Shown: positions 1 to 64,000 of the stretch, one piece after another | Layout of the letters: every line of letters starts with the position of its first letter | Position numbering within the stretch: position 1 is the first letter of the stretch | Origin: Streptomyces roseoviridis | GTDB taxonomy: Bacteria > Actinomycetota > Actinomycetes > Streptomycetales > Streptomycetaceae | Reading direction: 5' to 3' | NCBI RefSeq assembly: GCF_039535235.1 | Contig: NZ_BAAAWU010000001.1 | Span: 6,575,001 to 6,639,000, forward strand | Length of the DNA: 64,000 bases | Position numbers and translations under genes: made by a program | The notes under the pieces: generated by a model | The model's database searches: none | The model's input: the letters and a program-made list of their open reading frames with translations, nothing else | What the model was told of the DNA's origin: nothing

Positions 1-707
1 TGACGGCGCAGCAGCAGCCGGTCCCGGGTGCCCCAGGCCACGGTCACCGGCACGGCGGGCACGTCATCGGCGAACAGCACGGTCCGGCCGGCGGCGAGGG
101 TCTGGTGGAAGCCGGTCGCGCCGCGCAGGGCGAGCGTCTCGGCGACCGTGGCCTGCGGTGAGCGGCGCCCGGGGCGGGCGTAGATGGTGCTGGTCAGCGC
201 GGTGCGGCCGGCCGCGCTGCGGGAGAGCCGCTCGATCAGCGGGACGGGCATCGCGAGCGCGGCGCCCCGCATGGCGCGCAGCGTCGTGAACGCGTACCGC
301 CGCTCGGCCTGCGACCAGAACCCCGCGGGCGAGAGCGCCGTGACCGAGCGCACGAGCTTCTCGCGGCCGAGGCGCAGGGCGAGCAGCCCGCCGAGCGAGT
401 TGCCCGCCACGTGCGGCCGTTCGATCCCGAGGGCCGCGCAGAACGCGCCCAGGACCGGCACCACGGTCTCCAGGTCGTAGGCCAGCGGCGCGAGCAGCGC
501 CGGGGAGGCGCCGAAACCGGGCAGGTCGACGGCGACCACGTCCCGCTCGACGGCGAGGACGTCGAGCACGGGCTCCCACGCCTGCCAGTGGTGGCCTATC
601 CCGTGGAGCAGCAGCAGCGGCTCACCCGCGCCCCGTCGCTCGTACGCCAGGGTGACCGTGCGGGGTCCGGCCAGGGACTCCACGGGGAACGAGATCTGTG
701 CGGACAT
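1..707 (-). CDS. Alpha/beta hydrolase (partial, 3' end off left edge)
   Basis: The first 235 residues are present; the C-terminus lies beyond the left edge. An early HGIGHHW motif (oxyanion region) and the nucleophile elbow GNSLGG with Ser at residue 104 identify an alpha/beta hydrolase fold enzyme; the acid and histidine of the triad would fall near or beyond the edge. There is no signal peptide, so it is likely cytoplasmic. The substrate cannot be named; such proteins are often labelled haloperoxidase- or esterase-like. The ATG at 707 was chosen because the protein then begins directly with the first core strand. It is divergent from the sigma factor gene, and a TACCG-GT-CGGTA palindrome lies in the shared upstream region. 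Confidence 0.85.
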   Translation of the reverse strand, partial: MSAQISFPVESLAGPRTVTLAYERRGAGEPLLLLHGIGHHWQAWEPVLDVLAVERDVVAVDLPGFGASPALLAPLAYDLETVVPVLGAFCAALGIERPHVAGNSLGGLLALRLGREKLVRSVTALSPAGFWSQAERRYAFTTLRAMRGAALAMPVPLIERLSRSAAGRTALTSTIYARPGRRSPQATVAETLALRGATGFHQTLAAGRTVLFADDVPAVPVTVAWGTRDRLLLRR

Positions 708-748
708 GGCTGCTCCCTGTCGTCTTGAGACACCCTGTCAGCAAGAAT

Positions 749-760
749 TACCGGTCGGTA
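749..760. promoter_or_regulatory. Palindrome, candidate TetR-type operator
   Basis: TACCG, a 2-base centre and CGGTA form a perfect short inverted repeat between the divergent hydrolase and sigma factor genes, about 42 bp upstream of the hydrolase start. ACCGGTCGGT-like sites are typical of TetR-family operators in actinomycetes. No TetR gene is adjacent, so the regulator is unknown. Confidence 0.35.
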
Positions 761-824
761 GCCCCGAGTTCAAGACGTAGGTGCGCAACTGGACACGGAC
801 CGCCGTGTCGGATGGGATGGGGGA

Positions 825-1847
825 GTGCCGCCCGAGACGCCGACCGCCGCTCCGACCGATCCGCCCGCCCCTCCGAGCGGTCCTCCCGCCGCTCCGGACG
901 GTCCTCCGGCCGACCCGGGCGATGCGGCCGTCCTTCCGAGTGGTCCTCCCGCCGTTCCGCGCGATGCGACCGCCGTCTTCGAGGAGCACCGCCCGCTGCT
1001 CACCGGGGTCGCCTACCGCATGCTCGGACGGGTCGCCGACGCCGAGGACGTCGTGCAGGAGGCATGGCTGCGCTGGTCCGCCGACGACCGCGGTGCCGTC
1101 CGGGAGCCCCGCGCCTTCCTCGTACGGATCACCACCCGGCTCGCCGTCGACCGGCTCCGCCAGGTCCAGTCCCGCCGCGAGTCGTACGTGGGCCCCTGGC
1201 TGCCCGAGCCGGTCGTCACCGACTTCGGGCCCTCGGTGCCCGACACCGCCGAACGCGTCCTGCTCTCCGACTCCGTCTCCCTCGCCCTCCTCGTCGTCCT
1301 CGAATCCCTCTCGCCCCTGGAGCGCGCGGTGTTCGTGCTGCGTGAGGCATTCGGCTTTCCCTACGCCGAGATCGCGGCCACCCTCGACCGCAGCGAGGCC
1401 GCCGTCCGGCAGCTCGCCGGCCGTGCCCGCAAGCACGTCGACGAGGGCCGCCCGCGCTACGACGTCGACCCCGTCCAGCGCCGCGACCTCACCGAGCGGT
1501 TCCTCGCCGCCGCCGCGAGCGGCGATCTGGAGGGACTGCTCGCCCTGCTCGCGCCCGACGTCCGGCTCGTCGGCGACAGCGGCGGCAAGGCCAAGGCCCC
1601 GCTGCGGATCATGGAGGACGCCGAGAAGATCGGCCGCTTCCTCGTCGCCGTCTCCCAGGGCACCGAGGACGTCTACGACGACCTGCGCTTCCAGGAGGTC
1701 AACGGCGGCCCCGCCCTGGTCGTCCGCGTCGGCGGCAGGGTCGACGCCGTCTTCCAGGTCGACGTCCGCGACGGACGGATCGCCTGCGTCTACATCGTGC
1801 GCAACCCCGACAAGCTCCGGAACCTCCGGAACCTTGCCCTCGGCTGA
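825..1847 (+). CDS. ECF41-type RNA polymerase sigma factor (SigJ-like)
   Basis: Extracytoplasmic-function sigma factor that would direct RNA polymerase to a specific promoter set. Region 2 starts near residue 53 (FEEHRPLLTGVAYRMLG, then DAEDVVQEAWLRW), followed by the ECF41 linker motif WLPEP, region 4 (REAFGFPYAEIA) and a SnoaL-like C-terminal domain ending in NPDKL, the hallmark that tunes ECF41 activity. The first 50 or so residues are a Pro/Gly-rich low-complexity extension built of PPSGPPA-like repeats. GTG at 825 is the only plausible in-frame start upstream of region 2. The usual ECF41 partner (carboxymuconolactone decarboxylase, oxidoreductase or epimerase) is not adjacent. ECF41 members lack a classical anti-sigma factor. 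Confidence 0.88.
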   Translation: MPPETPTAAPTDPPAPPSGPPAAPDGPPADPGDAAVLPSGPPAVPRDATAVFEEHRPLLTGVAYRMLGRVADAEDVVQEAWLRWSADDRGAVREPRAFLVRITTRLAVDRLRQVQSRRESYVGPWLPEPVVTDFGPSVPDTAERVLLSDSVSLALLVVLESLSPLERAVFVLREAFGFPYAEIAATLDRSEAAVRQLAGRARKHVDEGRPRYDVDPVQRRDLTERFLAAAASGDLEGLLALLAPDVRLVGDSGGKAKAPLRIMEDAEKIGRFLVAVSQGTEDVYDDLRFQEVNGGPALVVRVGGRVDAVFQVDVRDGRIACVYIVRNPDKLRNLRNLALG

Positions 1848-2039
1848 CCCGCCCCGGGGGCGCCGAGCGCGGCAGCCCCGCCGAGGTGACCCGCGGGAGA
1901 AGGCCGGAAGATCGCGGGGAATCGGTCGCGTGACCGAAGGCTGACGGCGCCCCGTTCCTCCGCTCCCGGCCCTTCCGTGCCGTCAGACTCCTGACAGGCG
2001 ACGCCCGGGTGGGGCGGTCGGGCGTACGGGCGATACGGG

Positions 2040-2963
2040 GTGGGCGTGACCGAGCACGGGAGGGGCGGCCGTGCCGTTCCGGGCGGGACGGCGCCGGGCG
2101 GGACGCTGTCGGGCGGGGCGGGTGCGAGTGTGGCGGACCACGGCGTCCCCGGCGCCCGCACGGCGACGGAGGATCCTCCCGGCGGGCCACGGCACGACGA
2201 CGAGCAGCGGCGGGACGACGAGCAGCGGAGGGACGACGGCCCGACGCGTGCGGTGCCCCGGCACGTGGCCTGCGTGATGGACGGCAACGGCCGCTGGGCA
2301 CAGCGGCGTTCGCTTCCCCGAACGGCGGGCCACCGGGCCGCGGAGACCTCGGTGATCGACGTGATCGAGGCGGCCCGGGCGGCCGGAGTCGAATGGCTCA
2401 GCCTGTACGCCTTCTCCACCGAGAACTGGAACCGTCCCGGCGCCGAGGTCGACGACCTGATGCGGCTGGTCCGCCGCGTCGTGCGCAGGCACGCGCCGCT
2501 GCTGCTCGCCCGGGGCATCCGCTGCCGCTTCCTCGGGGCGGCGGATCCGCGTATTCCCCCGGAACTGGCCCGGGACTTCGAGGACCTGGCGACGCTGACG
2601 GCCGACAACCGGAGAATGACGCTCACCGTCGCCTTCGACCACGGCGGGCGCCGGGACATCGTCGAGGCCGCCAGGTCGCTGATCCGCAGCGGGACGCCCG
2701 CCGACGAGGTGACCGAGCGGCTCTTCGCCGGCCATCTGCCCTTCCCCGACACCCCCGACGTCGACCTCGTCATCCGCACCTCCGGCGAGCAGCGCATCTC
2801 CAACTTCATGCTCTGGCAGGTCGCCTACGCCGAGTGGGTCTTCCCCGAGGTGCTCTGGCCGGACTTCCGGGCCCCCGACTTCCTCGCCTGCCTGCACACC
2901 TACCGGCGCCGTGACCGCCGCTTCGGCGGGGTGCCGCCCCAGAAGAACGGAGACCCGTCATGA
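2040..2963 (+). CDS. Cis-prenyltransferase (isoprenyl transferase, UppS paralogue)
   Basis: Condenses isopentenyl diphosphate onto an allylic diphosphate with Z stereochemistry. Visible family motifs are MDGNGRWAQRR (catalytic Asp about residue 81), GHRAAE, LYAFSTENWNRP, AFDHGGRRDIVEA and RTSGEQRISNFMLWQ. The core occupies residues about 72-300; before it lies a charged, repetitive extension (DDEQRRDDEQRRDD), so the true start may be later, for example GTG at residue 72. The usual AFNYGG is AFDHGG here. It is not next to recO/era as a primary undecaprenyl synthase usually is, so this is probably a second, specialised enzyme. Its TGA overlaps the ATG of the DUF2236 gene by 4 bases, implying translational coupling. 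Confidence 0.88.
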   Translation: MGVTEHGRGGRAVPGGTAPGGTLSGGAGASVADHGVPGARTATEDPPGGPRHDDEQRRDDEQRRDDGPTRAVPRHVACVMDGNGRWAQRRSLPRTAGHRAAETSVIDVIEAARAAGVEWLSLYAFSTENWNRPGAEVDDLMRLVRRVVRRHAPLLLARGIRCRFLGAADPRIPPELARDFEDLATLTADNRRMTLTVAFDHGGRRDIVEAARSLIRSGTPADEVTERLFAGHLPFPDTPDVDLVIRTSGEQRISNFMLWQVAYAEWVFPEVLWPDFRAPDFLACLHTYRRRDRRFGGVPPQKNGDPS

Positions 2964-4450
2964 CGACCGGAACCACGGGAACGGCCGAAGAGGCGCACCT
3001 GTTCGGCGCGGAATCGCCGTTCCACGCCTTCTTCGACGACCCCCGCTGGGCGCTCGCCATGATCCGCGCCACCGTGCTGGAGGCCGCCCACCCCCAGATC
3101 GGTGCCGCCCTCGCCGACAACTCCACCTTCGTGGCCCACCCCTGGCGCCGACTGCGCAACACCTTCCTCAGCATGCGGCGGATGTTCGACGCCGACCCGG
3201 CGGTCCGCGAGCGGGAGGCCGCCCGGCTCAACAGGCTGCACGCCCGCATGAGCGGCTCCGACTCCCGCGGCCGCGCCTACGACGCGATGGACCGACCGAC
3301 CCGCGCCTGGGTGGTCGCCACCCTCTTCGAGAGCGCCGTCACCATGTGCCGGCTGAGCGGGCAGCCGCTCGACCAGGACACCATGGAGCGCATGTACGCC
3401 GAGTACCGCGCGTTCCTCGCGGCGCTCGACGGCGACGCCGGGGAACTCCCCGAGGACGTGCACGCCTTCTGGCGGTACTTCGACGGGGTCGTCGAGGACG
3501 AGCTGGAGAACACCGAGGCGGCCCGCGTCATCCTCTACCGGCTCTTCGACCACCTGCCCGCCCCGGCCCTGCTCGACGGGGCGCCGGCCCTGTGGGCGGC
3601 CGGACGGGCCGTCGTCGGTCCGCTGCTCGGCGCGATCACCGTCGCCTCGCTCCCGGAGCCGTACCGCCGCAGGGCCGGCCTGCCCGAGATGCCCGGCGCC
3701 CAGACCGTCATGCAGGGCGCCTACCTCGCCGCCGGGCTCGCCCGCTTCCTGCCCGAAGGCTGGATCAACGCCGAAACCGTCATCGAGACCCTCTCCCTCT
3801 CGCCCGACAGCGACGACCCCCGGGCGCGGACCATGGCCGCCCTGCGCGCCCGCATGAAGCGGGCCTCCGCCCTCCTGCGCCTCCTGTCGCCGCTGACCGG
3901 CGACACCGGACCGGACCCGTTCACGGCCGCCCCGGCGGGCACGGCGGACAGGGCGGCGGCGACGGGGGAGGGCCGGCGCTCGGCGGAGGAGTTCTTCCGC
4001 CAGGTGCTGGACCAGACCGGCGACGGCCACCTCGACTGGCCCGACCTGGCCGCCATGGCACGCGAACTGGCCACCCGTCTCGATCTGGACGAGCCCGAGG
4101 AGACCAGGCTCTACGACGCCTTCGCCGCCTGGTGGCGCGAACTGCAGGCGGCCCTCGACGCGGACGGCGACGGCCGCGTCAGCGCCGCCGAGTACGCCGC
4201 CGCCGTGCCCTCCCTCGCCGGTCCCGCGCTCATCCGCGTCGCCGAGGTGCTCTTCGACGCCACCGACAAGGACGGCAGCGGAACCATCGACGCGGACGAA
4301 TACCGGGGGCTCTTCCGCACCGCCTTCCACCGGGACCTGGCCACCGCCGACGGCGGTTACGGCCGCAGCGCCTTCGTGGGCGACTTCCTCTCCTTCATGT
4401 CGGGCCGCCGGGCGACCACGCCCTACGACCCGCTGCTCGCCGATGCGTAG
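2960..4450 (+). CDS. DUF2236/MpaB-like oxygenase with C-terminal EF-hands
   Basis: Residues 20-300 match the oxygenase MpaB/DUF2236 family (FDDPRWALAMIRATVLEAAHP, then HPWRRLRNTF), whose characterised members are haem oxygenases that cleave isoprenoid C=C bonds (rubber oxygenase Lcp; MpaB of mycophenolate biosynthesis). A linker at about 310-345 leads to three EF-hand calcium loops: DQTGDGHLDWPD (351), DADGDGRVSAAE (400) and DKDGSGTIDADE (436), plus a degenerate fourth. There is no signal peptide, so it is likely cytoplasmic. It overlaps the upstream cis-prenyltransferase by ATGA, suggesting both act on the same polyprenyl compound. The fusion of oxygenase to a calerythrin-like calcium sensor is unusual. 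Function in vivo is inferred. Confidence 0.82.
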   Translation: MTTGTTGTAEEAHLFGAESPFHAFFDDPRWALAMIRATVLEAAHPQIGAALADNSTFVAHPWRRLRNTFLSMRRMFDADPAVREREAARLNRLHARMSGSDSRGRAYDAMDRPTRAWVVATLFESAVTMCRLSGQPLDQDTMERMYAEYRAFLAALDGDAGELPEDVHAFWRYFDGVVEDELENTEAARVILYRLFDHLPAPALLDGAPALWAAGRAVVGPLLGAITVASLPEPYRRRAGLPEMPGAQTVMQGAYLAAGLARFLPEGWINAETVIETLSLSPDSDDPRARTMAALRARMKRASALLRLLSPLTGDTGPDPFTAAPAGTADRAAATGEGRRSAEEFFRQVLDQTGDGHLDWPDLAAMARELATRLDLDEPEETRLYDAFAAWWRELQAALDADGDGRVSAAEYAAAVPSLAGPALIRVAEVLFDATDKDGSGTIDADEYRGLFRTAFHRDLATADGGYGRSAFVGDFLSFMSGRRATTPYDPLLADA

Positions 4451-4529
4451 GACCGGCGGGGCGCTGCCCGGCGCCGTGCCGCATCCGCGCGGCCGAGAGG
4501 GCGCGTTTCCCGGGCCGCTCGACGAAGGA

Positions 4530-4543
4530 TTGGTCTTGACCAA
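4530..4543. promoter_or_regulatory. Palindromic operator upstream of gntR gene (dre-like)
   Basis: TTGGTC-TT-GACCAA is a perfect 6+6 inverted repeat about 100 bp upstream of the GntR gene start. It resembles the TGGTCTAGACCA core bound by DasR, a GntR/HutC-family regulator of Streptomyces, so autoregulation by the downstream HutC-type protein, or control by DasR, is plausible. The region between it and the start codon is unusually AT-rich for this window. Confidence 0.45.
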
Positions 4544-4643
4544 GGGTGTGCCGCGCCTTATGGTCGCAGAGTTAGTGCAGGAACCTTTAATAAACAAGGG
4601 CGCGGAAAACGCCGCGGGACACGGCGAACGGCGGAGGATCAGG

Positions 4644-5384
4644 GTGGGGACCACGCAGCTGGAAACAGTGCCGGAGCCGAAGTACTGGCACCTCAAGACC
4701 GTGATCGGCGAAGCCCTCGACTCGGACTTCGCGGTCGGGGAGATCCTGCCCAACGAGCGTGAGCTGGCCGCCCGTTTCGGCGTCGCCCGCGCCACCCTCC
4801 GGCAGGCCCTGGAGCAGCTGGAGCTCGAAGGCCGCCTGCAGCGCCGCCGCGGCGTCGGCACCACCGTCGCCCCGCCCCGCGTCGGCGTCGACGTCTCCAC
4901 CACCCAGCACAGCTGGCCCGGCGTGGGCGAGGACACCTGGCAGTCCGTCGACTCCGCCGACGACACCGCCCCCGCAGCCGTCGCCCGTCTCCTCGACATC
5001 GAGCCCACCGCGCGCGTGCACGTCGTGCGCCGGCTGCGCGTCACCGAGGGACAGCCCGTCGCGGCCGAACTGCTCTACGTGCCCGCCGGATCCGTGCCCG
5101 GCCTCGTCGAGGCCGACGCGTCCGGCGGACCGGCGCGCGCCCGCGCCGTCCTGCGCGAACTGCGGCAGCTGACCCTCGACGGCCAGGACCGCTCCGTCGA
5201 ACTGGGCTCCGCCCGCGCCGACGACGCCCGGGAGCTGGACCGTCTGCCCGGCGCTCCGGTCCTCGTCGTCACCACCCGCTACCTCTCCGAGGGCCGCACC
5301 GCCGCCGTCTCGGTGGCCACCTACCGCGCCGACACCTGCCGGCTCACCTTCGGTGACTCCGGCGACCTGGCGATGGCATCCTGA
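4644..5384 (+). CDS. GntR/HutC-family transcriptional regulator
   Basis: 246 aa. The N-terminal winged helix spans residues about 10-80 (PNERELAARFGVARATLRQA, then GRLQRRRGVGT), the classic GntR DNA-binding pattern. A UTRA-type effector domain fills the rest, ending near VVTTRYLSEGRTA. GTG at 4644 was chosen for its GGAGGAT ribosome site and because it gives the usual family length; upstream in-frame starts add unrelated residues. The effector is unknown; UTRA domains often bind phosphorylated sugars or histidine derivatives. A TTGGTC/GACCAA palindrome 100 bp upstream is a candidate autoregulatory site. It is convergent with a ROK regulator gene, separated by a strong hairpin. Confidence 0.88.
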   Translation: MGTTQLETVPEPKYWHLKTVIGEALDSDFAVGEILPNERELAARFGVARATLRQALEQLELEGRLQRRRGVGTTVAPPRVGVDVSTTQHSWPGVGEDTWQSVDSADDTAPAAVARLLDIEPTARVHVVRRLRVTEGQPVAAELLYVPAGSVPGLVEADASGGPARARAVLRELRQLTLDGQDRSVELGSARADDARELDRLPGAPVLVVTTRYLSEGRTAAVSVATYRADTCRLTFGDSGDLAMAS

Positions 5385-5407
5385 CCCGGACGGCCGCACG
5401 AGGCAAC

Positions 5408-5443
5408 GGGGAAGGCCCCGGGCACCCGCCCGGGGCCTTCCCC
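5408..5443. terminator. Bidirectional hairpin terminator
   Basis: Perfect 15-bp stem (GGGGAAGGCCCCGGG and its complement) with a 6-base loop, 23 bases after the GntR stop. It lies between convergent genes. There is no T-run, as is usual in Streptomyces. Confidence 0.8.
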
Positions 5444-5700
5444 ATGTCCGGCGTCCGTTTCAGCGTCGGGCCTTCCCCCTGCCCGGCGGCCGTCTCAGCG
5501 TCGGGCCTTCCCCCTGCCCGGCGGCCGTTTCAGCGACGGGCCTTCCCCGTGTCCGGCGCCCGCACCGGCGGCGGGCCTCCGGCGTGACCGCCCGACCCGG
5601 CGTTGGGCCTCCGGCGTGACCGCCGACCCGGCGTCGGGCCTCCGGCGTGACCGCCCGCCCCAGCGACGGGCCGCCGGCGTGACCGGTCTTCCGCGTGCCC
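5430..5700. repeat. Degenerate 35-bp tandem repeat after the ROK gene
   Basis: About eight decaying copies of a roughly 35-base unit built on CAGCGTCGGGCC plus TTCCCCCTGCCCGGCGGCCG. Clear unit starts are at 5461, 5496 and 5531; later copies change to GGCCTCCGGCGTGACCGCC. The CAGCG(T/G)CGGGCC core is nearly identical to the last codons and stop of the adjacent ROK gene (CAGCGGCGGGCC at 5732), so the array looks like repeated duplication of that gene's 3' end. No gene is visible in 5385-5730. Confidence 0.75.
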
Positions 5701-5730
5701 AGGAGCCGTTCCCGTCCCCGGGCCCGCCCT

Positions 5731-6888
5731 TCAGCGGCGGGCCGTCACCGTGCCCTCCACCGCGAACAGCTGCTCCTCCACGTGGTCCAGGGCCAGCCGC
5801 AGCGCCCCCGTGCCGACCGCCGCCTCGCCCAGCAGCGACAGCGCCACCCGTGGCGGACGCAGGCAGAAGCGGGCCAGTTCGTCGCGCAGCGGCTGCAGCA
5901 CCCCGTCCAGGCCCGCCGCCCAGCCGCCGATCACGACCAGTTCCGGGTCGAGCGCGAGGACCAGCGCCGCCACGTCGTGCACCAGTCGCTGGATGAACCG
6001 GTCCACCGCCGCCCGCGCCTGCTCGTCACCGCCCCGCGCCAGCGCGAAGACCTCCGCCACCGCCTGCTCGTCCAGCGGGTGCAGCGGCTCGTCCGTCGTG
6101 GACAGCAGGTGCTCCGGGGTGACGCCCCGGCCGAGCAGGTGCAGCGCGCCGATCTCACCGGCCGCGCCTCCGTAGCCGCGGTGCAGCCGCCCGCCGATCA
6201 GCGACCCGGCCCCCGGGCTCAGACCGGCGAGCACGAACACGATGTCGTCGGAGTCGGTCGCCGCGCCCTTCCAGTGCTCCGCGACCGCCGCCGCGTTGGC
6301 GTCGTTCTCCACGATCACCGGGCAGCGGAAGGAGCGGCGCAGCCGCTCGCCCAGCGCGAGGCCCGTCCAGCCGGGCAGCGCCGTGCCCAGACGGACCGTG
6401 CCGTCGGCCTCCACGATGCCTGGCGTGCCGACACCGACCGCCCGCAGGTTCGCCCGGGGCACCCCGGTCCGGCGCAGCACGTCGGCCACCACGGCCCGCA
6501 CCCGGTCAAGCCGCTCGTCCGCCGGCGCGGCCTCCGAGACCTCGCGCGAACCCGCGCCGATGATCCGACCGTCCAGGCCGGAGATCAGCGCGGCGACCCG
6601 GTGCGGCCCGATCTCGACGCCCAGCAGATGCCCCGCCTCGGCACGGAAGCGGAACCTCCGCGCCGGCCTGCCCTGCCGTCGGGTCTCGCCCTCCTCGGGC
6701 GCCGCCTCGACGACCAGACCGCCCTCGATGAGGCCCTCGGTCACTCCCTCGACCGTCGGCCGGGACAGGCCGGTGATCCGGGTCAGATCCGTGAGCGTGA
6801 GCGCGTCGGAGCTCCGCAGCGCATGGAGTACCACCGCGGAGTTGATCCGCCGCAGCAGCGACGGATCCCCGCCGGTCAGCCGCCCCAC
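5731..6888 (-). CDS. ROK-family transcriptional repressor
   Basis: 385 aa. The N-terminal winged helix (LTDLTRITGLSRPTVEGVTE, residues 25-50) precedes a ROK sugar-kinase-like domain starting at GVEIGPHRVAALISG, with the ENDANA motif that holds the kinase catalytic Asp. The zinc site of the family (GEIGH plus CxCGxxGCxE) is absent: GEIGH is GEIGA and no Cys cluster follows. GTG at 6888 was chosen because TGGGAGGCAAC precedes it and the protein then begins like other ROK repressors. It probably represses sugar-use genes in response to a sugar or sugar phosphate. The 3' end abuts an array of copies of its own last codons. Confidence 0.85.
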   Translation of the reverse strand: MGRLTGGDPSLLRRINSAVVLHALRSSDALTLTDLTRITGLSRPTVEGVTEGLIEGGLVVEAAPEEGETRRQGRPARRFRFRAEAGHLLGVEIGPHRVAALISGLDGRIIGAGSREVSEAAPADERLDRVRAVVADVLRRTGVPRANLRAVGVGTPGIVEADGTVRLGTALPGWTGLALGERLRRSFRCPVIVENDANAAAVAEHWKGAATDSDDIVFVLAGLSPGAGSLIGGRLHRGYGGAAGEIGALHLLGRGVTPEHLLSTTDEPLHPLDEQAVAEVFALARGGDEQARAAVDRFIQRLVHDVAALVLALDPELVVIGGWAAGLDGVLQPLRDELARFCLRPPRVALSLLGEAAVGTGALRLALDHVEEQLFAVEGTVTARR

Positions 6889-7049
6889 CGTTGCCTCCCA
6901 GCTCGTGCGCCTCTTTGGCCGGATGTTACTCAATGGGCCCGGGGGCGGCGAGCGCCCCCCGGCCGCCCCGCGCCCCGCACCGGCGGCCGGGAGGCCGGCG
7001 GGCACCTGACGGGGCACCAACTGTCAGTAGGGCCCGCTTTACTGGAACC

Positions 7050-7418
7050 ATGACCCTGGCACGGCACGTCGCCACCCTCGACCTGCTGCGCGGACGCCCG
7101 TTCCGCGACGGCGGACACCATCTGGCCGAGTTAGCCGCCGCCGACGCCTCCGAGGAGCAGACGGAGGCGGAGCGGACGGCGCTCGCCGAGCTGCTCGCTG
7201 CCCGCTGGGGGCCGCCGGACCGCCTCGGCCTCGGCACGCTGCTGCTGCGCGCCGAGCGCGGTGAGCGCATACCCGCGCCCTGGGACCTGCTGAGCGAGAC
7301 GGCCGCCGACATCGAGCTGTGGCGGGCGGACGGCCGTTGGATAGCGCTCGGAGTCGTGCGGGCCGCGGAGGACACGCACCGGATACTCGTCTGCGTCACC
7401 GCCGTCGACCCGCCCTGA
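7050..7418 (+). CDS. Small protein of unknown function with a TTA codon
   Basis: 122 aa, not recognised. The N-terminal half is helical and charged (Ala/Glu/Arg-rich); the second half looks like a small beta domain (DIELWRADGRWIALGVVRA). There is no signal peptide or membrane segment. Residue 28 is encoded by the rare leucine codon TTA (7131-7133, frame checked), so translation should depend on the bldA tRNA and be delayed to late growth. ATG at 7050 is the first start after a short untranslated region and has no clear ribosome site. It is convergent with the mug-like gene. Confidence 0.7.
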   Translation: MTLARHVATLDLLRGRPFRDGGHHLAELAAADASEEQTEAERTALAELLAARWGPPDRLGLGTLLLRAERGERIPAPWDLLSETAADIELWRADGRWIALGVVRAAEDTHRILVCVTAVDPP

Positions 7419-7424
7419 CCCCGG

Positions 7425-7441
7425 GTCCCGAGCGGCGGGAC
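7425..7441. terminator. Weak hairpin between convergent genes
   Basis: GTCCCG and CGGGAC pair around a 5-base loop, with further G-C pairing outside a mismatch. It lies between the TTA-containing gene and the mug-like gene. Confidence 0.4.
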
Positions 7442-7446
7442 GCCCC

Positions 7447-8040
7447 TCAGGTTCCCTCGGCGGTGCGCCGGTCCGGCAGTCCGGCCGCCTCCCGGAGGCG
7501 GGCGAACTCCTCCGCCATCGTCGCCGCCGTCCAGTGTGCGTTCAGGCCGCTCGGATTGGGCAGCACCCAGATCCGGGTCGTGCCGTGCGGGCCCTCGACG
7601 GTCCGTTCCTGCGGCCCGACCACGGCCTTCTTCTCGCCGAAAGCCGTGCGGTACGCGGTGACGCCGACCACCGCGAGCCAGCGCGGCGCCAGCTGCCGCA
7701 CCTTCTCGGTCAGGATCCGCCCGCCCTCCCGGTACTCCTCGGCGGTCAGCTCGTCCGCCCGCGCGGTCGCCCTGGCCACCACGTTGGTGATGCCGAGGCC
7801 GTACGAGGGCAGCTCGGACTGCTCCGCCGGGGCGAGCCGCCGCGGCGTGAGGCCGGACAGGTGGAGCACCGGCCAGAAGCGGTTGCCGGGCCGGGCGAAG
7901 TGGTGGCCGGTGGCGGCCGTCATCAGACCCGGGTTGATCCCGCACAGGAGGATGGAAAGGCCGCCCGTGACCACGTCGGGGACGACGCGGTCACGAGCGG
8001 CCTCGAGCTCCGCGGGGGAGAACCGGGTGCTCCCGGTCAG
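7447..8040 (-). CDS. mug: G/U mismatch-specific DNA glycosylase (Mug/TDG family)
   Basis: Removes uracil or thymine mispaired with guanine in base-excision repair. Family motifs are CGINPGL (active-site strand), GLGITNVV and NPSGLNAHW. The conserved N-terminus (FSPAELEAARDRVVPDVV) extends upstream of the first standard start codon, GTG at 7974. The only in-frame candidate that includes it is CTG at 8040, whose last two bases overlap the purB stop (CTGA), with GGGG about 10 bases upstream. I therefore give 8040 as start, 197 aa; 7974 (175 aa) is the conservative alternative. Co-directional with purB and probably co-transcribed. Confidence 0.8.
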   Translation of the reverse strand: MTGSTRFSPAELEAARDRVVPDVVTGGLSILLCGINPGLMTAATGHHFARPGNRFWPVLHLSGLTPRRLAPAEQSELPSYGLGITNVVARATARADELTAEEYREGGRILTEKVRQLAPRWLAVVGVTAYRTAFGEKKAVVGPQERTVEGPHGTTRIWVLPNPSGLNAHWTAATMAEEFARLREAAGLPDRRTAEGT

Positions 8041-9479
8041 AGGATCGCCCCGGGGGTGTAGCCGGCGGCCTCCGGGTGCTGCTTGACGATCTCCTCGATG
8101 CGGGAGACGACGGCGGCGACCTGGTCGGCGGCGGCGCCGGTGAAGGAGAGCTTGTCGGCCATCAGCGCGTCCAGCTGCTCACGGTCCAGCGGGATCCGGT
8201 CGTCGGCGGCCAGCTTGTCCAGGAGCTCGTTGCGCTCGGCTCCCTGCTCGCGCATCGCGAGGGCGGAGGCCACCGCGTTCTCCTTGATGGCCTCGTGGGC
8301 GAGCTCACGGCCCACGCCGGCGCGGACGGCGCCCATCAGGACCTTGGTGGTGGCGAGGAAGGGGAGGTAGCGGTCGAGCTCGCGGGCGACGACCGCCGGG
8401 AAGGCACCGAACTCGTCCAGCACGGTGAGGAAGGTCTCGAGGAGGCCGTCCAGGGCGAAGAACGCGTCCGGCAGGGCCACCCGGCGGACGACCGAGCAGG
8501 AGACGTCGCCCTCGTTCCACTGGTCGCCCGCCAGCTCGCCGGTCATCGAGGCGTAGCCGCGCAGGATCACCATCAGGCCGTTGACGCGCTCGCAGGAGCG
8601 GGTGTTCATCTTGTGCGGCATGGCGGAGGAGCCGACCTGGCCGGGCTTGAAGCCCTCGGTGACCAGCTCGTGGCCCGCCATCAGGCGGATCGTCTTGGCG
8701 ATCGAGGACGGTGCGGCGGCCAGCTGCACCAGGGTCGTCACCACGTCGTAGTCGAGCGAGCGCGGGTAGACCTGGCCGACCGACGTGAAGGCGTGCGCGA
8801 AGCCGAGGTGCCCGGCGATCCGCTGCTCCAGCTCCGCCAGCTTCGAGGCGTCGCCGCCGAGCAGGTCGAGCATGTCCTGGGCAGTGCCGACCGGGCCCTT
8901 GATGCCGCGCAGCGGGTAGCGGCCGAGGAGGTCCTCCAGGCGGGCGTAGGCCACGAGCAGCTCGTCGGCCGCGGTCGCGAACCGCTTGCCGAGGGTGGTG
9001 GCCTGGGCGGCCACGTTGTGGGAGCGGCCGGCCATGACCAGCTCCGCGTACTCGCCGGACAGCTTGCCGAGGCGGGCGAGGACGGCGACGGTGCGGTCCC
9101 GCATCAGCTCCAGGGACAGCCGGATCTGGAGCTGCTCGACGTTCTCGGTCAGGTCGCGCGAGGTCATGCCCTTGTGGACGTGCTCATGGCCGGCGAGGGC
9201 GTTGAACTCCTCGATCCGGGCCTTCACGTCGTGCCGGGTGACCTTCTCGCGCTCGGCGATGGAGCCGAGGTCGACCTGGTCGAGCACGCGCTCGTAGTCG
9301 GCGAGCGCCGCGTCGGGAACCTCGATCCCGAGGTCCTTCTGGGCACGCAGCACGGCGAGCCACAGCCGGCGCTCCAGCTTCACCTTCTGCTCGGGGGACC
9401 AGAGGACGGCGAGCTCCGCGGAGGCGTAGCGGCCGGCCAGGACGTTGGGGATGCGGGGCTTCGCAGTCGCAGCAGTCAC
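8037..9479 (-). CDS. purB: Adenylosuccinate lyase
   Basis: Catalyses two fumarate-releasing steps: SAICAR to AICAR in purine synthesis, and adenylosuccinate to AMP. 480 aa, the length of the long actinobacterial form. Visible are TSRDLTEN, the AGRSHNVAAQATTLGKR active-site stretch, and the fumarase/lyase signature GSSAMPHKMN near residue 300. The GTG start at 9479 lies 8 bases after a good -10 element and has no ribosome site, so the mRNA is probably leaderless. The stop overlaps the putative CTG start of the mug-like gene. Confidence 0.97.
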   Translation of the reverse strand: MTAATAKPRIPNVLAGRYASAELAVLWSPEQKVKLERRLWLAVLRAQKDLGIEVPDAALADYERVLDQVDLGSIAEREKVTRHDVKARIEEFNALAGHEHVHKGMTSRDLTENVEQLQIRLSLELMRDRTVAVLARLGKLSGEYAELVMAGRSHNVAAQATTLGKRFATAADELLVAYARLEDLLGRYPLRGIKGPVGTAQDMLDLLGGDASKLAELEQRIAGHLGFAHAFTSVGQVYPRSLDYDVVTTLVQLAAAPSSIAKTIRLMAGHELVTEGFKPGQVGSSAMPHKMNTRSCERVNGLMVILRGYASMTGELAGDQWNEGDVSCSVVRRVALPDAFFALDGLLETFLTVLDEFGAFPAVVARELDRYLPFLATTKVLMGAVRAGVGRELAHEAIKENAVASALAMREQGAERNELLDKLAADDRIPLDREQLDALMADKLSFTGAAADQVAAVVSRIEEIVKQHPEAAGYTPGAIL

Positions 9480-9487
9480 GTGTCCAG

Positions 9488-9493
9488 AGTTTA
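9488..9493 (-). promoter_or_regulatory. -10 element of purB, leaderless start
   Basis: On the minus strand TAAACT is followed by 8 bases and then the purB GTG. This spacing places transcription start at or next to the start codon, a common arrangement in Streptomyces. The -35 is not clear. Confidence 0.5.
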
Positions 9494-9552
9494 CTGGCGA
9501 TTTCTGCAGGCCAGCGCCAGGGTCCGGCCTGGAGCTTGCTACGAGACGCGCG

Positions 9553-10341
9553 TCACCGCGGCTCGCGCGCGAGCGGCTCGTAGGGCAGCAGCTCCGGGCG
9601 CTTGGGGGCGCGCCCGTCGCCCGAGGAACGGCCGGTGAGCCGGCGGCCGATCCAGGGCACCAGGTGCTGCCGGGCGAACCGGGCGTCGGCGACCCTGCGG
9701 GTGGCCCAGCCCGGGGGCATCACCGCCGGGAGCGGGGCGCGCCAGTCCTCCTCGGGCGGCAGGCCCAGGGCCTGCCAGACCGCCTCGGCCACCCTGTGGT
9801 GACCCTCCGCCGTCAGGTGCAGCCGGTCCACGTCCCACAGGCGCGGGTCGCCGAGCACCGGAGCGCCGTACAGGTCCACCACCAGGGCGCCGTGCCGGGC
9901 CGCGAGCTCGTCCACGTGCGCGAAGAGCTCCTCCATGCGCGGCCGGAAGCGCTCCATGACCGGGCCGTTGCGGCCGGGGCTGCGCATGAGCACCAGCTGC
10001 CCGCAGGACGGGGCGAGCCGTTCGACGGCCTCGCCGAGCAGGCCCTTCACCCGGCCCATGTCGCACTTGGGGCGCAGGGTGTCGTTCAGTCCGCCGACCA
10101 GCGTGACGACATCGGCCTTCATGGCCGCCGCCGCGTCCACCTGTTCGTCGACGATCTGGCCGATCAGCTTTCCGCGCACGGCCAGGTTGGCGTAGCGGAA
10201 GCCGGGGGTGCGGGCGGCGAGCCGTCCCGCGAGGAGGTCGGCCCAGCCGCGGTACGAGCCGTCCGGGTTCAGGTCCGACATGCCCTCGGTGAAGCTGTCG
10301 CCCAGGGCGACGAGACTGGTGTAGGTGGCATTGATCTCCAT
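9553..10341 (-). CDS. SGNH/GDSL-family hydrolase
   Basis: 262 aa. Block I is VALGDSFTEGMSD at residues 9-21 with the nucleophile Ser; block III is TLVGGLND (oxyanion Asn) and block V is DRLHLTAEGH (Asp and His of the triad). This is the esterase/lipase SGNH fold. No signal peptide is seen when starting at ATG 10341, so it is cytoplasmic; the substrate is unknown. An upstream start at 10425 would add a basic, poorly conserved segment and was not used. The gene follows the CNNM/CBS pair, separated by a very strong hairpin, so it is probably transcribed separately. Confidence 0.85.
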   Translation of the reverse strand: MEINATYTSLVALGDSFTEGMSDLNPDGSYRGWADLLAGRLAARTPGFRYANLAVRGKLIGQIVDEQVDAAAAMKADVVTLVGGLNDTLRPKCDMGRVKGLLGEAVERLAPSCGQLVLMRSPGRNGPVMERFRPRMEELFAHVDELAARHGALVVDLYGAPVLGDPRLWDVDRLHLTAEGHHRVAEAVWQALGLPPEEDWRAPLPAVMPPGWATRRVADARFARQHLVPWIGRRLTGRSSGDGRAPKRPELLPYEPLAREPR

Positions 10342-10405
10342 GGCCCAGCGATCGTACCGTGCGGTATGCGCCGCTCGCCGACGGAGAGCGACGCGCACCG
10401 ACCGA

Positions 10406-10450
10406 CGGAGCGGGGCCCGGGACACGCACGGTGTCCCGGGCCCCGCTCCG
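10406..10450 (-). terminator. Strong hairpin terminator after CNNM/CBS operon
   Basis: A perfect 20-bp inverted repeat with a 5-base loop begins 13 bases after the stop of the downstream CBS-domain gene and ends before the SGNH hydrolase start. It should end transcription of the two membrane protein genes. Confidence 0.85.
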
Positions 10451-10462
10451 TACGACCGGTCG

Positions 10463-11482
10463 TCACGGCGCCGACGGGCGCCCCACCAGTTCGCGCAGCA
10501 CGTCCTCCATCGTCACCAGACCGGCCGGCTTGCCGTCCTCGTCGACGACCGCCGCCAGGTGGGTCCGGCTGCGGCGCATCGCCGTCAGCACGTCGTCCAT
10601 CGGCGTCGCCGCCCGCACCCGCGCGATCGGCCGCATCGCCGACACCGGGAACGGCAGGTCGCGCGGGGTGACGTCCAGGGCGTCCTTCACGTGCAGGTAA
10701 CCGAGGATCCGGCGGCCCGAGTCGATCACCGGGAAGCGGGAGAACCCGGTCCGCGCCGACAGCGCCTCCAGTTCCTCCGGGGTCGTCTCCACCCGCGCGT
10801 ACACGACCTTCTCCACCGGCATCACGACGTCCCGCACCGGGCGCCGGCCCAGCTCCAGGGCGTCGTGCAGCCGCTCGGCCGCACGGTCGTCGAGCAGACC
10901 CGCGTCACCCGCGTCGGTGACCATCCGGGCCAGCTCGTCGTCCGAGAACGTCGCCGAGACCTCGTCCTTCGCCTCCACCCGCAGCAGCTTCAGGATGCCG
11001 TTGGCGAACGCGTTGATCGCGAAGATCACCGGACGCAGCGCCCGCGCGAGGGCCACCAGCGGCGGGCCGAGGAGCAGCGCCGAGCGGGTCGGCTCGGCCA
11101 GCGCGATGTTCTTCGGCACCATCTCGCCCAGCAGCATGTGCAGATACGTGGCGACCGTCAGGGCGATCACGAACGAGATCGGGTGCACCAGGCCGTGCGG
11201 CACGCCCACGGCGTCGAACACCGGCTCCAGCAGGTGCGCGATGGCCGGTTCGGCCACGATGCCGAGGACCAGGGTGCACAGCGTGATGCCGAGCTGGGCG
11301 GCGGCGAGCAGCGCCGAGACGTGCTGCAGACCCCACATGACGCTGCGCGCCCGGCGGTCACCGGACTCGGCGAGCGGCTCGATCTGGCTGCGGCGCACGG
11401 AAATCAGGGCGAACTCGGCGCCGACGAAGAAGGCGTTGACGACCAGGGTCGCCAGGCCGATCAGCAGTTGGATCGCGGTCAT
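10463..11482 (-). CDS. CNNM/CBS-domain membrane protein (hemolysin C/CorC-like), second of pair
   Basis: 339 aa. An N-terminal CNNM (DUF21) domain with about four membrane segments (LIGLATLVVNAFFVGAEFAL; LGITLCTLVLGIVAEPAI; ISFVIALTVATYLHMLLGEM) contains the conserved GAEFALISVRRSQ and GEMVPKNIAL motifs. Two CBS motifs follow (PVRDVVMPVEKVV; LAAVVDEDGKPAGLVTMEDV). Homologues are linked to magnesium/cobalt transport or efflux. It lacks the C-terminal CorC_HlyC domain carried by its upstream partner. Its ATG overlaps the partner's stop by 4 bases, so the two are coupled and may form a hetero-oligomer. Confidence 0.88.
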   Translation of the reverse strand: MTAIQLLIGLATLVVNAFFVGAEFALISVRRSQIEPLAESGDRRARSVMWGLQHVSALLAAAQLGITLCTLVLGIVAEPAIAHLLEPVFDAVGVPHGLVHPISFVIALTVATYLHMLLGEMVPKNIALAEPTRSALLLGPPLVALARALRPVIFAINAFANGILKLLRVEAKDEVSATFSDDELARMVTDAGDAGLLDDRAAERLHDALELGRRPVRDVVMPVEKVVYARVETTPEELEALSARTGFSRFPVIDSGRRILGYLHVKDALDVTPRDLPFPVSAMRPIARVRAATPMDDVLTAMRRSRTHLAAVVDEDGKPAGLVTMEDVLRELVGRPSAP

Positions 11483-12819
11483 CGGCCGGCCTCCTCGTCC
11501 GTGTCGTCGAGGTGGGGGAGCGGGGCGTGCATCAGCACGCGGGCCGCCCGCCGCCCGGAGGCGTCCACCACTTCCAGGCGCCAGCCCGCCAGCTCCAGGG
11601 TGTCGCCGACGGCCGGGATCCGGCCGAGTTCGGTGGCGAGCACGCCCGCCAGCGTCTCGTACGGCCCCTCGGGCACCCGCAGGCCGACGGTCTCCAGCTG
11701 GTCGGTGCGGGCCGCGCCGTCCGCGGACCACAGCGCGCGGCCGTCGGCGTCCTCGCCCGCCGGCGCCAGGTCCGGCGTCTCGTGCGGATCGTGCTCGTCG
11801 CGGACCTCGCCGACGACCTCCTCGACGATGTCCTCCAGGGTCGCGACCCCGGCCGTGCCCCCGTACTCGTCGATGACGACGGCCATCGTCTGCTTGCCGG
11901 ACAGCCGGTCGAGCAGCTTGTCCACGGTCAGGCTCTCGGGGACCAGCAGCGGCTCGCGCAGCATGTCGCCGATCCGGCGGCGGCGCCGTTCGTCGGCCGG
12001 TATCGCCAGGACGTCCTTGATGTGCGCGATGCCGACGACCGAGTCGAGGCTGCCGCGGTAGACGGGGAAGCGGCTCAGGCCGGTCGCGCGGGTCGCGTTG
12101 GCGACGTCCTCCGCGGTGGCCTGCACCTCCAGGGCGGTGACCTGGACGCGCGGCGTCATCACGTTCTCGGCGGTCAGCTCGGCCAGGTTCAGGGTGCGCA
12201 CGAACAGCTCGGCGGTGTCCGCCTCCAGCGCGCCCTCCTTCGCGGAGTGCCGGGCCAGGGCGACCAGCTCCTGCGGGGAGCGGGCCGAGGCCAGCTCCTC
12301 GGTCGGCTCCATGCCGAGCCGGCGCAGGATCCGGTTCGCGGTGTTGTTGAGGTGGCTGATCAGCGGCTTGAACGCGGCGGTGAAGATCCGCTGCGGCGTG
12401 CCCACGACCTTGGCCATCGCCAGCGGCGAGGAGATCGCCCAGTTCTTGGGGACCAGCTCGCCCACCACCATCAGGACGACGGTGGACAGGGCGGTGCCGA
12501 TCACCAGGGCCACGGAGGAGGCGACGCCGGCGGACAGCCCGAGGTCGGTGAGCGGGCCGCGGATCAGCTTGGCGATCGACGGCTCGGAGAGCATGCCGAC
12601 GATCAGGTTGGTCACGGTGATGCCGAGCTGGGCGCCGGAGAGCTGGAACGTGAGCGACTTGACGGCCTTGAGGGCGCCGGCCGCGCCGCGCTCGCCGCGC
12701 TCCACGGCCTTCTCGAGCTCGGAGCGCTCGACGGTGGTCAGCGAGAACTCGGCCGCGACGAAAGCGCCGCAGGCGAGCGAGAGCAGCAGTGCCACCAGGA
12801 GCAGCAGTACCTCGGTCAT
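11479..12819 (-). CDS. CNNM/CBS/CorC_HlyC membrane protein, first of pair
   Basis: 446 aa. CNNM membrane domain in residues 1-200 (LLLLVALLLSLACGAFVAAEF; GAQLGITVTNLIVG; GELVPKNWAISSP), then a CBS pair (ENVMTPRVQVTAL; MAVVIDEYGGTAGVATLEDI) and a CorC_HlyC domain near residues 355-435 (DQLETVGLRVPEGPYETLAG). The family is implicated in magnesium/cobalt homeostasis and was first named for hemolysin C. ATG at 12819 lies just after an AGGTGAACC-like site. It is the first gene of a two-gene operon with the shorter paralogue. Confidence 0.9.
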   Translation of the reverse strand: MTEVLLLLVALLLSLACGAFVAAEFSLTTVERSELEKAVERGERGAAGALKAVKSLTFQLSGAQLGITVTNLIVGMLSEPSIAKLIRGPLTDLGLSAGVASSVALVIGTALSTVVLMVVGELVPKNWAISSPLAMAKVVGTPQRIFTAAFKPLISHLNNTANRILRRLGMEPTEELASARSPQELVALARHSAKEGALEADTAELFVRTLNLAELTAENVMTPRVQVTALEVQATAEDVANATRATGLSRFPVYRGSLDSVVGIAHIKDVLAIPADERRRRRIGDMLREPLLVPESLTVDKLLDRLSGKQTMAVVIDEYGGTAGVATLEDIVEEVVGEVRDEHDPHETPDLAPAGEDADGRALWSADGAARTDQLETVGLRVPEGPYETLAGVLATELGRIPAVGDTLELAGWRLEVVDASGRRAARVLMHAPLPHLDDTDEEAGR

Positions 12820-13022
12820 CGGTTCACCTCCGTCCCTCGACGTGTCCCATGATCAGTCAGGGGAGGGAGGACCGCGCGATGTCGGCTGCGGGAGGGGCTA
12901 CTGGGAGGCTCGCCCATGGGCGGACGCTCACACCTTTCGGGAGTTCCGGAATGCGACCGGGTGATCACTTACCCTGATCGCTTGCCCGTCCATCGTAAAG
13001 GACCGGCAAAGTGGAGAGGCGG

Positions 13023-13469
13023 TCAGGAGCCGGCAGGGGCCCCGAGCGGCTTCACCCAGCGCGTCCACGCCTCCTCGGGCACGTACGCCGCAGCCCGCCA
13101 CGCGGTCCGGCCCAGCTCGTTGCGGTCGAGCACCATCGCGTCCGCGCGCCGGCCCCCGAGCCGTACGAAACGTTCCTCCGCCGCGGCGAGCAACGCGCCA
13201 CCGATGCCGCGCCGCCGCTGCCCCGGGTGGACGGCGAGCCGGTACAGATGACAGCGCCACCCGTCGAACCCGGCGATCACCGTCCCGACCAGCTCGCCCG
13301 CCCGCTCCGCGAGCAGCAGGGCCTCCGGGTCGCGCTCGACGAGCGTCGCCACTCCGGCGTGGTCGTCGCTGATGCTGGCGCCCTCGGCCGCCGCCTTCCA
13401 GAAGGCGAGCACGGCGTCGATGTCGGCCGCCACCGCGGCCCGTATCCGAAGATCGTCCATGGCCGTCAT
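13023..13469 (-). CDS. GNAT-family N-acetyltransferase
   Basis: 148 aa. The acetyl-CoA binding motif A is clear (HLYRLAVHPGQRRRGIGGAL, with the Q/R-x-x-G-x-G/A loop), followed by AEERFVRLG. It transfers an acetyl group from acetyl-CoA to an amine of an unknown small molecule or protein. ATG at 13469 was preferred over the upstream 13511 start because the latter adds a non-conserved basic stretch; ATG 13460 is also possible. It is followed by no obvious operon partner. Confidence 0.8.
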   Translation of the reverse strand: MTAMDDLRIRAAVAADIDAVLAFWKAAAEGASISDDHAGVATLVERDPEALLLAERAGELVGTVIAGFDGWRCHLYRLAVHPGQRRRGIGGALLAAAEERFVRLGGRRADAMVLDRNELGRTAWRAAAYVPEEAWTRWVKPLGAPAGS

Positions 13470-13572
13470 CCCACCATCGGCGGCCCCGGCCCGTCGACCG
13501 CGTTCCACCACGCGGGACGGGTGCGTCGGGGGCGGGACGGCGGGGCGCGGGGCGGCGTCCCCACGGGCCTGC

Positions 13573-13917
13573 CTAGCCCGTCACGAAACAGAACTCGTTG
13601 CCCTCCGGATCGCACATCACCTGGAACGACCCCTGCTCGTCCGTCACGATCCCGCCCGACCGGCGCGCCCCCAGCGGCAGCGCCTCCTCGGCGGCCGCGG
13701 CCGGATCGGCGACCTCCAGGTCCAGATGGACCCGGTTCTTCACCGCCTTGCCCTCCGGCACCTTCTGGAACGCCACCCGCACGAACTCCGGCGGGTCCAC
13801 ATAGGACCAGTCGGGGCTCCGGTCGACCGGAGCCCCGCCGAGGAGCGCCGCCCAGAACCGCGCGAGCGCGGCCGGATCGGCGCAGTCGAAAACGATCTCC
13901 TGCACTCGGGTACGCAT
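13573..13917 (-). CDS. VOC-family (glyoxalase-like) protein
   Basis: 114 aa, a two-module vicinal-oxygen-chelate fold. Hallmarks are the opening EIVFDCADPAALARFWAALL, the HLDLEVAD strand with a metal-ligand His, and the closing QVMCDPEGNEFCFV with a Glu ligand. Members include glyoxalases, dioxygenases and antibiotic-binding proteins; nothing here decides among them. A second protein of the same subtype is encoded at 43315-43782. Confidence 0.82.
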   Translation of the reverse strand: MRTRVQEIVFDCADPAALARFWAALLGGAPVDRSPDWSYVDPPEFVRVAFQKVPEGKAVKNRVHLDLEVADPAAAAEEALPLGARRSGGIVTDEQGSFQVMCDPEGNEFCFVTG

Positions 13918-13935
13918 ACGGTGAGCGTACGGAGT

Positions 13936-14652
13936 TCAGGCCCCCGCCGTCGCGGCGAACGCCGCCGCGTCCCAGTCGCCGCCGAGCGCGGGCGCCAGCC
14001 AGCTCGCCGCCGCCGCCCGGAACGCCTCGGCGTCGAGACCGCCCGCGCCCTCCGGCACCGCGCCGAGCAGCGGCGCCCCGGCCACCTCCGGCAGGTCCGT
14101 CAGATTGCAGCGCATCGCCAGGTCGGGGGCGGCCGGCCAACTGCCGACCACCACGCCCAGCTGCTCGATGCCGCGCGCCCGCAGGGCCTCCGCGGTCAGC
14201 GCGGTCGTGTTCAGCGTGCCGAGACCGGCCGGCACCACCACGAGCACCGGCGCGCCGAGCAGCCGGGCCGCGTCCGCGAGCGTCCCGCCCTCCTCGTCGA
14301 AGCGCACGAGCAGCCCTCCGGCCCCCTCCACGAGCACCAGGTCGTGCTCGGCCGCCAGCTTCCGCGCCGCCTCCGCGACCTCCGCGGGCCTCACCGGCGC
14401 GAGCCCCGCCCGCCGTGCCGCGGTTCCCGGCGCCAACGGCTCCGGGAACCGGGCCAGCTCCGCCCCGGTCGCCGCGCCCGACAGCCGCACCACCTCGTCC
14501 GCGTCCCCCGCCTCCCCGGGCCCGACCCCGGTCTGCGCCGGCTTCAGCACGGCGACGGAACGCCCGGCGGCGGTGGCGACGGCGGCGAGGGCGGCGGTGA
14601 CGACGGTCTTGCCGATCTCGGTCCCGGTGCCGCTGACGACGATGGTGGTCAT
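13936..14652 (-). CDS. bioD: Dethiobiotin synthetase
   Basis: ATP-dependent carboxylation of 7,8-diaminopelargonate to dethiobiotin, the third biotin ring-building step. 238 aa. The P-loop variant is SGTGTEIGKTVV at residues 7-18, with catalytic Lys in VAVLKPAQTGV and the DLVLVEGAGGLLV strand. The family's substrate-binding residues are retained. GAGAGGGAC precedes the ATG. It follows bioA by 200 bases on the same strand, in the order bioB-bioA-bioD. Confidence 0.95.
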   Translation of the reverse strand: MTTIVVSGTGTEIGKTVVTAALAAVATAAGRSVAVLKPAQTGVGPGEAGDADEVVRLSGAATGAELARFPEPLAPGTAARRAGLAPVRPAEVAEAARKLAAEHDLVLVEGAGGLLVRFDEEGGTLADAARLLGAPVLVVVPAGLGTLNTTALTAEALRARGIEQLGVVVGSWPAAPDLAMRCNLTDLPEVAGAPLLGAVPEGAGGLDAEAFRAAAASWLAPALGGDWDAAAFAATAGA

Positions 14653-14853
14653 GCTGGTGTCCCTCTCTGTGGATAGGTCCGGGCCGGATGCCCGGTGACG
14701 GGGGCGCCGCCCGGGCCGCGACCCCGCGCCCGCGCCCGTGACCCCGCGCCCGCGCGGCGCGAGCCGCCGTGCGAAGGCCCTCCTCCGGGGCGAGGCCCCG
14801 GGCGCGGCGTGCCGGCCCGGGGACGCGACCGCCCCGGCCGCGCACCGGGCGGC

Positions 14854-16146
14854 TCAGCCCGCGGTCGCCGCCGCGTGGACCGCCCGGCAGATGCGGGCCA
14901 CGTCCTCGTCGCGCGTCACGAACGGCGGCATCGTGTAGATGAGGTCCCGGAACGGCCGCAGCCAGACTCCCGCCCCCACCGCCGCCCGCGTCGCCGACGC
15001 CATGTCGACGTCGTGGTCGAGCTGGACGACGCCGATCGCACCGAGGACGCGGACGTCCCGGACGCCCGGGACGCCGGCGACGGGCGCCAGTCCCTCCCGG
15101 AGTCCCGCCTCGATGCGCTTCACCTCGACCTGCCAGTCCTGGGACAGCAGCAGGTCGATCGAGGCGAGCGCGACCGCCGAGGCGAGCGGGTTGCCCATGA
15201 AGGTCGGCCCGTGGGCGAGGACGGGCACCTCGCCGCGCGAGATGCCGTCCGCCACCCGGGAGGCGCACAGGGTCGCGGCCATGGACAGATAACCGCCGGT
15301 CAGCGCCTTGCCCACGCACATCACATCGGGCGATACGCCCGCGTGGTCAGCGGCGAAGAGCGCGCCCGTGCGTCCGAACCCGGTCGCGATCTCGTCGAAG
15401 ACCAGCAGCACGTCGTGCGCGTCGCACGCCTCCCGCAGGACCCGCAGATACGCGGGGTCGTGGAAGCGCATCCCGCCCGCGCCCTGCACGACCGGCTCCA
15501 CGATGACCGCGGCCAGCTCGTCCGCGTGCCGCCCGATCTCCTCGCGCAGCAGCTCCGCGTACGACTCCTCGTACGCGACGGGCGGCGGCGGCACGAAGAC
15601 CTGCCGCTGGAGGACGCCCGACCACAGCTCGTGCATGCCCCCGTCGGGATCGCACACGGACATCGGCTGCCAGGTGTCGCCGTGGTAGCCGCCGCGCCAG
15701 GTCAGCAGCCGCCGCTTGCCGGGGCGGCCGACCGAGCGCCAGTACTGCAGGCACATCTTCGCGGCGACCTCGACCGCGACCGACCCGGAGTCGCTGAGGA
15801 ACACGTGCCGCAGCGGCTCGGGCGTGATCTCCACGAGCCGCGCCGCCAGCCGGACGGCCGGCTCGTGGGTGAGCCCGCCGAACATGACGTGACTCATCCG
15901 GTCGAGCTGGCCGCGCGCGGCCTCGTTCAGCACCGGGTGGTTGTAGCCGTGGATCGCCGACCACCACGAGGACATGCCGTCGACCAACTCGTCCTGGCCC
16001 TCGGCCGGTTCGGCCAGCCGGAGCCGCACCCCGGACGCGGACGCGACGACCAGCGGATCCGTGCGCCCCGGCATGGGGCCGTACGGGTGCCAGACGTGCG
16101 CCCGGTCCAGGGCCAGCAGTTCGTCGTTGCGCACGGCCACCGTCAC
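14854..16146 (-). CDS. bioA: Adenosylmethionine-8-amino-7-oxononanoate aminotransferase
   Basis: PLP-dependent transfer of the SAM amino group to KAPA, giving 7,8-diaminopelargonate. 430 aa. BioA-specific features are HVWHPYGPM at the N-terminus, [29 protein letters not shown], the cofactor-binding [13 protein letters not shown], and the Schiff-base lysine in [17 protein letters not shown]. The GTG start at 16146 overlaps the bioB TGA (GTGA), so the two are translationally coupled. Confidence 0.96.
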
Positions 16147-17402
16147 GCGTTCGGGGCGAGGTCCGTACCGGCACCGCGACGGCGCACGGCCACCAGATCG
16201 GTCCTGGCCTCCGAGGGGCTGGCCGCGGCAGCGGCCGCCGGCACCTCGGCGTGACCTCCGCACGGTCCGCAGCCACCGCCGGTCTCCGCGTGCGATCCGC
16301 AGCCACCGCCGGTCTCCGCGTGCGATCCGCAGCCGCCGCCCGCCGACGCCTGCGAGCCGCATCCGCCGGCCGTGGCACCGGCCGCCGCGAGGGCGTCCAC
16401 CCGGTGCCGGGGCAGCGTGGTCGTGCCCGCGCCCTCCACCTCGAAGCCGGCGTCGGCGATCATCTCCAGGTCGGCCTTGCCGGCCTGGCCCTCGCTGGTG
16501 AGGTAGTCGCCGAGGAAGATCGAGTTCGCGATGTGCAGCGCCAGCGGCTGCATCGTGCGCAGGTGCACCTCGCGCCCGCCGGCGATCCGCACCTCGACGT
16601 CGGGGCAGACGAACCGCACCATCGCCAGGATCCGCAGACAGCGCTGCGGGGTGAGGTTCCACTCCTTGGCGAGCGGGGTGCCCTCGAAGGGGATGAGGAA
16701 GTTGACCGGCACCGAGTCCGAGTCCAGCTCCCGCAGCGCGAACACCACGTCGACGAGGTCCTCGTCGCGCTCGCCCATGCCCGCGATGAGCCCCGAGCAG
16801 GCCGAGAGCCCGGCCGCGTGGGCCTTCTGCACGGTGTCCACCCGGTCCGCGTAGGTGTGGGTGGTGGTGATCTCCCCGTACGTCCCCTCGGACGTGTTGA
16901 GGTTGTGGTTGTACGCGTCGGCCCCGGCCTCCTTGAGCCGCTCCGCCTGCCCGTCGGACAGCAGACCGAGGCAGGCGCAGACCTCCACGTCCTCGTTCTG
17001 CTCCTTGATGGCCTCGATGGTCCTGCCGACCCGCTCCACGTCGCGGTCCGTCGGACCACGGCCGCTCGCCACCAGGCACACGCGCTTCGCGCCACCCGCG
17101 ACACCGGCCGCCGCCGCGGCCGACGCCTCGTCGGGCTTCAGCCACGTGTACTTCAGGATCCCGGCGGTCGAGCCGAGCCGCTGGGAGCAGTACGAGCAGT
17201 CCTCGGGGCAGAGGCCCGACTTCAGGTTGACGAGATAGTTGAGCTTCACCCGGCGCCCGAACCACTGGCGCCGCACCTTGCCGGCCGCGGCCACCACATC
17301 GAGCAGGTCGTCGTCGGATGTCGCCAGCACGGCGAGCGCTTCTTCACGGGTCGGCAGCTCGCGCCGCAGCCCCTTCTCCACCAGCGTGTTCAGCAGGTCC
17401 AT
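16143..17402 (-). CDS. bioB: Biotin synthase with Cys/His-rich repeat tail
   Basis: Radical SAM enzyme inserting sulfur into dethiobiotin. The SAM-cluster cysteines are C65, C69 and C72 ([13 protein letters not shown]); ligands of the sacrificial [2Fe-2S] cluster are C109, a Cys in VCACLG near 142, C202 and R272 (EVRIAGGRE). At 419 aa it exceeds the usual length of about 330-350. The extra C-terminus contains a 10-residue repeat placing Cys at 348, 358, 368 and 378, plus C381, with His at 361, 371 and 384, in Gly-rich sequence, then an Ala-rich end. This tail may bind metal or an Fe-S precursor; that is inference. Divergent from bioF, first gene of the bioBAD run. Confidence 0.95.
16253..16372. 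repeat. 30-bp tandem repeat inside bioB
   Basis: In-frame 30-base repeats encode the 10-residue Cys/His unit of the BioB tail; two copies are essentially identical and the outer ones have diverged. Because the unit is a multiple of three, copy-number change would alter only the number of Cys/His units. Confidence 0.8.
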
Positions 17403-17543
17403 AAGGGCTGATCCTTACCTACGGCAGACCCCCGGGCCAAGGAAGAGAAGAACAAACAGAGCGGTTTGAAGTGTGTGTATGGCCACACCCTGTCGCCGGC
17501 CCCGGACCGTTAGGGTCTGTGCGCCGCCTACCGAAGGATCGCC

Positions 17544-18722
17544 ATGCCGCCGTACGCCGAGGACCGCACGGACCCCCGCCGGGCCGCGTTCGACTGGACC
17601 GAGGCCGCCGCACGGCAGCGCGCGGCGGCGGGCCTGGTGCGGACCCTGCGCCCCCGGGCGGCCGAGTCCGGCCTCCTGGACCTGGCGAGCAACGACTACC
17701 TCGGCCTCACCCGGCGCCCCGAGACCACCGAGGCGGCGGCCGAGGCGGCCCGCCGCTGGGGCGCGGGCTCCACCGGTTCGCGGCTCGTCACCGGATCGAC
17801 CCGACTGCACGCCCTCCTCGAACGCGAACTGGCCGACTTCTGCGGTTTCGAGGCGGCCCTCGTCTTCTCCTCCGGCTACACCGCGAACCTGGCCGCGCTC
17901 ACCGCCCTGTCCGCCCGGGACGGCCTGATCGTCTCCGACGCGGGCAACCACGCCTCGATCGTCGACGGCTGCCGGCTCGCGCGGGCCGAGACGGCCGTGG
18001 TCGCGCACACCGACCCGGAGGCCGTGGCGAAGACCCTCGGCGCGCATCCGGACCGCCGCGCGCTGGTGGTCAGCGACTCCGTCTTCTCCGTGGACGGCGA
18101 CAAGGCCCCGCTCCCCGCCCTGGCGCGGGCGTGCCGGGAGCACGGCGCGGGCCTGGTCGTCGACGACGCCCACGGCTTCGGCGTCCTCGGTGACGGCGGG
18201 CGCGGCGCCCTGCACGAGGCGGGCCTCGCGGGCGACCCGGACGTCGTCGTGACCCTCACCCTCTCCAAGTCGCTGGGCAGCCAGGGCGGTGCGGTGCTCG
18301 GACCGGCCCGGGTGATCGAGCACCTGGTCAACGCGGCCCGCACCTTCATCTTCGACACCGGTCTCGCCCCCGCCGCCACGGCCGGCGCGCTCGCGAGCCT
18401 GCGCCTGATCGAGGCCGAACCGGGCCTCGCCGCCCGGGCCCGTACGGTCGCCACCACCCTCCACCGGCTGCTCACCGAGGCCGGGCTCACCGCCGCCCGG
18501 CCCGACGCGGCCGTGGTCTCGGTGCGTGCCCCGGGCCCCGACGAGGCGCTGCGGTGGGCGGCCGACTGCCGCGAACTCGGCCTCGCCGTCGGCTGTTTCC
18601 GCCCGCCGTCGGTGCCCGACGGCATCTCCCGGCTGCGTCTGACCGCCCGCGCGGACCTCGACGACGCGCAGATCGAACGGGCCGTCGACACCATCCTGAG
18701 GACCGCGCCCGAGGGAGCCTGA
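17544..18722 (+). CDS. bioF: 8-amino-7-oxononanoate synthase
   Basis: PLP-dependent decarboxylative condensation of pimeloyl thioester with L-alanine, the first committed biotin step. 392 aa. Landmarks are LDLASNDYLGLTRRP, GAGSTGSRLVTGST, DAGNHASIVDGCRL, VVDDAHGFGVLG and the Schiff-base lysine in LTLSKSLGSQGG. It is divergent from bioB across 141 bases. A possible -10 (TAGGGT) sits about 30 bases before the start. No pimeloyl-forming gene (bioC/bioH/bioW) is seen nearby. Confidence 0.95.
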   Translation: MPPYAEDRTDPRRAAFDWTEAAARQRAAAGLVRTLRPRAAESGLLDLASNDYLGLTRRPETTEAAAEAARRWGAGSTGSRLVTGSTRLHALLERELADFCGFEAALVFSSGYTANLAALTALSARDGLIVSDAGNHASIVDGCRLARAETAVVAHTDPEAVAKTLGAHPDRRALVVSDSVFSVDGDKAPLPALARACREHGAGLVVDDAHGFGVLGDGGRGALHEAGLAGDPDVVVTLTLSKSLGSQGGAVLGPARVIEHLVNAARTFIFDTGLAPAATAGALASLRLIEAEPGLAARARTVATTLHRLLTEAGLTAARPDAAVVSVRAPGPDEALRWAADCRELGLAVGCFRPPSVPDGISRLRLTARADLDDAQIERAVDTILRTAPEGA

Positions 18723-18743
18723 CCCGCTGTCAGTGCCGGTGGC

Positions 18744-18749
18744 TACGGT
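18744..18749 (+). promoter_or_regulatory. -10 element, leaderless start
   Basis: TACGGT lies six bases upstream of the ATG at 18756, with no ribosome site between, the usual geometry of a leaderless Streptomyces promoter. Confidence 0.5.
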
Positions 18750-18755
18750 GATCAC

Positions 18756-19367
18756 ATGAGTCTTTCCCTGAGCCCGTTCCTGCTCGACATCAAGGCCACG
18801 CACGCCCTCGTCGGTTCGGGCGACGAGCAGTTGCTCCAGATCATCCACGAACGGTTCGCCGACGACCTGGCGCGCGACGACGACTGGTTCTCGTCCTCGA
18901 TCGCCGACGGCGCGCCGACCGCCTCCGAGGCGCTGCGCGCCGTGATCGCCGGCGGCCCCTTCGAGGGAAGGAAGGAGCACTCCTTCCCGTACGGCTACGC
19001 CTACAAGCGGCTGTGCTCCCTGACCGGGTCCTTCCTCGACAACTCCTGCTTCTCCCCGTTCCGCGGCGCCTGGCTGGAGACGGTCGACGAGGGCCTGAAG
19101 GCCCTGCGCATCACCGCGGTGTCGCTGACGGACTTCGGCTACGGGGACGCCATGCCGGACCCGATACCCACCTACGACCTGCCGAACTGCGGCGAGTGGA
19201 CGCACGAGCAGTGCCTGGCCGCCGTCGAGCAGTTCGAGCAGACCAAGCGGGACGGCCACGCCCCGCCGCTCGACCCCGAAGTGGTCGACGCGGTCATGGA
19301 CGTCATCGGCTGGCTCCGCCACGCCGCGGCCCGCCCCGGCTTCGGGGTCATCGGCTTCGTCTCCTAG
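18756..19367 (+). CDS. Conserved-looking protein of unknown function
   Basis: 203 aa, soluble and acidic, no signal peptide. It starts SLSPFLLDIKATHALVGSGD and ends in a helical segment (VVDAVMDVIGWLRHAA) followed by a hydrophobic terminus GFGVIGFVS. It resembles proteins I have seen labelled DUF7691 in Streptomyces, but I cannot verify this. The ATG follows a -10 element by six bases, implying a leaderless transcript. It stands alone between bioF and the LysE exporter. Confidence 0.7.
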   Translation: MSLSLSPFLLDIKATHALVGSGDEQLLQIIHERFADDLARDDDWFSSSIADGAPTASEALRAVIAGGPFEGRKEHSFPYGYAYKRLCSLTGSFLDNSCFSPFRGAWLETVDEGLKALRITAVSLTDFGYGDAMPDPIPTYDLPNCGEWTHEQCLAAVEQFEQTKRDGHAPPLDPEVVDAVMDVIGWLRHAAARPGFGVIGFVS

Positions 19368-19582
19368 GGCGCGTCGGGCCGGTTCCGCGGACGGCGGCGC
19401 GGGCGCGGGCCGGGCGTCGGGGCGTCGGCCGGACGGGGGCCAGGCGCCCGCCGGGTCCGGCGTACGGCGCCGTATTCTGAGGCGGGCGACGCCGGCACCG
19501 CCGAGTCGCGCCCGGCGCCCGACGCCGCCGGGCGCCGTCCACGCCGGGGTCCGAACACCCGGCCGACGATCGGAGCCGTCAC

Positions 19583-20227
19583 GTGATCAGCCCGGCCGCG
19601 ATGGGAGGAGTGGCCCTGGTCGAGCTGGGCATGGCCCTGACTCCGGGACCGAACATGATCCACCTCGCCTCCCGCGCCATCACCCAGGGGCGCAGGGCCG
19701 GCCTGGTCGGCCTGAGCGGGACCGCGGTGGGCTTCGTCTGCTATCTGCTGGCCGCGGCCGCGGGCCTGTCCGCGCTGTTCGCCGCCGTGCCGCTCGCCTT
19801 CACGGTGGTCAAGCTCGCCGGGGCCGCCTACCTGGCCTACCTGGCCTGGGACATGCTCAGGCCGGGTGGTCGTTCGCCCTTCGCCCCGGCCGGGGACCTG
19901 CCGCCCGTCTCCGACGCCCGCCTCTTCTCGACGGGGCTCCTGACCAATCTGCTCAACCCCAAGATCGCCCTCATGTACGCCGCTCTGCTGCCCCAGTTCA
20001 TGGACCCGCAGGCGGGTCCGGCCTGGGCACAGCTCCTCCAGCTCGGCGCGGTGCAGATCGTCGTGGGGGTCACGGTGAACGGTCTGATCATGCTGGGTGC
20101 CGCACGGGTGTCGGGCTACCTGGCAGCGCGGCCCCGTGTGATGACCGCTCAGCGCTTCGCGGCGGGCGGCCTGCTCGGTGTCTTCGCGCTGCGCACGGCC
20201 CTGACCCGTACGCCCGTCTCGGCCTGA
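19583..20227 (+). CDS. LysE/RhtB-family amino acid exporter
   Basis: 214 aa with five to six membrane segments. The diagnostic N-terminal LTPGPNMIHLASRAITQGRRAG, the GTAVGFVCYLLAAAAGLSAL helix and the mid-protein FSTGLLTNLLNPKIALMYAAL (NPK motif) define the family, which exports lysine, threonine, homoserine and related compounds. GTG at 19583 is preceded by CGGAGCC. No LysG-type regulator is adjacent, so the substrate is not decided. Confidence 0.88.
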   Translation: MISPAAMGGVALVELGMALTPGPNMIHLASRAITQGRRAGLVGLSGTAVGFVCYLLAAAAGLSALFAAVPLAFTVVKLAGAAYLAYLAWDMLRPGGRSPFAPAGDLPPVSDARLFSTGLLTNLLNPKIALMYAALLPQFMDPQAGPAWAQLLQLGAVQIVVGVTVNGLIMLGAARVSGYLAARPRVMTAQRFAAGGLLGVFALRTALTRTPVSA

Positions 20228-20249
20228 GACGGGCCCCGCGCGCCGGTGA

Positions 20250-20320
20250 CACCGGCGACAGCAATGACCCGGTGACAGCAGTGACACCGGTGACAGCAGT
20301 GGCACCGGTGCTGCTGTGAC
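20250..20320. repeat. 17-18-bp tandem repeat after the LysE gene
   Basis: About four copies of an ACCGGTGACAGCAGTGAC-like unit, each containing the palindrome ACCGGT. It lies 23 bases after the exporter stop, where a terminator would be expected; no other structure is obvious. Confidence 0.7.
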
Positions 20321-20347
20321 GGTCCCGAACGCGAGGGGGGGGAGCGG

Positions 20348-20410
20348 CACCCGGTCGGGGCCCGGCCGTCAGTGGGCGGGACCACCCGGTCGGGGCCCGG
20401 CCGTCAGTGG
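20348..20410. repeat. 28-bp direct repeat, one copy spanning a stop codon
   Basis: Two identical 28-base copies at 20348-20375 and 20383-20410. The second overlaps the last codons and TGA of the small minus-strand gene at 20404, so the outer copy is a duplicate of that gene's 3' end. Confidence 0.8.
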
Positions 20411-20700
20411 TCGTGGCCCGTGTCGGCGGGACCGCGTCCTTCGTCGGAGCCGTCGGGTCCCTCTCCGGCCTCACCCCTGCGTCCGTGCGGGCGGCGCTGT
20501 TCCTCGCGGCCGAGGCCCGGGGACTGCCGCTTGGCGTCCATGCCGTGGTCGTCGGGCGCGGCGTCGCCGAGACGGCCCCGTGCGGCCTCCTCGGCCTCCC
20601 TGCGGGCCTCGGCGTCGCCGCTCTCCCCGACGGCCTGGGACGGGGTGGTGCGGGGCGGCCGGTCGGCGGGCAGCGTACGTCGGCGCTCGTGGTGGCTCAT
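20404..20700 (-). CDS. Small disordered hydrophilic protein
   Basis: 98 aa with no hydrophobic core: rich in Arg, Glu, Asp, Gly and Pro, with an Ala/Glu/Arg helix (ARREAEEAARGRL) and a C-terminus DTGHDH that could bind metal. Not recognised. It is supported as a gene by a near-ideal ribosome site (AGGAGGGTGATC then ATG at 20700). It lies downstream of the VOC gene on the same strand and may be co-transcribed. Confidence 0.6.
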   Translation of the reverse strand: MSHHERRRTLPADRPPRTTPSQAVGESGDAEARREAEEAARGRLGDAAPDDHGMDAKRQSPGLGREEQRRPHGRRGEAGEGPDGSDEGRGPADTGHDH

Positions 20701-20759
20701 GATCACCCTCCTGGGCTCTGGATGCGGGGGACGGGTGTGTACGCGGCTGCCCCGCCGGA

Positions 20760-21179
20760 TCAGGGTGAAACGCTCCGTTCGGCGTCCCGTGACGGAGCCA
20801 GCACGAAGGCGTGGCCGGCCGGGTCCGTGTAGCGGCGCACGTCGGTGCGCCGGTCGAGCCGGGTGCCGTTGCGTTCGGCGGCGACCGGGCGGGCGCCCAG
20901 GGAGATCGCCTCCCGCTCGGCCTCGTCGAGCGCGTCGGCGGCGACCAGGATGTGCAGATGGGCCTGCTGGGAGTCCTCCGGGCGCGGCCAGCTCGGCGGC
21001 GCCTGGCCGGGGTCGCGGCGGATGCCGAGGGCGGGGCCGGCGGAGGAGTGGAGCAGGAGCAGGTCGGGGTCGCCGTCGGCCGGTTCGACGGTGGCGCCGA
21101 GCAGGGCGGCGTAGAAGCGGGCGAGGGGTTCGGGATCGCTGCTGTCGAGGACGAGGAGGGTCGTCTTGGAAACGGTCAT
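20760..21179 (-). CDS. VOC-family protein
   Basis: 139 aa. It opens TLLVLDSSDPEPLARFYAAL, a first VOC module lacking the usual early His, followed by the strand QAHLHILVAAD and closing YTDPAGHAFVLAP. This pattern is common in Streptomyces glyoxalase/bleomycin-resistance-like proteins, whose ligands are unknown. ATG at 21179 removes a non-conserved upstream extension (open to 21332) that contains a DNA-level tandem repeat. Confidence 0.78.
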   Translation of the reverse strand: MTVSKTTLLVLDSSDPEPLARFYAALLGATVEPADGDPDLLLLHSSAGPALGIRRDPGQAPPSWPRPEDSQQAHLHILVAADALDEAEREAISLGARPVAAERNGTRLDRRTDVRRYTDPAGHAFVLAPSRDAERSVSP

Positions 21180-21226
21180 ACGGTCCGTCTGCCCGCTCAA
21201 CGGCCGTGCAGGCATGGCGAGTCGGG

Positions 21227-21274
21227 CGTGCACCCGGTCCGCTGGGCTCGCGTGCACCCGGTCCGCTCGGTTCG
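21227..21274. repeat. 24-bp tandem duplication
   Basis: Two adjacent near-identical 24-base copies beginning CGTGCACCCGGTCCGCT, 2 mismatches, upstream of the VOC gene and of the divergent ATPase gene. Possibly regulatory, possibly neutral. Confidence 0.7.
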
Positions 21275-21453
21275 CGCGCCCCGGTCGCCCCTGGGGCCCG
21301 GCGCCGATCCGCTCGCCCGTCGGACGGTTCACTGCTTCGAGCGACAGTCATCCGTATATCGCGGTGGATCGCCCCTCGGGACGGCACGATCGGTGGCACT
21401 CTGACGCGAAGCGCAATCCGGGCGGGGCCCGGTGGGAAAGGGACAGCGTCGCC

Positions 21454-21885
21454 ATGGCAGACCACCAGGAAGCAACCCTCACGCTGCCGAGCGATCCCGC
21501 CTCGGTCGCGACCGCCCGGCGGTACGTCGCCGAGGTCCTCTCCTCCTGGGGCCTCGGCGACGGCACCGACATCGCGGACTCGGTCCGGCTGATCGTCTCG
21601 GAGCTGGCGACCAACGCCGTGCAGCACACCTTCGGACAGTCGCCCACCTTCACGGTGGACGTCAGCCTGGAGCGGGACGAGCTGCTGCGCATCGGGGTCA
21701 CGGACAGCCATCCGCGCTGGCCCCAGCGCCTCCCGGCGGCGGTCCAGCAGGACAACGGCCGTGGGATGGTCATCATCCGCTGGCTGGCCGCCGAGGCGGG
21801 CGGCCGGCTGTCGGTGACGCCGACGGCCGAGGGCGGGAAGACCGTCTGGATCGACCTGCCCTGGCCGGCGGCGGTTCCCGGCTGA
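21454..21885 (+). CDS. RsbW-like ATP-binding protein (HATPase, anti-sigma type)
   Basis: 143 aa, single GHKL ATPase domain. The N box is IVSELATNAVQHTFG, the G1-like segment is VTDSHPRW (usual D-x-G-x-G replaced) and the G2 box is NGRGMVIIRWLA. This class, abundant in Streptomyces, includes anti-sigma factors and serine kinases of the RsbW/SpoIIAB type. The substituted G1 motif is also usual in this subgroup. No anti-anti-sigma or sigma partner lies next to it. ATG 21454 follows GGGAAAGGGAC. Confidence 0.85.
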   Translation: MADHQEATLTLPSDPASVATARRYVAEVLSSWGLGDGTDIADSVRLIVSELATNAVQHTFGQSPTFTVDVSLERDELLRIGVTDSHPRWPQRLPAAVQQDNGRGMVIIRWLAAEAGGRLSVTPTAEGGKTVWIDLPWPAAVPG

Positions 21886-21887
21886 CG

Positions 21888-22364
21888 TCAGCGGACCCGG
21901 CCGTAGAGGACCTTCGACGTCCAGATCCGGTCGAGCTTCACCCAGGAGCCCTGCTTGGGCGAGTGCCAGATCTTGTTGTTACCCGCGTAGATACCGACGT
22001 GGTACACCCTTCCACCCGAGTGGAAGAAGACGAGGTCCCCCTTCTGCCGGCTGGACGCGGAGATGTGCCGGGTCTTGTTGTACTGCTGCTGCGCGGTGCG
22101 GGGCAGCGTCTTGCCCGCCTTCTTGAACGAGTAGAGCGTGAGGCCCGAGCAGTCGAAACGGGTGGGGCCCGCGGCGCCGTACTTGTAGGGGGATCCCTTC
22201 TTCGAGGCCGCGACGTTCAACGCCTTGCCGGCGTACGAGGTCGCGGCCTGGGCCTCCGGCGCGGCTCCTGGGGCGAGCAGCGTGCCGCCGACGGCGGCGA
22301 GGGTGAGAGCCGAGACGGCTCCGGCCCGGGACAGCAGGGACGGGACATGAATCTGCGCAGTCAT
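21888..22364 (-). CDS. Secreted NlpC/P60 cell-wall endopeptidase
   Basis: 158 aa. A Sec signal peptide with Ala-rich hydrophobic core ends near residue 40 (APEAQA-ATS). The NlpC/P60 domain has catalytic Cys in RFDCSGLTLYSF and His in YHVGIYAGNNKIWHSP. It hydrolyses D-gamma-glutamyl-diamino acid or related peptide bonds in peptidoglycan. Translation starts at ATG 22364, 14 bases after GAAGGG. It is preceded by a ydaO-type c-di-AMP riboswitch and a Crp-like box, the arrangement known for Streptomyces cell-wall hydrolase and rpf genes. Confidence 0.93.
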   Translation of the reverse strand: MTAQIHVPSLLSRAGAVSALTLAAVGGTLLAPGAAPEAQAATSYAGKALNVAASKKGSPYKYGAAGPTRFDCSGLTLYSFKKAGKTLPRTAQQQYNKTRHISASSRQKGDLVFFHSGGRVYHVGIYAGNNKIWHSPKQGSWVKLDRIWTSKVLYGRVR

Positions 22365-22375
22365 GCGCAACCCTT

Positions 22376-22500
22376 CGTCAGCCGCCTGTGAAGGATGACC
22401 TGTCGGGTTCGGGCAGGCGAAGATGCCCGGCCGCGGCTGCGGCTTCACCCCGAGGAACGTCCCCCACTGCGCGAGACGTCCCGTATTGCTCGGGTCCTCC
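22376..22500 (-). promoter_or_regulatory. ydaO-type c-di-AMP riboswitch (core)
   Basis: Read on the minus strand, the leader contains the family's conserved blocks in order: GTGGGGGACG (22467-22458), GGGGTGAA (22451-22444), GGCCGGGC, and GCCCGAACCCGACAG (22414-22400) followed by GTCATCC and AGGCGGC. These match the ydaO/yuaA consensus that binds cyclic di-AMP and switches cell-wall hydrolase genes off. The 5' boundary of the aptamer is uncertain and may reach about 22600. Confidence 0.85.
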
Positions 22501-22653
22501 ACTCCTGCCGATCCACTCCTGTCGACCAGACGTCCGGGACGGCGGCAGGACTCGGCGTCCGCCCGGACCGCCCCGCCTCGGGTGGCGGGGGCTTGTCGTC
22601 GACAGGGATCTTGACTCACACACTGGCCCAAATCCGAGCTGAAACGGCGATAT

Positions 22654-22667
22654 GTGAGGCTCCTCAC
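22654..22667. promoter_or_regulatory. Crp-like box upstream of the riboswitch
   Basis: GTGAGGCTCCTCAC is a perfect 14-base palindrome fitting the Streptomyces Crp consensus GTG-N6-CAC (TGTGA-N6-TCACG in context). It is about 290 bases upstream of the NlpC/P60 start, just before the expected promoter. Confidence 0.55.
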
Positions 22668-22779
22668 GACTGATCCATACGGGTGGACAGTCGGGTTTCG
22701 GGGTCAGCGATGTTTGCCGGACGAGCCGTTCACCAGGGCTGGAACGCCCGATTCCGCCAGATGCGTACACCCGCTGCGC

Positions 22780-22793
22780 AACTCACCTGAGTT
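22780..22793. promoter_or_regulatory. Short palindrome of unknown role
   Basis: AACTCA-CC-TGAGTT is a perfect inverted repeat in the gap between the NlpC/P60 upstream region and the end of the ClpP-like operon. It could be an operator or part of a terminator. Otherwise 22668-22881 shows only a possible 24-codon ORF at 22836-22910 on the plus strand with GAGGGAGAG before its GTG. Confidence 0.25.
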
Positions 22794-22881
22794 ACATGTC
22801 GATACGTCGACTACGCCGAACGAGGGAGAGATTCCGTGGTCCCCGTGCCCCGAGTGGACCTCGACACGACACGCCCCCCTG

Positions 22882-23187
22882 TCAACTCACCTGGTCCCCG
22901 GGGACGGTGACGCGCCCCGTGCGCCGCTCTCCGTCCAGGGTCCTGAGCGCACGCGCCAGCGTGTCGGCGTGCACCTCGCTCTCGCCCCGCATGTGCATGA
23001 GCGTCAGCGCGTCCCGCAGCGCCGCCGCGCGGCTCACCAGCGCCTGCGCCGCACGCAGCGCCCCATAGGTATGCGAGGTCCTGGATGGATTGATCCGGCC
23101 CAGCAGATCGACTACTTCGAGGTACGCGTCGACGAACTCGCCCTCGGCGCGGGTCAGTGCGGGCAGCGGCGGCAGCTCCGGGAGCAC
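22882..23187 (-). CDS. Small helical protein of unknown function, clpP-like operon
   Basis: 101 aa, predicted all-helical, Ala/Leu-rich with alternating charges (ALRAAQALVSRAAALRDAL; EVHADTLARALRTLDGE). Not recognised. GTG at 23187 follows GAGGCCGAC, and the gap to the ClpP-like stop is only 7 bases, so it is co-transcribed and may encode a partner or adaptor of that protein; this is inference. Confidence 0.65.
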   Translation of the reverse strand: MLPELPPLPALTRAEGEFVDAYLEVVDLLGRINPSRTSHTYGALRAAQALVSRAAALRDALTLMHMRGESEVHADTLARALRTLDGERRTGRVTVPGDQVS

Positions 23188-23194
23188 GTCGGCC

Positions 23195-23824
23195 TCACTC
23201 GTTCCCGGCGTCCGCGAGCCCGCGGCGGCTCTCGACGACGTGGTCCACCAGGCCGTACGCCACCGCTTCCGCCGCGTCGAGGACGGTGGTCCGGTCGATG
23301 TCGGCGTCGACGCGCTCGCGGTCCCTTCCGGTGCGCTCGGCGAGCAGTCCGGCGACCAGGGCGCGCTGTCGCAGCAACTCCCGTGCGTGGATGTCGAGAT
23401 CGCTCGGCTGTCCGCGCAACGGCTCGTCCAGCGTGGGCTGCTGGAGGACGATCCGGGCGCCCGGCAGCGTGAGCCGCCGCCCGGTGGTGCCCGCAGCGAG
23501 CAGCACCGCGGCGGGGCCGACCGCCTGGCCGAGGCAGATGGTCTCCACCTCGCAGGAGACGGTGCGGATCGTGTCGTACACCGAGGTCATCGCGCTGATC
23601 GAGCCGCCGGGGGAGTTGACGTAGAGGCTGATGACGCTCTCCGGGGCGGCGTGGTCGAGGTACAGGAACTGCGCGATCACGTCGTTGGCGGAGGTCTCGT
23701 CGATCGCCGTGCCCAGGAAGACGATCCGCTCGGAGAGCAGCTTCGAGTACGGGTCGAGGGTGCGGGTGCCGAGGGCGGTGCGCTCGGTGAACTCCGGAAG
23801 GACATGTCGCATGGTGCTCCGCAT
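23195..23824 (-). CDS. ClpP-like protein lacking the catalytic triad
   Basis: 209 aa, full-length ClpP fold: [53 protein letters not shown] and [13 protein letters not shown] all align with Clp protease proteolytic subunits. All three catalytic residues are replaced: the Ser of GQAAS is Gly103 (GQAVG), the His of IHQP is Gln128 (LQQP) and the Asp of DRD is Thr179 (DRT). It should therefore be proteolytically dead, comparable to ClpR subunits that modulate mixed Clp rings. Strong ribosome site AAGGAGGAG before ATG 23824. It is divergent from an orphan Phd/YefM antitoxin, with a shared palindromic operator. Confidence 0.9.
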
Positions 23825-23837
23825 GACGCTCCTCCTT

Positions 23838-23862
23838 CTGTAAAAAATGTACAGGACGTACA
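23838..23862. promoter_or_regulatory. Overlapping palindromes, YefM/Phd-type operator
   Basis: CTGTA-N7-TACAG (23838-23854) overlaps TGTAC-N5-GTACA (23848-23862). The TGTACA core is that recognised by YefM antitoxins. It lies between the divergent clpP-like and phd genes, overlapping the presumed -35 region of phd, so the antitoxin could repress both. Confidence 0.6.
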
Positions 23863-23867
23863 GCCCG

Positions 23868-23873
23868 TAAGAT
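23868..23873 (+). promoter_or_regulatory. -10 element of phd gene
   Basis: TAAGAT lies seven bases before ATG 23881, suggesting a leaderless transcript. No convincing -35 is present; the operator occupies that region. Confidence 0.4.
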
Positions 23874-23880
23874 GAGGAGC

Positions 23881-24165
23881 ATGGCCTATGAGATTCCGGT
23901 GACGCAAGCGCGCGCAGAGCTCGCGGATCTGATCAACCGCGTGGTCTACGGCAATGAGCGTGTCGTCGTCACCCGGCACGGAAAGCCACTGGTCGCCCTG
24001 GTGTCGGCCGCTGACCTGGAACGACTCGAGGCGGAGCAGGAGGAGGTCGAGGAGCAGGTGATCAGCTCGGTCTCCGTCGTCCGCGGCATCGCGTCCGCTC
24101 CGGGTGAACAGAGCCGCTTCGGCATCGCGGCGCACCACCGCGACCCCGGCACCCCCGGCGCGTAG
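23881..24165 (+). CDS. Orphan Phd/YefM-family antitoxin
   Basis: 94 aa. Residues 1-55 are the standard Phd/YefM DNA-binding domain ([17 protein letters not shown], then [24 protein letters not shown]). The C-terminal part, which in true antitoxins wraps the toxin, is here a short Glu-rich helix followed by a polar tail. No RelE/YoeB/Doc/Fic toxin follows: a perfect hairpin terminator ends the unit 29 bases after the stop. ATG 23881 was preferred to 23872 from the -10 spacing. It shares an operator with the divergent ClpP-like gene and may act as its repressor. Confidence 0.85.
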
Positions 24166-24193
24166 CGAGCCCGCGCCCTCCGGAAAGCCGGAT

Positions 24194-24215
24194 GCCTCCG
24201 TCCGGGGACGGAGGC
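24194..24215 (+). terminator. Hairpin terminator after phd
   Basis: Perfect 10-bp stem GCCTCCGTCC / GGACGGAGGC with a 2-base loop (effectively 9 bp with a tetraloop), 28 bases after the antitoxin stop. Confidence 0.75.
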
Positions 24216-24290
24216 ACCGGTGGTGGGCACGTCCGCGGCGCGGCGCGCACGGCCGGCGCGGCTTCGGGCCGCGCTGCCGTACGGTCGCGC

Positions 24291-25277
24291 TCAGACGGCC
24301 GGCGCGAGCGCGGACCGTGCCGCCGCCTCCCCGTTCAGGGCCGCCGCCCGCCGCGCCCCGGCCAGGACGGCGGCCAGGCCCGCCACCGCCCACACCGCGA
24401 GGACGAGCACCGCGGACCCCGCGCCCGCGCCGTCGAAGTACGCGACCGAGCGCAGGGCCGTGCCGGCCGCGCCCGGCGGGAGCCACTGGCCGAGCACGCC
24501 GACAGGGGCCGGCAGCAGCTCGGGTGCGCTGGAGATCCCGGAGAACGGGTTCCCGAGCAGGATCATGAGGACGGCCCCGAGGCCGAGCCCCGGCCTGCCC
24601 AGCAGCGCGGCGAGTCCCGCGAGCGTCGAGCCGACGGCCAGCACGGTCAGGGCGAGCACTCCGGCCTCGGCCCACCAGGAGCCGGCGAAGGCGCCCAGCC
24701 AGCTGTCCGCGAGGGCGGCGCCCACCAGGCCGGCGAGGACGGCGGCGCCGGTCAGGGCTGCGGCCGCCCGGGCGCCGCGCAGGCCGAGCACGGTGACCGC
24801 GATGCCGGAGGCGGCTCCGGCCAGGGCCAGGGGCAGCAGGCCCGCGGCGAGGACGGCACCGCGCGGGTCGGCGGCGGGAGCGGCCACGACATCGGTGACC
24901 CGGGGCGCGGTGCCCGCCGGCAGCTGTGTGGCGACGGCCTCGCGAAGCAGTCCGGCGACGACCGGGCTCGCCGCGGTGGCGGTCAGCAGTTCGGGCCCCG
25001 TGGGCGTGGCGACGATCGCGCCGTACACGGTCCGGTCCTCGATCGCGGCCCGGGCGGCCGCGACGTCCTCGTAGCGGTGGACGTCGAAGGCGTCCGGGTG
25101 TGCGGCGAGCCGCTGCTCCAGGGGCGCGGTGGCGGCGGGGGGCCCGGCGATCGCGATCGGCAGCTCGCGGGGGGCGATCCGGGCGGCCGGCCAGGCGAAG
25201 GCCCAGAGGGCGAAGGCGACGACGGCGGGGATGAGCAGCATCACCGCGACGGTCTTGCGGGTGGCTGTGGCAGACAT
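24291..25277 (-). CDS. Multi-pass membrane protein (ABC-2/YhgE-Pip-like)
   Basis: 328 aa. One N-terminal membrane helix (TVAVMLLIPAVVAFALWAFAW), an extracytoplasmic domain of about 110 residues, then five to six helices (AVLAAGLLPLALAGAASGI; LGAVLMILLGNPFSGI; SAVLVLAVWAVAGLAAVLAG). This topology is that of YhgE/Pip-type or ABC-2 permease-like proteins, with no ATPase gene alongside. It is divergent from a TetR gene whose operator-like sequences are duplicated near both starts, so it is the likely target of that repressor. The substrate is unknown. Confidence 0.7.
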   Translation of the reverse strand: MSATATRKTVAVMLLIPAVVAFALWAFAWPAARIAPRELPIAIAGPPAATAPLEQRLAAHPDAFDVHRYEDVAAARAAIEDRTVYGAIVATPTGPELLTATAASPVVAGLLREAVATQLPAGTAPRVTDVVAAPAADPRGAVLAAGLLPLALAGAASGIAVTVLGLRGARAAAALTGAAVLAGLVGAALADSWLGAFAGSWWAEAGVLALTVLAVGSTLAGLAALLGRPGLGLGAVLMILLGNPFSGISSAPELLPAPVGVLGQWLPPGAAGTALRSVAYFDGAGAGSAVLVLAVWAVAGLAAVLAGARRAAALNGEAAARSALAPAV

Positions 25278-25320
25278 GGCTCCAGCTCGATTCAGGAGGT
25301 GGCCGTCAAAGAGAAGGATC

Positions 25321-25393
25321 GTTCGTTTTACGTCTTGGGGCCACTGTCCTGCCGAGGGTCTCGCTTGTCAAGAATGAATATTCGTTTTACGTT
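25321..25393. promoter_or_regulatory. TetR promoter and repeated operator-like sites
   Basis: The plus-strand promoter is TTGTCA (25365-25370), a 17-base spacer and TACGTT (25388-25393), with the tetR ATG six bases on (leaderless). A near-palindrome AATGAATATTCGTT (25373-25386, one mismatch) fills the spacer. The block TTCGTTTTACGT occurs twice (25322-25333 and 25381-25392), the first nearer the membrane protein gene. Binding of the TetR protein here would repress both genes. Confidence 0.6.
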
Positions 25394-25399
25394 GGCGGC

Positions 25400-26020
25400 A
25401 TGGCCCGTGTCTCGCAGGAACACCTCGACGCCCGCCGCCGCCAGATCCTCGACGGCGCCGCGCGCTGCTTCGCCCGCAACGGCTTCCACGCCACCTCCAT
25501 GCAGGACGTCCTCACCGAGGCGGGCCTCTCCGCCGGTGCCGTCTACCGCTACTTCCGCGGCAAGGACGAGCTGATCGCCGCCATCGCCGACGAGGCGTTC
25601 GCCGGCATCCGCGGCGCCTTCGAGGAGGCGTCGCGGAGCACCCCGCCGCCCACCCCGGACGTGCTGCTCGGCACGGTCCTGCGCCTCTTCCTGGACGAGC
25701 GGATCCCGGGCGCCGGACGGGTGGCCTTCCCCCGGCTGATCCTCCAGGTGTGGAGCGAGACCCTGCGCGACGAGCGGCTCGCGGCGACCCTGGAGCGCGG
25801 GTTCACCGCCATGCACGAGGTCTGGACCCGTCTCGTCGAGGCCTACCGGGAGGCCGGCCTGGTCGGCGCCGATGTCTCCGCCGACCACATGGCCAGGGTC
25901 CTCATGGCCGTCGCCCAGGGCTGCATCGCACAGCAGGCGCTCTTCGGCGACATGACCGTCGAGCTCCTGGAGGACGGCGTCCGCGGGCTCATGTCCATGC
26001 GGACGCAAAGCCCCAGTTAA
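25400..26020 (+). CDS. TetR-family transcriptional repressor
   Basis: 206 aa. The N-terminal helix-turn-helix is clear (RRQILDGAARCFARNGFHAT, then LTEAGLSAGAVYRYFRGKDEL); the C-terminal ligand domain is not diagnostic. It is transcribed divergently from the multi-pass membrane protein, which is probably a drug or metabolite exporter under its control, and from a promoter whose -35/-10 spacer contains an operator-like palindrome, implying autoregulation. A small hairpin CGGAA/TTCCG follows the stop. Confidence 0.9.
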   Translation: MARVSQEHLDARRRQILDGAARCFARNGFHATSMQDVLTEAGLSAGAVYRYFRGKDELIAAIADEAFAGIRGAFEEASRSTPPPTPDVLLGTVLRLFLDERIPGAGRVAFPRLILQVWSETLRDERLAATLERGFTAMHEVWTRLVEAYREAGLVGADVSADHMARVLMAVAQGCIAQQALFGDMTVELLEDGVRGLMSMRTQSPS

Positions 26021-26102
26021 CGAGCCGGAAAAACTTCCGCCCTAACGTGCAATGTCTGGCTCGGCGGCCCCTCCGCGCGACTCGACGGAGCATCGAAGAT
26101 CG

Positions 26103-26108
26103 CTAAGG
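26103..26108 (+). promoter_or_regulatory. Candidate -10 of urease operon
   Basis: TAAGGT, with a -35-like TCGACG about 17 bases upstream, lies 49 bases before the ureA start. The -35 departs from TTGACG at one position, so this is tentative. Confidence 0.35.
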
Positions 26109-26157
26109 TCCGCTGCTGTCGGGACGGATTCCCGGTGGACGACAGTGAGGTGGAAGC

Positions 26158-26460
26158 GTGCAACTCAGCCCCCACGAGCAGGAACGCCTGCTCGTCCATG
26201 TCGCGGCGGACGTGGCCGAGAAGCGCCGGGCGCGCGGAGTGCGGCTCAACCACCCCGAGGCCGTCGCCCTCATCACCTCCCACGTCCTGGAGGGCGCCCG
26301 GGACGGCCGCACCGTCGCCGAACTCATGGCCTCCGGCCGCAAGGTGCTCAGCCGCGACGAGGTCATGGACGGCATCGCGGAGATGATCCACGACGTCCAG
26401 GTCGAGGCGACCTTCCCCGACGGCACCAAGCTCGTCACCGTCCATGATCCGATCGTGTGA
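26158..26460 (+). CDS. ureA: Urease subunit gamma
   Basis: Smallest structural subunit of the nickel enzyme urease, which hydrolyses urea to ammonia and carbamate. 100 aa, the standard length. Family sequence [42 protein letters not shown] and [14 protein letters not shown]. The GTG start is preceded by GAGGTGGAAGC. First gene of ureABCFGD. Confidence 0.97.
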
Positions 26461-26476
26461 AGGCGGGCCGGCAACC

Positions 26477-26821
26477 GTGATCCCCGGAGAGATCCTCTAC
26501 GGTGACGGTCCGGTCGTCCTCAACGAGGGCCGTCCCGTCTCCCGCCTCACCGTCCTCAACGCCGCCGACCGGCCCGTCCAGGTCGGCTCGCACTACCACT
26601 TCGCCGAGGCCAACCCGGGTCTCGACTTCGACCGCTCCGCCGCGCGCGGCCTGCGCCTGAACATCGCCGCCGGCACCGCCGTCCGCTTCGAACCCGGCAT
26701 TCCCGTCGAGGTCGAGCTCGTGCCGATCGCCGGCCGCCGGATCGTGCCCGGCCTGCGCGGTGAGACCGCGGGCCCGCTCGACCGCGCCGCCACGGCCCCG
26801 GACGGAGGCGACCGTGCCTGA
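26477..26821 (+). CDS. ureB: Urease subunit beta
   Basis: 114 aa. Characteristic [36 protein letters not shown] and GTAVRFEPG motifs. GTG at 26477 was chosen because the protein begins at the conserved IPGE; the in-frame ATG at 26444 lies inside ureA. It overlaps ureC by 8 bases, indicating tight co-translation. Confidence 0.97.
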
Positions 26822-28535
26822 GCTGCACCGCTCCGTCTACGCCGACCTGTTCGGCCCCACCACCGGCGACCGCGTCCGGCTCGCCGACACCGATCTGCTG
26901 GTCGAGATCGAGGAGGACCGCTCCGGAGGCCCCGGCCGCGCGGGCGAGGAGGCCGTCTTCGGCGGCGGCAAGGTCATCCGCGAGTCCATGGGCCAGTCCG
27001 GCACCACCCGCGCCGAAGGCGCCCCCGACACCGTCGTCACCGGAGCGGTGGTCATCGACCACTGGGGGATCGTCAAGGCCGACATCGGCATCCGCGACGG
27101 CCGCATCACCGCCCTCGGCAAGGCCGGCAACCCCGACACCATGGACGGCGTCCACCCCGACCTCGTCATCGGCCCCGAGACCGAGGTCATCGTCGGCAAC
27201 GGCCGCATCCTCACCGCGGGCGCTGTCGACACCCACATCCACTTCATCTCCCCGACCGTCGTCGAACAGGCCCTCGCCACCGGCGTCACCACCCTGGTCG
27301 GCGGCGGCACCGGCCCGGCGGAGGGCACCAAGGCCACCACCGTCACCCCCGGCCCCTGGCACATGGCCCGGATGTTCGAGGCCCTGGACACCTTCCCCGT
27401 CAACATCGGCCTGCTCGGCAAGGGCAACACCATGTCCCGGCAGGCCATGCACTCCCAACTCCGCGGCGGCGCCCTCGGATTCAAGATCCACGAGGACTGG
27501 GGCGCCACCCCCGCCGTCATCGACGCCTGCCTGGACGTCTGCGAGGAGACCGGCGCCCAGCTCGCCATCCACACCGACACGCTGAACGAGGCCGGATTCG
27601 TCGGGGACACCCTCGCCGCCATCGCGGGCCGCACCATCCACGCCTACCACACCGAAGGCGCGGGCGGCGGGCACGCGCCGGACATCATCACCGTCGTCTC
27701 CGAGCCGCACGTCCTGCCCAGCTCGACCAACCCCACCCGGCCGCACACCGTCAACACCATCGAGGAACACCTCGACATGCTGATGGTCTGCCACCACCTC
27801 AACCCGGCCGTCCCCGAGGACCTCGCCTTCGCCGAGTCCCGCATCCGGCCCTCCACGATCGCCGCCGAGGACGTCCTGCACGACCTCGGCGCCATCTCGA
27901 TCATCTCCTCCGACTCCCAGGCCATGGGGCGGGTCGGCGAGGTGATCATGCGGACCTGGCAGACCGCCCACGTCATGAAGAAGCGGCGCGGCGCCCTGCC
28001 CGGCGACGGGACCGCCGACAACCACCGGGCCCGCCGCTACGTCGCCAAGTACACGATCAACCCGGCCGTCGCGCAGGGCATGGACCACCTCGTCGGCTCC
28101 GTCGAACCCGGCAAGCTCGCCGACCTGGTGCTGTGGGAGCCCGCCTTCTTCGGCGTCAAGCCGCTCCTCGTCCTCAAGGGCGGCCAGATCGCGTACGCGC
28201 AGATGGGCGACGCCAACGCCTCCATCCCCACACCCCAACCGGTGCTGCCCCGGCCCATGTTCGGTGCCCTCGGCCGGGCCGCCGCGGCCGGCTCCGTCAA
28301 CTTCGTCGCCCGCGCGGCGATCGAGGACGACCTGCCGCAACGGCTCGGCCTGCACAAGGAGTTCACCGCCATCGGCTCCACCCGGCGCGTCACCAAGGCC
28401 GACATGCGCGAGAACGACGCCCTGCCCCGGGTCGAGGTCGACGCCGACACCTTCTCGGTGACCATCGACGGCGAACCGGTCGAACCGGCACCCGCCGCCG
28501 AACTGCCCATGGCCCAGCGCTACTTCCTCTTCTGA
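26814..28535 (+). CDS. ureC: Urease subunit alpha
   Basis: Catalytic subunit with the di-nickel site. 573 aa. Visible are the metal-binding [14 protein letters not shown], the [15 protein letters not shown] loop with the carbamylated lysine, [27 protein letters not shown], and the flap [20 protein letters not shown] with the catalytic His. GTG 26814 follows CGGAGGCGACC. Nothing essential appears missing, so the enzyme should be active once metallated. Confidence 0.98.
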
Positions 28536-28557
28536 GCCGGAAGCCGGATCCGAACCG

Positions 28558-29232
28558 ATGACACGCTCAGCCCTGCTCGTGCTCGCCGACGGACGCTTCC
28601 CCGCCGGCGGGCACGCCCACTCCGGCGGTGCCGAGGCGGCCGTCAAGGCGGGCCGCCTCAGGGACGCCGCCGACCTGGAGGCGTTCTGCCGAGGCCGGCT
28701 GCACACCACCGGCCTCACCGCGGCCGGCCTCGCCGCCGCCGCGGCCCTCGGCGCGGACCCGTACGCCCTCGACGAGGCCGCCGACGCCCGCACCCCCTCA
28801 CCCGCCCTGCGCGTCGCCGCCCGCAGGCTCGGCCGCCAGATGATGCGGGCCGCCCGCGCCGCCTGGCCGAGCCCCGGGCTCGACCGGCTGGCCGCCGCGT
28901 TCCCGCGCGGCGCCCACCAGCCGGTCGTCCTCGGCGCCGCCGCCCGGGCCGCGGGGCTCGGCCCCGAGGACGCCGCCCACTGCGTCGCGTACGAGACGGT
29001 CGGCGGCCCCGCGACCGCCGCCGTGCGCCTGCTCGGCCTCGACCCCTTCCAGGCCACCGCCGTCCTCGCCCGGCTCGCCCCCGCCATGGACGAGGTGGCC
29101 GGGCGGGCCGCCGAACGGGCCGCCGTCGCGGTCCGCGAGGGCCTCGACGCCCTGCCCGCCGCCTCGGCCCCGCTGCTCGACCTCACCGCCGAACAGCACG
29201 CGTCCTGGCCCGTCCGCCTCTTCGCCTCGTGA
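28558..29232 (+). CDS. ureF: Urease accessory protein UreF
   Basis: 224 aa, all-helical GTPase-modulating chaperone that joins UreD and UreG on apo-urease. Begins with the family pattern LLVLADGRFPAGGHAHSGG; the central FPRGAHQPVVLGAAARAAG and the conserved C-terminal hydrophobic/PLLDLTAEQH region are present. It lies 22 bases after ureC. Downstream, the operon is interrupted by a 420-base repeat tract before ureG. Confidence 0.93.
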   Translation: MTRSALLVLADGRFPAGGHAHSGGAEAAVKAGRLRDAADLEAFCRGRLHTTGLTAAGLAAAAALGADPYALDEAADARTPSPALRVAARRLGRQMMRAARAAWPSPGLDRLAAAFPRGAHQPVVLGAAARAAGLGPEDAAHCVAYETVGGPATAAVRLLGLDPFQATAVLARLAPAMDEVAGRAAERAAVAVREGLDALPAASAPLLDLTAEQHASWPVRLFAS

Positions 29233-29254
29233 CGCCGTTCCATCCGCCCAGTCC

Positions 29255-29640
29255 GCCCGGCCCCGTTCGCCGACCTCCGCAGCCTCTGGGCCCGCCATGA
29301 GCCCGACCTCGGCCCCGTCCCCGTCCGCTGTCCCCCGCAGCCCCCAGGCCCCCCCCACGAGCCCGGCCCCGTCCCCGTCCGCCGACCTCCGCAGCCCCCG
29401 GCCTGCCACGAGCCCGACCCCGGCCCCGTCCCCGTCCGCCGTCCCCCGCAGCCCCCGGCCTGCCACGAGCCCGACCCCGGCCCCGTCCCCGTCCGCCGTC
29501 CCCCGCGGCCCCCGGCCCGCCATGAGCCCGGCCCCGTTCCCGTCCCCGTCCGCCGTCCCCCGCAGCCCCCGGGCCTGCCACGAGCCCGGCCCCAGCCCCA
29601 GCCCCGGCCCCGCCCCCTGCCCCCAGCCCGGCCCAGCCCA
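29255..29640. repeat. 57-bp minisatellite between ureF and ureG
   Basis: Five to six imperfect copies of a 57-base, C-rich unit (blocks GCCTGCCACGAGCCCGACCC, CCGGCCCCGTCCCCGTCCGC, CGTCCCCCGCAGCCCCCG). The phase marker GCC-GCCA(C/T)G recurs near 29290, 29344, 29401, 29458, 29515 and 29573. All frames stay open because the unit is a multiple of three, but there is no gene-like start or codon usage. This is the only long gap in the operon; nothing else is seen in 29233-29652. Confidence 0.88.
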
Positions 29641-29652
29641 CAGGAGTCCTCC

Positions 29653-30326
<674 letters not shown>

Positions 30327-30330
<4 letters not shown>

Positions 30331-31100
30331 GCGCCACCGCCCTCGCCCCCGCCGCCGGTTCGCTCACCGCCCACGCCCGGATCGTCGCCGCACCGGACGG
30401 TTCCCTCCCCGTCCTGGAGAGCGACGGACCGCTCGCCCTGCGCCGCACCCGCGGCCCCGGCCCGTACACCCGCGTCACCGTCGTCGGGGCGATGAGCGCC
30501 CCCCTCGGCGGCGACCGGCTCGCCCTCACGGCCGAGGTACGGGACGGGGCCCGGCTCCTGGTCGACTCCGCCGCCGCGACCGTCGCCCTGCCCGGCCGCG
30601 GCGGCGCCCCCGCCACGTACGACGTCACGCTCGCCGTCGGCGCCGGCGCCGTGCTGCGCTGGCTGCCCGAGCAACTGGTCTCGGCCGCCGGCTCGCGACT
30701 GCGGACGCGGACCACCGTCGACCTCGCCGCCGACGCGCGACTCGTGCTCCGCGAGGAACAGATCCTCGGCCGCCACGGCGAGGAGCCCGGCAGCCTCCTC
30801 GGCCGGCTCACCGTGCGCCGCGCCGGACGCCCCCTGCTCGACCAGGAGCTCGCCCACGGCCCCGCCGCCCCGGACGGCTGGGACGGCCCCGCGGTCCTCG
30901 CCGGCCACCGCGCCGTCGGGCAACTCCTCGTCGTCGAACCCGGGTTCGCCGAGGAGCCGGTCGAACCCCGGCTCCTCGGCGAGCACGCCGTCCTCGTCCC
31001 GCTCGCCGGACCCGCCGCCCTCGTCACCGCCGTCGCCCCCGACGCCCTCGCCCTGCGCCGCCTCCTCGACGAGGCCCTGCGCAGGCTGGCCCCCGCCTGA
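30327..31100 (+). CDS. ureD: Urease accessory protein UreD
   Basis: 257 aa scaffold (UreD/UreH) that binds apo-urease and channels nickel from UreG. Family features include [41 protein letters not shown] and [20 protein letters not shown]. The ATG at 30327 overlaps the ureG stop (ATGA), ruling out the upstream in-frame start at 30294. Last gene of the operon; no hairpin of note follows. Confidence 0.93.
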
Positions 31101-31241
31101 GCGGAAGCCGCCGTCGCACCGCTCAGCGGTACACCGTCACCGGTTATGGGTTCGGCAAAGAACAACCGAACACCCTTACGCCCCGCGCCCCCTGGACGAA
31201 AGGATCCACCGGACAGAACGACACCTGCAGGGGGAGGACGT

Positions 31242-32822
31242 GTGAGAAGCACGGCAGTACGAGGCGCGGCCGGCACTCTGATAGCCGGGGCGCTGGTCGT
31301 GGGCGCGCTCGCGGCGCCGACGGCCCACGCCGACACGGGCCGGCACGTACGCGACGCGGAGACCGCCGGTGTCGCCGTCGCCGCCGCCCAGGCGGCCCGC
31401 ACCGGCATCGACTGGCAGGACTGCCCGACCGACTGGGGCCTGGAGAAGCCCATCCAGTGCGGCTGGGTGACCGTCCCCCTCGACTACGCCGAGCCGCACG
31501 GCAAGAAGATCAGGATCGCCGTGGACCGGGTCGCCGCCACCGGCACCCCCGCCGAGCGCCAGGGCGCCCTCGTCTACAACCCCGGCGGCCCCGGCGGATC
31601 CGGCCTGCGCTTCCCGCGCCGGGTCACCACCGGCAACAAGATCTGGGCGAACACCGCCAAGGCGTACGACTTCGTCGGCTTCGACCCGCGCGGCGTCGGC
31701 CACTCGGCCCCCATCTCCTGCGTCGACCCGGCCGAGTTCGCCAAGGGTCCCAAGCCCGACCCGGTCCCCGACAGCGAGGCGGACAAGCTCGCCCAGCGCA
31801 AGCTCGCCGCCGAGTACGCCCGGGGCTGCGCCGAGAAGAGCGGCGACGTCCTGCCGTACATCAACACCCTGAACACCGCCCGCGACCTCGACGTCGTCCG
31901 GGCCGCCCTCGGCGAGAAGAAGCTCAACTTCGTCGGCGTCTCCTACGGCACCTACCTCGGCGCCGTCTACGGCACCCTGTTCCCGACGCACGTCCGCCGC
32001 ATGGTCCTCGACAGCGTCGTCAACCCCTCCACCCGCAAGATCTGGTACGAGGCCAACCTCGACCAGGACATCGCCTTCGAGGGCCGCCTGAAGGACTGGA
32101 TGACCTGGGTCGCCCGGCACGACGCCGCCTTCCACCTCGGCGACACCTACGCCGAGGTCCGGCAGCAGTGGGAGACGCTGCGCGCCGCCGCCAAGAAGGA
32201 CCCGCTCGGCGGCAAGGTCGGCCCCGCCGAGCTCATCGGCTTCTTCCAGAACGCCCCCTACTACGACTCCATGTGGGTCCCGGTCGCCGAGGCGTGGAGC
32301 GCCTACGCCGCGGGCGACCCGCAGCCGCTGATCGACGCGGCCGCCGCCGACCCCACCGACACCGCCGGCAACATCGCGGCCGAGAACGGCAACGCGGTCT
32401 ACACGGCCGTCGAGTGCGCCGACGCGCCCTGGCCCACCAGCTGGAAGAAGTGGGACCGCGACAACAGCCGGCTCCACGCCCAGTACCCCTTCATGACCTG
32501 GGCCAACGCCTGGATGAACCTGCCCTGCGCCACCTGGTCCACCCCGCGTCAGCAGCCGACGCGGGTCAAGACCGGCAAGGGACTGCCGCCGGTGCTCATC
32601 ACCCAGGCCGAACGCGACGCGGCGACCCCGTACTCCGGCGCCGTCGAACTGCACAAGCGCTTCAAGGGCTCGCGCCTGATCACCGAGAAGGACGCCGGCT
32701 CGCACGGCGTCACCAACCTCGTCAACCCCTGCCTCAACGGCAAGGTCGAGGCCTACCTGCTCCACGGCAGCCTCGACAGCCGGGACGTCACCTGCGCCCC
32801 GCACGCCACGCCCCAGCCGTAA
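31242..32822 (+). CDS. Secreted tripeptidyl aminopeptidase (S33 family)
   Basis: 526 aa. A Sec signal peptide (basic N-terminus, AAGTLIAGALVVGALAAP, cleavage near AHA-D) is followed by an alpha/beta hydrolase fold with YNPGGPGGSG oxyanion loop, FDPRGVGHS, nucleophile GVSYGTYLG, and a C-terminal TAP-like domain (TQAERDAATP acid region; AGSHGV histidine). Streptomyces members release N-terminal tripeptides from secreted proteins. GTG 31242 follows GGGGAGGACGT; the open frame upstream lacks signal-peptide character. It is followed by a 38-base perfect palindrome. A diverged paralogue sits at 45264-47021. Confidence 0.92.
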   Translation: MRSTAVRGAAGTLIAGALVVGALAAPTAHADTGRHVRDAETAGVAVAAAQAARTGIDWQDCPTDWGLEKPIQCGWVTVPLDYAEPHGKKIRIAVDRVAATGTPAERQGALVYNPGGPGGSGLRFPRRVTTGNKIWANTAKAYDFVGFDPRGVGHSAPISCVDPAEFAKGPKPDPVPDSEADKLAQRKLAAEYARGCAEKSGDVLPYINTLNTARDLDVVRAALGEKKLNFVGVSYGTYLGAVYGTLFPTHVRRMVLDSVVNPSTRKIWYEANLDQDIAFEGRLKDWMTWVARHDAAFHLGDTYAEVRQQWETLRAAAKKDPLGGKVGPAELIGFFQNAPYYDSMWVPVAEAWSAYAAGDPQPLIDAAAADPTDTAGNIAAENGNAVYTAVECADAPWPTSWKKWDRDNSRLHAQYPFMTWANAWMNLPCATWSTPRQQPTRVKTGKGLPPVLITQAERDAATPYSGAVELHKRFKGSRLITEKDAGSHGVTNLVNPCLNGKVEAYLLHGSLDSRDVTCAPHATPQP

Positions 32823-32836
32823 CACCGCACCGGTAC

Positions 32837-32874
32837 GCCGGGGGGCGGGCGCCGGCCGGCGCCCGCCCCCCGGC
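32837..32874. terminator. Perfect 38-base palindrome, bidirectional terminator
   Basis: Each 19-base half is the exact complement of the other, entirely G+C. It lies between the convergent peptidase (stop 32822) and epimerase (stop 32880) genes and would act in both directions. Confidence 0.85.
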
Positions 32875-32879
32875 TCGGG

Positions 32880-33911
32880 TCACCGCGAGGCCAGCCAGGC
32901 GTCCTCGGCGGCGTAGTCGAAGAAGTCCACGCCGTACTTCACCAGTCCCGGGAAGACCTCACGCCAGTCCCGCTCCGCCACCTGCGCGGCCAGCCACTCG
33001 ACCGTCGCCGGCAGCGACTCCTCGTACGCCACCACCGGCCGGTAGCCCAGCTCCCGCTCCGCCGCCGTCATGTCGTAGACGACCGGATGCGCCCCCGTCC
33101 ACGGCGTCAGCCCCACCGTGCCCTGCGCGGGGCCCTCCATGAGCACCGTCACGCTCTGCGCCCCCAGCACCGCGTCGATCGCCGCGCCGATCTCCGCGAC
33201 CGTCGGCGCCGTCGGATCACCGCCGTTGAGCACCCGGCTGCCCGGCCTGGCAGCCGCGAGACGGACCAGTTCGGCGAGGTTGTCCACGTGCACCGGGTGG
33301 AAGCGGGAGCGGCCGCCCTCCGCGAGGATCCGCACCGGCCGCCCGTCCAGCGCCCGCTTGACGAACCACAGCTCCCGGGGGCCGGGGCAGTACGTGCCGT
33401 GGATGGCGCCGGCCCGCAGCAGGGTCGTCGGCAGCCGGTCGCCCGCCGCCATCAACTCCCGCTCCAGGGCGACCTTCCGGCTGCTGTAACTGTGCTGCCC
33501 GGGCGCGACCGTCGCCAGGTCCTCCGGGATCGGCACCGGATAGCGGGGAAAGCCGTCCGGCTCGCCCTGCGTGTCGAAGCTGCGCCCCCGGTCGTCCTCG
33601 TAGACCGCCCCGCTGGAGATCACCACGGCCGAACCGATCCGGTCCGCGAGCCCCGTCAACTGCCGCCCGTGCCCGGCGTCGTAGGCCACGATGTCCACCA
33701 GGACGTCCGTGCCCCCGCCGAGCGCCGCCGACAGCGCCCCGTCCGCGTCGCGGTCCACCGCCACTGACCGGACCTCCGCCGGCCACCGCTCGTCCCGGCC
33801 GCCCCGGCGCGAGGCGGCGGTCACCTCCCAGCCGTCCTCGACGAGCGCCCGCACGGCCGCCCGTCCCACTTGTCCCGTCGCTCCCAGCACGAACGCGCTT
33901 CCCTTGGTCAT
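32880..33911 (-). CDS. NAD-dependent epimerase/dehydratase (extended SDR)
   Basis: 343 aa. The Rossmann nucleotide motif is GATGQVGRAAVRAL at residues 9-22. The catalytic Tyr-Lys pair is SYSSRKVALE in place of YxxxK, preceded by the SSGAVYED serine strand. The C-terminal half resembles nucleoside-sugar epimerases/reductases (FHPVHVDNLAELV). The substrate is unknown. It lies in the same direction as the plsC-like gene but 70 bases after it. Confidence 0.85.
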   Translation of the reverse strand: MTKGSAFVLGATGQVGRAAVRALVEDGWEVTAASRRGGRDERWPAEVRSVAVDRDADGALSAALGGGTDVLVDIVAYDAGHGRQLTGLADRIGSAVVISSGAVYEDDRGRSFDTQGEPDGFPRYPVPIPEDLATVAPGQHSYSSRKVALERELMAAGDRLPTTLLRAGAIHGTYCPGPRELWFVKRALDGRPVRILAEGGRSRFHPVHVDNLAELVRLAAARPGSRVLNGGDPTAPTVAEIGAAIDAVLGAQSVTVLMEGPAQGTVGLTPWTGAHPVVYDMTAAERELGYRPVVAYEESLPATVEWLAAQVAERDWREVFPGLVKYGVDFFDYAAEDAWLASR

Positions 33912-33981
33912 GGCGGTGACGCTACGGGCCGGGGGGCGCCCCGCCCAGGGCCTTTCGCCGTGCGCGGATCCGCCCTCGGCG

Positions 33982-34689
33982 TCAGCGCCGCGGGAACTTT
34001 CGGCGCGGGGCGGCCGATCCCGCGTCCTTCACCTTCGCCGCGTACTCGTCCACGTACTCCTGACCGGACAGCGCCAGGATCTCGTACATGATCTCGTCGG
34101 TCACCGCGCGCACCGCCGCCTTCTGCCCCTGCATCCCGGCGTAGCGGGAGAAGTCCAGCGGCTCGCCGAAGCGGATGGTGACCCGCCGGATCCGCGGGAC
34201 GACCCGGCCCGGCGGCTGGATCTCGAAGGTCCCCACCATCGCGCACGGGATCACCGGCACCCCCGCCGTCAGCGCCATCACGGCGACCCCCACCTTGCCC
34301 TTGTACAGCCGCCCGTCGTGCGAGCGCGTGCCCTCCGGGTAGATGCCGAGCAGCTCGCCCTTCGCGAGCACCCCGAGACCCTCGCGGATCGCCGCCTGCC
34401 CCGCCTCCTTGCCGGATCGGTCCACCGGGATCTGGCCCGCGCTGCGGAAGAAGGCCGCCGTCAGCCGGCCCTTGAGACCGGGGCCGGTGAAGTACTCCTG
34501 CTTGGCGAGGAAGGTGATCCGCCGGCTCAGCACCACCGGCATCAGGAAGTGGTCCGAGAAGGACAGGTGGTTCCCGGCGATGATGGCCGCGCCCTCCTCG
34601 GGCACGTGCTCCAGGCCCTCCACCCGCGGCCGGAACAACAACCTCAGCAGCGGCCCGAGGAGCACGTACTTCAAGACCTGGTAGAACAC
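33982..34689 (-). CDS. 1-acylglycerol-3-phosphate O-acyltransferase (PlsC family)
   Basis: 235 aa. Acylates lysophosphatidate in phospholipid synthesis, or a related acceptor. The HX4D motif is NHLSFSD, block II is PVDRSGKEAG, and block III is IYPEGTRSHDGRLYKGKVG. A hydrophobic N-terminus (FYQVLKYVLLGPLLRLLF) anchors it to the membrane. GTG 34689 gives the common VFYQVLKY beginning; TTG at 34695 is an alternative. A tandem 20-base repeat lies just upstream, shared with the divergent DUF3048 gene. Confidence 0.9.
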   Translation of the reverse strand: MFYQVLKYVLLGPLLRLLFRPRVEGLEHVPEEGAAIIAGNHLSFSDHFLMPVVLSRRITFLAKQEYFTGPGLKGRLTAAFFRSAGQIPVDRSGKEAGQAAIREGLGVLAKGELLGIYPEGTRSHDGRLYKGKVGVAVMALTAGVPVIPCAMVGTFEIQPPGRVVPRIRRVTIRFGEPLDFSRYAGMQGQKAAVRAVTDEIMYEILALSGQEYVDEYAAKVKDAGSAAPRRKFPRR

Positions 34690-34717
34690 CGGCAATCCCC
34701 GTTCGTCGCCCGAAAAG

Positions 34718-34757
34718 GCCCGTGCAAGCCCTTTCTAGCCCGTGCAGGCCCTTTGTA
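34718..34757. repeat. Abutting 20-bp direct repeats in a divergent promoter region
   Basis: GCCCGTGCAAGCCCTTTCTA is followed directly by GCCCGTGCAGGCCCTTTGTA, two mismatches. The 20-base period (about two helical turns) and position between the plsC-like and DUF3048 genes suggest a regulator site. Confidence 0.6.
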
Positions 34758-34802
34758 ACCGCGGGCGTCGCCGTGGTCCACTGGTGGGGAGGAGCGAACC
34801 GG

Positions 34803-35774
34803 ATGACAGGCGCGCGCGGACACCGGAATCCCGGCGCAGTCGCCACCGCCGCACTGTTGTGCGCGGTGACGGCCGCCGGTCTGTACGGCTGCGCCGAGCC
34901 GGGGCCGTCGCAGCCGCGGCCGACCCCGACGTCCGCCGGCGTCTCGCCGCTCACCGGACTGCCCGCGCGAGCGGGCCCCGTCCTCGCCGTCAAGATCGAC
35001 AACGTGCCGCCGGCCCGGCCCCACACCGGTCTCGCCGACGCCGACCTCGTCTACGTCGAGCAGGTCGAATCCGGCCAGACCCGGCTCATGGCGGTCTACT
35101 CCTCCCGGCTCCCCGACCGGATCGGCCCCGTCCGCAGCGCCCGTGAGTCGGACATCGAGCTGCTGCGGCAGTTCGACCGGCCGGTCCTCGCCTACTCCGG
35201 CGCCCAGAGCGCCCTCGGTCCGCTGCTGCGGGCCGCGCCGCTCCACCTGGTCACGGAGGGGAACACCCCCGGCGCCTTCGTCCGCGACACGGACCGGTCC
35301 GCCCCGCACAACCTCTACCTGCGCCCCGCCCGGGCCCTCGCGGCCGCCCCCGAGGCCGGCCACGTCAAGGACGTCGGCTTCCGCTTCGGCCCCGCCCCGG
35401 CGGACGGCACTCCCGTCAACAGCCGCACGGTGCGCTTCCCGGCCACCCGCTACACCTTCACCTGGACCCCCGCCGACCGGGCCTGGCGCGTGACCATGGA
35501 CGGCCGGTCCGACGGGCCCCTGAAGGCGGCCACCGTCGTCGTCCAGCACGTCACCGTGCGCCCCTCGCGCTTCCACGACTTCACGGGCGCCGTCTCCCCG
35601 TACACCGTCACCACCGGCTCAGGCACCGCCCGGATCCTGCGCGACGGCCGGGTCCACGAGGCCCGTTGGAACAGGCCGGACGCGCAGTCGGGCACCACCT
35701 ACACCACCCCGTCGGGCGCCCCGCTGAACTTCGCACCGGGCCAGGTGTGGGTGGTGCTCACCGGCGGGCGCTGA
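34803..35774 (+). CDS. DUF3048-family lipoprotein (YerB-like)
   Basis: 323 aa. A lipoprotein signal ends in LYGC with the acylated Cys near residue 26. DUF3048 features are SPLTGLPARAGPVLAVKIDN, ADLVYVEQVESGQTRLMAVY, RIGPVRSARESDIELLRQF, and a C-terminal half ending in TPSGAPLNFAPGQVWVVLT. Surface-anchored; B. subtilis YerB is the namesake and has no firmly known role. ATG 34803 follows GGGGAGGAG at proper spacing; an upstream start at 34722 would place a Trp-rich stretch before the signal. Confidence 0.88.
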   Translation: MTGARGHRNPGAVATAALLCAVTAAGLYGCAEPGPSQPRPTPTSAGVSPLTGLPARAGPVLAVKIDNVPPARPHTGLADADLVYVEQVESGQTRLMAVYSSRLPDRIGPVRSARESDIELLRQFDRPVLAYSGAQSALGPLLRAAPLHLVTEGNTPGAFVRDTDRSAPHNLYLRPARALAAAPEAGHVKDVGFRFGPAPADGTPVNSRTVRFPATRYTFTWTPADRAWRVTMDGRSDGPLKAATVVVQHVTVRPSRFHDFTGAVSPYTVTTGSGTARILRDGRVHEARWNRPDAQSGTTYTTPSGAPLNFAPGQVWVVLTGGR

Positions 35775-35792
35775 CCTCCCGGGCCCGGGGCC

Positions 35793-36002
35793 TCACGGCT
35801 GGGGTTTCGGGCGGCCGGGGCGGGGCGTGCGGGTGGGGGAGTCCCCGCTGTCGGCCGCCGCCATGCCGACCGTGGCGACGCCGAGCACGATCCAGGCGAA
35901 CCAGAGCCAGCCGCTGCTGCCGAGCGCCACCGTGTACGTGGTGATCAGCACCAGGGCGGCGAACGTGATCACCGTCATGGTCTTCGTGGGACCGGACATC
36001 AT
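35793..36002 (-). CDS. Small membrane protein
   Basis: 69 aa with two membrane helices (MTVITFAALVLITTYTVAL; LWFAWIVLGVATVGMAAA) and a basic, proline-rich cytoplasmic tail. Function unknown. GGAGGGCGGAGCG precedes the ATG pair at 36002. It follows the ctaG-like gene on the same strand by 97 bases. Confidence 0.7.
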   Translation of the reverse strand: MMSGPTKTMTVITFAALVLITTYTVALGSSGWLWFAWIVLGVATVGMAAADSGDSPTRTPRPGRPKPQP

Positions 36003-36099
36003 CGCTCCGCCCTCCTCGAAGCCATGGTGACCCCGGGACGGGGGCGTGCGCCACCCCTGGGACCGCGCGCCCGCGCGCCCGTGCCCCCGGGGGCGCTCT

Positions 36100-37053
36100 C
36101 TACCGGCCGCCGCCTGTGCGCAGCGAGGCCAGATACGCGTTGTACGCCTCCAGCTCCTTGTCGCCGTCCCGGTCCGCGGCCCGGTCCTTGCGGACCGCCT
36201 GCCGCTGCTCGGAGTGGTACCACTGGTAGACCAGCGCGATCAGCACCAGCACGGACGGGATCTCGCTGAACGCCCACGCGATGCCGCCGGCCGCGTGCTG
36301 GTCGGCCAGGGCGTCGATGCCGAGCGAGGCCGGCGGGTTCTCGTAGGCCCGCACCATCGGCTCGCTGGCCATCATCAGCGCGATGCCGAAGAAGGCGTGG
36401 AAGGGCATGCCCGCGAACAGTTCCAGCATCCGCATCACATAGCCCGGCCGGTGCGGGCCCGGGTCGACGCCCATGATCGGCCAGAAGAAGACCAGGCCCA
36501 CCATGAGGAAGTGGACCATCATCCCGATGTGGCCCGGCTTGGACTCCATGAGGAAGTCGAACAGCGGCGTGAAGTACAGCCCGTACAGGCTCGCGATGAA
36601 CATCGGGATCGTGAACGCCGGGTGCGTGATGATCCGCATGTACCGGCTGTGCAGCAGCTTGAGCAGCAGTTCGCGCGGCCCCGTCGAGCCCCGGCCGGCC
36701 ACCGGCAGCGCCCGCAGCGCGAGCGTCACCGGCGCGCCGAGCAGCAGCAGGATCGGCGACAGCATGGAGATCACCATGTGCTGCACCATGTGCACGCTGA
36801 ACATGACCATGCCGTAGTCGTTGAGCTTCGTGCACATCACCAGGGCGATCGACAGCACGCCCACCGCGAAGAACACCGTCCGGCTCACCGGCCAGGCGTC
36901 CCCGCGCCCCCGCAGCCGCGCCACGCCCCACCCGTACAGACCGAGCGCGGCCAGGCACCCGACCAGGAAGAACAGGTCGGGGGAGAACTCCAGGGCCCGC
37001 CCCAGCGTGAACGGCGGCAGATCCATGGTCATGCCGTGTCCGCCGTGATCCAT
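36100..37053 (-). CDS. Cytochrome c oxidase assembly protein (caa3_CtaG family)
   Basis: 317 aa with about seven membrane helices. Family hallmarks are the N-terminal His-rich segment (DHGGHGMTMD), HMVQHMVISMLSPILLLLGAP, HPAFTIPMFIASLYGLYFTPLFD, MMVHFLMVGLVFFWPI and MPFHAFFGIALMM. Members help deliver copper to cytochrome c oxidase and some are fused to copper importers. The product sits in the cytoplasmic membrane. It is downstream of pfkA's hairpin but on the same strand, with an independent promoter region. Confidence 0.9.
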   Translation of the reverse strand: MDHGGHGMTMDLPPFTLGRALEFSPDLFFLVGCLAALGLYGWGVARLRGRGDAWPVSRTVFFAVGVLSIALVMCTKLNDYGMVMFSVHMVQHMVISMLSPILLLLGAPVTLALRALPVAGRGSTGPRELLLKLLHSRYMRIITHPAFTIPMFIASLYGLYFTPLFDFLMESKPGHIGMMVHFLMVGLVFFWPIMGVDPGPHRPGYVMRMLELFAGMPFHAFFGIALMMASEPMVRAYENPPASLGIDALADQHAAGGIAWAFSEIPSVLVLIALVYQWYHSEQRQAVRKDRAADRDGDKELEAYNAYLASLRTGGGR

Positions 37054-37101
37054 CTGTCTACTCCTGGAGCCCGATTCGCGCTTGTTGTCCGCACCAGACT
37101 A

Positions 37102-37139
37102 GAACCGCCCCCGGCCGCGTCGGCGACCGGGGGCGGTTC
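37102..37139 (-). terminator. Hairpin terminator after pfkA
   Basis: 13-bp stem GAACCGCCCCCGG / CCGGGGGCGGTTC with a 12-base loop, 19 bases after the pfkA stop. Confidence 0.8.
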
Positions 37140-37158
37140 ACACGCGTCGGAGGACCGC

Positions 37159-38187
37159 TCAGAGCACGGTCTCGGCCTCGTCGTAGCGCTCGGCCGGGAC
37201 CGTCTTCAGGCTCTCCACGGCCGCCGCCAGCGGGACCAGCTCGATGTCGGTGCCGCGCAGCGCCGTCAGCATGCCGAAGTCGCCGCGGTGCGCCGCCTCC
37301 ACCGCGTGCCAGCCGAAGCGGGTCGCGAGGACGCGGTCGTACGCGGTCGGGGTGCCGCCGCGCTGCACGTGGCCGAGGATCACCGGCCGGGCCTCCTTGC
37401 CGAGGCGCCGCTCCAGCTCGACGGAGAGCTGGTTGGCCACCCCGGTGAAGCGCTCGTGGCCGTAGATGTCCTTGCCGGCGGTCTTGAAGTCCATGGAGGA
37501 GCCCTCGCGGGGCTTCGCGCCCTCGGCGACCACGACGATCGCGAAGCGCTTGCCGTCCTCGAAACGGGCACCGACCCGGGCGGTCAGCTCGTCGATGTCG
37601 AAGGGGCGCTCGGGCACCACGATGGCGTGGGCGCCGGCGGCCATGCCGGAGTGCAGCGCGATCCAGCCGGTGTGGCGGCCCATGACCTCGACGATCAGCA
37701 CGCGCTGGTGGGACTCGGCGGTGGTCTTCAGCCGGTCCAGGGCCTCGGTCGCCACGGTGACGGCGGTGTCGAAGCCGAAGGTGACGTCGGTCGAGGCGAT
37801 GTCGTTGTCGATGGTCTTCGGCACTCCGACGATCGGCAGACCGGCCTCGGAGAGCAGGTTCGCCGCCTTCAGGGTGCCCTCGCCGCCGATCGGGATGATC
37901 GCGTCGATGCCCAGGTCGGCGACGTGGCCCTTGGCCCGCTCGACGCCGTCGACCAGATGGGCGGGCTGCACGCGGGAGGAGCCGAGGATGGTGCCGCCGC
38001 GGGCGAGGATGCCGTTCACCGCGTCGAGGTCCAGCCTGCGGTAGTCCGCCTCCAGCAGGCCCTTCCAGCCGTCGTGGAAGCCGATGACCTCGTCACCGTG
38101 GTCGACGACGGCGCGGTGCACGACGGAACGGATGACGGCGTTCAGACCGGGGCAGTCTCCGCCGGAGGTGAGCACACCAATGCGCAT
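37159..38187 (-). CDS. pfkA: 6-phosphofructokinase
   Basis: Phosphorylates fructose 6-phosphate in glycolysis. 342 aa. TSGGDCPGLNAVIR (nucleotide loop), catalytic GVPKTIDNDI, and VEVMGRHTGWIAL and ILGHVQRGGTPTAYDR substrate motifs. The phosphoryl-donor site reads GGEGTLKAA: Gly104 points to ATP rather than pyrophosphate as donor, while the usual Asp103 is Glu, as in actinobacterial enzymes of this group. Streptomyces carries several pfkA paralogues; which one this is cannot be told. Confidence 0.95.
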   Translation of the reverse strand: MRIGVLTSGGDCPGLNAVIRSVVHRAVVDHGDEVIGFHDGWKGLLEADYRRLDLDAVNGILARGGTILGSSRVQPAHLVDGVERAKGHVADLGIDAIIPIGGEGTLKAANLLSEAGLPIVGVPKTIDNDIASTDVTFGFDTAVTVATEALDRLKTTAESHQRVLIVEVMGRHTGWIALHSGMAAGAHAIVVPERPFDIDELTARVGARFEDGKRFAIVVVAEGAKPREGSSMDFKTAGKDIYGHERFTGVANQLSVELERRLGKEARPVILGHVQRGGTPTAYDRVLATRFGWHAVEAAHRGDFGMLTALRGTDIELVPLAAAVESLKTVPAERYDEAETVL

Positions 38188-38385
38188 AGCCCAAAAACCT
38201 TTGCAACGTGGGCCGACTCCCGGACCACGTCGTCCGGCTGGATCCCCGCCACCCTATCGGTGCCGGGTGGCGGGGCCGAACCGGATGTCCGCGGATTGGA
38301 CACCGTCTTTACTTGCGCATCTCCTGTGCGTATAGGCGCTCAGACGTGCGGCGCGTGGCCGGGCGTCCGGCGGTGCGACGGGCCG

Positions 38386-39114
38386 TCAGGCGGGCTGCGT
38401 GGCCGCCGCGATGCGCTCGGCGCGCAGCGCCTCGTACCAGCGGTCGTCCGTCGGCGGCAGCGCGTTCACGTCGAGCGCCAGCTTCAGGAGCAGGTCCGCG
38501 ATCTGCGGGTTCCGCGCCATGACCGGGCCGTGCATGTACGTGCCGAAGACGGTGTCGTTGTACGCGCCCTCCGTGCCGTCGCCGGTGCCGTTGCCCTTGC
38601 CGAACACGGTCCGGGCGAACGGGCGGGCGGTCGGGCCGAGGTGGGTGACGCCCTGGTGGTTCTCGAAGCCGGTGAGCTGGGGCAGGCCCAGCTGCGGGTC
38701 GATGTCGCCCAGCACGTCGCCGACGCAGCGGGCGCCCTCGCCGCGGACCGTGGTCACGTCGAGCAGGCCGAGGCCGGCCTGGCGCTCGCCGACGTCGTTG
38801 ACGAACTCGTGGCCCAGGATCTGGTAGCCGGCGCACACCGAGAAGATGATCGCGCCGTTGGCGGCGGCCCGGCTCAGGCCGCCGTCGCGGAGCAGCCGCT
38901 CCGCCGCCAGGCGCTGCGGGCGGTCCTCGCCGCCGCCGATCAGGTAGATGTCGCCGGAGGTGGGCACCGGCTGGTCGCTGCGCACGTCGACGCGCTCGAC
39001 GCTGAGGCCGCGCTGGCGGGCACGGCGCTCGACGACGAGGACGTTGCCCTGGTCGCCGTAGGTGCTGAGCAGGTCCGGGTAGACCCAGACCAGACGCAGG
39101 CTGCTGTCAGTCAT
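38386..39114 (-). CDS. gatD: Lipid II isoglutaminyl synthase, glutaminase subunit
   Basis: 242 aa class-I-like glutamine amidotransferase that supplies ammonia to MurT for amidation of the D-Glu of lipid II. Nucleophile Cys in FSVCAGYQILGHEF; His in YMHGPVMARNP; LIGGGEDRPQ is typical of the GatD/CobQ-like subfamily. AAAGGGACTC precedes ATG 39114. It follows murT by 32 bases and both are needed for function. Confidence 0.92.
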   Translation of the reverse strand: MTDSSLRLVWVYPDLLSTYGDQGNVLVVERRARQRGLSVERVDVRSDQPVPTSGDIYLIGGGEDRPQRLAAERLLRDGGLSRAAANGAIIFSVCAGYQILGHEFVNDVGERQAGLGLLDVTTVRGEGARCVGDVLGDIDPQLGLPQLTGFENHQGVTHLGPTARPFARTVFGKGNGTGDGTEGAYNDTVFGTYMHGPVMARNPQIADLLLKLALDVNALPPTDDRWYEALRAERIAAATQPA

Positions 39115-39146
39115 GCTGCGAGTCCCTTTGCGAAGGTCGAGTCGGG

Positions 39147-40388
39147 TCAGTTGCCGACGCGGCGGCGGACGTCCTGGAAGGCGGTGTAGTTGGCGATCAG
39201 CTCGATCTGGCCGGGCGGCGCCACCGTGACGGCCTCGTCGAGCGTCTCGCACACGCGGAAGTCCACGCCCGCGACCTCCAGGCGGACCGCGAGGTCCAGC
39301 TTTCGGTCGCCGATCACCATGATCGGGTGGCCGGCCAGGCGTCCGTAGTCCACGTCCCACAGCCAGGAGGTGTCCGTGCCGTCGGCGCCGCGCGCGTTGA
39401 CGGACAGGATCACCGGGGTCGGCGGCTGGTCGATCAGGGAAAACGTTTCGAGCCAGCCGGCCGGGTTCTTCGCGAGCAGCAGCCGCAGCTCACGGCCCTG
39501 GAAGGAGACCACGTCGTAGCGGCCGGCGACGGCCTGCACCTGGTACATGCGCTCCAGGGCGACCTGCGGCGGCACCCCGAAGACCGCGGCGACCGCGGCG
39601 GAGGTGGCGGCGTTGGCCTTGTTGGCGCGGCCGGGCAGCTGGAGGTGGATCGGCCAGGCCGAACCGTGCGGGTCGAGCACGTGGTCGCCGCTGAGCGCCC
39701 AGCTCGGCGCGGGACGGCGGAAGCCGCACTCGCCGCAGAACCAGTCGTCGCCGGGGCGCTGGAGCACACCGCCGCAGGCGGGGCAGGACCAGGCGTCGTC
39801 CTTCCACTCCTGGCCGACGGCGACCCACACCACGTTGGGGGAGGAGGAGGCGGCCCACACGATCAGCGGGTCGTCGGCGTTGGCGATCACGACGGCCTTG
39901 GTGCCGTTGAGGCCCTCGCGCCACTTCTCGGCCAGCATCCGGGTCTCCGCGGCGCGGTCGAGCTGGTCGCGGGAGAGGTTGAGCAGCGCGATCGCCTTGG
40001 GCGTGGTGTCCCGGGCGACGCCGGCGAGGTACTTCTCGTCGACCTCGATGACGCCGTAGCGGGCGTCCGAGCCGCCGGCCAGGGCGGAGGTGATGCCGGC
40101 GGGCATGTTGGCGCCGAGCGCGTTCGACACGACCGGGCCGCTGGCGCGCAGCGCCTCGGCGATCAGTCGGGTCGTGGTGGTCTTTCCGTTGGTCGCCGAC
40201 ACGAGCACGACGTCCAGATGCTGCGCGAGCCGCCCCAGCAGATCGGGGTCGAGCTTCAGCGCGACCCGGCCGCCGATCACCGATCCGCTGCCGCGTCCCG
40301 CTGCCCGCGACACCGCGGCGGCGGCCTTGCCCGCCGTCACGGCCAGCTTGGCGCGCGGCGACAGCGGCTCCGAGTTGCTGCCTGACAT
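39147..40388 (-). CDS. murT: Lipid II isoglutaminyl synthase, Mur ligase subunit
   Basis: 413 aa. A Mur-ligase core with P-loop VSATNGKTTTTRLIAEAL, NADDPLIVWAA, and the DUF1727 C-terminal domain (NPAGWLETFSLID; ILSVNARGADGTDTSWLWDVDY). A zinc-ribbon insert (CPACGGVLQ ... CGECGF) distinguishes MurT from other Mur ligases. With GatD it amidates the alpha-carboxyl of D-glutamate in lipid II, important for cross-linking and growth. Confidence 0.94.
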   Translation of the reverse strand: MSGSNSEPLSPRAKLAVTAGKAAAAVSRAAGRGSGSVIGGRVALKLDPDLLGRLAQHLDVVLVSATNGKTTTTRLIAEALRASGPVVSNALGANMPAGITSALAGGSDARYGVIEVDEKYLAGVARDTTPKAIALLNLSRDQLDRAAETRMLAEKWREGLNGTKAVVIANADDPLIVWAASSSPNVVWVAVGQEWKDDAWSCPACGGVLQRPGDDWFCGECGFRRPAPSWALSGDHVLDPHGSAWPIHLQLPGRANKANAATSAAVAAVFGVPPQVALERMYQVQAVAGRYDVVSFQGRELRLLLAKNPAGWLETFSLIDQPPTPVILSVNARGADGTDTSWLWDVDYGRLAGHPIMVIGDRKLDLAVRLEVAGVDFRVCETLDEAVTVAPPGQIELIANYTAFQDVRRRVGN

Positions 40389-40502
40389 CGTCCTTGTTCC
40401 TCCTTGCGTCGGTCCGGGCTCAGCCTATCGAGATCCGGCCAGCAGCCCGAACCACGGCACCGCGCCACGACCGGGCTGACCCCTGAACGTACCCTTGCGC
40501 CC

Positions 40503-41063
40503 ATGCGAAACCGCCTGATCCCCGGCACTTCCGGCCACGTCCGAGCGATGACCCTGCTCGGCGAACCGGTGCTGCACACCCCCTGCGAGACCGTCACCGA
40601 CTTCGGACCGGAGCTGGCCCGGCTGGTCGAGGACATGTTCGCGACGATGTACGCGGCGAACGGCGTGGGCCTGGCCGCCAACCAGGTGGGCGTGGGGCTG
40701 CGGGTCTTCGTCTACGACTGCCCGGACGACGAGGACGTCCGGCACCTGGGCCACGTGGTCAATCCGCGCCTGGTGGCGGCGGACGGGGACCTCTTCAGCG
40801 GCCCGGAGGGCTGTCTGTCGCTGCCCGGTCTCGAGGCCCCGACCCCGCGCTTCGACCGCGCGGTCGTCGAGGGCGTCCGCACGGACGGCACTCCGGTCCG
40901 GATCGAGGGCACCGGCTTCTTCGCCCGCTGCCTCCAGCACGAGTGCGACCACCTGCGGGGCGGGGTCTACGCCGACCACGTCACCGGCCGGGCCCGGCGC
41001 CGGCTGCTCCGGGCGATCCGGAAGGAGCCGTGGGGGAGCGGCGCGGGAGTGCTGGAGGGGTGA
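40503..41063 (+). CDS. def: Peptide deformylase
   Basis: Removes the N-formyl group from nascent proteins using a bound ferrous or other metal ion. 186 aa. All three motifs are present: GVGLAANQVG (box 1), EGCLSLPGLE (box 2, Cys ligand) and QHECDHLRGG (box 3, HExxH-type). The Pro of GxGLAAPQ is Asn. ATG 40503 lies just after a TACCCT -10-like element, so the message may be leaderless. Streptomyces usually has more than one def; this is not next to fmt and is likely an accessory copy. Confidence 0.95.
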   Translation: MRNRLIPGTSGHVRAMTLLGEPVLHTPCETVTDFGPELARLVEDMFATMYAANGVGLAANQVGVGLRVFVYDCPDDEDVRHLGHVVNPRLVAADGDLFSGPEGCLSLPGLEAPTPRFDRAVVEGVRTDGTPVRIEGTGFFARCLQHECDHLRGGVYADHVTGRARRRLLRAIRKEPWGSGAGVLEG

Positions 41064-41239
41064 GCCGGGGACGGCGCCCGCGACGGCGGCCCGGCCGGGA
41101 CGTCGCCGGGCGAGCCGACGGGGGCGCCGGGGGAACGGCTTCGGGCGCGCGGAGGCCCACGAGGCGCGAGGGGGCCGAGCACGGTCGCGGTCGCGAGCCC
41201 GGCTCGAAGCCCCCTGAGGCGAGGGAGGCCGGAAAGACG

Positions 41240-41890
41240 TCAGAAGCCGGGGCCGTCCGCGCGGTCCTGGGCGCCGGCCAGCCGGCCCCACAGGACGTCC
41301 GCCAGGGCGCGCACCAACTCCGCGCGCGAGCAGGGGCGTTCGCCGAGCCACCAGTCACCGGCGGCGTGCATCATGCCGACGATCCCGTGCCCCCAGATCC
41401 GCGCCTGCGCCTCGCCGCCCGGTCCCAGGTCGATGCGCTCGGCGATGACCTGGCCGAGCTCCTCGCCCATGCGGCGCAGCAGCGGGGCGGAGTGGCGGCC
41501 GACGTCGAAGCCCTGCTCGGACTGGTGGGACTCCTCGGCGGGGTGCATGAGGAAGCGGTAGACCTGCGGCATGGCCTCGATGGAGGCCAGATAGGTGTCG
41601 AGGGTGGCCTCCACCCGCTGCCGCCGGTCGGCGGGCGCGTCGAGCGCGGCCCGGAGCGCCGAGAGCAGGGCGTCGGTGTGCCGGGTGGCGAGGGCGCGGT
41701 AGAGCCCGCCCTTGTCGCCGAAGTGGCGGTACAGGATCGGCTTGGTGATGCCCGCCTCGGCGGCGATCGCGTTCATGGAGGCCTTGGGGCCGTCCCGGAG
41801 CACCACGCGGTCCGCCGCCTCCAGCAGCTCGCGACGCCGTTGGTCGGCCGGCTTCTGCTGGTCGGTGGTGGTCCGGTGTGTGGTGTCCAT
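41240..41890 (-). CDS. TetR-family regulator
   Basis: 216 aa. HTH at residues about 20-65 (RRRELLEAADRVVLRDGPKA; IAAEAGITKPILYRHFGDKG). The C-terminal domain has the LDTYLASIEAMPQVYRFLMHP pattern seen in TetR regulators of fatty-acid metabolism. Divergent from an acyl-CoA dehydrogenase gene with a GGTAACAG/CTGTTACC palindrome between them, so it probably represses that gene and itself in response to an acyl-CoA. GGGGAGACACG precedes ATG 41890. Confidence 0.9.
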   Translation of the reverse strand: MDTTHRTTTDQQKPADQRRRELLEAADRVVLRDGPKASMNAIAAEAGITKPILYRHFGDKGGLYRALATRHTDALLSALRAALDAPADRRQRVEATLDTYLASIEAMPQVYRFLMHPAEESHQSEQGFDVGRHSAPLLRRMGEELGQVIAERIDLGPGGEAQARIWGHGIVGMMHAAGDWWLGERPCSRAELVRALADVLWGRLAGAQDRADGPGF

Positions 41891-42018
41891 AAGCGTGTCT
41901 CCCCGCCCGTACGAATTCCTGAGGCTTGTCGCAACGTAACACCCGGGCGGCACCCCGTGCCGTCCGGCCGTCGCCCGGCAGGAAGCGCTCCGGTGCTGGT
42001 TGACAGCCTCTACCCACC

Positions 42019-42038
42019 GGTAACAGACTGCTGTTACC
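42019..42038. promoter_or_regulatory. Palindromic operator between TetR gene and acyl-CoA dehydrogenase
   Basis: GGTAACAG and CTGTTACC are perfect 8-base arms with a 4-base centre. A further GTAAC half-site occurs at 42043 and another near 41934. The palindrome precedes a -10-like TAACAT at 42044-42049 and would block the dehydrogenase promoter. Confidence 0.7.
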
Positions 42039-42065
42039 GCAAGTAACATATCGCTGGGAGGGACC

Positions 42066-43289
42066 ATGGCCGAGTTCACGCTCGAGCTCAACGACGACCA
42101 GAAGCAGGTGCGCGACTGGCTCCACGGCTTCGCGGCCGACGTGATGCGCCCCGCGGCCGCCGAGTGGGACGAGCGCGAGGAGACGCCCTGGCCGATCATC
42201 CAGGAAGCCGCCAAGCTCGGAATCTACTCCCTCGACTTCTACGCGCAAGCGTTCTTCGACCCCACCGGCCTCGGCATCCCGATGACCATGGAGGAGCTCT
42301 TCTGGGGCGACGCCGGAATCGCCCTGTCCATCGTCGGCACCGGCCTCGCCGCCGTCGGCGTCCTCGCCAACGGCACCGAGGAGCAGATCGGCACCTGGGT
42401 CCCCCAGATGTACGGCGACGCCGACGACGTCAAGGTCGCCGCCTTCTGCTCCTCCGAGCCCGACGCCGGCTCCGACGTCGCCTCCATGCGCACCCGCGCC
42501 GTCTACGACGAGGCCAAGGACGAGTGGGTGCTCAACGGCACCAAGACCTGGGCGACCAACGGCGGCATCGCGAACGTCCACGTCGTCGTCGCCGTCGTCG
42601 ACCCCGAGCTCGGCTCCAAGGGCCACGCCTCCTTCATCGTGCCGCCGAACACCCCCGGTCTCTCCCAGGGCCAGAAGTTCCAGAAGCACGGCATCCGCGC
42701 CTCCCACACCGCCGAGGTCGTCCTGGAGGACGTCCGCGTCCCCGGCCACTGCCTGCTCGGCGGCAAGGAAAAGCTCGACGAGCGCCTCGCCCGCGCCCGC
42801 GAGAAGGCGAAGAGCGGGGACAGGGTCAAGAACGCCGCCATGGCCACCTTCGAGGCCTCCCGGCCCGCCGTCGGCGCCATGGCCGTCGGCACCGCCCGCG
42901 CCGCCTACGAGGTCGCCCTCGACTACGCCAAGACCCGCGAGCAGTTCGGCCGCCCGATCATCGACAACCAGGGCGTCGCCTTCCAGCTCGCCGACATGCG
43001 CACCCAGATCGACGCCGCCCGCCTCCTCGTCTGGCGCGCCTCCTGGATGGCGACCGCCGGCAAGCCCTTCACCTCCGCCGAGGGCTCGATGTCCAAGCTG
43101 TACGCGAGTGAGGTCGCCAAGAAGGTCACCGCCCAGGCCATCCAGATCCTCGGCGGCAACGGCTACACCCGTGAGTACCCGGTCGAGCGCATGCACCGCG
43201 ACGCCGCGATCTACACGATCTTCGAAGGCACGAGCGAGATCCAGCGCCTCGTCATCGCCCGCACCCTCTCGGGCATGCCGATCCGCTGA
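42066..43289 (+). CDS. Acyl-CoA dehydrogenase
   Basis: FAD-dependent alpha,beta-dehydrogenation of acyl-CoA, first step of beta-oxidation. 407 aa, family length. Signature [37 protein letters not shown], the FAD/tetramer segment [33 protein letters not shown] and the catalytic Glu in [23 protein letters not shown] precedes ATG. Probably regulated by the divergent TetR. Chain-length preference cannot be read. Confidence 0.95.
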
Positions 43290-43314
43290 CGCACCACGGA
43301 CCGGGCCGGAGGGC

Positions 43315-43782
43315 TCACACCACACAGAACTCGTTGCCCTCGGGGTCCTGGAGCACCACCGCGTAGTAGTCCATGCCCTCCGGCTCGTCCCTCGTGCACA
43401 GCACCGAGGCGCCCAGCTCCGTCAGCCGGGCCACCTCGGTGTCCACGCGCGCGCGGCGGACGGCGAGCGGCACCCCCCGGCCACCGCCCACCTTCAGGTC
43501 CAGATGCAGCCGGTTCTTGACCGTCTTGGGCTCCGGCACCTGCTGAAACCAGACCCGGGGACCGGCTCCCTTCGGATCCACGATCGACTCCGGCAGCTCC
43601 CCGGCGCCGTCCTCCAGCTCGTCCTCGGGCACGCCGATCGCCCGCCAGTAGGCGTTCCAGCTCGGGTGGCCGTCCGGCGGCGGCTCCGGCACGTAGTGGA
43701 GGGCCTCTGCCCAGAAGGCGACCAGGCGCCGGGGCTCGGCGCAGTCCACCGTCAACTGCACGGTCATCTCGGGTGCGTCCAT
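43315..43782 (-). CDS. VOC-family protein
   Basis: 155 aa. Same subtype as the 13573-13917 product but with a longer mid-section: MTVQLTVDCAEPRRLVAFWAEAL opening, WFQQVPEPKTVKNRLHLDLKVGG with metal-ligand His, LQDPEGNEFCVV closing. This form is common in Streptomyces and its substrate is not known. It is convergent with the acyl-CoA dehydrogenase gene, 25 bases apart. Confidence 0.82.
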   Translation of the reverse strand: MDAPEMTVQLTVDCAEPRRLVAFWAEALHYVPEPPPDGHPSWNAYWRAIGVPEDELEDGAGELPESIVDPKGAGPRVWFQQVPEPKTVKNRLHLDLKVGGGRGVPLAVRRARVDTEVARLTELGASVLCTRDEPEGMDYYAVVLQDPEGNEFCVV

Positions 43783-43897
43783 GAGGGCAGCCTCGCAGAC
43801 CCCACTGACAACGCTCCCGCCCCGGGGGCCGACGCGCCGCCTACCGGCCGGTCACCTCCTGGGGCACAATCACCACGCCGCACGTTCACAGGGGGAC

Positions 43898-45253
43898 ATG
43901 ACGATGGCGATACCCGAACTCACCGGGCTTCCACTGCTCGGCTCACTGCTCGACCTCAGGAACGACTCGCTCGGCACCTTCCTGAAGGCCCGGCGCGACC
44001 ACGGGGACGTCGTCCGGATCACGGCGGGGCCGCCCGGCATGCGGGGCGTGGTCCACTGCGTGTTCTCCGCCGAGGGCGCCCAGCAGGTCCTCGCCGGCGA
44101 CGCCGCCAACTTCCGCAAGGACAACGCCTTCTACCAGGAGATCCGCGAGTCCTTCGGCAACGGACTGCTCACCAGTCAGGACGACGACTACCTGCGCCAA
44201 CGCCGCCTCGTCCAACCGCTCTTCACCCGCCGCGGCGTCGACACCTACGCCGGTGCCGTCGCCGCCGAGGTCACCCGGCTCACCGACGGCTGGCAGGAGC
44301 GGGCCGAGGACACCGTCGACGTCGTCCACGAGATGACCGGGCTCGCCCTGCGGGCCGTCGCCCGCATCCTGTTCGGCACCGACGTCGAGGAGGCCGTCGG
44401 CATCGTCGAGCGCTGCTTCCCGGTCCTCGGCGCCTACGTCTCCAGCCGCGGCTTCGCGCCCCGCAAGCTCCCGCGCGACTGGCCCACCCCCGGCAACCGG
44501 CGCGCCGCCGCGGCCCACGAGGAGCTGTACGCCGTCTGCGACCGGATCATCGCCGAGCGGCGGGCGGCCGGGACGAGCGGGACGGGACGGGACCTGCTGA
44601 CCCTCCTGGTCGCCGCCGGAAGCGACGAGGACGGCGGCTTCGACGCGGCCGAACTGCGCGAGCAGGTCCTGGTGTTCCTGCTCGCCGGCCACGAGACCAC
44701 CGCCACCTCCATGGGCTTCGCGCTGCACCTGCTCGCCCGCCACCCCGAGGAGCAGAAGCGCGCCCACGAGGAGATCGACCGGGTGCTCGCCGGCCGCACG
44801 CCCGGGGCCGAGGACCTCGACGCGCTGCCCCACCTCACCCGGGTCCTCAAGGAGGCCATGCGGCTCTTCCCGGCCGCCCCGGCCATCGGACGCCGGGCCG
44901 TCGCCGCCACCGAGATCGGCGGCCACCTGATCCCCGCCGGCGCGGACGTCATCGTCTCCCCGTGGGTGACCCACCGTCACCCGCGCTACTGGGACGACCC
45001 CGAGCGCTTCGACCCCGACCGCTTCACCCCCGAGGCCGAGGCCGCCCGCCCCCGCTACGCCTGGTTCCCCTTCGGCGGCGGCCCGCGCGCCTGCATCGGC
45101 CAGCACTTCTCGATGCTGGAGTCGGTGATCGCCCTGGCGATGATCCTCCAGTCCTACGAGCTGGAGGCCGTCGACACCCACGTCCCGCTGGGCTCCGCGA
45201 TCACCCTCCAGGCCCTCGGCCCGGCCCGCTGCCGACTGAGGGCCCGTACCTGA
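43898..45253 (+). CDS. Cytochrome P450
   Basis: 451 aa monooxygenase. I-helix LLAGHETTATS, ExxR in LKEAMRLFPAAP, PERF region DDPERFDPDRF, and haem loop FGGGPRACIGQHFSML with Cys399. The I-helix GHETT and overall spacing resemble the CYP102/CYP4-like type often found in secondary metabolism. ATG 43898 follows GGGGGAC. No ferredoxin gene or biosynthetic cluster is adjacent, so the substrate is unknown. Confidence 0.93.
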   Translation: MTMAIPELTGLPLLGSLLDLRNDSLGTFLKARRDHGDVVRITAGPPGMRGVVHCVFSAEGAQQVLAGDAANFRKDNAFYQEIRESFGNGLLTSQDDDYLRQRRLVQPLFTRRGVDTYAGAVAAEVTRLTDGWQERAEDTVDVVHEMTGLALRAVARILFGTDVEEAVGIVERCFPVLGAYVSSRGFAPRKLPRDWPTPGNRRAAAAHEELYAVCDRIIAERRAAGTSGTGRDLLTLLVAAGSDEDGGFDAAELREQVLVFLLAGHETTATSMGFALHLLARHPEEQKRAHEEIDRVLAGRTPGAEDLDALPHLTRVLKEAMRLFPAAPAIGRRAVAATEIGGHLIPAGADVIVSPWVTHRHPRYWDDPERFDPDRFTPEAEAARPRYAWFPFGGGPRACIGQHFSMLESVIALAMILQSYELEAVDTHVPLGSAITLQALGPARCRLRART

Positions 45254-45263
45254 CCGGGGTGCG

Positions 45264-47021
45264 TCAGCCGGAACAGGTGGTGCCGGGGCGGACCTTCACC
45301 AGATCGACCAGATACGCCTCGACCGCGCGGTCGACGCAGGCGTTCCGGCCGTAGCCGGTGTGGCCCGCCGCCTCGAAGGACAGCAGCATGCCGCCGGGGA
45401 ACTGCCGCGCCAGGCTCACCGCCTCCTCGTAGGGCGTCGCCGGGTCGCCGGCCGTGCCCACGACGAGGACCGGAGGCACACCGTCGGCCTTCACCCGGTG
45501 CGGCCGCTGGCGCCCGGCCGGCCAGTCCTTGCAGACCAGTTCGCCGGTCACGCCGGTGGTGCCGTACGCACCGGCCGCCCGGTGCGCCGCGTCGAGGGCG
45601 TCCCAGTAGGCCCGCTCGTCGCGGGGGTGGGGCACGTCGAGGCAGTTGACGGCGATCAGCGCCGCTTCGGAGTTGTCCTCCGGCACGTCGGGCCCGTCGG
45701 ACTCGGACGGCTCGGACGGCTCGGACGGCTCGGACGGCTCGGACGGCTCGGACGGCTCGGACGGCTCGGCGGGGCGGGCGGTTCCGGTGGGTCCGCCGGG
45801 CCCGTCCGGTGCGGCGGACCCCGCGGTGCCGCCGGAGGGGTCCCCCTCGCCCGCCGCGTCGTCCTCCTCGCCCTCCTCCGGCTCCGCGGCCAGCGCCGCC
45901 AGCGCCGTGCCGTCCCCCTCGTCGGCGGCGCGCAGCGCCGCCGAGAGGTCCTCCCACTGCTCCTCCGGCGTGTACATGGACAGGGCGAGCGCCGCGACCA
46001 CACCGGAGGCGTCGAGACCCTCGGCGGAGCCGTCGACCGGCAGCGGCGCGCGCTCCGTCCGCTCGACCAGGCGGTCGATCAGGGCACGTATCTCCTCGGG
46101 CGTGGCACCGGGACAGCCGTCGCCGACCGTGTCCGCGCAGGAGACCGCGTAGTCCTCGACGGCCTTCCGGAAGCCCCTGGACTGGCTCAGCGCGCGCTGC
46201 CGCCAGTCGAGCGCCGGATCGACCGCCCCGTCCAGGACCATCGCCCGCACCCGGCGCGGGAACTGCTCGGCGTACGAGGTGCCCAGGCTCGTGCCGTACG
46301 ACCAGCCGACGTACGTCAGCCTCCGCTCGCCCAGCGCCGCCCGCAGCACGTCCAGGTCCCGGGCCGCGTCGTCTGTCCCCACGTGCGGCAGCAGCGGGCC
46401 GCTGGCCTTCCGGCAGGCCGCGGCCGTCGCCCGCGCGTCGGCGACGGCGGCGGCCCGTTCGGCCGCCGTACGCGGGTGGAGCGCGACCGGGCCGCCGGCC
46501 GTGCCGTCCCCGTCCGGCTCCTCCTCCCCGGCCGTACGGCAGGTCAGGGCGGGCCGGCTCTCCCCGACCCCGCGCGGATCGAACGCCACGACGTCGAACC
46601 GTTCCCGCACGCCTCGCCCCAGGTCCTCGGCGAGCCCGTCCCGGAGGGCCTGCACGCCGCGCTCGCCCGGTCCGCCGGGGTTGAAGACGAGCGCCCCGGC
46701 CCGGCGTCCCGCGGCGGACGCGGCGGCCTTCGCCACCGGCAGCACGAAGGTCCGGCCGTCGCCGGGACGGGAGTAGTCCATCGGCACGGTGAGCGAGGCG
46801 CAGAGCAGCTCGCCGCAGTCCCGCCAGGCGAGCTCCTGCCCGTAGAAGCGCCGCAGGTCCGGACGCTCGGCCGGATCGGCGGCGGACGCGGCGCCGGGTC
46901 CCGGCCGACCCCGTTCGGGTCCCGGCCCGGCCGTGCACGCGGCCAGGGAGGCGGCGCCGAGGACGGCGAGGGCGACGACGAGAGCCGGACGACGACGGCG
47001 GCGGGCGTGGGCGCGGATCAC
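45264..47021 (-). CDS. S33-family hydrolase lipoprotein with Ser-Glu-Pro repeat insert
   Basis: 585 aa. A basic N-terminus and lipobox LAAC (Cys near residue 29) mark a lipoprotein. The hydrolase core has FNPGGPGERG, FDPRGVGESRP, nucleophile GWSYGTSLG, and a C-terminal TAP-like domain (TAGDPATPYEEA; AAGHTGYG histidine). Between cap and C-terminal domains lies an acidic low-complexity insert of about 70 residues, including (EPS)n repeats coded by a 9-base microsatellite. It is likely a tripeptidyl aminopeptidase-like enzyme at the cell surface. Downstream of the two-component genes but separated by an 8-base repeat tract. Confidence 0.88.
   Translation of the reverse strand: MIRAHARRRRRPALVVALAVLGAASLAACTAGPGPERGRPGPGAASAADPAERPDLRRFYGQELAWRDCGELLCASLTVPMDYSRPGDGRTFVLPVAKAAASAAGRRAGALVFNPGGPGERGVQALRDGLAEDLGRGVRERFDVVAFDPRGVGESRPALTCRTAGEEEPDGDGTAGGPVALHPRTAAERAAAVADARATAAACRKASGPLLPHVGTDDAARDLDVLRAALGERRLTYVGWSYGTSLGTSYAEQFPRRVRAMVLDGAVDPALDWRQRALSQSRGFRKAVEDYAVSCADTVGDGCPGATPEEIRALIDRLVERTERAPLPVDGSAEGLDASGVVAALALSMYTPEEQWEDLSAALRAADEGDGTALAALAAEPEEGEEDDAAGEGDPSGGTAGSAAPDGPGGPTGTARPAEPSEPSEPSEPSEPSEPSEPSESDGPDVPEDNSEAALIAVNCLDVPHPRDERAYWDALDAAHRAAGAYGTTGVTGELVCKDWPAGRQRPHRVKADGVPPVLVVGTAGDPATPYEEAVSLARQFPGGMLLSFEAAGHTGYGRNACVDRAVEAYLVDLVKVRPGTTCSG
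45699..45774. repeat. 9-bp microsatellite coding for Ser-Glu-Pro repeats
   Basis: About eight tandem copies of GGCTCGGAC within the hydrolase lipoprotein gene, in frame, coding for EPS triplets. Copy-number slippage would lengthen or shorten the linker without a frameshift. Confidence 0.9.
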
Positions 47022-47090
47022 GGGGAACTCTCCTTGGGTGGTCGGTCCACCGAAGGATCACGCGCGCATGCTGAGGTTTTCCTGAGGCCG

Positions 47091-47152
47091 TCCGCCCTCC
47101 GTCCCTCCGTCCCTCCGTCCCTCCGTCCCTCCGTCCGTCCGTCCGGCCGTCG
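47091..47152. repeat. 8-bp and 4-bp microsatellite
   Basis: Four or more tandem CCCTCCGT units running into CCGT units, between the histidine kinase stop (47163) and the start of the S33 lipoprotein gene. It lies in the presumed leader or promoter region of the latter. Confidence 0.85.
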
Positions 47153-47162
47153 GGCCGGCACG

Positions 47163-48575
47163 TCAGAGGGACGTCGGGAGCCGCAGGACGAACCGGGCGC
47201 CGCCCAGGGCGCCCCGGTCGGCGGTGAGCGTGCCGCCGTGGGCACGGGCGACCCAGGACGCGATGGACAGACCGAGTCCCGTGGAGCCCGAGCCGCTGCG
47301 GAAGCGGTCGAACAGCGCGCCCGCCACCTCGGGCGGCAGGCCGGGCCCCGCGTCCTCGACCGTCACCGTCCCGTCGGCCGCCACCGCGACCCGCACGTCC
47401 GCCGGCCGGCCCGGGGCGTGGCCGTGGGCGAGCGCGTTGCCGAGCAGATTGGCCACGGCCCGGCGCACCAGGTCGGGATCGGCGACGACGACCGTGTCCT
47501 CGGTCTCGACGCGGACCCGATGGCCCTCGGTGGGCGCCTCCTCGACCACGGCCTCCACCAGCTGGTCGAGGCGCAGCGGCTGGCGCGCGGGCGCGGCCGT
47601 GCCGGACATCAGCCGGGCCCGGGTGAGCAGCCCGTCGACCAGCCGGCCCATGCCCTCGGCCAGGCGCAGGGTGCGCCGGTGCACGTCCGCGCTGTCCGTC
47701 TCGCCGCGCAGGGCCGTCTCGGCGAGGGTCCGCAGCGACGCCGCCGGGGTCCGCAGGTCGTGCGCCGCGTCCGCGAGGAACGCCTCCTGCTGGGCCAGGG
47801 CCTCCAGGGCCGGGCGGACCGCCCGCCCCGACAGCACGTGGCCCACCGCGGCGGACAGCAGCACGAGCAGCGCACAGCCGCCCGTGACCAGCCACACCAG
47901 GCGCCGGTGGTCGTCCTGCTGCGCGGTCGCGTCGGCCACGGTCACCAGGACGCCCTGCGGGGCGTCGTCCGCCGCGGCCTCGGCGTCGTAGAACGGCATC
48001 GCGAACACCCGTACGGGCGAGCCGTCCGTGGAACGCCGGTCGAAGGCCCGTACGTCCTCGGCGTCCACCGCCGCGCGGCCGGCCGCCAGGACCACGGCAC
48101 GGTCCACGGCCTGACACGGCCTGGCCGGGGCGTGCCGCACGGTCAGACGGCCGGGACCGTCGGTGGCCTCGGGGAGCGGGCTGCCCGGGGAGTCCGGGGC
48201 CCGGGATCCGTCCGGAGGGTCGTGGGCGTCCGGGGCGCCCGGCGGGTCCGCGGCGTCCGGGGGCTCCCCGCCGGACACCAGGAGCACCGTCAGCGGCGGA
48301 CAGTCGATGTTCATCGTGTCGACGAGGACGGACGTGTCGAGCCGCCCGTCCGCGTCCGTCTCCAGCAGTCCCAGGGCCCAGCTGGTGTCCGCGTCCATCG
48401 CGTGATCGAGCTGTTCGCGCCAGCGCCCGCTGTCGCTGCGCACCGCGAGTACGGCCATCGTGATCAGGCCGAGCGCGCTGGTCAGCGCGAACAGCAGACT
48501 GATCTGCCGGCGCAGCCGCAGCACCCGCTCCGTGGGCGTCAGCGCCCCCGGGCGGCGAGCGCGGCCCCGCCTCAC
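47163..48575 (-). CDS. Sensor histidine kinase
   Basis: 470 aa membrane kinase. Two membrane helices (ISLLFALTSALGLITMAVLAV near 25; LVWLVTGGCALLVLLSAAVG near 230) flank an extracytoplasmic sensor with a Pro/Asp-rich repetitive stretch (PPDAADPPGAPDAHDPPDG). The H box is EAFLADAAHDLRTPAASL, N box VANLLGNALAH, G boxes DAGPGLP and GSTGLGLSIASW. The GTG start overlaps the response regulator stop (GTGA), so they form one system. The signal is unknown. Confidence 0.93.
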   Translation of the reverse strand: MRRGRARRPGALTPTERVLRLRRQISLLFALTSALGLITMAVLAVRSDSGRWREQLDHAMDADTSWALGLLETDADGRLDTSVLVDTMNIDCPPLTVLLVSGGEPPDAADPPGAPDAHDPPDGSRAPDSPGSPLPEATDGPGRLTVRHAPARPCQAVDRAVVLAAGRAAVDAEDVRAFDRRSTDGSPVRVFAMPFYDAEAAADDAPQGVLVTVADATAQQDDHRRLVWLVTGGCALLVLLSAAVGHVLSGRAVRPALEALAQQEAFLADAAHDLRTPAASLRTLAETALRGETDSADVHRRTLRLAEGMGRLVDGLLTRARLMSGTAAPARQPLRLDQLVEAVVEEAPTEGHRVRVETEDTVVVADPDLVRRAVANLLGNALAHGHAPGRPADVRVAVAADGTVTVEDAGPGLPPEVAGALFDRFRSGSGSTGLGLSIASWVARAHGGTLTADRGALGGARFVLRLPTSL

Positions 48576-49243
48576 CGCGCCCCGTCCGGCGCGAGCCGGT
48601 AACCGACCCCGCGCACGGTGTGGATCAGTGGCGGATCGCCGAGCTTGCGGCGCAGCTGCGAGACCAGCACCTCCAGCACGTTCGACTGCGGCTCGGCCAT
48701 CTCGTCCCAGCAGCTCTCGATCAGCGTCGCGCGGGAGACCGCCTGGTCGGCGTGGGCGGCGAGGACCTCGAGCACGGCGAACTCCCGGCCCGTGAGGGTC
48801 AGCAGCACGCCGGCGCGCCGGACGAGCCGGCGCGCCGTGTCGATCTCCAGGTCACCGACGCGGTGCACCGGAGGACGGACCACCGCGGCACGGCGGCACA
48901 GGCTCCGCACCCGGGCGACCAGCTCGGGCACCGCGAACGGCTTGACCAGGTAGTCGTCGCCGCCGCTCGCGAAACCCTCCACCCGGTCGGCGACGGTGTC
49001 GCGCGCGGTCAGGAACAGCACCGGCACGCCCCGGCCGCCGCGCCGCAGCCCCTCCACATAGGTGGCGGCGTCCCCCGAAGGCAGCATCCGGTCGAAGACG
49101 GCGCAGTCGTACGCGGTGACGAACAGCGCCTCGTCCGCCTGCGGCAGATCGCCCGCCTCGTCGACGGCGAGACCGGCGGCCCGCAACGCGGCGGCCACCC
49201 CGAACCGGAGGTTCTCGTCGTCCTCGACCAGCAGTACACGCAC
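48572..49243 (-). CDS. OmpR-family response regulator
   Basis: 223 aa. Receiver domain with acidic pair VEDDEN, phospho-acceptor Asp in DCAVFDRMLP, Thr in FLTARD, and Lys in GGDDYLVKPFAVPELV. The C-terminal winged helix reads LTGREFAVLEVLAAHADQ and VSQLRRKLGDPPLIHTVRGVGYRL. GTG 49243 was chosen because GGGTGG lies upstream at suitable spacing; GTG 49252 is possible. First gene of the pair with the downstream kinase. Confidence 0.93.
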   Translation of the reverse strand: MRVLLVEDDENLRFGVAAALRAAGLAVDEAGDLPQADEALFVTAYDCAVFDRMLPSGDAATYVEGLRRGGRGVPVLFLTARDTVADRVEGFASGGDDYLVKPFAVPELVARVRSLCRRAAVVRPPVHRVGDLEIDTARRLVRRAGVLLTLTGREFAVLEVLAAHADQAVSRATLIESCWDEMAEPQSNVLEVLVSQLRRKLGDPPLIHTVRGVGYRLAPDGAR

Positions 49244-49279
49244 GCCGCCCACCCTAACCAGCAGCCCCCCCGGCGGCGG

Positions 49280-49483
49280 TCAGCCGCCGTCGCCGCCGGA
49301 GAACAGGGCCTTCTGGACGTCGTCGGGTCCGTCGTAGCGCTTCGTCCCGGACGAGCGCAGCCGCTGCACCACCTCGTCGCCGGCGCCGTTGTCCCGCGCC
49401 AGGGACACCAGGTCGTCGGCGCTCGCCGGGTACTCCGCGCCCTTCAGCGCCTTCTGCACGTCGATGGGGCTGACGTCGGCCAT
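49280..49483 (-). CDS. DUF2795 small protein
   Basis: 67 aa. It has the DUF2795 pattern twice in shortened form: VQKALKGAEYPASADDLVSLARDNGAGDEVVQ, then DVQKALF at the C-terminus. The family is common in actinobacteria and of unknown function, possibly nucleic-acid related. ATG 49483 is preceded by GAGGAGG at good spacing. Confidence 0.8.
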   Translation of the reverse strand: MADVSPIDVQKALKGAEYPASADDLVSLARDNGAGDEVVQRLRSSGTKRYDGPDDVQKALFSGGDGG

Positions 49484-49573
49484 GATCACCGGCCTCCTCT
49501 CGTATCGCTCTTCCCGCCGGGGCGGATCGCGTGGCGGCTGCCCGGAATCCGCCGGCGGATGCGAGGAGGCGGG

Positions 49574-50344
49574 TCAGGAATTCCGGCTCGCCACGATCAC
49601 CGTCGCGTACAGGTCCTCGTCCTCGACGACCCGGGCGGTCAGGCCCTGGGCGGTGACGGCCGCCAGGGCGTCGGCGGCCTGGCGCTCGCTGGTCTCCGAC
49701 AGCAGGTGCCCGCCCGGGGCCAGCCAGTGGACCGCCTCGGCGGCGACGCGGCGCAGCACGTCCAGACCGTCCGATCCGCCGTCCAGGGCGACCAGCGGCT
49801 CGTGGTCGCGGGCCTCGGGCGGCAGGAAGGGGACGTCGCCGCTCGGGACGTACGGGACGTTGGCGACCAGGACCTCGACCCGGCCGCGCAGCCCGCCCGG
49901 CAGCGGGGCGAAGAGGTCTCCCTCGTGCACCCGCCCGCCGCGCGGCTCCACGTTGCGGCGGGCGCAGCGGACCGCGGCCGGTTCGATGTCGGACGCGTGC
50001 ACCTCGGCACCCTCGACGGCGTCGAGCAGCACCGCGGCCGCCGCGCCGGAGCCGCAGCACAGGTCGACGCATACGGCGCCCGGCCGGGCCAGCGACACCG
50101 CCTGCCGCACCAGGAACTCCGTACGCCGGCGCGGGACGAACACCCCGCCGTCCACCTCGATCCGCAGCCCCGCGAACTCGGCCCAGCCCACCACGTGTTC
50201 CAGCGGCAGGCCCGCGGCCCGCCGCTCGACCATCGCGTCGAGCTCGGCCGGACCGGCGGCGGCCAGGGCGAGCAGCTCCGCCTCCTCCTCGGCGAAGACG
50301 CAGCCCGCGGCCCGCAGCCGCTCCACCACCCCCGGCTCAGACAA
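49574..50344 (-). CDS. Putative protein N5-glutamine methyltransferase (HemK/PrmC-like)
   Basis: 256 aa SAM-dependent methyltransferase. N-terminal helical domain, then VCVDLCCGSGAAAAVL (SAM motif I), ASDIEPAAVRCARRNV (motif II) and NVPYVPSGDVPFLPPEARDHEP, where NVPY replaces the NPPY that binds the target glutamine in PrmC. This variant is typical of an actinobacterial subfamily whose target is unknown. The start is uncertain: TTG 50344 follows GAGGCCC and overlaps the glutathione peroxidase stop; GTG 50332 is possible. Confidence 0.82.
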   Translation of the reverse strand: MSEPGVVERLRAAGCVFAEEEAELLALAAAGPAELDAMVERRAAGLPLEHVVGWAEFAGLRIEVDGGVFVPRRRTEFLVRQAVSLARPGAVCVDLCCGSGAAAAVLLDAVEGAEVHASDIEPAAVRCARRNVEPRGGRVHEGDLFAPLPGGLRGRVEVLVANVPYVPSGDVPFLPPEARDHEPLVALDGGSDGLDVLRRVAAEAVHWLAPGGHLLSETSERQAADALAAVTAQGLTARVVEDEDLYATVIVASRNS

Positions 50345-50819
50345 GCTGGGCCTCGATGGCCGCCACGACCTCGGGGGCGTCGGGCTCGGTGCGCGGGCGG
50401 AAACGGGTGACGACGCCGTCACGGCCGATGAGGAACTTCTCGAAGTTCCACTGGACGTCCCCCGCCTCGCCGTCGGCGTCCGCCACCCGCGTCAGCTCCG
50501 CGTACAGCGGGTGCCGTCCGGCGCCGTTCACGTCCGTCTTCTCCAGGAGCGGGAACGTCACGCCGTACGTCACCGAGCAGAAGGTCCCGATCTCCTCGGC
50601 GCTGCCCGGCTCCTGGCCCGCGAACTGGTTGCACGGCACGCCGAGGACGGTGAAGCCGCGCTCCCCGTACTCCTTCTGCAGCCGTTCGAGAGCGGCGTAC
50701 TGCGGGGTGAGACCGCACTTGGACGCCACGTTCACGACGAGGACGGCCCGGTCGCGGAAATCGGCGAGCGAGAGCGGCTCACCGGTGAGGGTCTTCAGCG
50801 GAATGTCGTACAGGCTCAT
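50337..50819 (-). CDS. Glutathione peroxidase family protein
   Basis: 160 aa thiol peroxidase. It reduces hydroperoxides; in actinomycetes the electron donor is probably thioredoxin or mycothiol rather than glutathione. Peroxidatic Cys in VVNVASKCGLTPQY, conserved Gln and Trp in VPCNQFAGQEPG and VQWNFEKFLIGRDG, and a second Cys in EIGTFCSVTYGVTFPL. GAGGAGCTGTGC precedes ATG 50819. It overlaps the methyltransferase gene downstream. Confidence 0.93.
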   Translation of the reverse strand: MSLYDIPLKTLTGEPLSLADFRDRAVLVVNVASKCGLTPQYAALERLQKEYGERGFTVLGVPCNQFAGQEPGSAEEIGTFCSVTYGVTFPLLEKTDVNGAGRHPLYAELTRVADADGEAGDVQWNFEKFLIGRDGVVTRFRPRTEPDAPEVVAAIEAQLV

Positions 50820-50855
50820 GCACAGCTCCTCGTGGGGATGAGGTTTGATCTCAGC

Positions 50856-51074
50856 ATGGGTGACGAACCGCTGGCAATCGAGATCGGCCCCGCCCCGGAG
50901 ACGGGGGAGGGGCCGCACCGTGTGTGGTGCCGGCTGTGCGGGCGCCCGCTGACCGGTGCGGAGTCCCGCCGCACCGGCCTCGGCCCCGCCTGCGACGCCA
51001 AGCTCCACCCGCCGGGCCCGGACATCCGCACCCGGCGGCACGAGGTCGCGCAGGACACCCTGCCCGGTCTGTGA
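50856..51074 (+). CDS. DUF6011-like small zinc-finger protein
   Basis: 72 aa. A WCRLCGRPLTG knuckle followed by TGLGPACDAKL gives a CxxC...C treble-clef-like zinc site; proteins of this look are labelled DUF6011. The rest is charged. Start uncertain: ATG 50856, or ATG 50838 adding MRFDLS. Divergent from the glutathione peroxidase gene. Confidence 0.7.
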   Translation: MGDEPLAIEIGPAPETGEGPHRVWCRLCGRPLTGAESRRTGLGPACDAKLHPPGPDIRTRRHEVAQDTLPGL

Positions 51075-51162
51075 GACGCCCTGCTCTGTGAGGCGGCCGG
51101 GCCGCGATACGCCCTGGTCCGTGGAGATGGCCGGTCGCGAGACGGCCTGGCCGGGAGACCGG

Positions 51163-52026
51163 CTACAGCTTCCGGAACAGGCCCTCCTGGACCACCGACA
51201 CCAGCAGCCGGCCCTCGCGGTCGTAGATCCGGCCGCGGGCGAGGCCCCGCCCGCCCGTCGCGATCGGCGACTCCTGGTCGTACAGGAACCACTCGTCGGC
51301 CCTGAACGGCCGGTGGAACCACATCGCGTGGTCCAGGGACGCCATGTCGAAGCCCCGCGGCCCCCAGAGCGGCTCGACGGGAATGCGCACCGCGTCGAGC
51401 AGGGTCATGTCGGAGGCGTACGTCAGCGCGCAGGTGTGGACCAGCGGGTCGTCGCCCAGCGGCCCGACCGCCCGCATCCACACGGCGCTGCGCGGGTCCG
51501 CGTCCGTGACCTCCTCCTTCGTCCAGCGCAGGCGGTCCACGTACCGGATGTCGAAGGGCTGGCGGCGGGCCATCCGCTCCAGCGCCTCCGGCAGCGAGCC
51601 CAGGTGGTCGCGGATCTCGTCCGCGAGGTTCGGCAGGGTCTCCGGATCGGTGAGGTGCCGGGGCGGCAGCTGGTGCTCGAAGGCGCCCTCCTCCGGGAGG
51701 TGGAAGGAGGCCGTCAGGTTGAAGATCGTCCGGCCCTCCTGGACCGCGGTGACCCGCCGGGTGGTGAAGGACCGCCCGTCGCGCACCCGCTCCACCTGGT
51801 AGACGATCGGCACGCCCGGGCGGCCCGGCCGCAGGAAGTAGGCGTGCAGGGAGTGCACCGGGCGGTCGCCGTCCACGGTGCGGCCGGCCGCCACCAGGGC
51901 CTGGCCCGCGACCTGCCCGCCGAAGACCCGCTGGAGCGACTCCTGAGGGCTGCGGCCGCGGAAGATGTTCACCTCGATCCGCTCCAGATCGAGCAGGTCC
52001 ACAAGCCTCTCGGCGGGACTGGTCAC
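51163..52026 (-). CDS. tesB: Acyl-CoA thioesterase II
   Basis: Hydrolyses acyl-CoA to free acid and CoA. 287 aa, double hotdog fold. Signature FGGQVAGQALVAAGRTV, HSLHAYFLRPGRPGVPIVY, and C-terminal SLDHAMWFHRPFRADEWFLYDQESP with the catalytic Asp/Thr/Gln network. The GTG start at 52026 follows GGGAGGAGCACGAG. Stands alone between the DUF6011-like gene and the helicase. Confidence 0.94.
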   Translation of the reverse strand: MTSPAERLVDLLDLERIEVNIFRGRSPQESLQRVFGGQVAGQALVAAGRTVDGDRPVHSLHAYFLRPGRPGVPIVYQVERVRDGRSFTTRRVTAVQEGRTIFNLTASFHLPEEGAFEHQLPPRHLTDPETLPNLADEIRDHLGSLPEALERMARRQPFDIRYVDRLRWTKEEVTDADPRSAVWMRAVGPLGDDPLVHTCALTYASDMTLLDAVRIPVEPLWGPRGFDMASLDHAMWFHRPFRADEWFLYDQESPIATGGRGLARGRIYDREGRLLVSVVQEGLFRKL

Positions 52027-52118
52027 CTCGTGCTCCTCCCGTGCTGACGACGGCTGCCCGGCGACAGCCGCCCCACTACACCCGTGCCACCGCCCCCGTG
52101 CCGTGCCGGGGCCGTGCT

Positions 52119-54632
52119 CTACAGCTGCCCGACCGACGTCACGCGGACGACGGCCCGGCCCTCCTCGTCCGAGGCCGCCAGGTCCACCTCGGCGCTGATG
52201 CCCCAGTCATGGTCGCCGTTCGGATCCGCGAAGGTCTGCCGGACGCGCCACAGACCGTGCGCCGGGTCCTCCTCGATCGACAGCAGCTTCGGGCCGCGCG
52301 CGTCCGGACCGGTGCCGAGGTCGTCGTACTCGTCCCAGTACGCGTCCATCGCCTCGCCCCACGCCTCGGCGTCCCAGCCGGACTCCGCGTCCAGCTCGCC
52401 CAGCTCGCCCACGTGGTCCAGCGCCGCCAGCTCCACCCGCCGGAACATCGCGTTGCGCACCAGGACCCGGAAGGCGCGCGCGTTCGCCGTGACCGGCTTG
52501 ACCTGGTCGGCCTTCTCCTGGGCCTCCTCGGCGGTCTCCACCTCCGGGTTGGCCAGCTGCTCCCACTCGTCGAGCAGCGAGGAGTCGACCTGCCGCACCA
52601 TCTCGCCCAGCCAGGCGATCAGGTCCTCCAGGTCCTCCGTCTTCAGGTCGTCAGGGATCGTGTGGTCCAGCGCCTTGTACGCGCTCGCCAGATAGCGCAG
52701 CACGATGCCCTCGGTGCGCGCCAGCTCGTAGAACGAGGTGAACTCCGTGAACGACAGCGCCCGTTCGTACATGTCGCGGATGACGGACTTCGGCGACACC
52801 GGGTGGTCACCGACCCACGGGTGCGACTTCCGGTACACGTTGTACGCGTGCCAGAGCAGCTCCTCCAGCGGCTTCGGGTACGTGATCTCCTGGAGCCGCT
52901 CCATGCGCTCCTCGTACTCGACGCCGTCGGCCTTCATCGCGCCGACCGCCTCGCCGCGCGCCTTGTTCTGCTGCGCGGCCAGGATCTGGCGCGGGTCGTC
53001 GAGGGTCGACTCGACCACCGACACCATGTCCAGGGCGTACGACGGCGACTCCGGGTCCAGCAGGTCGAAGGCCGCGAGCGCGAACGTCGACAGCGGCTGG
53101 TTGAGCGCGAAGTCCTGCTGGAGGTCCACCGTCAGGCGGATCGTGCGGCCCTCGGCGTCCGGCGCGTCCAGCTGCTCCACGACCCCGCCGTCGAGCAGCG
53201 AGCGGTAGATCGCGATGGCTCGGCGGATGTGCCGCAGCTGCGCCTTGCGCGGCTCGTGGTTGTCCTCCAGGAGCTTGCGCATCGCCTCGAAGGCGTTGCC
53301 CGGACGGGCGATCACCGAGAGCAGCATGGTGTGGGTGACGCGGAAGCGGGAGGTCAGCGGCTCCGGCTCGGAGGCGATCAGCTTCTCGAAGGTGTTCTCC
53401 GACCAGGCGACGAAGCCCTCCGGGGCCTTCTTCCTGACCACCTTGCGGCGCTTCTTCGGGTCGTCGCCGGCCTTGGCGAGCGCCTTCTCGTTCTCGATGA
53501 CGTGCTCGGGGGCCTGCGCCACCACGAGACCGGCCGTGTCGAAGCCGGCCCGGCCCGCCCGGCCCGCGATCTGGTGGAACTCACGGGCCCGCAGCGTGCG
53601 CACCCGGTTGCCGTCGTACTTCGTCAGGGCCGTGAACAGCACCGTACGGATGGGGACGTTGACGCCGACCCCGAGGGTGTCCGTGCCGCAGATCACCTTC
53701 AGCAGGCCCGCCTGTGCCAGCTTCTCCACGAGCCGCCGGTACTTCGGCAGCATGCCCGCGTGGTGCACGCCGATGCCGTGCCGGACGTAGCGGGAGAGGT
53801 TCTTGCCGAACTTGGTGGTGAACCGGAAGTTGCCGATCATCTCGGCGATGGCGTCCTTCTCCTCGCGCGAGCACATGTTGATGCTCATCAGCGACTGCGC
53901 GCGTTCCACGGCCTGCGCCTGCGTGAAGTGGACGATGTAGACCGGTGCCTGCTTGGTCTGCAGCAGCTCGGTGAGGGTGTCGGTGATCGGGGTGAGCCGG
54001 TACTCGTACGACAGCGGGACCGGCCGGGTCGCCGAGCGGACCACCGCCGTCGGCCGGCCGGTGCGCCGGGTGAGGTCCTGTTCGAACATCGACACGTCGC
54101 CGAGGGTGGCGGACATCAGGACGAACTGGGCCTGCGGGAGTTCCAGGAGCGGGATCTGCCAGGCCCACCCGCGGTCCTGCTCCGCGTAGAAGTGGAACTC
54201 GTCCATGACGACCTGGCCGATGTCGGCCTGCCTGCCGTCGCGCAGCGCGATCGAGGCCAGGACCTCGGCCGTGCAGCAGATGACCGGCGCGTCCGCGTTC
54301 ACGGAGGCGTCGCCGGTCAGCATGCCGACGTTCTCCGTGCCGAAGATCTTGCACAGGTCGAAGAACTTCTCCGACACCAGCGCCTTGATCGGCGCCGTGT
54401 AGAAGGTCACCTGGTCATTGGCCAGGGCGGTGAAGTGCGCACCCGCCGCGACCAGCGACTTTCCCGAACCGGTCGGGGTGGACAGGATCACGTTGGCCCC
54501 GGAGACCACCTCGATCAGCGCCTCCTCCTGGGCCGGGTAGAGCGTGATGCCCCGGCCCTCCGCCCATGAGGAGAAGGACTCGAAAAGGGCATCGGGGTCG
54601 GCGGTCGGCGGCAGCTGATCGATAAGGGTCAC
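52119..54632 (-). CDS. DEAD/DEAH-box RNA helicase with DUF3516
   Basis: 837 aa superfamily 2 helicase of the Ski2-like type. Walker A LSTPTGSGKSLVAAGAHF, motif Ib, Walker B VVMDEFHFYAEQD, motif III LMSATLGDVSMF, motif V GTDTLGVGVNVP and motif VI HQIAGRAGRAGFDT. The last 300 residues are the DUF3516 domain found only with such helicases. It unwinds RNA or structured nucleic acid; exact role unknown, common in actinobacteria. GTG 54632 precedes TLIDQLPP, the usual beginning. Confidence 0.93.
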   Translation of the reverse strand: MTLIDQLPPTADPDALFESFSSWAEGRGITLYPAQEEALIEVVSGANVILSTPTGSGKSLVAAGAHFTALANDQVTFYTAPIKALVSEKFFDLCKIFGTENVGMLTGDASVNADAPVICCTAEVLASIALRDGRQADIGQVVMDEFHFYAEQDRGWAWQIPLLELPQAQFVLMSATLGDVSMFEQDLTRRTGRPTAVVRSATRPVPLSYEYRLTPITDTLTELLQTKQAPVYIVHFTQAQAVERAQSLMSINMCSREEKDAIAEMIGNFRFTTKFGKNLSRYVRHGIGVHHAGMLPKYRRLVEKLAQAGLLKVICGTDTLGVGVNVPIRTVLFTALTKYDGNRVRTLRAREFHQIAGRAGRAGFDTAGLVVAQAPEHVIENEKALAKAGDDPKKRRKVVRKKAPEGFVAWSENTFEKLIASEPEPLTSRFRVTHTMLLSVIARPGNAFEAMRKLLEDNHEPRKAQLRHIRRAIAIYRSLLDGGVVEQLDAPDAEGRTIRLTVDLQQDFALNQPLSTFALAAFDLLDPESPSYALDMVSVVESTLDDPRQILAAQQNKARGEAVGAMKADGVEYEERMERLQEITYPKPLEELLWHAYNVYRKSHPWVGDHPVSPKSVIRDMYERALSFTEFTSFYELARTEGIVLRYLASAYKALDHTIPDDLKTEDLEDLIAWLGEMVRQVDSSLLDEWEQLANPEVETAEEAQEKADQVKPVTANARAFRVLVRNAMFRRVELAALDHVGELGELDAESGWDAEAWGEAMDAYWDEYDDLGTGPDARGPKLLSIEEDPAHGLWRVRQTFADPNGDHDWGISAEVDLAASDEEGRAVVRVTSVGQL

Positions 54633-54788
54633 GCCCCCATCTTGCCTGGATTCCCCCCGGATGAGGGAACCGGCCGCCGGCAGCAAGATCACGGAGGATA
54701 GGCTGGCCCGTCGGCCGGCGGTGCGAACGGTGGCCCGACCGGCCGTCAAGTGGACGCCGGCGCAGGTGGAACGGGGCGGGGAACGAAC

Positions 54789-55580
54789 ATGATGGGACCG
54801 GCGCACTCGCTGTCCGGAGCGGCGGCCTGGCTGGGCGTCGGAGCGGCGGCAGCGGCTTTCGGCCACCCGATGCCCTGGCCGGTCCTCGTCGTCGGCGCCC
54901 TCATCTGCGCGGGCGCGGCCCTCGCGCCCGACCTCGACCACAAGTCGGCGACGATCTCGCGCGCCTTCGGACCGGTCTCGCGGGGCCTGTGCGGGATCGT
55001 CGACAAGCTGTCGTACGCCGTCTACAAGGCCACCCGTTCCGCCGCCGACCCGCGCAGGTCCGGCGGACACCGGACCCTCACCCACACCTGGCTGTGGGCG
55101 GTCCTGATCGGGGCCGGCTGCTCCGTGGCCGCCGTGACCGGCGACCGCTGGGCGGTCCTGACGATCCTCTTCGTCCACCTCGTCCTCGCGGTCGAGGGCC
55201 TGCTGTGGCGCGCCGCGCGCATGTCCAGCGACGTCCTGGTCTGGCTGCTCGGCGCCACCAGCGCCTGGATCCTCGCGGGCGTCCTCGACCAGCCGGGCAA
55301 CGGGTCGGACTGGCTCTTCACCGGCCCCGGCCAGGAGTACCTGTGGCTGGGCCTGCCCGTCGTCCTCGGCGCCCTCGTCCACGACATCGGCGACGCCCTG
55401 ACGGTCTCCGGCTGCCCGATCCTGTGGCCCATCCCGGTCGGCCGCAAGCGCTGGTATCCCGTCGGCCCGCCCAGGGGCATGCGCTTCCGGGCGGGCAGCT
55501 GGGTGGAGCTGAAGGTCCTCATGCCGGCCTTCATGCTCCTCGGCGGCGTGGGCGGCGCCTCGGCGCTCGGCTTCCTGTAG
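54789..55580 (+). CDS. YdjM-like membrane-bound metal-dependent hydrolase
   Basis: 263 aa with four to five membrane helices. The DUF457/YdjM pattern is clear: MMGPAHSLSGAAAWLGVG, LICAGAALAPDLDHKSATI, HRTLTHTWLWAV and ALVHDIGDALTVSGCPILWP, with His/Asp clusters that could bind metal. E. coli YdjM is LexA-controlled; no LexA box was seen here. ATG 54789 gives the conserved start. Divergent from the helicase gene. Confidence 0.85.
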   Translation: MMGPAHSLSGAAAWLGVGAAAAAFGHPMPWPVLVVGALICAGAALAPDLDHKSATISRAFGPVSRGLCGIVDKLSYAVYKATRSAADPRRSGGHRTLTHTWLWAVLIGAGCSVAAVTGDRWAVLTILFVHLVLAVEGLLWRAARMSSDVLVWLLGATSAWILAGVLDQPGNGSDWLFTGPGQEYLWLGLPVVLGALVHDIGDALTVSGCPILWPIPVGRKRWYPVGPPRGMRFRAGSWVELKVLMPAFMLLGGVGGASALGFL

Positions 55581-55634
55581 GTCCGCCCCGGGCCGGCACC
55601 CGGCGCGCCCGGCAGCCGGGCGGCCCGCCCTGCC

Positions 55635-55657
55635 GCGGGCGTCGGACCGACGCCCGC
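55635..55657. terminator. Hairpin between convergent genes
   Basis: GCGGGCGTCGG and CCGACGCCCGC form an 11-base stem with a very short loop (9-10 pairs in practice), between the YdjM-like and Lrp-family genes. Confidence 0.7.
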
Positions 55658-55664
55658 CTCCCGG

Positions 55665-56129
55665 CTACCGTCCGGGGGCGGATCCGGGCCGGGCCGGTCC
55701 GCGCGACGGCAGCGTCTGCCGGTAGACGACGCTCGTCGTGGTGCTGCCGAAGCCCGCCAGCTCGTCCATGAGCGTCTCCAGGTGCTCCATGGACGTCGCG
55801 GCCACCTTCAGGGTGTAGCAGTCGTCGCCGGTGGTACGCAGGCACTCCAGGATCTCCCTGCGCTCGGCGAGCAGGCGCCGGAGCGGCTCGTGGCGGTTGC
55901 CCGGGTACTTGAGCCGGGCGAGGGCGAGCACCGGATAGCCGACCTTCGCCAGGTCGACCACGGCGTGGTAGCCGCTGATGACGCCGGCCGCCTCCAACTG
56001 GCGCACCCGCTCGGTGGTCGCCGACGGGCTGAGACTCACCCGCCGCCCCAGCTCGCTGAGCGAGATCCGGGCCTCCTGCTGCAACTGCTCGATGATCGCC
56101 CAGTCCACGGCGTCGAGATTCACGGTCAT
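55665..56129 (-). CDS. Lrp/AsnC-family transcriptional regulator
   Basis: 154 aa. N-terminal HTH (DAVDWAIIEQLQQEARISLSEL; SLSPSATTERVRQLEAAGVI) and C-terminal RAM ligand domain (GDDCYTLKVAATSMEHLETLMD). Such proteins sense amino acids and bind as octamers. Divergent from the LLM oxidoreductase/deaminase pair, which is the likely target. Confidence 0.92.
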   Translation of the reverse strand: MTVNLDAVDWAIIEQLQQEARISLSELGRRVSLSPSATTERVRQLEAAGVISGYHAVVDLAKVGYPVLALARLKYPGNRHEPLRRLLAERREILECLRTTGDDCYTLKVAATSMEHLETLMDELAGFGSTTTSVVYRQTLPSRGPARPGSAPGR

Positions 56130-56186
56130 GTGCCGACGGTACCGGGAAAGTCACGGCGATCGGCCGCCATCGCAGGGAAGACCTTC

Positions 56187-56216
56187 TTCACTCGGTCATG
56201 ATCACGGGGATAGCCT
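56187..56216 (+). promoter_or_regulatory. Promoter of LLM oxidoreductase gene, leaderless
   Basis: TTCACT (56187-56192), an 18-base spacer and TAGCCT (56211-56216), with the ATG six bases later. No ribosome site intervenes. Confidence 0.45.
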
Positions 56217-56222
56217 CCGGTC

Positions 56223-57035
56223 ATGCGAATCGGCGTGAACGTACCGAACTTCGGCCCCGGGACGGACCCCGGCGTCCTGCGCGAGTGGGCCCTCACGGTG
56301 GAGGGGCTCGGCTACGACCTGCTCATGGTGTCGGACCACGTGGCCGTCACCCCCGACGTCGCCGAGCGGTACCCCGAACCGTTCCACGAGGTGTTCACCA
56401 CGCTCTCCTGGCTCGCCGGCCTCACCACGCGCATACGGCTCGGCACCACCGTCCTGGTACTGCCGTACCGGCATCCGCTGCTCGTGGCACGGACCGCCGC
56501 CACTCTCGACCGGCTCAGCGGCGGCCGTCTGGTGCTCGGTGTGGGCGTCGGCTGGGCCCGCCAGGAGTTCGAGGCGCTCGACGTGCCCTTCTCGGCGCGC
56601 GGCCGGCTCACCGACGACGCCCTGCGCGCCCTGCGCCAGGCATGGCGGACGGACGCCGGGGCGGGCGCGGTGCCGATCTGGGTGGGCGGCAACAGCGAGG
56701 CGGGCATCCGCCGTGCCGTCCGCTTCGGCGACGCCTGGCACCCGCTGCGGGGCACGCTCGACTGGATGCGCTCGGTCGTGACCCGGTACGAGCTGCCCGG
56801 GTTCGCACCACGCATCGCCCTGCGGCGGACCGCCACACCGGTCGACGCGCCCGACCGCCCCGCCGGCGTCGGCACCCTCGAACAGATCCTGGACGACCTC
56901 GACCGGCTCGACCGGCTCGGCGCCCACACCGTCGTGCTCGACCCGTACCACGGCGACCCGGACGAGACCCGCAGACCCCAGCAGACCTGGCGGACTCTCA
57001 CCGCCCTGGCCGACCACCGGAGGACAGCACCGTGA
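56223..57035 (+). CDS. LLM-class F420-dependent oxidoreductase
   Basis: 270 aa luciferase-like TIM barrel. MRIGVNVPNFGPGTDPG opening, VSDHVAVTP, LGTTVLVLPYRHPLLVARTAATLDRLSGGR and VGVGWARQEFEALDVPF are typical of the F420-dependent TIGR03619-like group. Hydride transfer to an unknown substrate, using cofactor F420. Its stop overlaps the start of the deaminase gene (GTGA), so they are co-translated. Confidence 0.88.
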   Translation: MRIGVNVPNFGPGTDPGVLREWALTVEGLGYDLLMVSDHVAVTPDVAERYPEPFHEVFTTLSWLAGLTTRIRLGTTVLVLPYRHPLLVARTAATLDRLSGGRLVLGVGVGWARQEFEALDVPFSARGRLTDDALRALRQAWRTDAGAGAVPIWVGGNSEAGIRRAVRFGDAWHPLRGTLDWMRSVVTRYELPGFAPRIALRRTATPVDAPDRPAGVGTLEQILDDLDRLDRLGAHTVVLDPYHGDPDETRRPQQTWRTLTALADHRRTAP

Positions 57036-57466
57036 TCACCCCTGCCGACGAGAGGCTGCTGCGCCGCGCGATCGAGATCGCCGCGCACGCCGTCACCCTG
57101 GGCGACGCGCCCTACGGCTCCCTGCTGGCCGGGCCCGACGGCACCGTCCTCGCCGAGGCCCACAACACCGTCCGGCGCGACGACGACATCACCGCCCACC
57201 CCGAACTGAAGCTGGCCCGGTGGGCGGCCCGCGAACTCGACCCCGACACGGCCGCGGACACCACCATGTACACCAGCTGCGAACCCTGCGGCATGTGCGC
57301 CGGCGCCATCGTCCGTTCCGGTCTCGGCCGCGTCGTCCACGCGCTGTCCACCGCTCAACTCATCGCGCTGAACCCCGGGTCGGGAGCCCGGCCCACGGTG
57401 CGGCAGGACGGCCCGGCCCTGTTCGACGCGGCCCGCGCACCGATCGAGGCCTACTACCGGGCCTGA
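57032..57466 (+). CDS. Nucleoside/cytidine deaminase-family protein
   Basis: 144 aa. Zinc-dependent deaminase of the tadA/guaD type: His-x-Glu motif HPELKLA (the usual HAE is HPE) and TSCEPCGMCAGAI (PCxxC). It deaminates a purine, pyrimidine or pterin-like compound; guanine deaminase is possible. The GTG start overlaps the oxidoreductase stop. Confidence 0.88.
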   Translation: MITPADERLLRRAIEIAAHAVTLGDAPYGSLLAGPDGTVLAEAHNTVRRDDDITAHPELKLARWAARELDPDTAADTTMYTSCEPCGMCAGAIVRSGLGRVVHALSTAQLIALNPGSGARPTVRQDGPALFDAARAPIEAYYRA

Positions 57467-57501
57467 GCCCGCGAGGGCGGGCCGCTGCCCGGGGTCGGAG
57501 C

Positions 57502-57532
57502 CTCCGGCGCCGGGCCGGGCCGGCCGCCGGAG
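57502..57532. terminator. Hairpin between convergent genes
   Basis: CTCCGGCG and CGCCGGAG arms around a 15-base G/C-rich loop able to pair internally, between the deaminase stop and the ABC transporter stop. Confidence 0.55.
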
Positions 57533-57581
57533 TGCCCGATGCGGAGCAGCGGCCGCTGTGCCCGCGGCCACCCCGTCTCCG

Positions 57582-59363
57582 CTACCCGTGCCAGGAACGC
57601 CACAGCGCCGCGTACGCCCCGTCCGCCGCCACCAGTTCGTCATGGCTGCCCAGCTCGCTGATCCGGCCGCCCTCGACGACGGCGATCAGGTCGGCGTCGT
57701 GGGCCGTGTGCAGGCGGTGGGCGATGGCGACGACCGTGCGGCCGTCCAGGACGCGGGCCAGGGAGCGCTCCAGGTGACGGGCCGCGCGCGGGTCGAGGAG
57801 CGAGGTGGCCTCGTCCAGGACGAGGGTGTGCGGGTCGGCCAGGACGAGGCGGGCGAGCGCCACCTGCTGGGCCTGCGCCGGGGTGAGGGCCAGGCCGCCC
57901 GAGCCGACCTCGGTGTCCAGGCCCTCCTCCAGGGCGCGGGCCCAGCCGTCGGCGTCGACGGCCGCCAGGGCCGCCCACAGCTCGGTGTCCCCGGCACCCG
58001 CCCGGGCGAGCAGCAGGTTGTCGCGGAGCGAGCCCACGAAGACGTGGTGCTCCTGGTTGACCAGGGCGACGTGCTCGCGCACCCGCTCCGCCGGCATCCG
58101 CGCCAGCTCCGCCGCACCGAGCGTGACCGTGCCGGATCCCGGGGCGTAGATGCCGGCGAGCAGCCGGCCCAGCGTCGACTTCCCGGCGCCCGAGGGCCCG
58201 ACCAGGGCGAGCCGGGTGCCCGGCGCGACGTCCAGCGACACCCGGTGCAGCACGTCGACGCCCTCCTGGTAGCCGAAGCGGACCTCGTCGGCCCGCACGG
58301 TCCGCCCCTCGGGCCTCAGCTCCGGGTCACCGGCCCCGGGCTGAATCTCCCGCACGCCGACGAGCCGGCCGAGGGACACCTGCGCCACCTGGAGCTCGTC
58401 GTACCACCGCAGCACGATGCCCACGGGGTCGACCAGCATCTGCGCGAGCAGCGCGCCCGTGGTCAGCTGCCCCACGTCCATCCAGCCCTTCAGGACGAAG
58501 ACGCCGCCGACCAGGAGCACGGAGGTGATCACGACCGTGTGGGTGAGGGTGATGACCGGGAAGAGCACCGAGCGGAGGAACAGGGTGTACCTCTCCCACG
58601 CGGTCCATTGGGCGATCCGACGGTCCGACAGCTCGATCCGGCGCCTGCCGAGGCGGTGCGCCTCGACCGTACGGCCCGCGTCCACGGTCTCGGCGAGGGC
58701 GGCGGCGACGGCCGCGTACCCCGCCGCCTCCGAGCGGTACGCCGAGGGGGCGCGCCGGAAGTACCAGCGGCATCCCGCGATCAGCAGGGGCGCGGCGATC
58801 AGCAGCGCGAGCGCCAGCGGCGGCGCGACCACCGCGATGCCGCCGACGAGCAGCGCCGCCCATACCAGGCCGATGACGAGCTGGGGCACCGCCTCGCGCA
58901 TCGCGTTGGCCAGCCGGTCGACGTCCGTGGTGATCCTCGACAGCAGGTCGCCGGTGCCGGCCCGCTCCAGGACGCCCGGCGGCAGGCCCACGGAGCGCAC
59001 CAGGAAGTCCTCGCGGAGATCGGCCAGCATCTCCTCGCCGAGCATCGCCCCGCGCAGCCGTACCAGGCGGACGAACACGGCCTGGACCACGAGCGCGAGG
59101 GCGAACAGCGCGGCGGTGCGCTCCAGGGGGAGCTCCCGGGCCCCGGCCGCCAGGTCGTCGACGAGCGAGCCGAGGAGGTAGGGGCCCGCCATGGAGGCGA
59201 TCACGGCGACGCCGTTGACGGCGACCAGCGCGACGAAGGCGCCCCGGTGGCGGCGCAGCAGCTCCCGGACGTACGACTTCACCGTCGCCGGGGTGCCGAC
59301 GGGCAGCGTCGTCGCGGAGCGGGGCGTCGCCGGGTCGTACGCGGGCGGTGCCAGGCCGATCAT
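57582..59363 (-). CDS. ABC exporter half-transporter B (intact Walker A, degenerate signature)
   Basis: 593 aa: six-helix membrane domain (residues 40-330) then an ATPase domain. Walker A GPSGAGKSTLGRLLAG, Walker B TLVLDEATSLLD and switch His IAHRLHTAHD are intact, but the LSGGQ signature reads ALTPAQAQQVALARL. It pairs with the upstream half-transporter, whose faults are complementary, to give one active composite ATP site. The ATG overlaps the partner's stop (ATGA). Exports a lipid, drug or peptide of unknown identity. Confidence 0.92.
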   Translation of the reverse strand: MIGLAPPAYDPATPRSATTLPVGTPATVKSYVRELLRRHRGAFVALVAVNGVAVIASMAGPYLLGSLVDDLAAGARELPLERTAALFALALVVQAVFVRLVRLRGAMLGEEMLADLREDFLVRSVGLPPGVLERAGTGDLLSRITTDVDRLANAMREAVPQLVIGLVWAALLVGGIAVVAPPLALALLIAAPLLIAGCRWYFRRAPSAYRSEAAGYAAVAAALAETVDAGRTVEAHRLGRRRIELSDRRIAQWTAWERYTLFLRSVLFPVITLTHTVVITSVLLVGGVFVLKGWMDVGQLTTGALLAQMLVDPVGIVLRWYDELQVAQVSLGRLVGVREIQPGAGDPELRPEGRTVRADEVRFGYQEGVDVLHRVSLDVAPGTRLALVGPSGAGKSTLGRLLAGIYAPGSGTVTLGAAELARMPAERVREHVALVNQEHHVFVGSLRDNLLLARAGAGDTELWAALAAVDADGWARALEEGLDTEVGSGGLALTPAQAQQVALARLVLADPHTLVLDEATSLLDPRAARHLERSLARVLDGRTVVAIAHRLHTAHDADLIAVVEGGRISELGSHDELVAADGAYAALWRSWHG

Positions 59364-61249
59364 GCCGACTCCCCTTCCAGTTCGTCCTGCAGCTCTTCGC
59401 GCAGTCCTGCGCGCAGCTCTTCGTCCAGCCGTTTCGACGGCTCTTTCGCCAGTCCGTCGCCGAGCGGGCCGAAGGCCCCCGGATCGCCGTCGGTCTCGCG
59501 GGTGACCACCGCCCGGTAGCGGGGCTCACGGGCGAGCAGGTCGCGGTGGGTGCCGACCGCGACCGCCGTGCCGCCGTCGACCAGGACGACCCGGTCGGCC
59601 AGGTCGAGCAGCAGCGGCGAGGAGGCCAGGACCACCGTCGTCCGGCCGGCCCGCAGCCGCTTGACGCCGGCCGCCACCCGGGCCTCGGTGTGCGAGTCGA
59701 CCGCCGAGGTCGGCTCGTCCAGGACCAGCACCTCCGGGTCGGTGACCAGGGAGCGGGCCAGGGCGAGCCGCTGGCGCTGGCCGCCGGAGAGCGACCGGCC
59801 GCGCTCGGTGATCCGGGTCCGCATCGGGTCGCCGTCACTGTCGACGGAGACCTGGGCGAGGGCGTCGAGGACGTCCCCGCACCGGGCGGCCTCCAGGGCC
59901 TCGGCCGCCGTGACCCTGCCGGAGGACGGCACGTCGAGCAGCTCCGCCAGGGTCCCCGACAGCAGCACCGGGTCCTTGTCCTGGACGAGGACGGCACGGC
60001 GGGCGGCGTCGAGCGGCAGTTCGTCGAGCGGGACACCGCCGAGCAGCACCGAGGCGTGTCCCTCGCCACCGCCCTCCGCGGGATGGCCGCCGAGCCGGTC
60101 CGCGAGCCGTCCGGCGGCGTCCGGGTCGCCGCACACCACCGCCGTGAGCCGCCCCGCCGGGGCGAGCACCCCGGTCACCGGGTCGTACAGGTCACTGCCC
60201 GGCGCCGCTTGAGGAGCGACGGCCGCCGGCAGGGGTCCGCTCGGGGTGGTGGCCGTACGGGACAGGGCGAGCACCCGGGCGGCGCGCGTGGCGGAGGGCC
60301 GGGAGAAGGAGTACGCCATGGCGATCTCCTCGAAGGTGCGCAGCGGATGGTGGGTGAGCGCCACCGCCCCGTACACGGTGACGAGTTGGCCGACCGTGAC
60401 CCTGCCGTCGAGTGCGAGCACCGCTCCGTACACGACGACGCCGACGAGCAACAGGCCCGGCAGCAGCACCTGGATCGCCGCGATCAGGGCCCACATGCGG
60501 GCGCTGCGCACGGCGGCCCGGCGGACCTCCTGCGAGGCGGCCCGGTAGCGGCCGAGGAACAGCTCCTCGCCGCCGATGCCGCGCAGGACGCGCAGTCCGG
60601 CGACGGTGTCGGAGGCCAGTTCGGTGGCCCGGCCGGCCTTCTCGCGCTGTTCGTCGGCCCGGCGGGTGGCGCGGGGCAGCAACGGCAGCGCGGCGAGCGC
60701 GAGGACGGGCACGGCGAGCGCCACCACCAGGCCGAGGTCCGGCTGGTAGAGCACGAGCCCGACGCAGACGAGGACCAGCGCCAGGGCGGCGGACGCGAAG
60801 CGGGAGACCGCCTCGACGAACCAGCCGATCTTCTCCACGTCACCGGTCGAGACGGCCACGACCTCGCCCGCGGCGACCCGCCGGGTCAGCATCGCGCCGA
60901 GCTCGGCGGTCTTGCGCGACAGCAGCTGCTGGACCCGCGCGGCGGCCGTGATCCAGTTGGTGACGGCCACCCGGTGCACCATGGTGTCGCCGGCCGCGAT
61001 GGCCAGGCCGAACGCGACGAGCAGTCCGATCCCGAGACCGAGGCGGCCGCCGTCGCGGTCCACGACCGCCTGCACGGCGATGCCGACGCCGAGCGGCAGC
61101 CCGGCGATGCCGAGGTGCAGCAGCAGCCCCCACAGCAGACAGCTCAGCTGCCCGCCGAGCTGGCGCCGACCGAGCCAGAGGAGGAAGCGGGAGCCCGAAC
61201 GGACGTCCGGTTCCCCCGGGTCGGCATACGGTAGGTCACGAATCTGCAT
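59360..61249 (-). CDS. ABC exporter half-transporter A (degenerate Walker A, intact signature)
   Basis: 629 aa: six-helix membrane domain then ATPase domain. The signature SLSGGQRQRLALARSL and Walker B EVLVLDEPTSAVDS are intact, but Walker A reads VVCGDPDAAGRLADRL (no GK[S/T]) and the switch-loop His is Ser (LASSPLLL). The C-terminus adds a charged helix (LDEELRAGLREELQDELEGE). ATG 61249 begins the family-like QIRDLPYADPGEPDVRSG; the longer upstream frame lacks homology. First gene of a two-gene exporter operon, divergent from the PNGase-like gene. An AAGCGCTT palindrome is 9 bases upstream of the start. Confidence 0.9.
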   Translation of the reverse strand: MQIRDLPYADPGEPDVRSGSRFLLWLGRRQLGGQLSCLLWGLLLHLGIAGLPLGVGIAVQAVVDRDGGRLGLGIGLLVAFGLAIAAGDTMVHRVAVTNWITAAARVQQLLSRKTAELGAMLTRRVAAGEVVAVSTGDVEKIGWFVEAVSRFASAALALVLVCVGLVLYQPDLGLVVALAVPVLALAALPLLPRATRRADEQREKAGRATELASDTVAGLRVLRGIGGEELFLGRYRAASQEVRRAAVRSARMWALIAAIQVLLPGLLLVGVVVYGAVLALDGRVTVGQLVTVYGAVALTHHPLRTFEEIAMAYSFSRPSATRAARVLALSRTATTPSGPLPAAVAPQAAPGSDLYDPVTGVLAPAGRLTAVVCGDPDAAGRLADRLGGHPAEGGGEGHASVLLGGVPLDELPLDAARRAVLVQDKDPVLLSGTLAELLDVPSSGRVTAAEALEAARCGDVLDALAQVSVDSDGDPMRTRITERGRSLSGGQRQRLALARSLVTDPEVLVLDEPTSAVDSHTEARVAAGVKRLRAGRTTVVLASSPLLLDLADRVVLVDGGTAVAVGTHRDLLAREPRYRAVVTRETDGDPGAFGPLGDGLAKEPSKRLDEELRAGLREELQDELEGESA

Positions 61250-61257
61250 GGCGCCCC

Positions 61258-61265
61258 AAGCGCTT
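61258..61265. promoter_or_regulatory. AAGCGCTT palindrome near ABC exporter start
   Basis: The octamer AAGCGCTT, a core seen in LacI-family operators, overlaps the ribosome-site region of the exporter gene. No LacI gene is visible in the window. The rest of 61250-61464 shows no clear signal beyond a poor AAACGATTT palindrome near 61373. Confidence 0.2.
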
Positions 61266-61464
61266 TCGACCGATGCCGTGCCGACGGCGGCGGACCGGTC
61301 CTGTGATGACCGCTGATGAACGCGGTGACGACTCCGACCGGTCAAGGCTCGCTCCGCCGGGCCCGCCCCGGCAAACGATTTTCCGGCAACGCGCACCACA
61401 TCCGGCCAAGCCGGGCCGATGCCCTCTGGACCGCGCCCGCGGGCCCGCGCTTCACTCACGACCC

Positions 61465-63072
61465 ATGAGACAACGGAAGATCATGAGCATGATCAGCGGC
61501 CTCACCCTGGCCGCCGGACTCCTGCTCACCGCCCCCACGGCCCACGCGGACGAGGCCCCCGCCACCCCGCCGGCCGAGTTCACCACCGACTGGCACGACC
61601 CGGTCACCGCCGCGCCACCGGTCACCACACCGGGCACTCCCACCTGCGAAGTGACCCTCGCCGAGGCCCAATTCCGGGACTTCACCCCCTACCGGGGGAG
61701 CTACGCCCCGCCCGAGGAGTGCGACGACACCCGCTGGAACAAGGTGGTGCTGCGCCTGGACGGGACGGTGAAGGGCCGTCAGTACGACCGGCTCGGCCAC
61801 CTCGCGGTCGGCGGCGTCGAGATCTTCCGCACCTCCACGCCCCAGCCCTCGCCCGACGGCATCGCCTGGTCCGTCGAGAAGGACGTCACCGCCTACCGCG
61901 ACGTCCTCCGCCGCCCCCAGCCGGTCGAGATGCTCATCGGCAACGTCGTCAACGAGACCTACACCGGCGTCATCGACGTCCGCGTCACCCTCACCTTCCA
62001 CACGGCGCAGGGCCGGGTGAAACCCGCCGCGGGCACCCCCGACCGCGTCCTGCCGCTCACCGCCGGCACCCTGACCACCCCGCGCAACACCGAACGCCTC
62101 CTCGCCGAGGTGTACGCCACCGGCTCGGGCGGCGGCTGCGAGGAGTACTGGTACCTCACCGTCCCCGACGCCGCCCCGTACTCCTGCAAGGCCGCCGAAG
62201 GCCCCTACCGCGAGGTGCGGATCTCCGTCGACGGACGGCTCGCGGGCATCGCCGCGCCCTTCCCGACCGTCTGGACCGGCGGCTGGTCCAACCCCTTCCT
62301 CTGGTACGTGACCCCCGCGCCGCGCGCCTTCGACGTCCAGCCCGTCGTCTACGACCTCACCCCCTTCGCCGCGCTCCTCAACGACGGGCGACCGCACCGC
62401 GTCGAGGTGAGCGTCGCCGGCGTCCCCGCCGGGCAGACCGGCTGGAGCACCCCCGCCAACATCCTGCTCTGGCAGGACGAGGGCCGCGCCGTGGTCACCG
62501 GCGGCCTCGACCGGCACGAGGAGTCCGCGCCGCGCAACACCACGTCCTACACGCCCGGTTCACCCGACCGGCTGGACACCGAGGGCGGTCACCGGCTGAC
62601 CGTCGCCGGCCACCTGAACACCTCGCACGGCCGCGTCGAGACCACCGTCACCCGCGTGCTCGACCACCGCTCCGCGCACCGCTGGGGCGAGGGCGAGAAC
62701 CCCGACGCGCTCACCGCGACCTGGACCGACGACCAGACCGTCACCACCGGCCGGACCACCACCCGCGTCCACCGCACGTACACCATGGACGGCGAGACCA
62801 CCGTCGGCGCCGGCGACCGGCTGCGGACCGTGCTCACCCTCGGCGACCGGGCCCGCACCAGCGTCGTCCGGGGCGGCCGCACCCTGTCGTGGTCCGTGCT
62901 CGACGACACCTACCGCGGCGACGCCACCTACACCACGGGCGTCCCGCGCGACCAGCGCCACGCCGTCGGCACCAGCGCCGAGCGCTACCGCCTGTACGGC
63001 TCCGACGGCTGCTACGACCGCTCCCTGAAGACCGTCCAGGGCACCCTGGTCGAGGACCTGCGGCGCTGCTGA
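61465..63072 (+). CDS. Secreted PNGase A-like peptide-N-glycosidase
   Basis: 535 aa. Signal peptide MRQRKIMSMISGLTLAAG followed by LLLTAPTAHA, cleaved before DEAP. The mature protein has the peptide-N4-(N-acetyl-beta-glucosaminyl)asparagine amidase A (PNGaseA) pattern: CEVTLAEAQFRDFTPYRGSY, WNKVVLRLDGTVKGRQYDR, VGGVEIFRTSTPQPSPDGI and WYVTPAPRAFDVQPVVYDLTPF. The plant/fungal enzyme frees N-glycans from glycoproteins; the bacterial role is inferred as degradation of eukaryotic glycoproteins. ATG 61465 has a weak ribosome site. Convergent with a GH109-like gene. Confidence 0.85.
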   Translation: MRQRKIMSMISGLTLAAGLLLTAPTAHADEAPATPPAEFTTDWHDPVTAAPPVTTPGTPTCEVTLAEAQFRDFTPYRGSYAPPEECDDTRWNKVVLRLDGTVKGRQYDRLGHLAVGGVEIFRTSTPQPSPDGIAWSVEKDVTAYRDVLRRPQPVEMLIGNVVNETYTGVIDVRVTLTFHTAQGRVKPAAGTPDRVLPLTAGTLTTPRNTERLLAEVYATGSGGGCEEYWYLTVPDAAPYSCKAAEGPYREVRISVDGRLAGIAAPFPTVWTGGWSNPFLWYVTPAPRAFDVQPVVYDLTPFAALLNDGRPHRVEVSVAGVPAGQTGWSTPANILLWQDEGRAVVTGGLDRHEESAPRNTTSYTPGSPDRLDTEGGHRLTVAGHLNTSHGRVETTVTRVLDHRSAHRWGEGENPDALTATWTDDQTVTTGRTTTRVHRTYTMDGETTVGAGDRLRTVLTLGDRARTSVVRGGRTLSWSVLDDTYRGDATYTTGVPRDQRHAVGTSAERYRLYGSDGCYDRSLKTVQGTLVEDLRRC

Positions 63073-63080
63073 ACCCGTCG

Positions 63081-63108
63081 TGTCCGGGCCCCGCGCGGGG
63101 CCCGGACA
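63081..63108. terminator. Perfect 28-base palindrome, bidirectional terminator
   Basis: Two exact complementary 14-base halves (TGTCCGGGCCCCGC) lie between the convergent PNGase-like and GH109-like genes. Confidence 0.85.
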
Positions 63109-63138
63109 CCCTGCGGGCCGGGGCTCAGGCCCGGCCGA

Positions 63139-64000
63139 TCAGGCGGGCCTGGCCGAGTCCACGCCGGAGCGGGCCCTGCGCCACTCGCCGCGCGTGAAGT
63201 CCGGGATGGGCTGCGGCGCGCCGTTCGCCTTGATCGAGGCGTGGCTCAGCGGCACGGGCGCCGTCCAGGTCGCCGCGTCGTACACGTCGAAGTCCGGCAC
63301 GAGCCCCAGCCGCATGCACTGCGTCAGCCGGTACACCATGATGTAGTCCATGCCGCCGTGCCCGCCCGGCGGATTGGCGTGCTCCTTCCACAGCCAGTGG
63401 TCGAACTCGGCCGCGTAGGCGCCGAAGTCGCCCCACTGGTGGCCCTTGTGGTCCGGCTCCAGATAGATCCGGGCCGGATAGTCCTCGAAGACGCCCTTGG
63501 TGCCGCCCAGGCTGTTGATCCGGCTGTAGGGGTGCGGCGTCGACACGTCGTGCTCCAGCCGGATCACCCGGCCCTTCGCCGTCTTGACCAGACTGATCGT
63601 CCGGTCGCTCTCGATGTACGACTCCTTCCAACTGGGGTCGCCCTTCGGCACGTTCGCCGCCCGGTACTCGGCGAGGCCCAGCGCGGGCGTGCCGAGGCTG
63701 CTGATGCTGACGGCCCGGTCGCCGCGGTTGACGTCCATGTAGTTGGCGACCGGGCCGAAGCCGTGGTTCGGATACAGGTCGCCGCGCAGCCGGGTGTGCC
63801 ACAGCCGGCGCCACGGCCCCTCGTAGTACGTCGGCGAGAACATCAGCTCGCGCAGGTCGTGGTTGTACGCCCCGGCGCCGTGCAGGAGTTCGCCGAACTT
63901 CCCGGCGTGCGCCATGCGCAGCACCCGCATCTCGTTGCGCCCGTAACAGCAGTTCTCCAGCTGCATGCAGTGCCGCCGGGTCTGCTCGGACAGGTCGACG
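63139..64000 (-). CDS. GH109-type glycosidase (partial, 5' end off right edge)
   Basis: The C-terminal 286 residues of a Gfo/Idh/MocA-fold protein; the NAD-binding N-terminus lies beyond the right edge. The stretch [58 protein letters not shown] and [14 protein letters not shown] is typical of family GH109, NAD-dependent alpha-N-acetylgalactosaminidases. Such enzymes remove GalNAc from O-glycans or blood-group A antigen. With the neighbouring PNGase-like enzyme this suggests glycoprotein use. Secretion cannot be judged because the N-terminus is missing. Confidence 0.8.

Follow-up and report, generated by a model that had tools for sequence, protein, structure and literature searches.

A cis-prenyltransferase gene overlapping an MpaB/Lcp-type oxygenase gene with EF-hands: a candidate portable isoprenoid pathway in Streptomyces

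Two overlapping genes in the genome of Streptomyces roseoviridis (a single contig of 7.45 Mb) raise the question of what is achieved by encoding an enzyme of isoprenoid chain synthesis together with a putative isoprenoid-cleaving oxygenase. In the window, that is the whole stretch of 64,000 nucleotides that was analysed and to which plain positions refer, a cis-prenyltransferase (CPT) gene (2040..2963, + strand) is followed by a gene (2960..4450, + strand) for a 496-aa fusion of an MpaB/Lcp-type oxygenase and EF-hands (PF09995, 3e-47, plus EF-hand families), here called oxygenase-EF. The ATG of the latter at 2960 sits within the CPT stop, and the resulting 4-base overlap (ATGA, 2960..2963, + strand) predicts translational coupling of the two proteins. 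A sequence-only reading of this DNA had described a UppS-like gene overlapping by 4 bases a DUF2236/MpaB-type gene with three canonical EF-hand loops, and the overlap, the PF09995 match and the loop pattern all agree with it; the product that it had proposed, a polyprenyl aldehyde or apocarotenoid-like compound under calcium control, appears plausible. Purifying selection acts on both genes (dN/dS 0.10-0.30), for which RefSeq has generic names only ('uppS' and 'oxygenase MpaB family protein'). The explanation preferred here, to which we give a probability of about one half, is that they form a portable two-gene pathway in which a Z-polyprenyl diphosphate is made and a C=C bond is then cleaved by a Ca2+-tuned b-haem dioxygenase.

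Distribution and mobility of the gene pair

Of 121 evenly drawn Streptomyces genomes, 31 contain a close full-length oxygenase (69-100% identity); a close CPT (78-100%) is present in exactly these 31, and the two genes are adjacent in every case. A further 80 loci, taken from named genomes, all gave tblastn matches to both genes. Of 110 loci, 109 retain the 4-base overlap, in the form of ATGA, GTGA or TTGA, and the remaining one (L103) has a frame disruption. On plasmids, close homologues of the oxygenase and of the CPT occur in one and the same set of seven, beyond which CPT identity falls to 50%, and the pairwise protein distances of the two partners are correlated (r=0.89 over 101 distinct loci, a value to which shared ancestry contributes). 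The pairing of CPT and oxygenase is not chance. The expectation that it would be conserved beyond close relatives also holds, as the pair occurs across Streptomyces and, in a diverged form, in a second family of the order, where two genomes carry adjacent and overlapping genes with 69% identity for the CPT and 44-47% for oxygenase-EF. In a strict sample of the phylum ranging outside the order, matches were found in Streptomyces only.

ORF clustering of the fetched loci returned two clusters of 67 loci each, with all others at 5 or fewer; the count of 67 is an effect of the crude ORF caller, as both genes are detected by tblastn in every locus. A larger cluster around the pair was considered and rejected: no third ORF is shared in about 80 loci, and the neighbours in the window lie near no other copy. 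With no third gene common to the loci, CPT and oxygenase are the unit, hereafter the cassette. The DNA that the window copy has in common with 109 further cassette loci spans ~1917 to ~4450. In the closest loci similarity starts abruptly at ~1913-1919 (a sharp left edge in 24 loci) and ends at ~4446-4460, and these edges indicate that the shared unit consists of about 120 bases of upstream DNA and the two genes. The sharp left edge coincides with a conserved upstream element, a presumed promoter/operator (1916..1947, + strand) with the family consensus GAATCGGACATATGAGCCAAGGGTGA, which reads GGGGAATCGG...ACCGAAGGCTGA in the window copy and has an unusually conserved spacer. We take the consensus to be reminiscent of promoters for stress/ECF sigma factors in which the -35 is GGAAT. 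Positions 1700-4700 gave no Rfam match, either to a riboswitch or to another known RNA.

Relatives of this genome lack a segment of which the ends, placed by homology breakpoints, lie at approximately 1857..4525 (+ strand). Homology to uninterrupted sigJ-gntR loci stops on the left at ~1817-1856 and resumes on the right at ~4512-4529. In 26 of 29 relatives sigJ immediately precedes gntR and the cassette is absent from the junction, several of these relatives carrying the cassette elsewhere, and sigJ, gntR and rok are mutually adjacent in the relatives examined. The simplest reading of these breakpoints is that the unit was inserted between sigJ and gntR in this genome. No convincing terminal repeats or transposon were found around the cassette. 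Other copies reside at unrelated chromosomal sites and on large, mostly linear (mega)plasmids, a few of them near transposase genes, and the copy in Actinacidiphila (L048) differs from that of the window by a dS of only ~0.2, no more than is seen within Streptomyces. Truncated or frame-broken oxygenase remnants without a CPT were observed at L159:5228-6151, L184:5041-5964 and L185:5088-5914 (genomes G072, G612 and G538), so that both gain and loss are visible when these are set beside the spread of the cassette. All in all, as judged from comparison of the loci, the pair is a self-contained and horizontally acquired unit. A phage origin was rejected, with no match among 50,697 phage records, as was membership in a defence system, with no PADLOC model matching at E up to 1. 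A contig labelled Microtetraspora glauca NRRL B-3735 (L095) gives the same cassette match figures as a genome of the genus Streptomyces (G073, L018), and probably derives from a misnamed Streptomyces.

The cis-prenyltransferase

PF01255 covers CPT residues 79-296 (E=7e-73, 245 bits by profile search), and the E. coli UppS catalytic positions D26, H43, E73, W75, R77, R194, E198, R200 and S202 are all present; the E. coli sequence used for this comparison agrees with the stretch that was aligned. From what is known of the family, the enzyme would make a Z-polyprenyl diphosphate. The extra N-terminus noticed in the sequence-only reading does exist, as an extension of about 70 aa, although it is low-complexity and not conserved. 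The start region GTGACCGAG is kept among loci, and translation probably begins at the conserved GTG at 2046, or else at the GTG at 2040. The closest solved structures are the polyprenyl diphosphate synthases 7cpn/7cpm and the decaprenyl diphosphate synthase 2vg2.

The genome encodes three CPTs. Besides the cassette enzyme there are a UppS at C1:5166699, adjoining recO (46% identity to the cassette CPT), and a protein homologous to the short-chain enzyme of mycobacteria (37%). With two further CPTs in the genome, one of them a recO-linked UppS, the cassette CPT is not the housekeeping enzyme. Housekeeping UppS is a conserved copy in the recO context, which the cassette enzyme is not, and the latter is accessory; the earlier view of it as away from the recO/era context, and as other than the primary UppS, thus fits the paralogue count. 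It resembles UppS-type CPTs (PF01255, 7cpn/7cpm nearest) in its catalytic residues and in having a small residue, Ala, at position 69 (E. coli numbering), as in long-chain UppS, where short-chain enzymes have a large one; it differs from them in its long unconserved N-terminus, its horizontal mobility and its Phe and His at positions 143 and 145, both unlike housekeeping UppS. These residues do not permit a confident prediction of chain length.

The small residue at position 69, which the short-chain paralogue of the same genome does not share, speaks for an explanation in which the cassette supplements the synthesis of an undecaprenyl-type carrier, for instance to protect the cell from compounds by which this lipid is depleted or blocked, while the oxygenase disposes of excess or oxidised polyprenyl lipid. 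A patchy and mobile distribution would also suit such an accessory trait. We consider it unlikely, as F143 and H145 separate the cassette CPT from housekeeping UppS and the strict coupling to an oxygenase would be left unexplained.

The oxygenase and its EF-hand domain

The catalytic domain (MPAB_Lcp_cat, DUF2236; residues 25-253, 3032..3718, + strand) matches PF09995 with 161.9 bits against a curated cut-off of 23. The AlphaFold2 model of the oxygenase has a mean pLDDT of 68, rising to 80-94 across most of residues 31-180, and in Foldseek it matches t-anethole oxygenase 8s1j (TM 0.60 by target length) and S. coelicolor CabD 3aka (TM 0.68). Although the E-values are modest, both matches to the predicted fold are of exactly the expected kinds. 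We take 8s1j to belong to the C=C cleaving haem oxygenases described by Purwani et al. 2024, a study cited in PMC12724181.

A haem site can be outlined by alignment and spacing, not superposition: D53, R64, N67, T68 and H94 occupy positions corresponding to haem-site residues of Lcp and Nro1. In particular, R64 and T68 (3149..3163, + strand) are the counterparts of Lcp R164 and T168, with N67 in place of Lcp K167, and H94 (3239..3241, + strand) is, on its family invariance, the presumed proximal haem ligand (H198 in LcpK30, H104 in Nro1). LcpK30 requires H198, its proximal ligand, as well as R164 and T168, and the distal Lys is only 59% conserved among Lcps (PMC5522427). The haem-site residues of Nro1, an MpaB-family enzyme, were inferred to be D57, K71 and H104 (PMC12724181). 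R64, T68 and H94 are invariant in 14 of 14 diverse oxygenase-EF proteins. This genome has four MPAB_Lcp_cat proteins in all, and H94 is conserved in the remaining three as well. One member of the family in the genome is a distant protein of Lcp-like length (401 aa; C1:262443-263648, L129:4444-5649).

By analogy with these relatives, we infer that the oxygenase binds haem and cleaves C=C bonds in an O2-dependent manner. Hydropathy revealed no apparent signal peptide or transmembrane helix, the N-terminus MTTGTTGTAEEAHLFG being without a hydrophobic stretch. Membership in Lcp, the secreted rubber oxygenase, was rejected on the missing secretion signal and on N67 in place of the distal Lys167. 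The protein would thus be a cytosolic b-haem dioxygenase of the MpaB/Lcp family, translated in a coupled manner with the CPT, that may cleave a C=C bond of the polyprenyl chain, of its alcohol or of a derivative to give aldehyde or ketone fragments. It has in common with LcpK30, Nro1, t-anethole oxygenase and fungal MpaB the Pfam domain, a similar predicted fold and the haem-site His, Arg and Thr, whereas the C-terminal four-EF-hand domain and the coupling to a CPT set it apart from those b-haem oxygenases.

Three EF-hand loops of canonical pattern lie in the C-terminal domain on the + strand: loop 1 DQTGDGHLDWPD (4010..4045), near-invariant across the whole oxygenase-EF family, loop 2 DADGDGRVSAAE (4157..4192) and loop 3 DKDGSGTIDADE (4265..4300), the latter degenerate in some relatives. 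A degenerate fourth site follows loop 3, and the domain matches S. coelicolor CabD by profile, as the best match, and by fold (3aka, 3akb). The earlier description of a protein ending in three EF-hand loops was thus right about the canonical loops and is refined to a CabD/calerythrin-like four-EF-hand domain. CabD and calerythrin share this architecture and are stand-alone EF-hand proteins of actinomycetes, while here the domain is fused to an oxygenase. It is under purifying selection (dN/dS 0.10-0.21), and the fact that loop 1 is its most conserved part across the whole family favours a real metal-binding role, a structural one being possible. Judging from domain content, the CabD-like domain would bind Ca2+ and tune the activity or the placement of the oxygenase.

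Fusion to such a domain, together with the Asn in place of the distal Lys, would also be consistent with an MpaB/Lcp domain that is no oxygenase at all and serves the CPT as a haem- or Ca2+-dependent regulatory partner. We regard this as very improbable: the Arg, Thr and His that are essential in Lcp are all invariant, and the cited characterised relatives with an MpaB/Lcp domain are oxygenases.

Diverged pairs, stand-alone relatives and the substrate

A distant version of the pair in Streptomyces genome G593 (CPT 49%, oxygenase-EF 37%, about 108 bases apart) bears directly on the substrate. At this locus (L179:2533-4474) a squalene/phytoene-synthase-like gene is divergent from the CPT gene, which the oxygenase-EF gene follows, and in genome G085 (L157:2622-4557) such a gene is divergent from a related CPT without an oxygenase. 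The two loci hint at a broader family of Streptomyces isoprenoid loci built around a CPT, and the gene beside the pair in G593 suggests that the substrate can be other than a linear chain. The main rival to the preferred explanation is accordingly that another enzyme acts between CPT and oxygenase, unlinked host enzymes (a phosphatase, a squalene/phytoene-synthase-like enzyme or a membrane prenyltransferase) first converting the Z-prenyl diphosphate to a downstream product on which the oxygenase acts by cleavage or oxidation. S. roseoviridis itself has an unlinked homologue of the G593 synthase (C1:2277503-2278489, L190:6504-7490; 41% over 200 aa), with no obvious isoprenoid genes adjoining it, and the side chain of a meroterpenoid is the substrate of fungal MpaB. 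Such an intermediate step is nevertheless somewhat doubtful, as more than 100 cassettes in many contexts have no third shared gene.

Returning to the two-gene pathway in which the chain is made and cleaved, the points that weigh against it are the Asn at the position of the distal Lys of LcpK30, a model of moderate confidence with fold matches that are weak by E-value, and the occurrence of related oxygenase-EF proteins without a linked CPT. Indeed, stand-alone proteins of equal domain order at 31-38% identity are found in Streptomyces and Embleya (again 'oxygenase MpaB family protein' in RefSeq), with no CPT nearby and an EF-hand set more complete than that of the cassette oxygenase. The fusion is thus not confined to loci with a CPT, and it may predate the partnership. 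As a tentative extension of the preferred explanation, the cassette could be a mobile 'make-and-cut' unit in which cleavage of the chain, under Ca2+ control, yields a novel aldehyde or ketone of polyprenyl type, perhaps with a role in signalling or defence.

Each part of the cassette comes from a known family; for the combination as a portable two-gene unit no published description was found, and the search, with most subscription papers outside it, returned no literature joining a CPT with MpaB/DUF2236, or DUF2236 with EF-hands. If the preferred explanation is true, about a quarter of Streptomyces species hold an unrecognised isoprenoid pathway only two genes long, and the cassette would provide a bacterial example of a haem oxygenase gated directly by calcium as well as an intracellular biosynthetic role in bacteria for MpaB-family enzymes. 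The two-gene size makes the pathway testable by expression and a well-defined target for product discovery.

Further arrangements were observed among the relatives. Two of the stand-alone oxygenase-EF genes reside on linear plasmids of S. goshikiensis and Streptomyces sp. Mg1 (L132:8944-10356 and L227:7944-9356), near lantibiotic-dehydratase and ABC-transporter genes, and in one locus (L158:4613-8024, G074 C23) two sequences of CPT type are found in a stretch of 3.4 kb, of which the first has a C-terminal extension.

Follow-up and report, generated by a model that had tools for sequence, protein, structure and literature searches.

A convergent PNGase A-like and GH109-type gene pair in Streptomyces roseoviridis probably reflects inherited gene order

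Introduction

Several bacterial homologues of PNGase A have been described in organisms of other phyla. PNGase H+ from Terriglobus roseus was discovered through its 28% identity to PNGase A, and N-glycans with core alpha1,3-fucose are among those it releases (PMC4231336); together with PNGase Dj from Dyella japonica it represents the acidic bacterial members of the family (PMC4231336, PMC7348039). In the latter report, 13 candidates were expressed, including the Terriglobus enzyme, two Streptomyces homologues (S. populi and S. albulus) and one from Kutzneria albida (PMC7348039). The Kutzneria albida enzyme was comparable to the Terriglobus one, and the candidates not named as active, which include the S. 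populi and S. albulus homologues, are said to have had negligible activity when assayed at pH 2.0 with denatured horseradish peroxidase (PMC7348039). One member has a solved structure, PDB entry 9vla, entitled crystal structure of PNGase Bb in complex with MUXF glycopeptide. Our literature search found no paper on PNGase Bb, and none since 2023 on a PNGase structure with MUXF. The MUXF glycan occurs on bromelain and carries xylose and a core alpha1,3-fucose. More distant comparators are PNGase F (1pnf), assigned to PF09112/PF09113 (PMC12753239), and the type II PNGases (4r4z, 7zgn). For family GH109, the alpha-N-acetylgalactosaminidases 2ixa and 6t2b serve as the reference.

An earlier note on a stretch of Streptomyces roseoviridis DNA pointed to a PNGase A-like gene facing a GH109-type gene, and proposed that the two secreted enzymes are dedicated to the use of eukaryotic glycoproteins. 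Its remark that bacterial PNGase A proteins are little studied is partly outdated, since assays on purified homologues have been published (PMC4231336, PMC7348039) and one has been solved (9vla). Among the literature matches listed, we recognised no functional study of GH109 in Streptomyces, and none of PNGase or GH109 in Streptomyces N-glycan use. Here we compare the two proteins with their described relatives, and the locus with its counterparts in the genus.

Results and Discussion

The PNGase A-like protein

The window, by which we mean the whole analysed stretch of 64,000 nucleotides, covers positions 6575001-6639000 of a 7.45-Mb single-contig genome. The features relevant to the argument are the following.

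57582..59363, minus strand: ABC exporter half-transporter ABC2, presumed partner of ABC1
59360..61249, minus strand: ABC exporter half-transporter ABC1, divergent from the PNGase gene; start codon inferred at 61249
61465..63072, plus strand: PNGase A-family (PF12222) protein, predicted to be secreted, 535 aa, complete; identified by profile, phmmer and model
63080..63109, no strand: perfect inverted repeat with 13-bp arms and a 4-base loop, seen in the sequence
63139..64536, minus strand: GH109-type NAD-dependent glycosidase with a Tat-type signal, 465 aa; its C-terminal part, 63139..64000, lies in the window

The PNGase-like protein exceeds the PF12222 gathering score by a wide margin (216.4 bits against 25.3; E 5.8e-64, residues 57-347), which places it in the PNGase A family (EC 3.5.1.52). 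No NCBIfam model matched it at E 0.001. Among PDB sequences, 9vla was the sole confident phmmer match (E 7.4e-48), and a profile search returned 9vla at E 6.2e-66 with T4 lysozyme (E 0.14) as the only other row. Judged by eye, the N-terminus (MRQRKIMSMISGLTLAAGLLLTAPTAHADE) looks like a Sec signal peptide. The chain comprises a catalytic domain at approximately residues 56-340, followed by a beta-rich C-terminal domain at approximately residues 345-535.

The AlphaFold2 model, built with 52 sequences, had a mean pLDDT of 79.3 and a pTM of 0.82, with pLDDT below 50 at residues 1-36, 161-166, 221-223 and 268-287. In structural alignment, PNGase Bb (9vla) matched the mature chain from end to end (Z 34.0, residues 38-535) at 28% identity, and Foldseek gave E 1.6e-35 for the same pair. 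The two proteins have the GRQYDR and GC[DE]E motifs in common. They differ in the surroundings of the latter, GCEEYWY in the window protein and GCDEQWF in 9vla, and at position 159, which is Gly in the window protein and Thr in 9vla. PNGase F was absent among the best 50 Foldseek rows; in a VIA-align comparison it matched the model with Z 15.2 over residues 56-339, that is, the catalytic domain. The type II PNGases 4r4z and 7zgn scored Z ~14 and zebrafish Ngly2 scored Z 13.7. The catalytic-domain fold (Z 14-15) and, by motif, the putative Asp and Glu are thus common to the window protein, PNGase F and the type II PNGases, but identity is only 16-20% over the aligned residues, the alignment ends near residue 340, and the window protein matches PF12222 only, as opposed to the PNGase F profiles. 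The protein therefore combines the PNGase catalytic-domain fold with a full-length match to a solved member of the family.

Putative catalytic residues of the PNGase

Conservation was assessed in 111 PNGase sequences: the window's own, 30 from the search of same-genus genomes and 80 named relatives. Residues R105, Q106, D108, R109, G224, C225, E227, W229 and D256 are invariant (111/111), and G159 is kept in 110 of 111, the single exception being Glu. By motif, W59-D60-R61 of PNGase F (sequence letter-exact with 1pnf) fits Y107-D108-R109, and its G-C-A-E206 fits G224-C225-E226-E227. We take D60 and E206 to be the catalytic residues of PNGase F. In an ungapped alignment to the next Asp (D130/D171, 12 residues further on in both proteins), E118 of PNGase F falls on G159.

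The proposed equivalences D60-D108, E118-G159 and E206-E227 rest on motif, spacing and order, and overall fold, because sequence alignments to PNGase F failed and the model is weak near the site. An hhalign comparison of the PNGase A-family alignment with PNGase F gave nothing useful. A profile alignment to PNGase F scored 12.2, against a mean of 4.8 and a maximum of 15.0 in 30 shuffles, and placed none of D60, R61, E118, W191, C204 and E206. The low-confidence stretches of the model at 161-166, 221-223 and 268-287 adjoin the proposed active site. With this in mind, we consider D108 and E227 the putative catalytic residues of the window protein. In published work, the Asp and Glu common to PNGase F and Ngly2 are essential in Ngly2 (PMC12753239), and in type I PNGases the residue at E118 blocks core alpha1,3-fucose, glycine at this position making room for it (PMC9522356). 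From G159 at the E118 position, tolerance of core alpha1,3-fucose is predicted.

The negligible activity reported for the S. populi and S. albulus homologues (PMC7348039) could mean that the PNGase A relatives in Streptomyces have weak catalytic activity or none, and bind N-glycans rather than cleave them. We regard this as unlikely. D108, R109 and E227 are invariant across the 111 sequences, and, in the same study, the actinobacterial homologue from Kutzneria albida was active (PMC7348039). Misfolding or an unsuitable pH would explain the result equally well, because the assays were performed at pH 2.0 with protein made in E. coli (PMC7348039).

The GH109-type protein

The window edge cuts the GH109 gene, and its full length was recovered in the extended locus (L002:6140-7537, minus strand). 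The protein carries both domains expected of the family, an N-terminal GFO_IDH_MocA Rossmann domain (PF01408, E 7.4e-16, 59.4 bits) and the GH109 C-terminal domain (PF21252, E 7e-48, 162.8 bits). It matches 6t2b (GH109 protein 2) at E 2.3e-93 and 2ixa at E 1e-77. An SRRSVLR sequence at its N-terminus was recognised by eye as a Tat-type motif. For both proteins, the family matches are far beyond chance, and the window PNGase and GH109 are ordinary members of known families. The earlier note was correct on the two families and their convergent arrangement, and its view that both proteins are secreted agrees with the Sec-type and Tat-type signals.

The active site of 2ixa, which we take to consist of E149, Y179, R213, Y225, H228 and Y307, was located in the window protein by alignment. 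The corresponding E194, Y224, R243, Y255, H258 and Y337, as well as H393 in the GGHGG loop (to which we presume a role in GH109), are kept in 88/88 GH109 loci, our own included; such BLAST residue counts are per locus (88 for GH109, 113 for PNGase). The window protein thus has the Rossmann and GH109_C domains, the active-site residues and the GGHGG loop in common with 2ixa and 6t2b. In the S. linguale GH109, mutation of H225, which matches H258 of the window protein, to Ala abolished activity (PMC6521355). The residue before the catalytic His differs: it is Thr in both 2ixa and 6t2b, but Asn in the window protein, and across the 88 loci it is Asn in 61, Met in 25 and Thr in 2. Because of this variation beside the catalytic His, the sugar preference of the window GH109 is not to be assumed. 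The GH109 matches of the genus also form two groups by the length of the profile match, 522 to 525 bases versus 501 to 504 bases (loci L033-L062).

Gene order and neighbours in the locus

The PNGase and GH109 genes are convergent, with 66 bp between them. The fold computed for 63070-63139, around the inverted repeat at 63080-63109, has a z value of -3.5, and this repeat is likely to be a terminator shared by the two genes. On the left, the ABC1 and PNGase genes diverge. Inspected by eye, ABC1 contains LSGGQ and lacks Walker A, and ABC2 has Walker A with LTPAQ replacing LSGGQ (57582-61249); we read the two as halves of one heterodimeric ABC exporter that share a split active site between them. 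Elsewhere in the window, two Rfam matches were seen on the minus strand: 5_ureB_sRNA at 26978-27269 (53.7 bits), which may only reflect conservation of urease coding on the other strand, and a c-di-AMP (ydaO/yuaA) riboswitch at 22368-22488 (40.3 against a gathering score of 38).

The earlier note had suggested that extending the sequence past 64000 might reveal further glycosidases and sugar transporters. The 11 kb to the right of the window edge, read through an ORF filter rather than by full annotation, encode beyond GH109 a GlcD-type FAD/Fe-S oxidase, a MarR regulator, an ABC exporter, MltG, a flavin monooxygenase, a UPF0047 protein, a fasciclin-domain protein and an SDR. MltG acts on peptidoglycan. 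No glycoprotein-related gene, sugar transporter or other glycosidase was recognised in these 11 kb. Nor did we find a contiguous set of glycosidase, transporter and regulator for a glycan, the left side holding the exporter pair only. We therefore reject a glycoprotein- or polysaccharide-utilisation locus, none of the recognised right-hand genes being glycoprotein-related. Dedicated use of eukaryotic glycoproteins encoded at this locus is not supported, because glycan-related genes were not recognised beyond the edge, an outcome that the earlier note itself had named as counting against its proposal.

A variable slot in a conserved Streptomyces block

For comparison we used named PNGase loci, the best-scoring 80 of 400 relatives (67-85% identity in the best segment); all are Streptomyces records except one titled 'Actinobacteria bacterium'. 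Block counts refer to the 64 named loci longer than 17 kb, the 16 shorter than 17 kb being excluded, and a locus was assigned to the block when MarR, or else ABC1 together with ABC2, matched at >=50% identity. The order of the block is ABC exporter pair, variable slot, MarR, ABC exporter. By this measure 53/64 long loci lie in the block, 49/53 with both ABC halves. One strain with this block is S. exfoliatus NRRL B-2924 (L063). GH109 is present in 30/53 of the block loci and in 0/11 of the long named PNGase loci outside the block. ABC1 is divergent from the PNGase gene in 49/64 long loci, and GH109 is rarer (30/64).

The same surroundings hold GH109 in genomes without PNGase. In 20 loci chosen from the 42 genomes with GH109 but without PNGase (the group with 501- to 504-base matches), MarR and the ABC exporter adjoin GH109 in 20/20, ABC1 and ABC2 do so as well in 19/20, and a PNGase match beside GH109 was found in 0/20. 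The PNGase and GH109 genes have thus been gained and lost separately within a syntenic block. The stretch beside the PNGase gene was read in 13 loci, and various other genes lie there between PNGase and MarR: symporter ORFs in L106, L118, L121, L130 and L141 (the one in L106, which was scanned, is a dicarboxylate symporter) and GMC oxidase ORFs in L095 and L122 (L095 scanned). L084 has an MFS transporter at this place and L074 a pectate-lyase-like ORF (both scanned). To the left of the PNGase gene in L114, ORFs resembling an L,D-transpeptidase and a membrane glycosyltransferase were recognised by eye. No ORF passing the filter was found beside the PNGase gene in L089, L117 and L134. Since the pectate-lyase-like ORF would be a carbohydrate enzyme acting on plant polysaccharide, the variable slot is not free of carbohydrate enzymes. 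A mobile origin was rejected: there was no phage match, and in the plasmid set a homologue was found in one Streptomyces record, 2.8 Mb long and non-mobilizable.

The association that stands out is that of GH109 with the GlcD-type oxidase. MarR, GlcD and GH109 are co-directional (L002:6140-11135), and GlcD is present in 30/53 block loci. Both genes occur in 25 of the 53, GH109 only in 5, GlcD only in 5 and neither in 18 (Fisher p 1.4e-5, a value that overstates the case because related genomes are not independent). GlcD is also found in 15/20 of the GH109 loci from PNGase-lacking genomes. GH109 might accordingly work with the same-strand GlcD-type FAD/Fe-S oxidase and MarR, unrelated to PNGase, on a soil polysaccharide or glycoside. 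We hold this as a tentative possibility, since the GlcD-GH109 gap of 153 bp in our locus is not tight, and we are aware of no reaction sequence that would connect these enzymes.

Co-occurrence of PNGase and GH109 across genomes

Among 150 same-genus genomes, PF12222 was found in 70 and GH109_C in 68, where the truncated GH109 at the end of a contig in G017 and the PNGase frame interrupted by a stop codon in G067 were also scored as present. Both genes occur in 26 genomes, whereas 31.7 would be expected (Fisher p 0.07, leaning towards avoidance), figures that describe evolution rather than test it, as related genomes are not independent. Co-inheritance of the pair is not supported by these 150 genomes. 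Within the 26, the two genes lie <=3 kb apart in 11, all convergent; they are >280 kb apart on one contig in 4, and on different contigs in 11. Across the phylum, PF12222 was found in 3/296 genomes: that of the window, a second from its genus, and a third from a different family (E 3.6e-10). A second PF12222 type accounts for 1 of the 30 top-scoring same-genus PF12222 loci (L003, G075:C2:931071-931997); it is 36% identical and has the motif GGGCDEQWF, as in 9vla.

These figures bear on the idea that the convergent pair is a functional module for eukaryotic glycoproteins, in which PNGase A would release the N-glycans and GH109 would remove GalNAc, both acting on one and the same material. Both proteins have export signals by eye, the genes lie within 3 kb and converge in 11/26 genomes with both, and GH109 is convergent with PNGase in 30/30 of the GH109-bearing long named loci. 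The genome also encodes further glycoprotein glycosidases, GH101 and GH85 among them. However, co-occurrence shows no excess, GH109 stands in the block without PNGase in all 20 loci examined, no sugar transporter or other glycosidase was recognised next door, and convergent genes would need separate promoters. We consider such a module quite unlikely, and the dedicated pair of the earlier note does not fit with separate gain and loss and with co-occurrence no higher than expected. Far from the locus, the genome has one GH92, one GH85, one GH101 and three GH20 matches. Because these genes are dispersed in the genome, glycoprotein use at the scale of the genome, with scattered enzymes, is plausible.

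Conclusions

We favour, with a probability of roughly 0.8, the reading that PNGase and GH109 are two separate secreted glycan enzymes of known families that happen to lie side by side. They would stand together because both occupy the variable slot of a conserved Streptomyces block, and not because they belong to one pathway; vertical inheritance of the block with its variable slot is the simplest reading. Against it, an adjacent convergent pair in 11/26 genomes would also be expected of a functional pair. The PNGase would leave the cell by the Sec route and there most likely hydrolyse the amide bond that links Asn to the innermost GlcNAc of an N-glycan. D108 and E227 would take the roles of D60 and E206 of PNGase F, and Gly at the E118 position may allow core alpha1,3-fucose, of the plant and insect type, to be tolerated. 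GH109 would be exported by Tat with bound NAD, and would remove terminal alpha-linked N-acetylgalactosamine or a related sugar via transient C3-oxidation.

It is tempting to speculate further, although we find the full combination rather doubtful, that PNGase A enzymes of the Streptomyces clade are N-glycanases which work at neutral pH, tolerate core alpha1,3-fucose and act on plant, fungal or insect glycoproteins, that the Streptomyces GH109 groups with Asn or Met beside the catalytic His have shifted from alpha-GalNAc to another substrate, and that soil streptomycetes scavenge glycoproteins with an uncharacterised set of scattered enzymes made up of these two together with GH85, GH92 and GH101. 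Inherited gene order is the simplest account of this suggestive convergent pair of glycan enzymes, and the predicted secreted PNGase A clade, common in the genus (70/150 genomes), may be a source of N-glycanases and of possible reagents for plant-type glycans.
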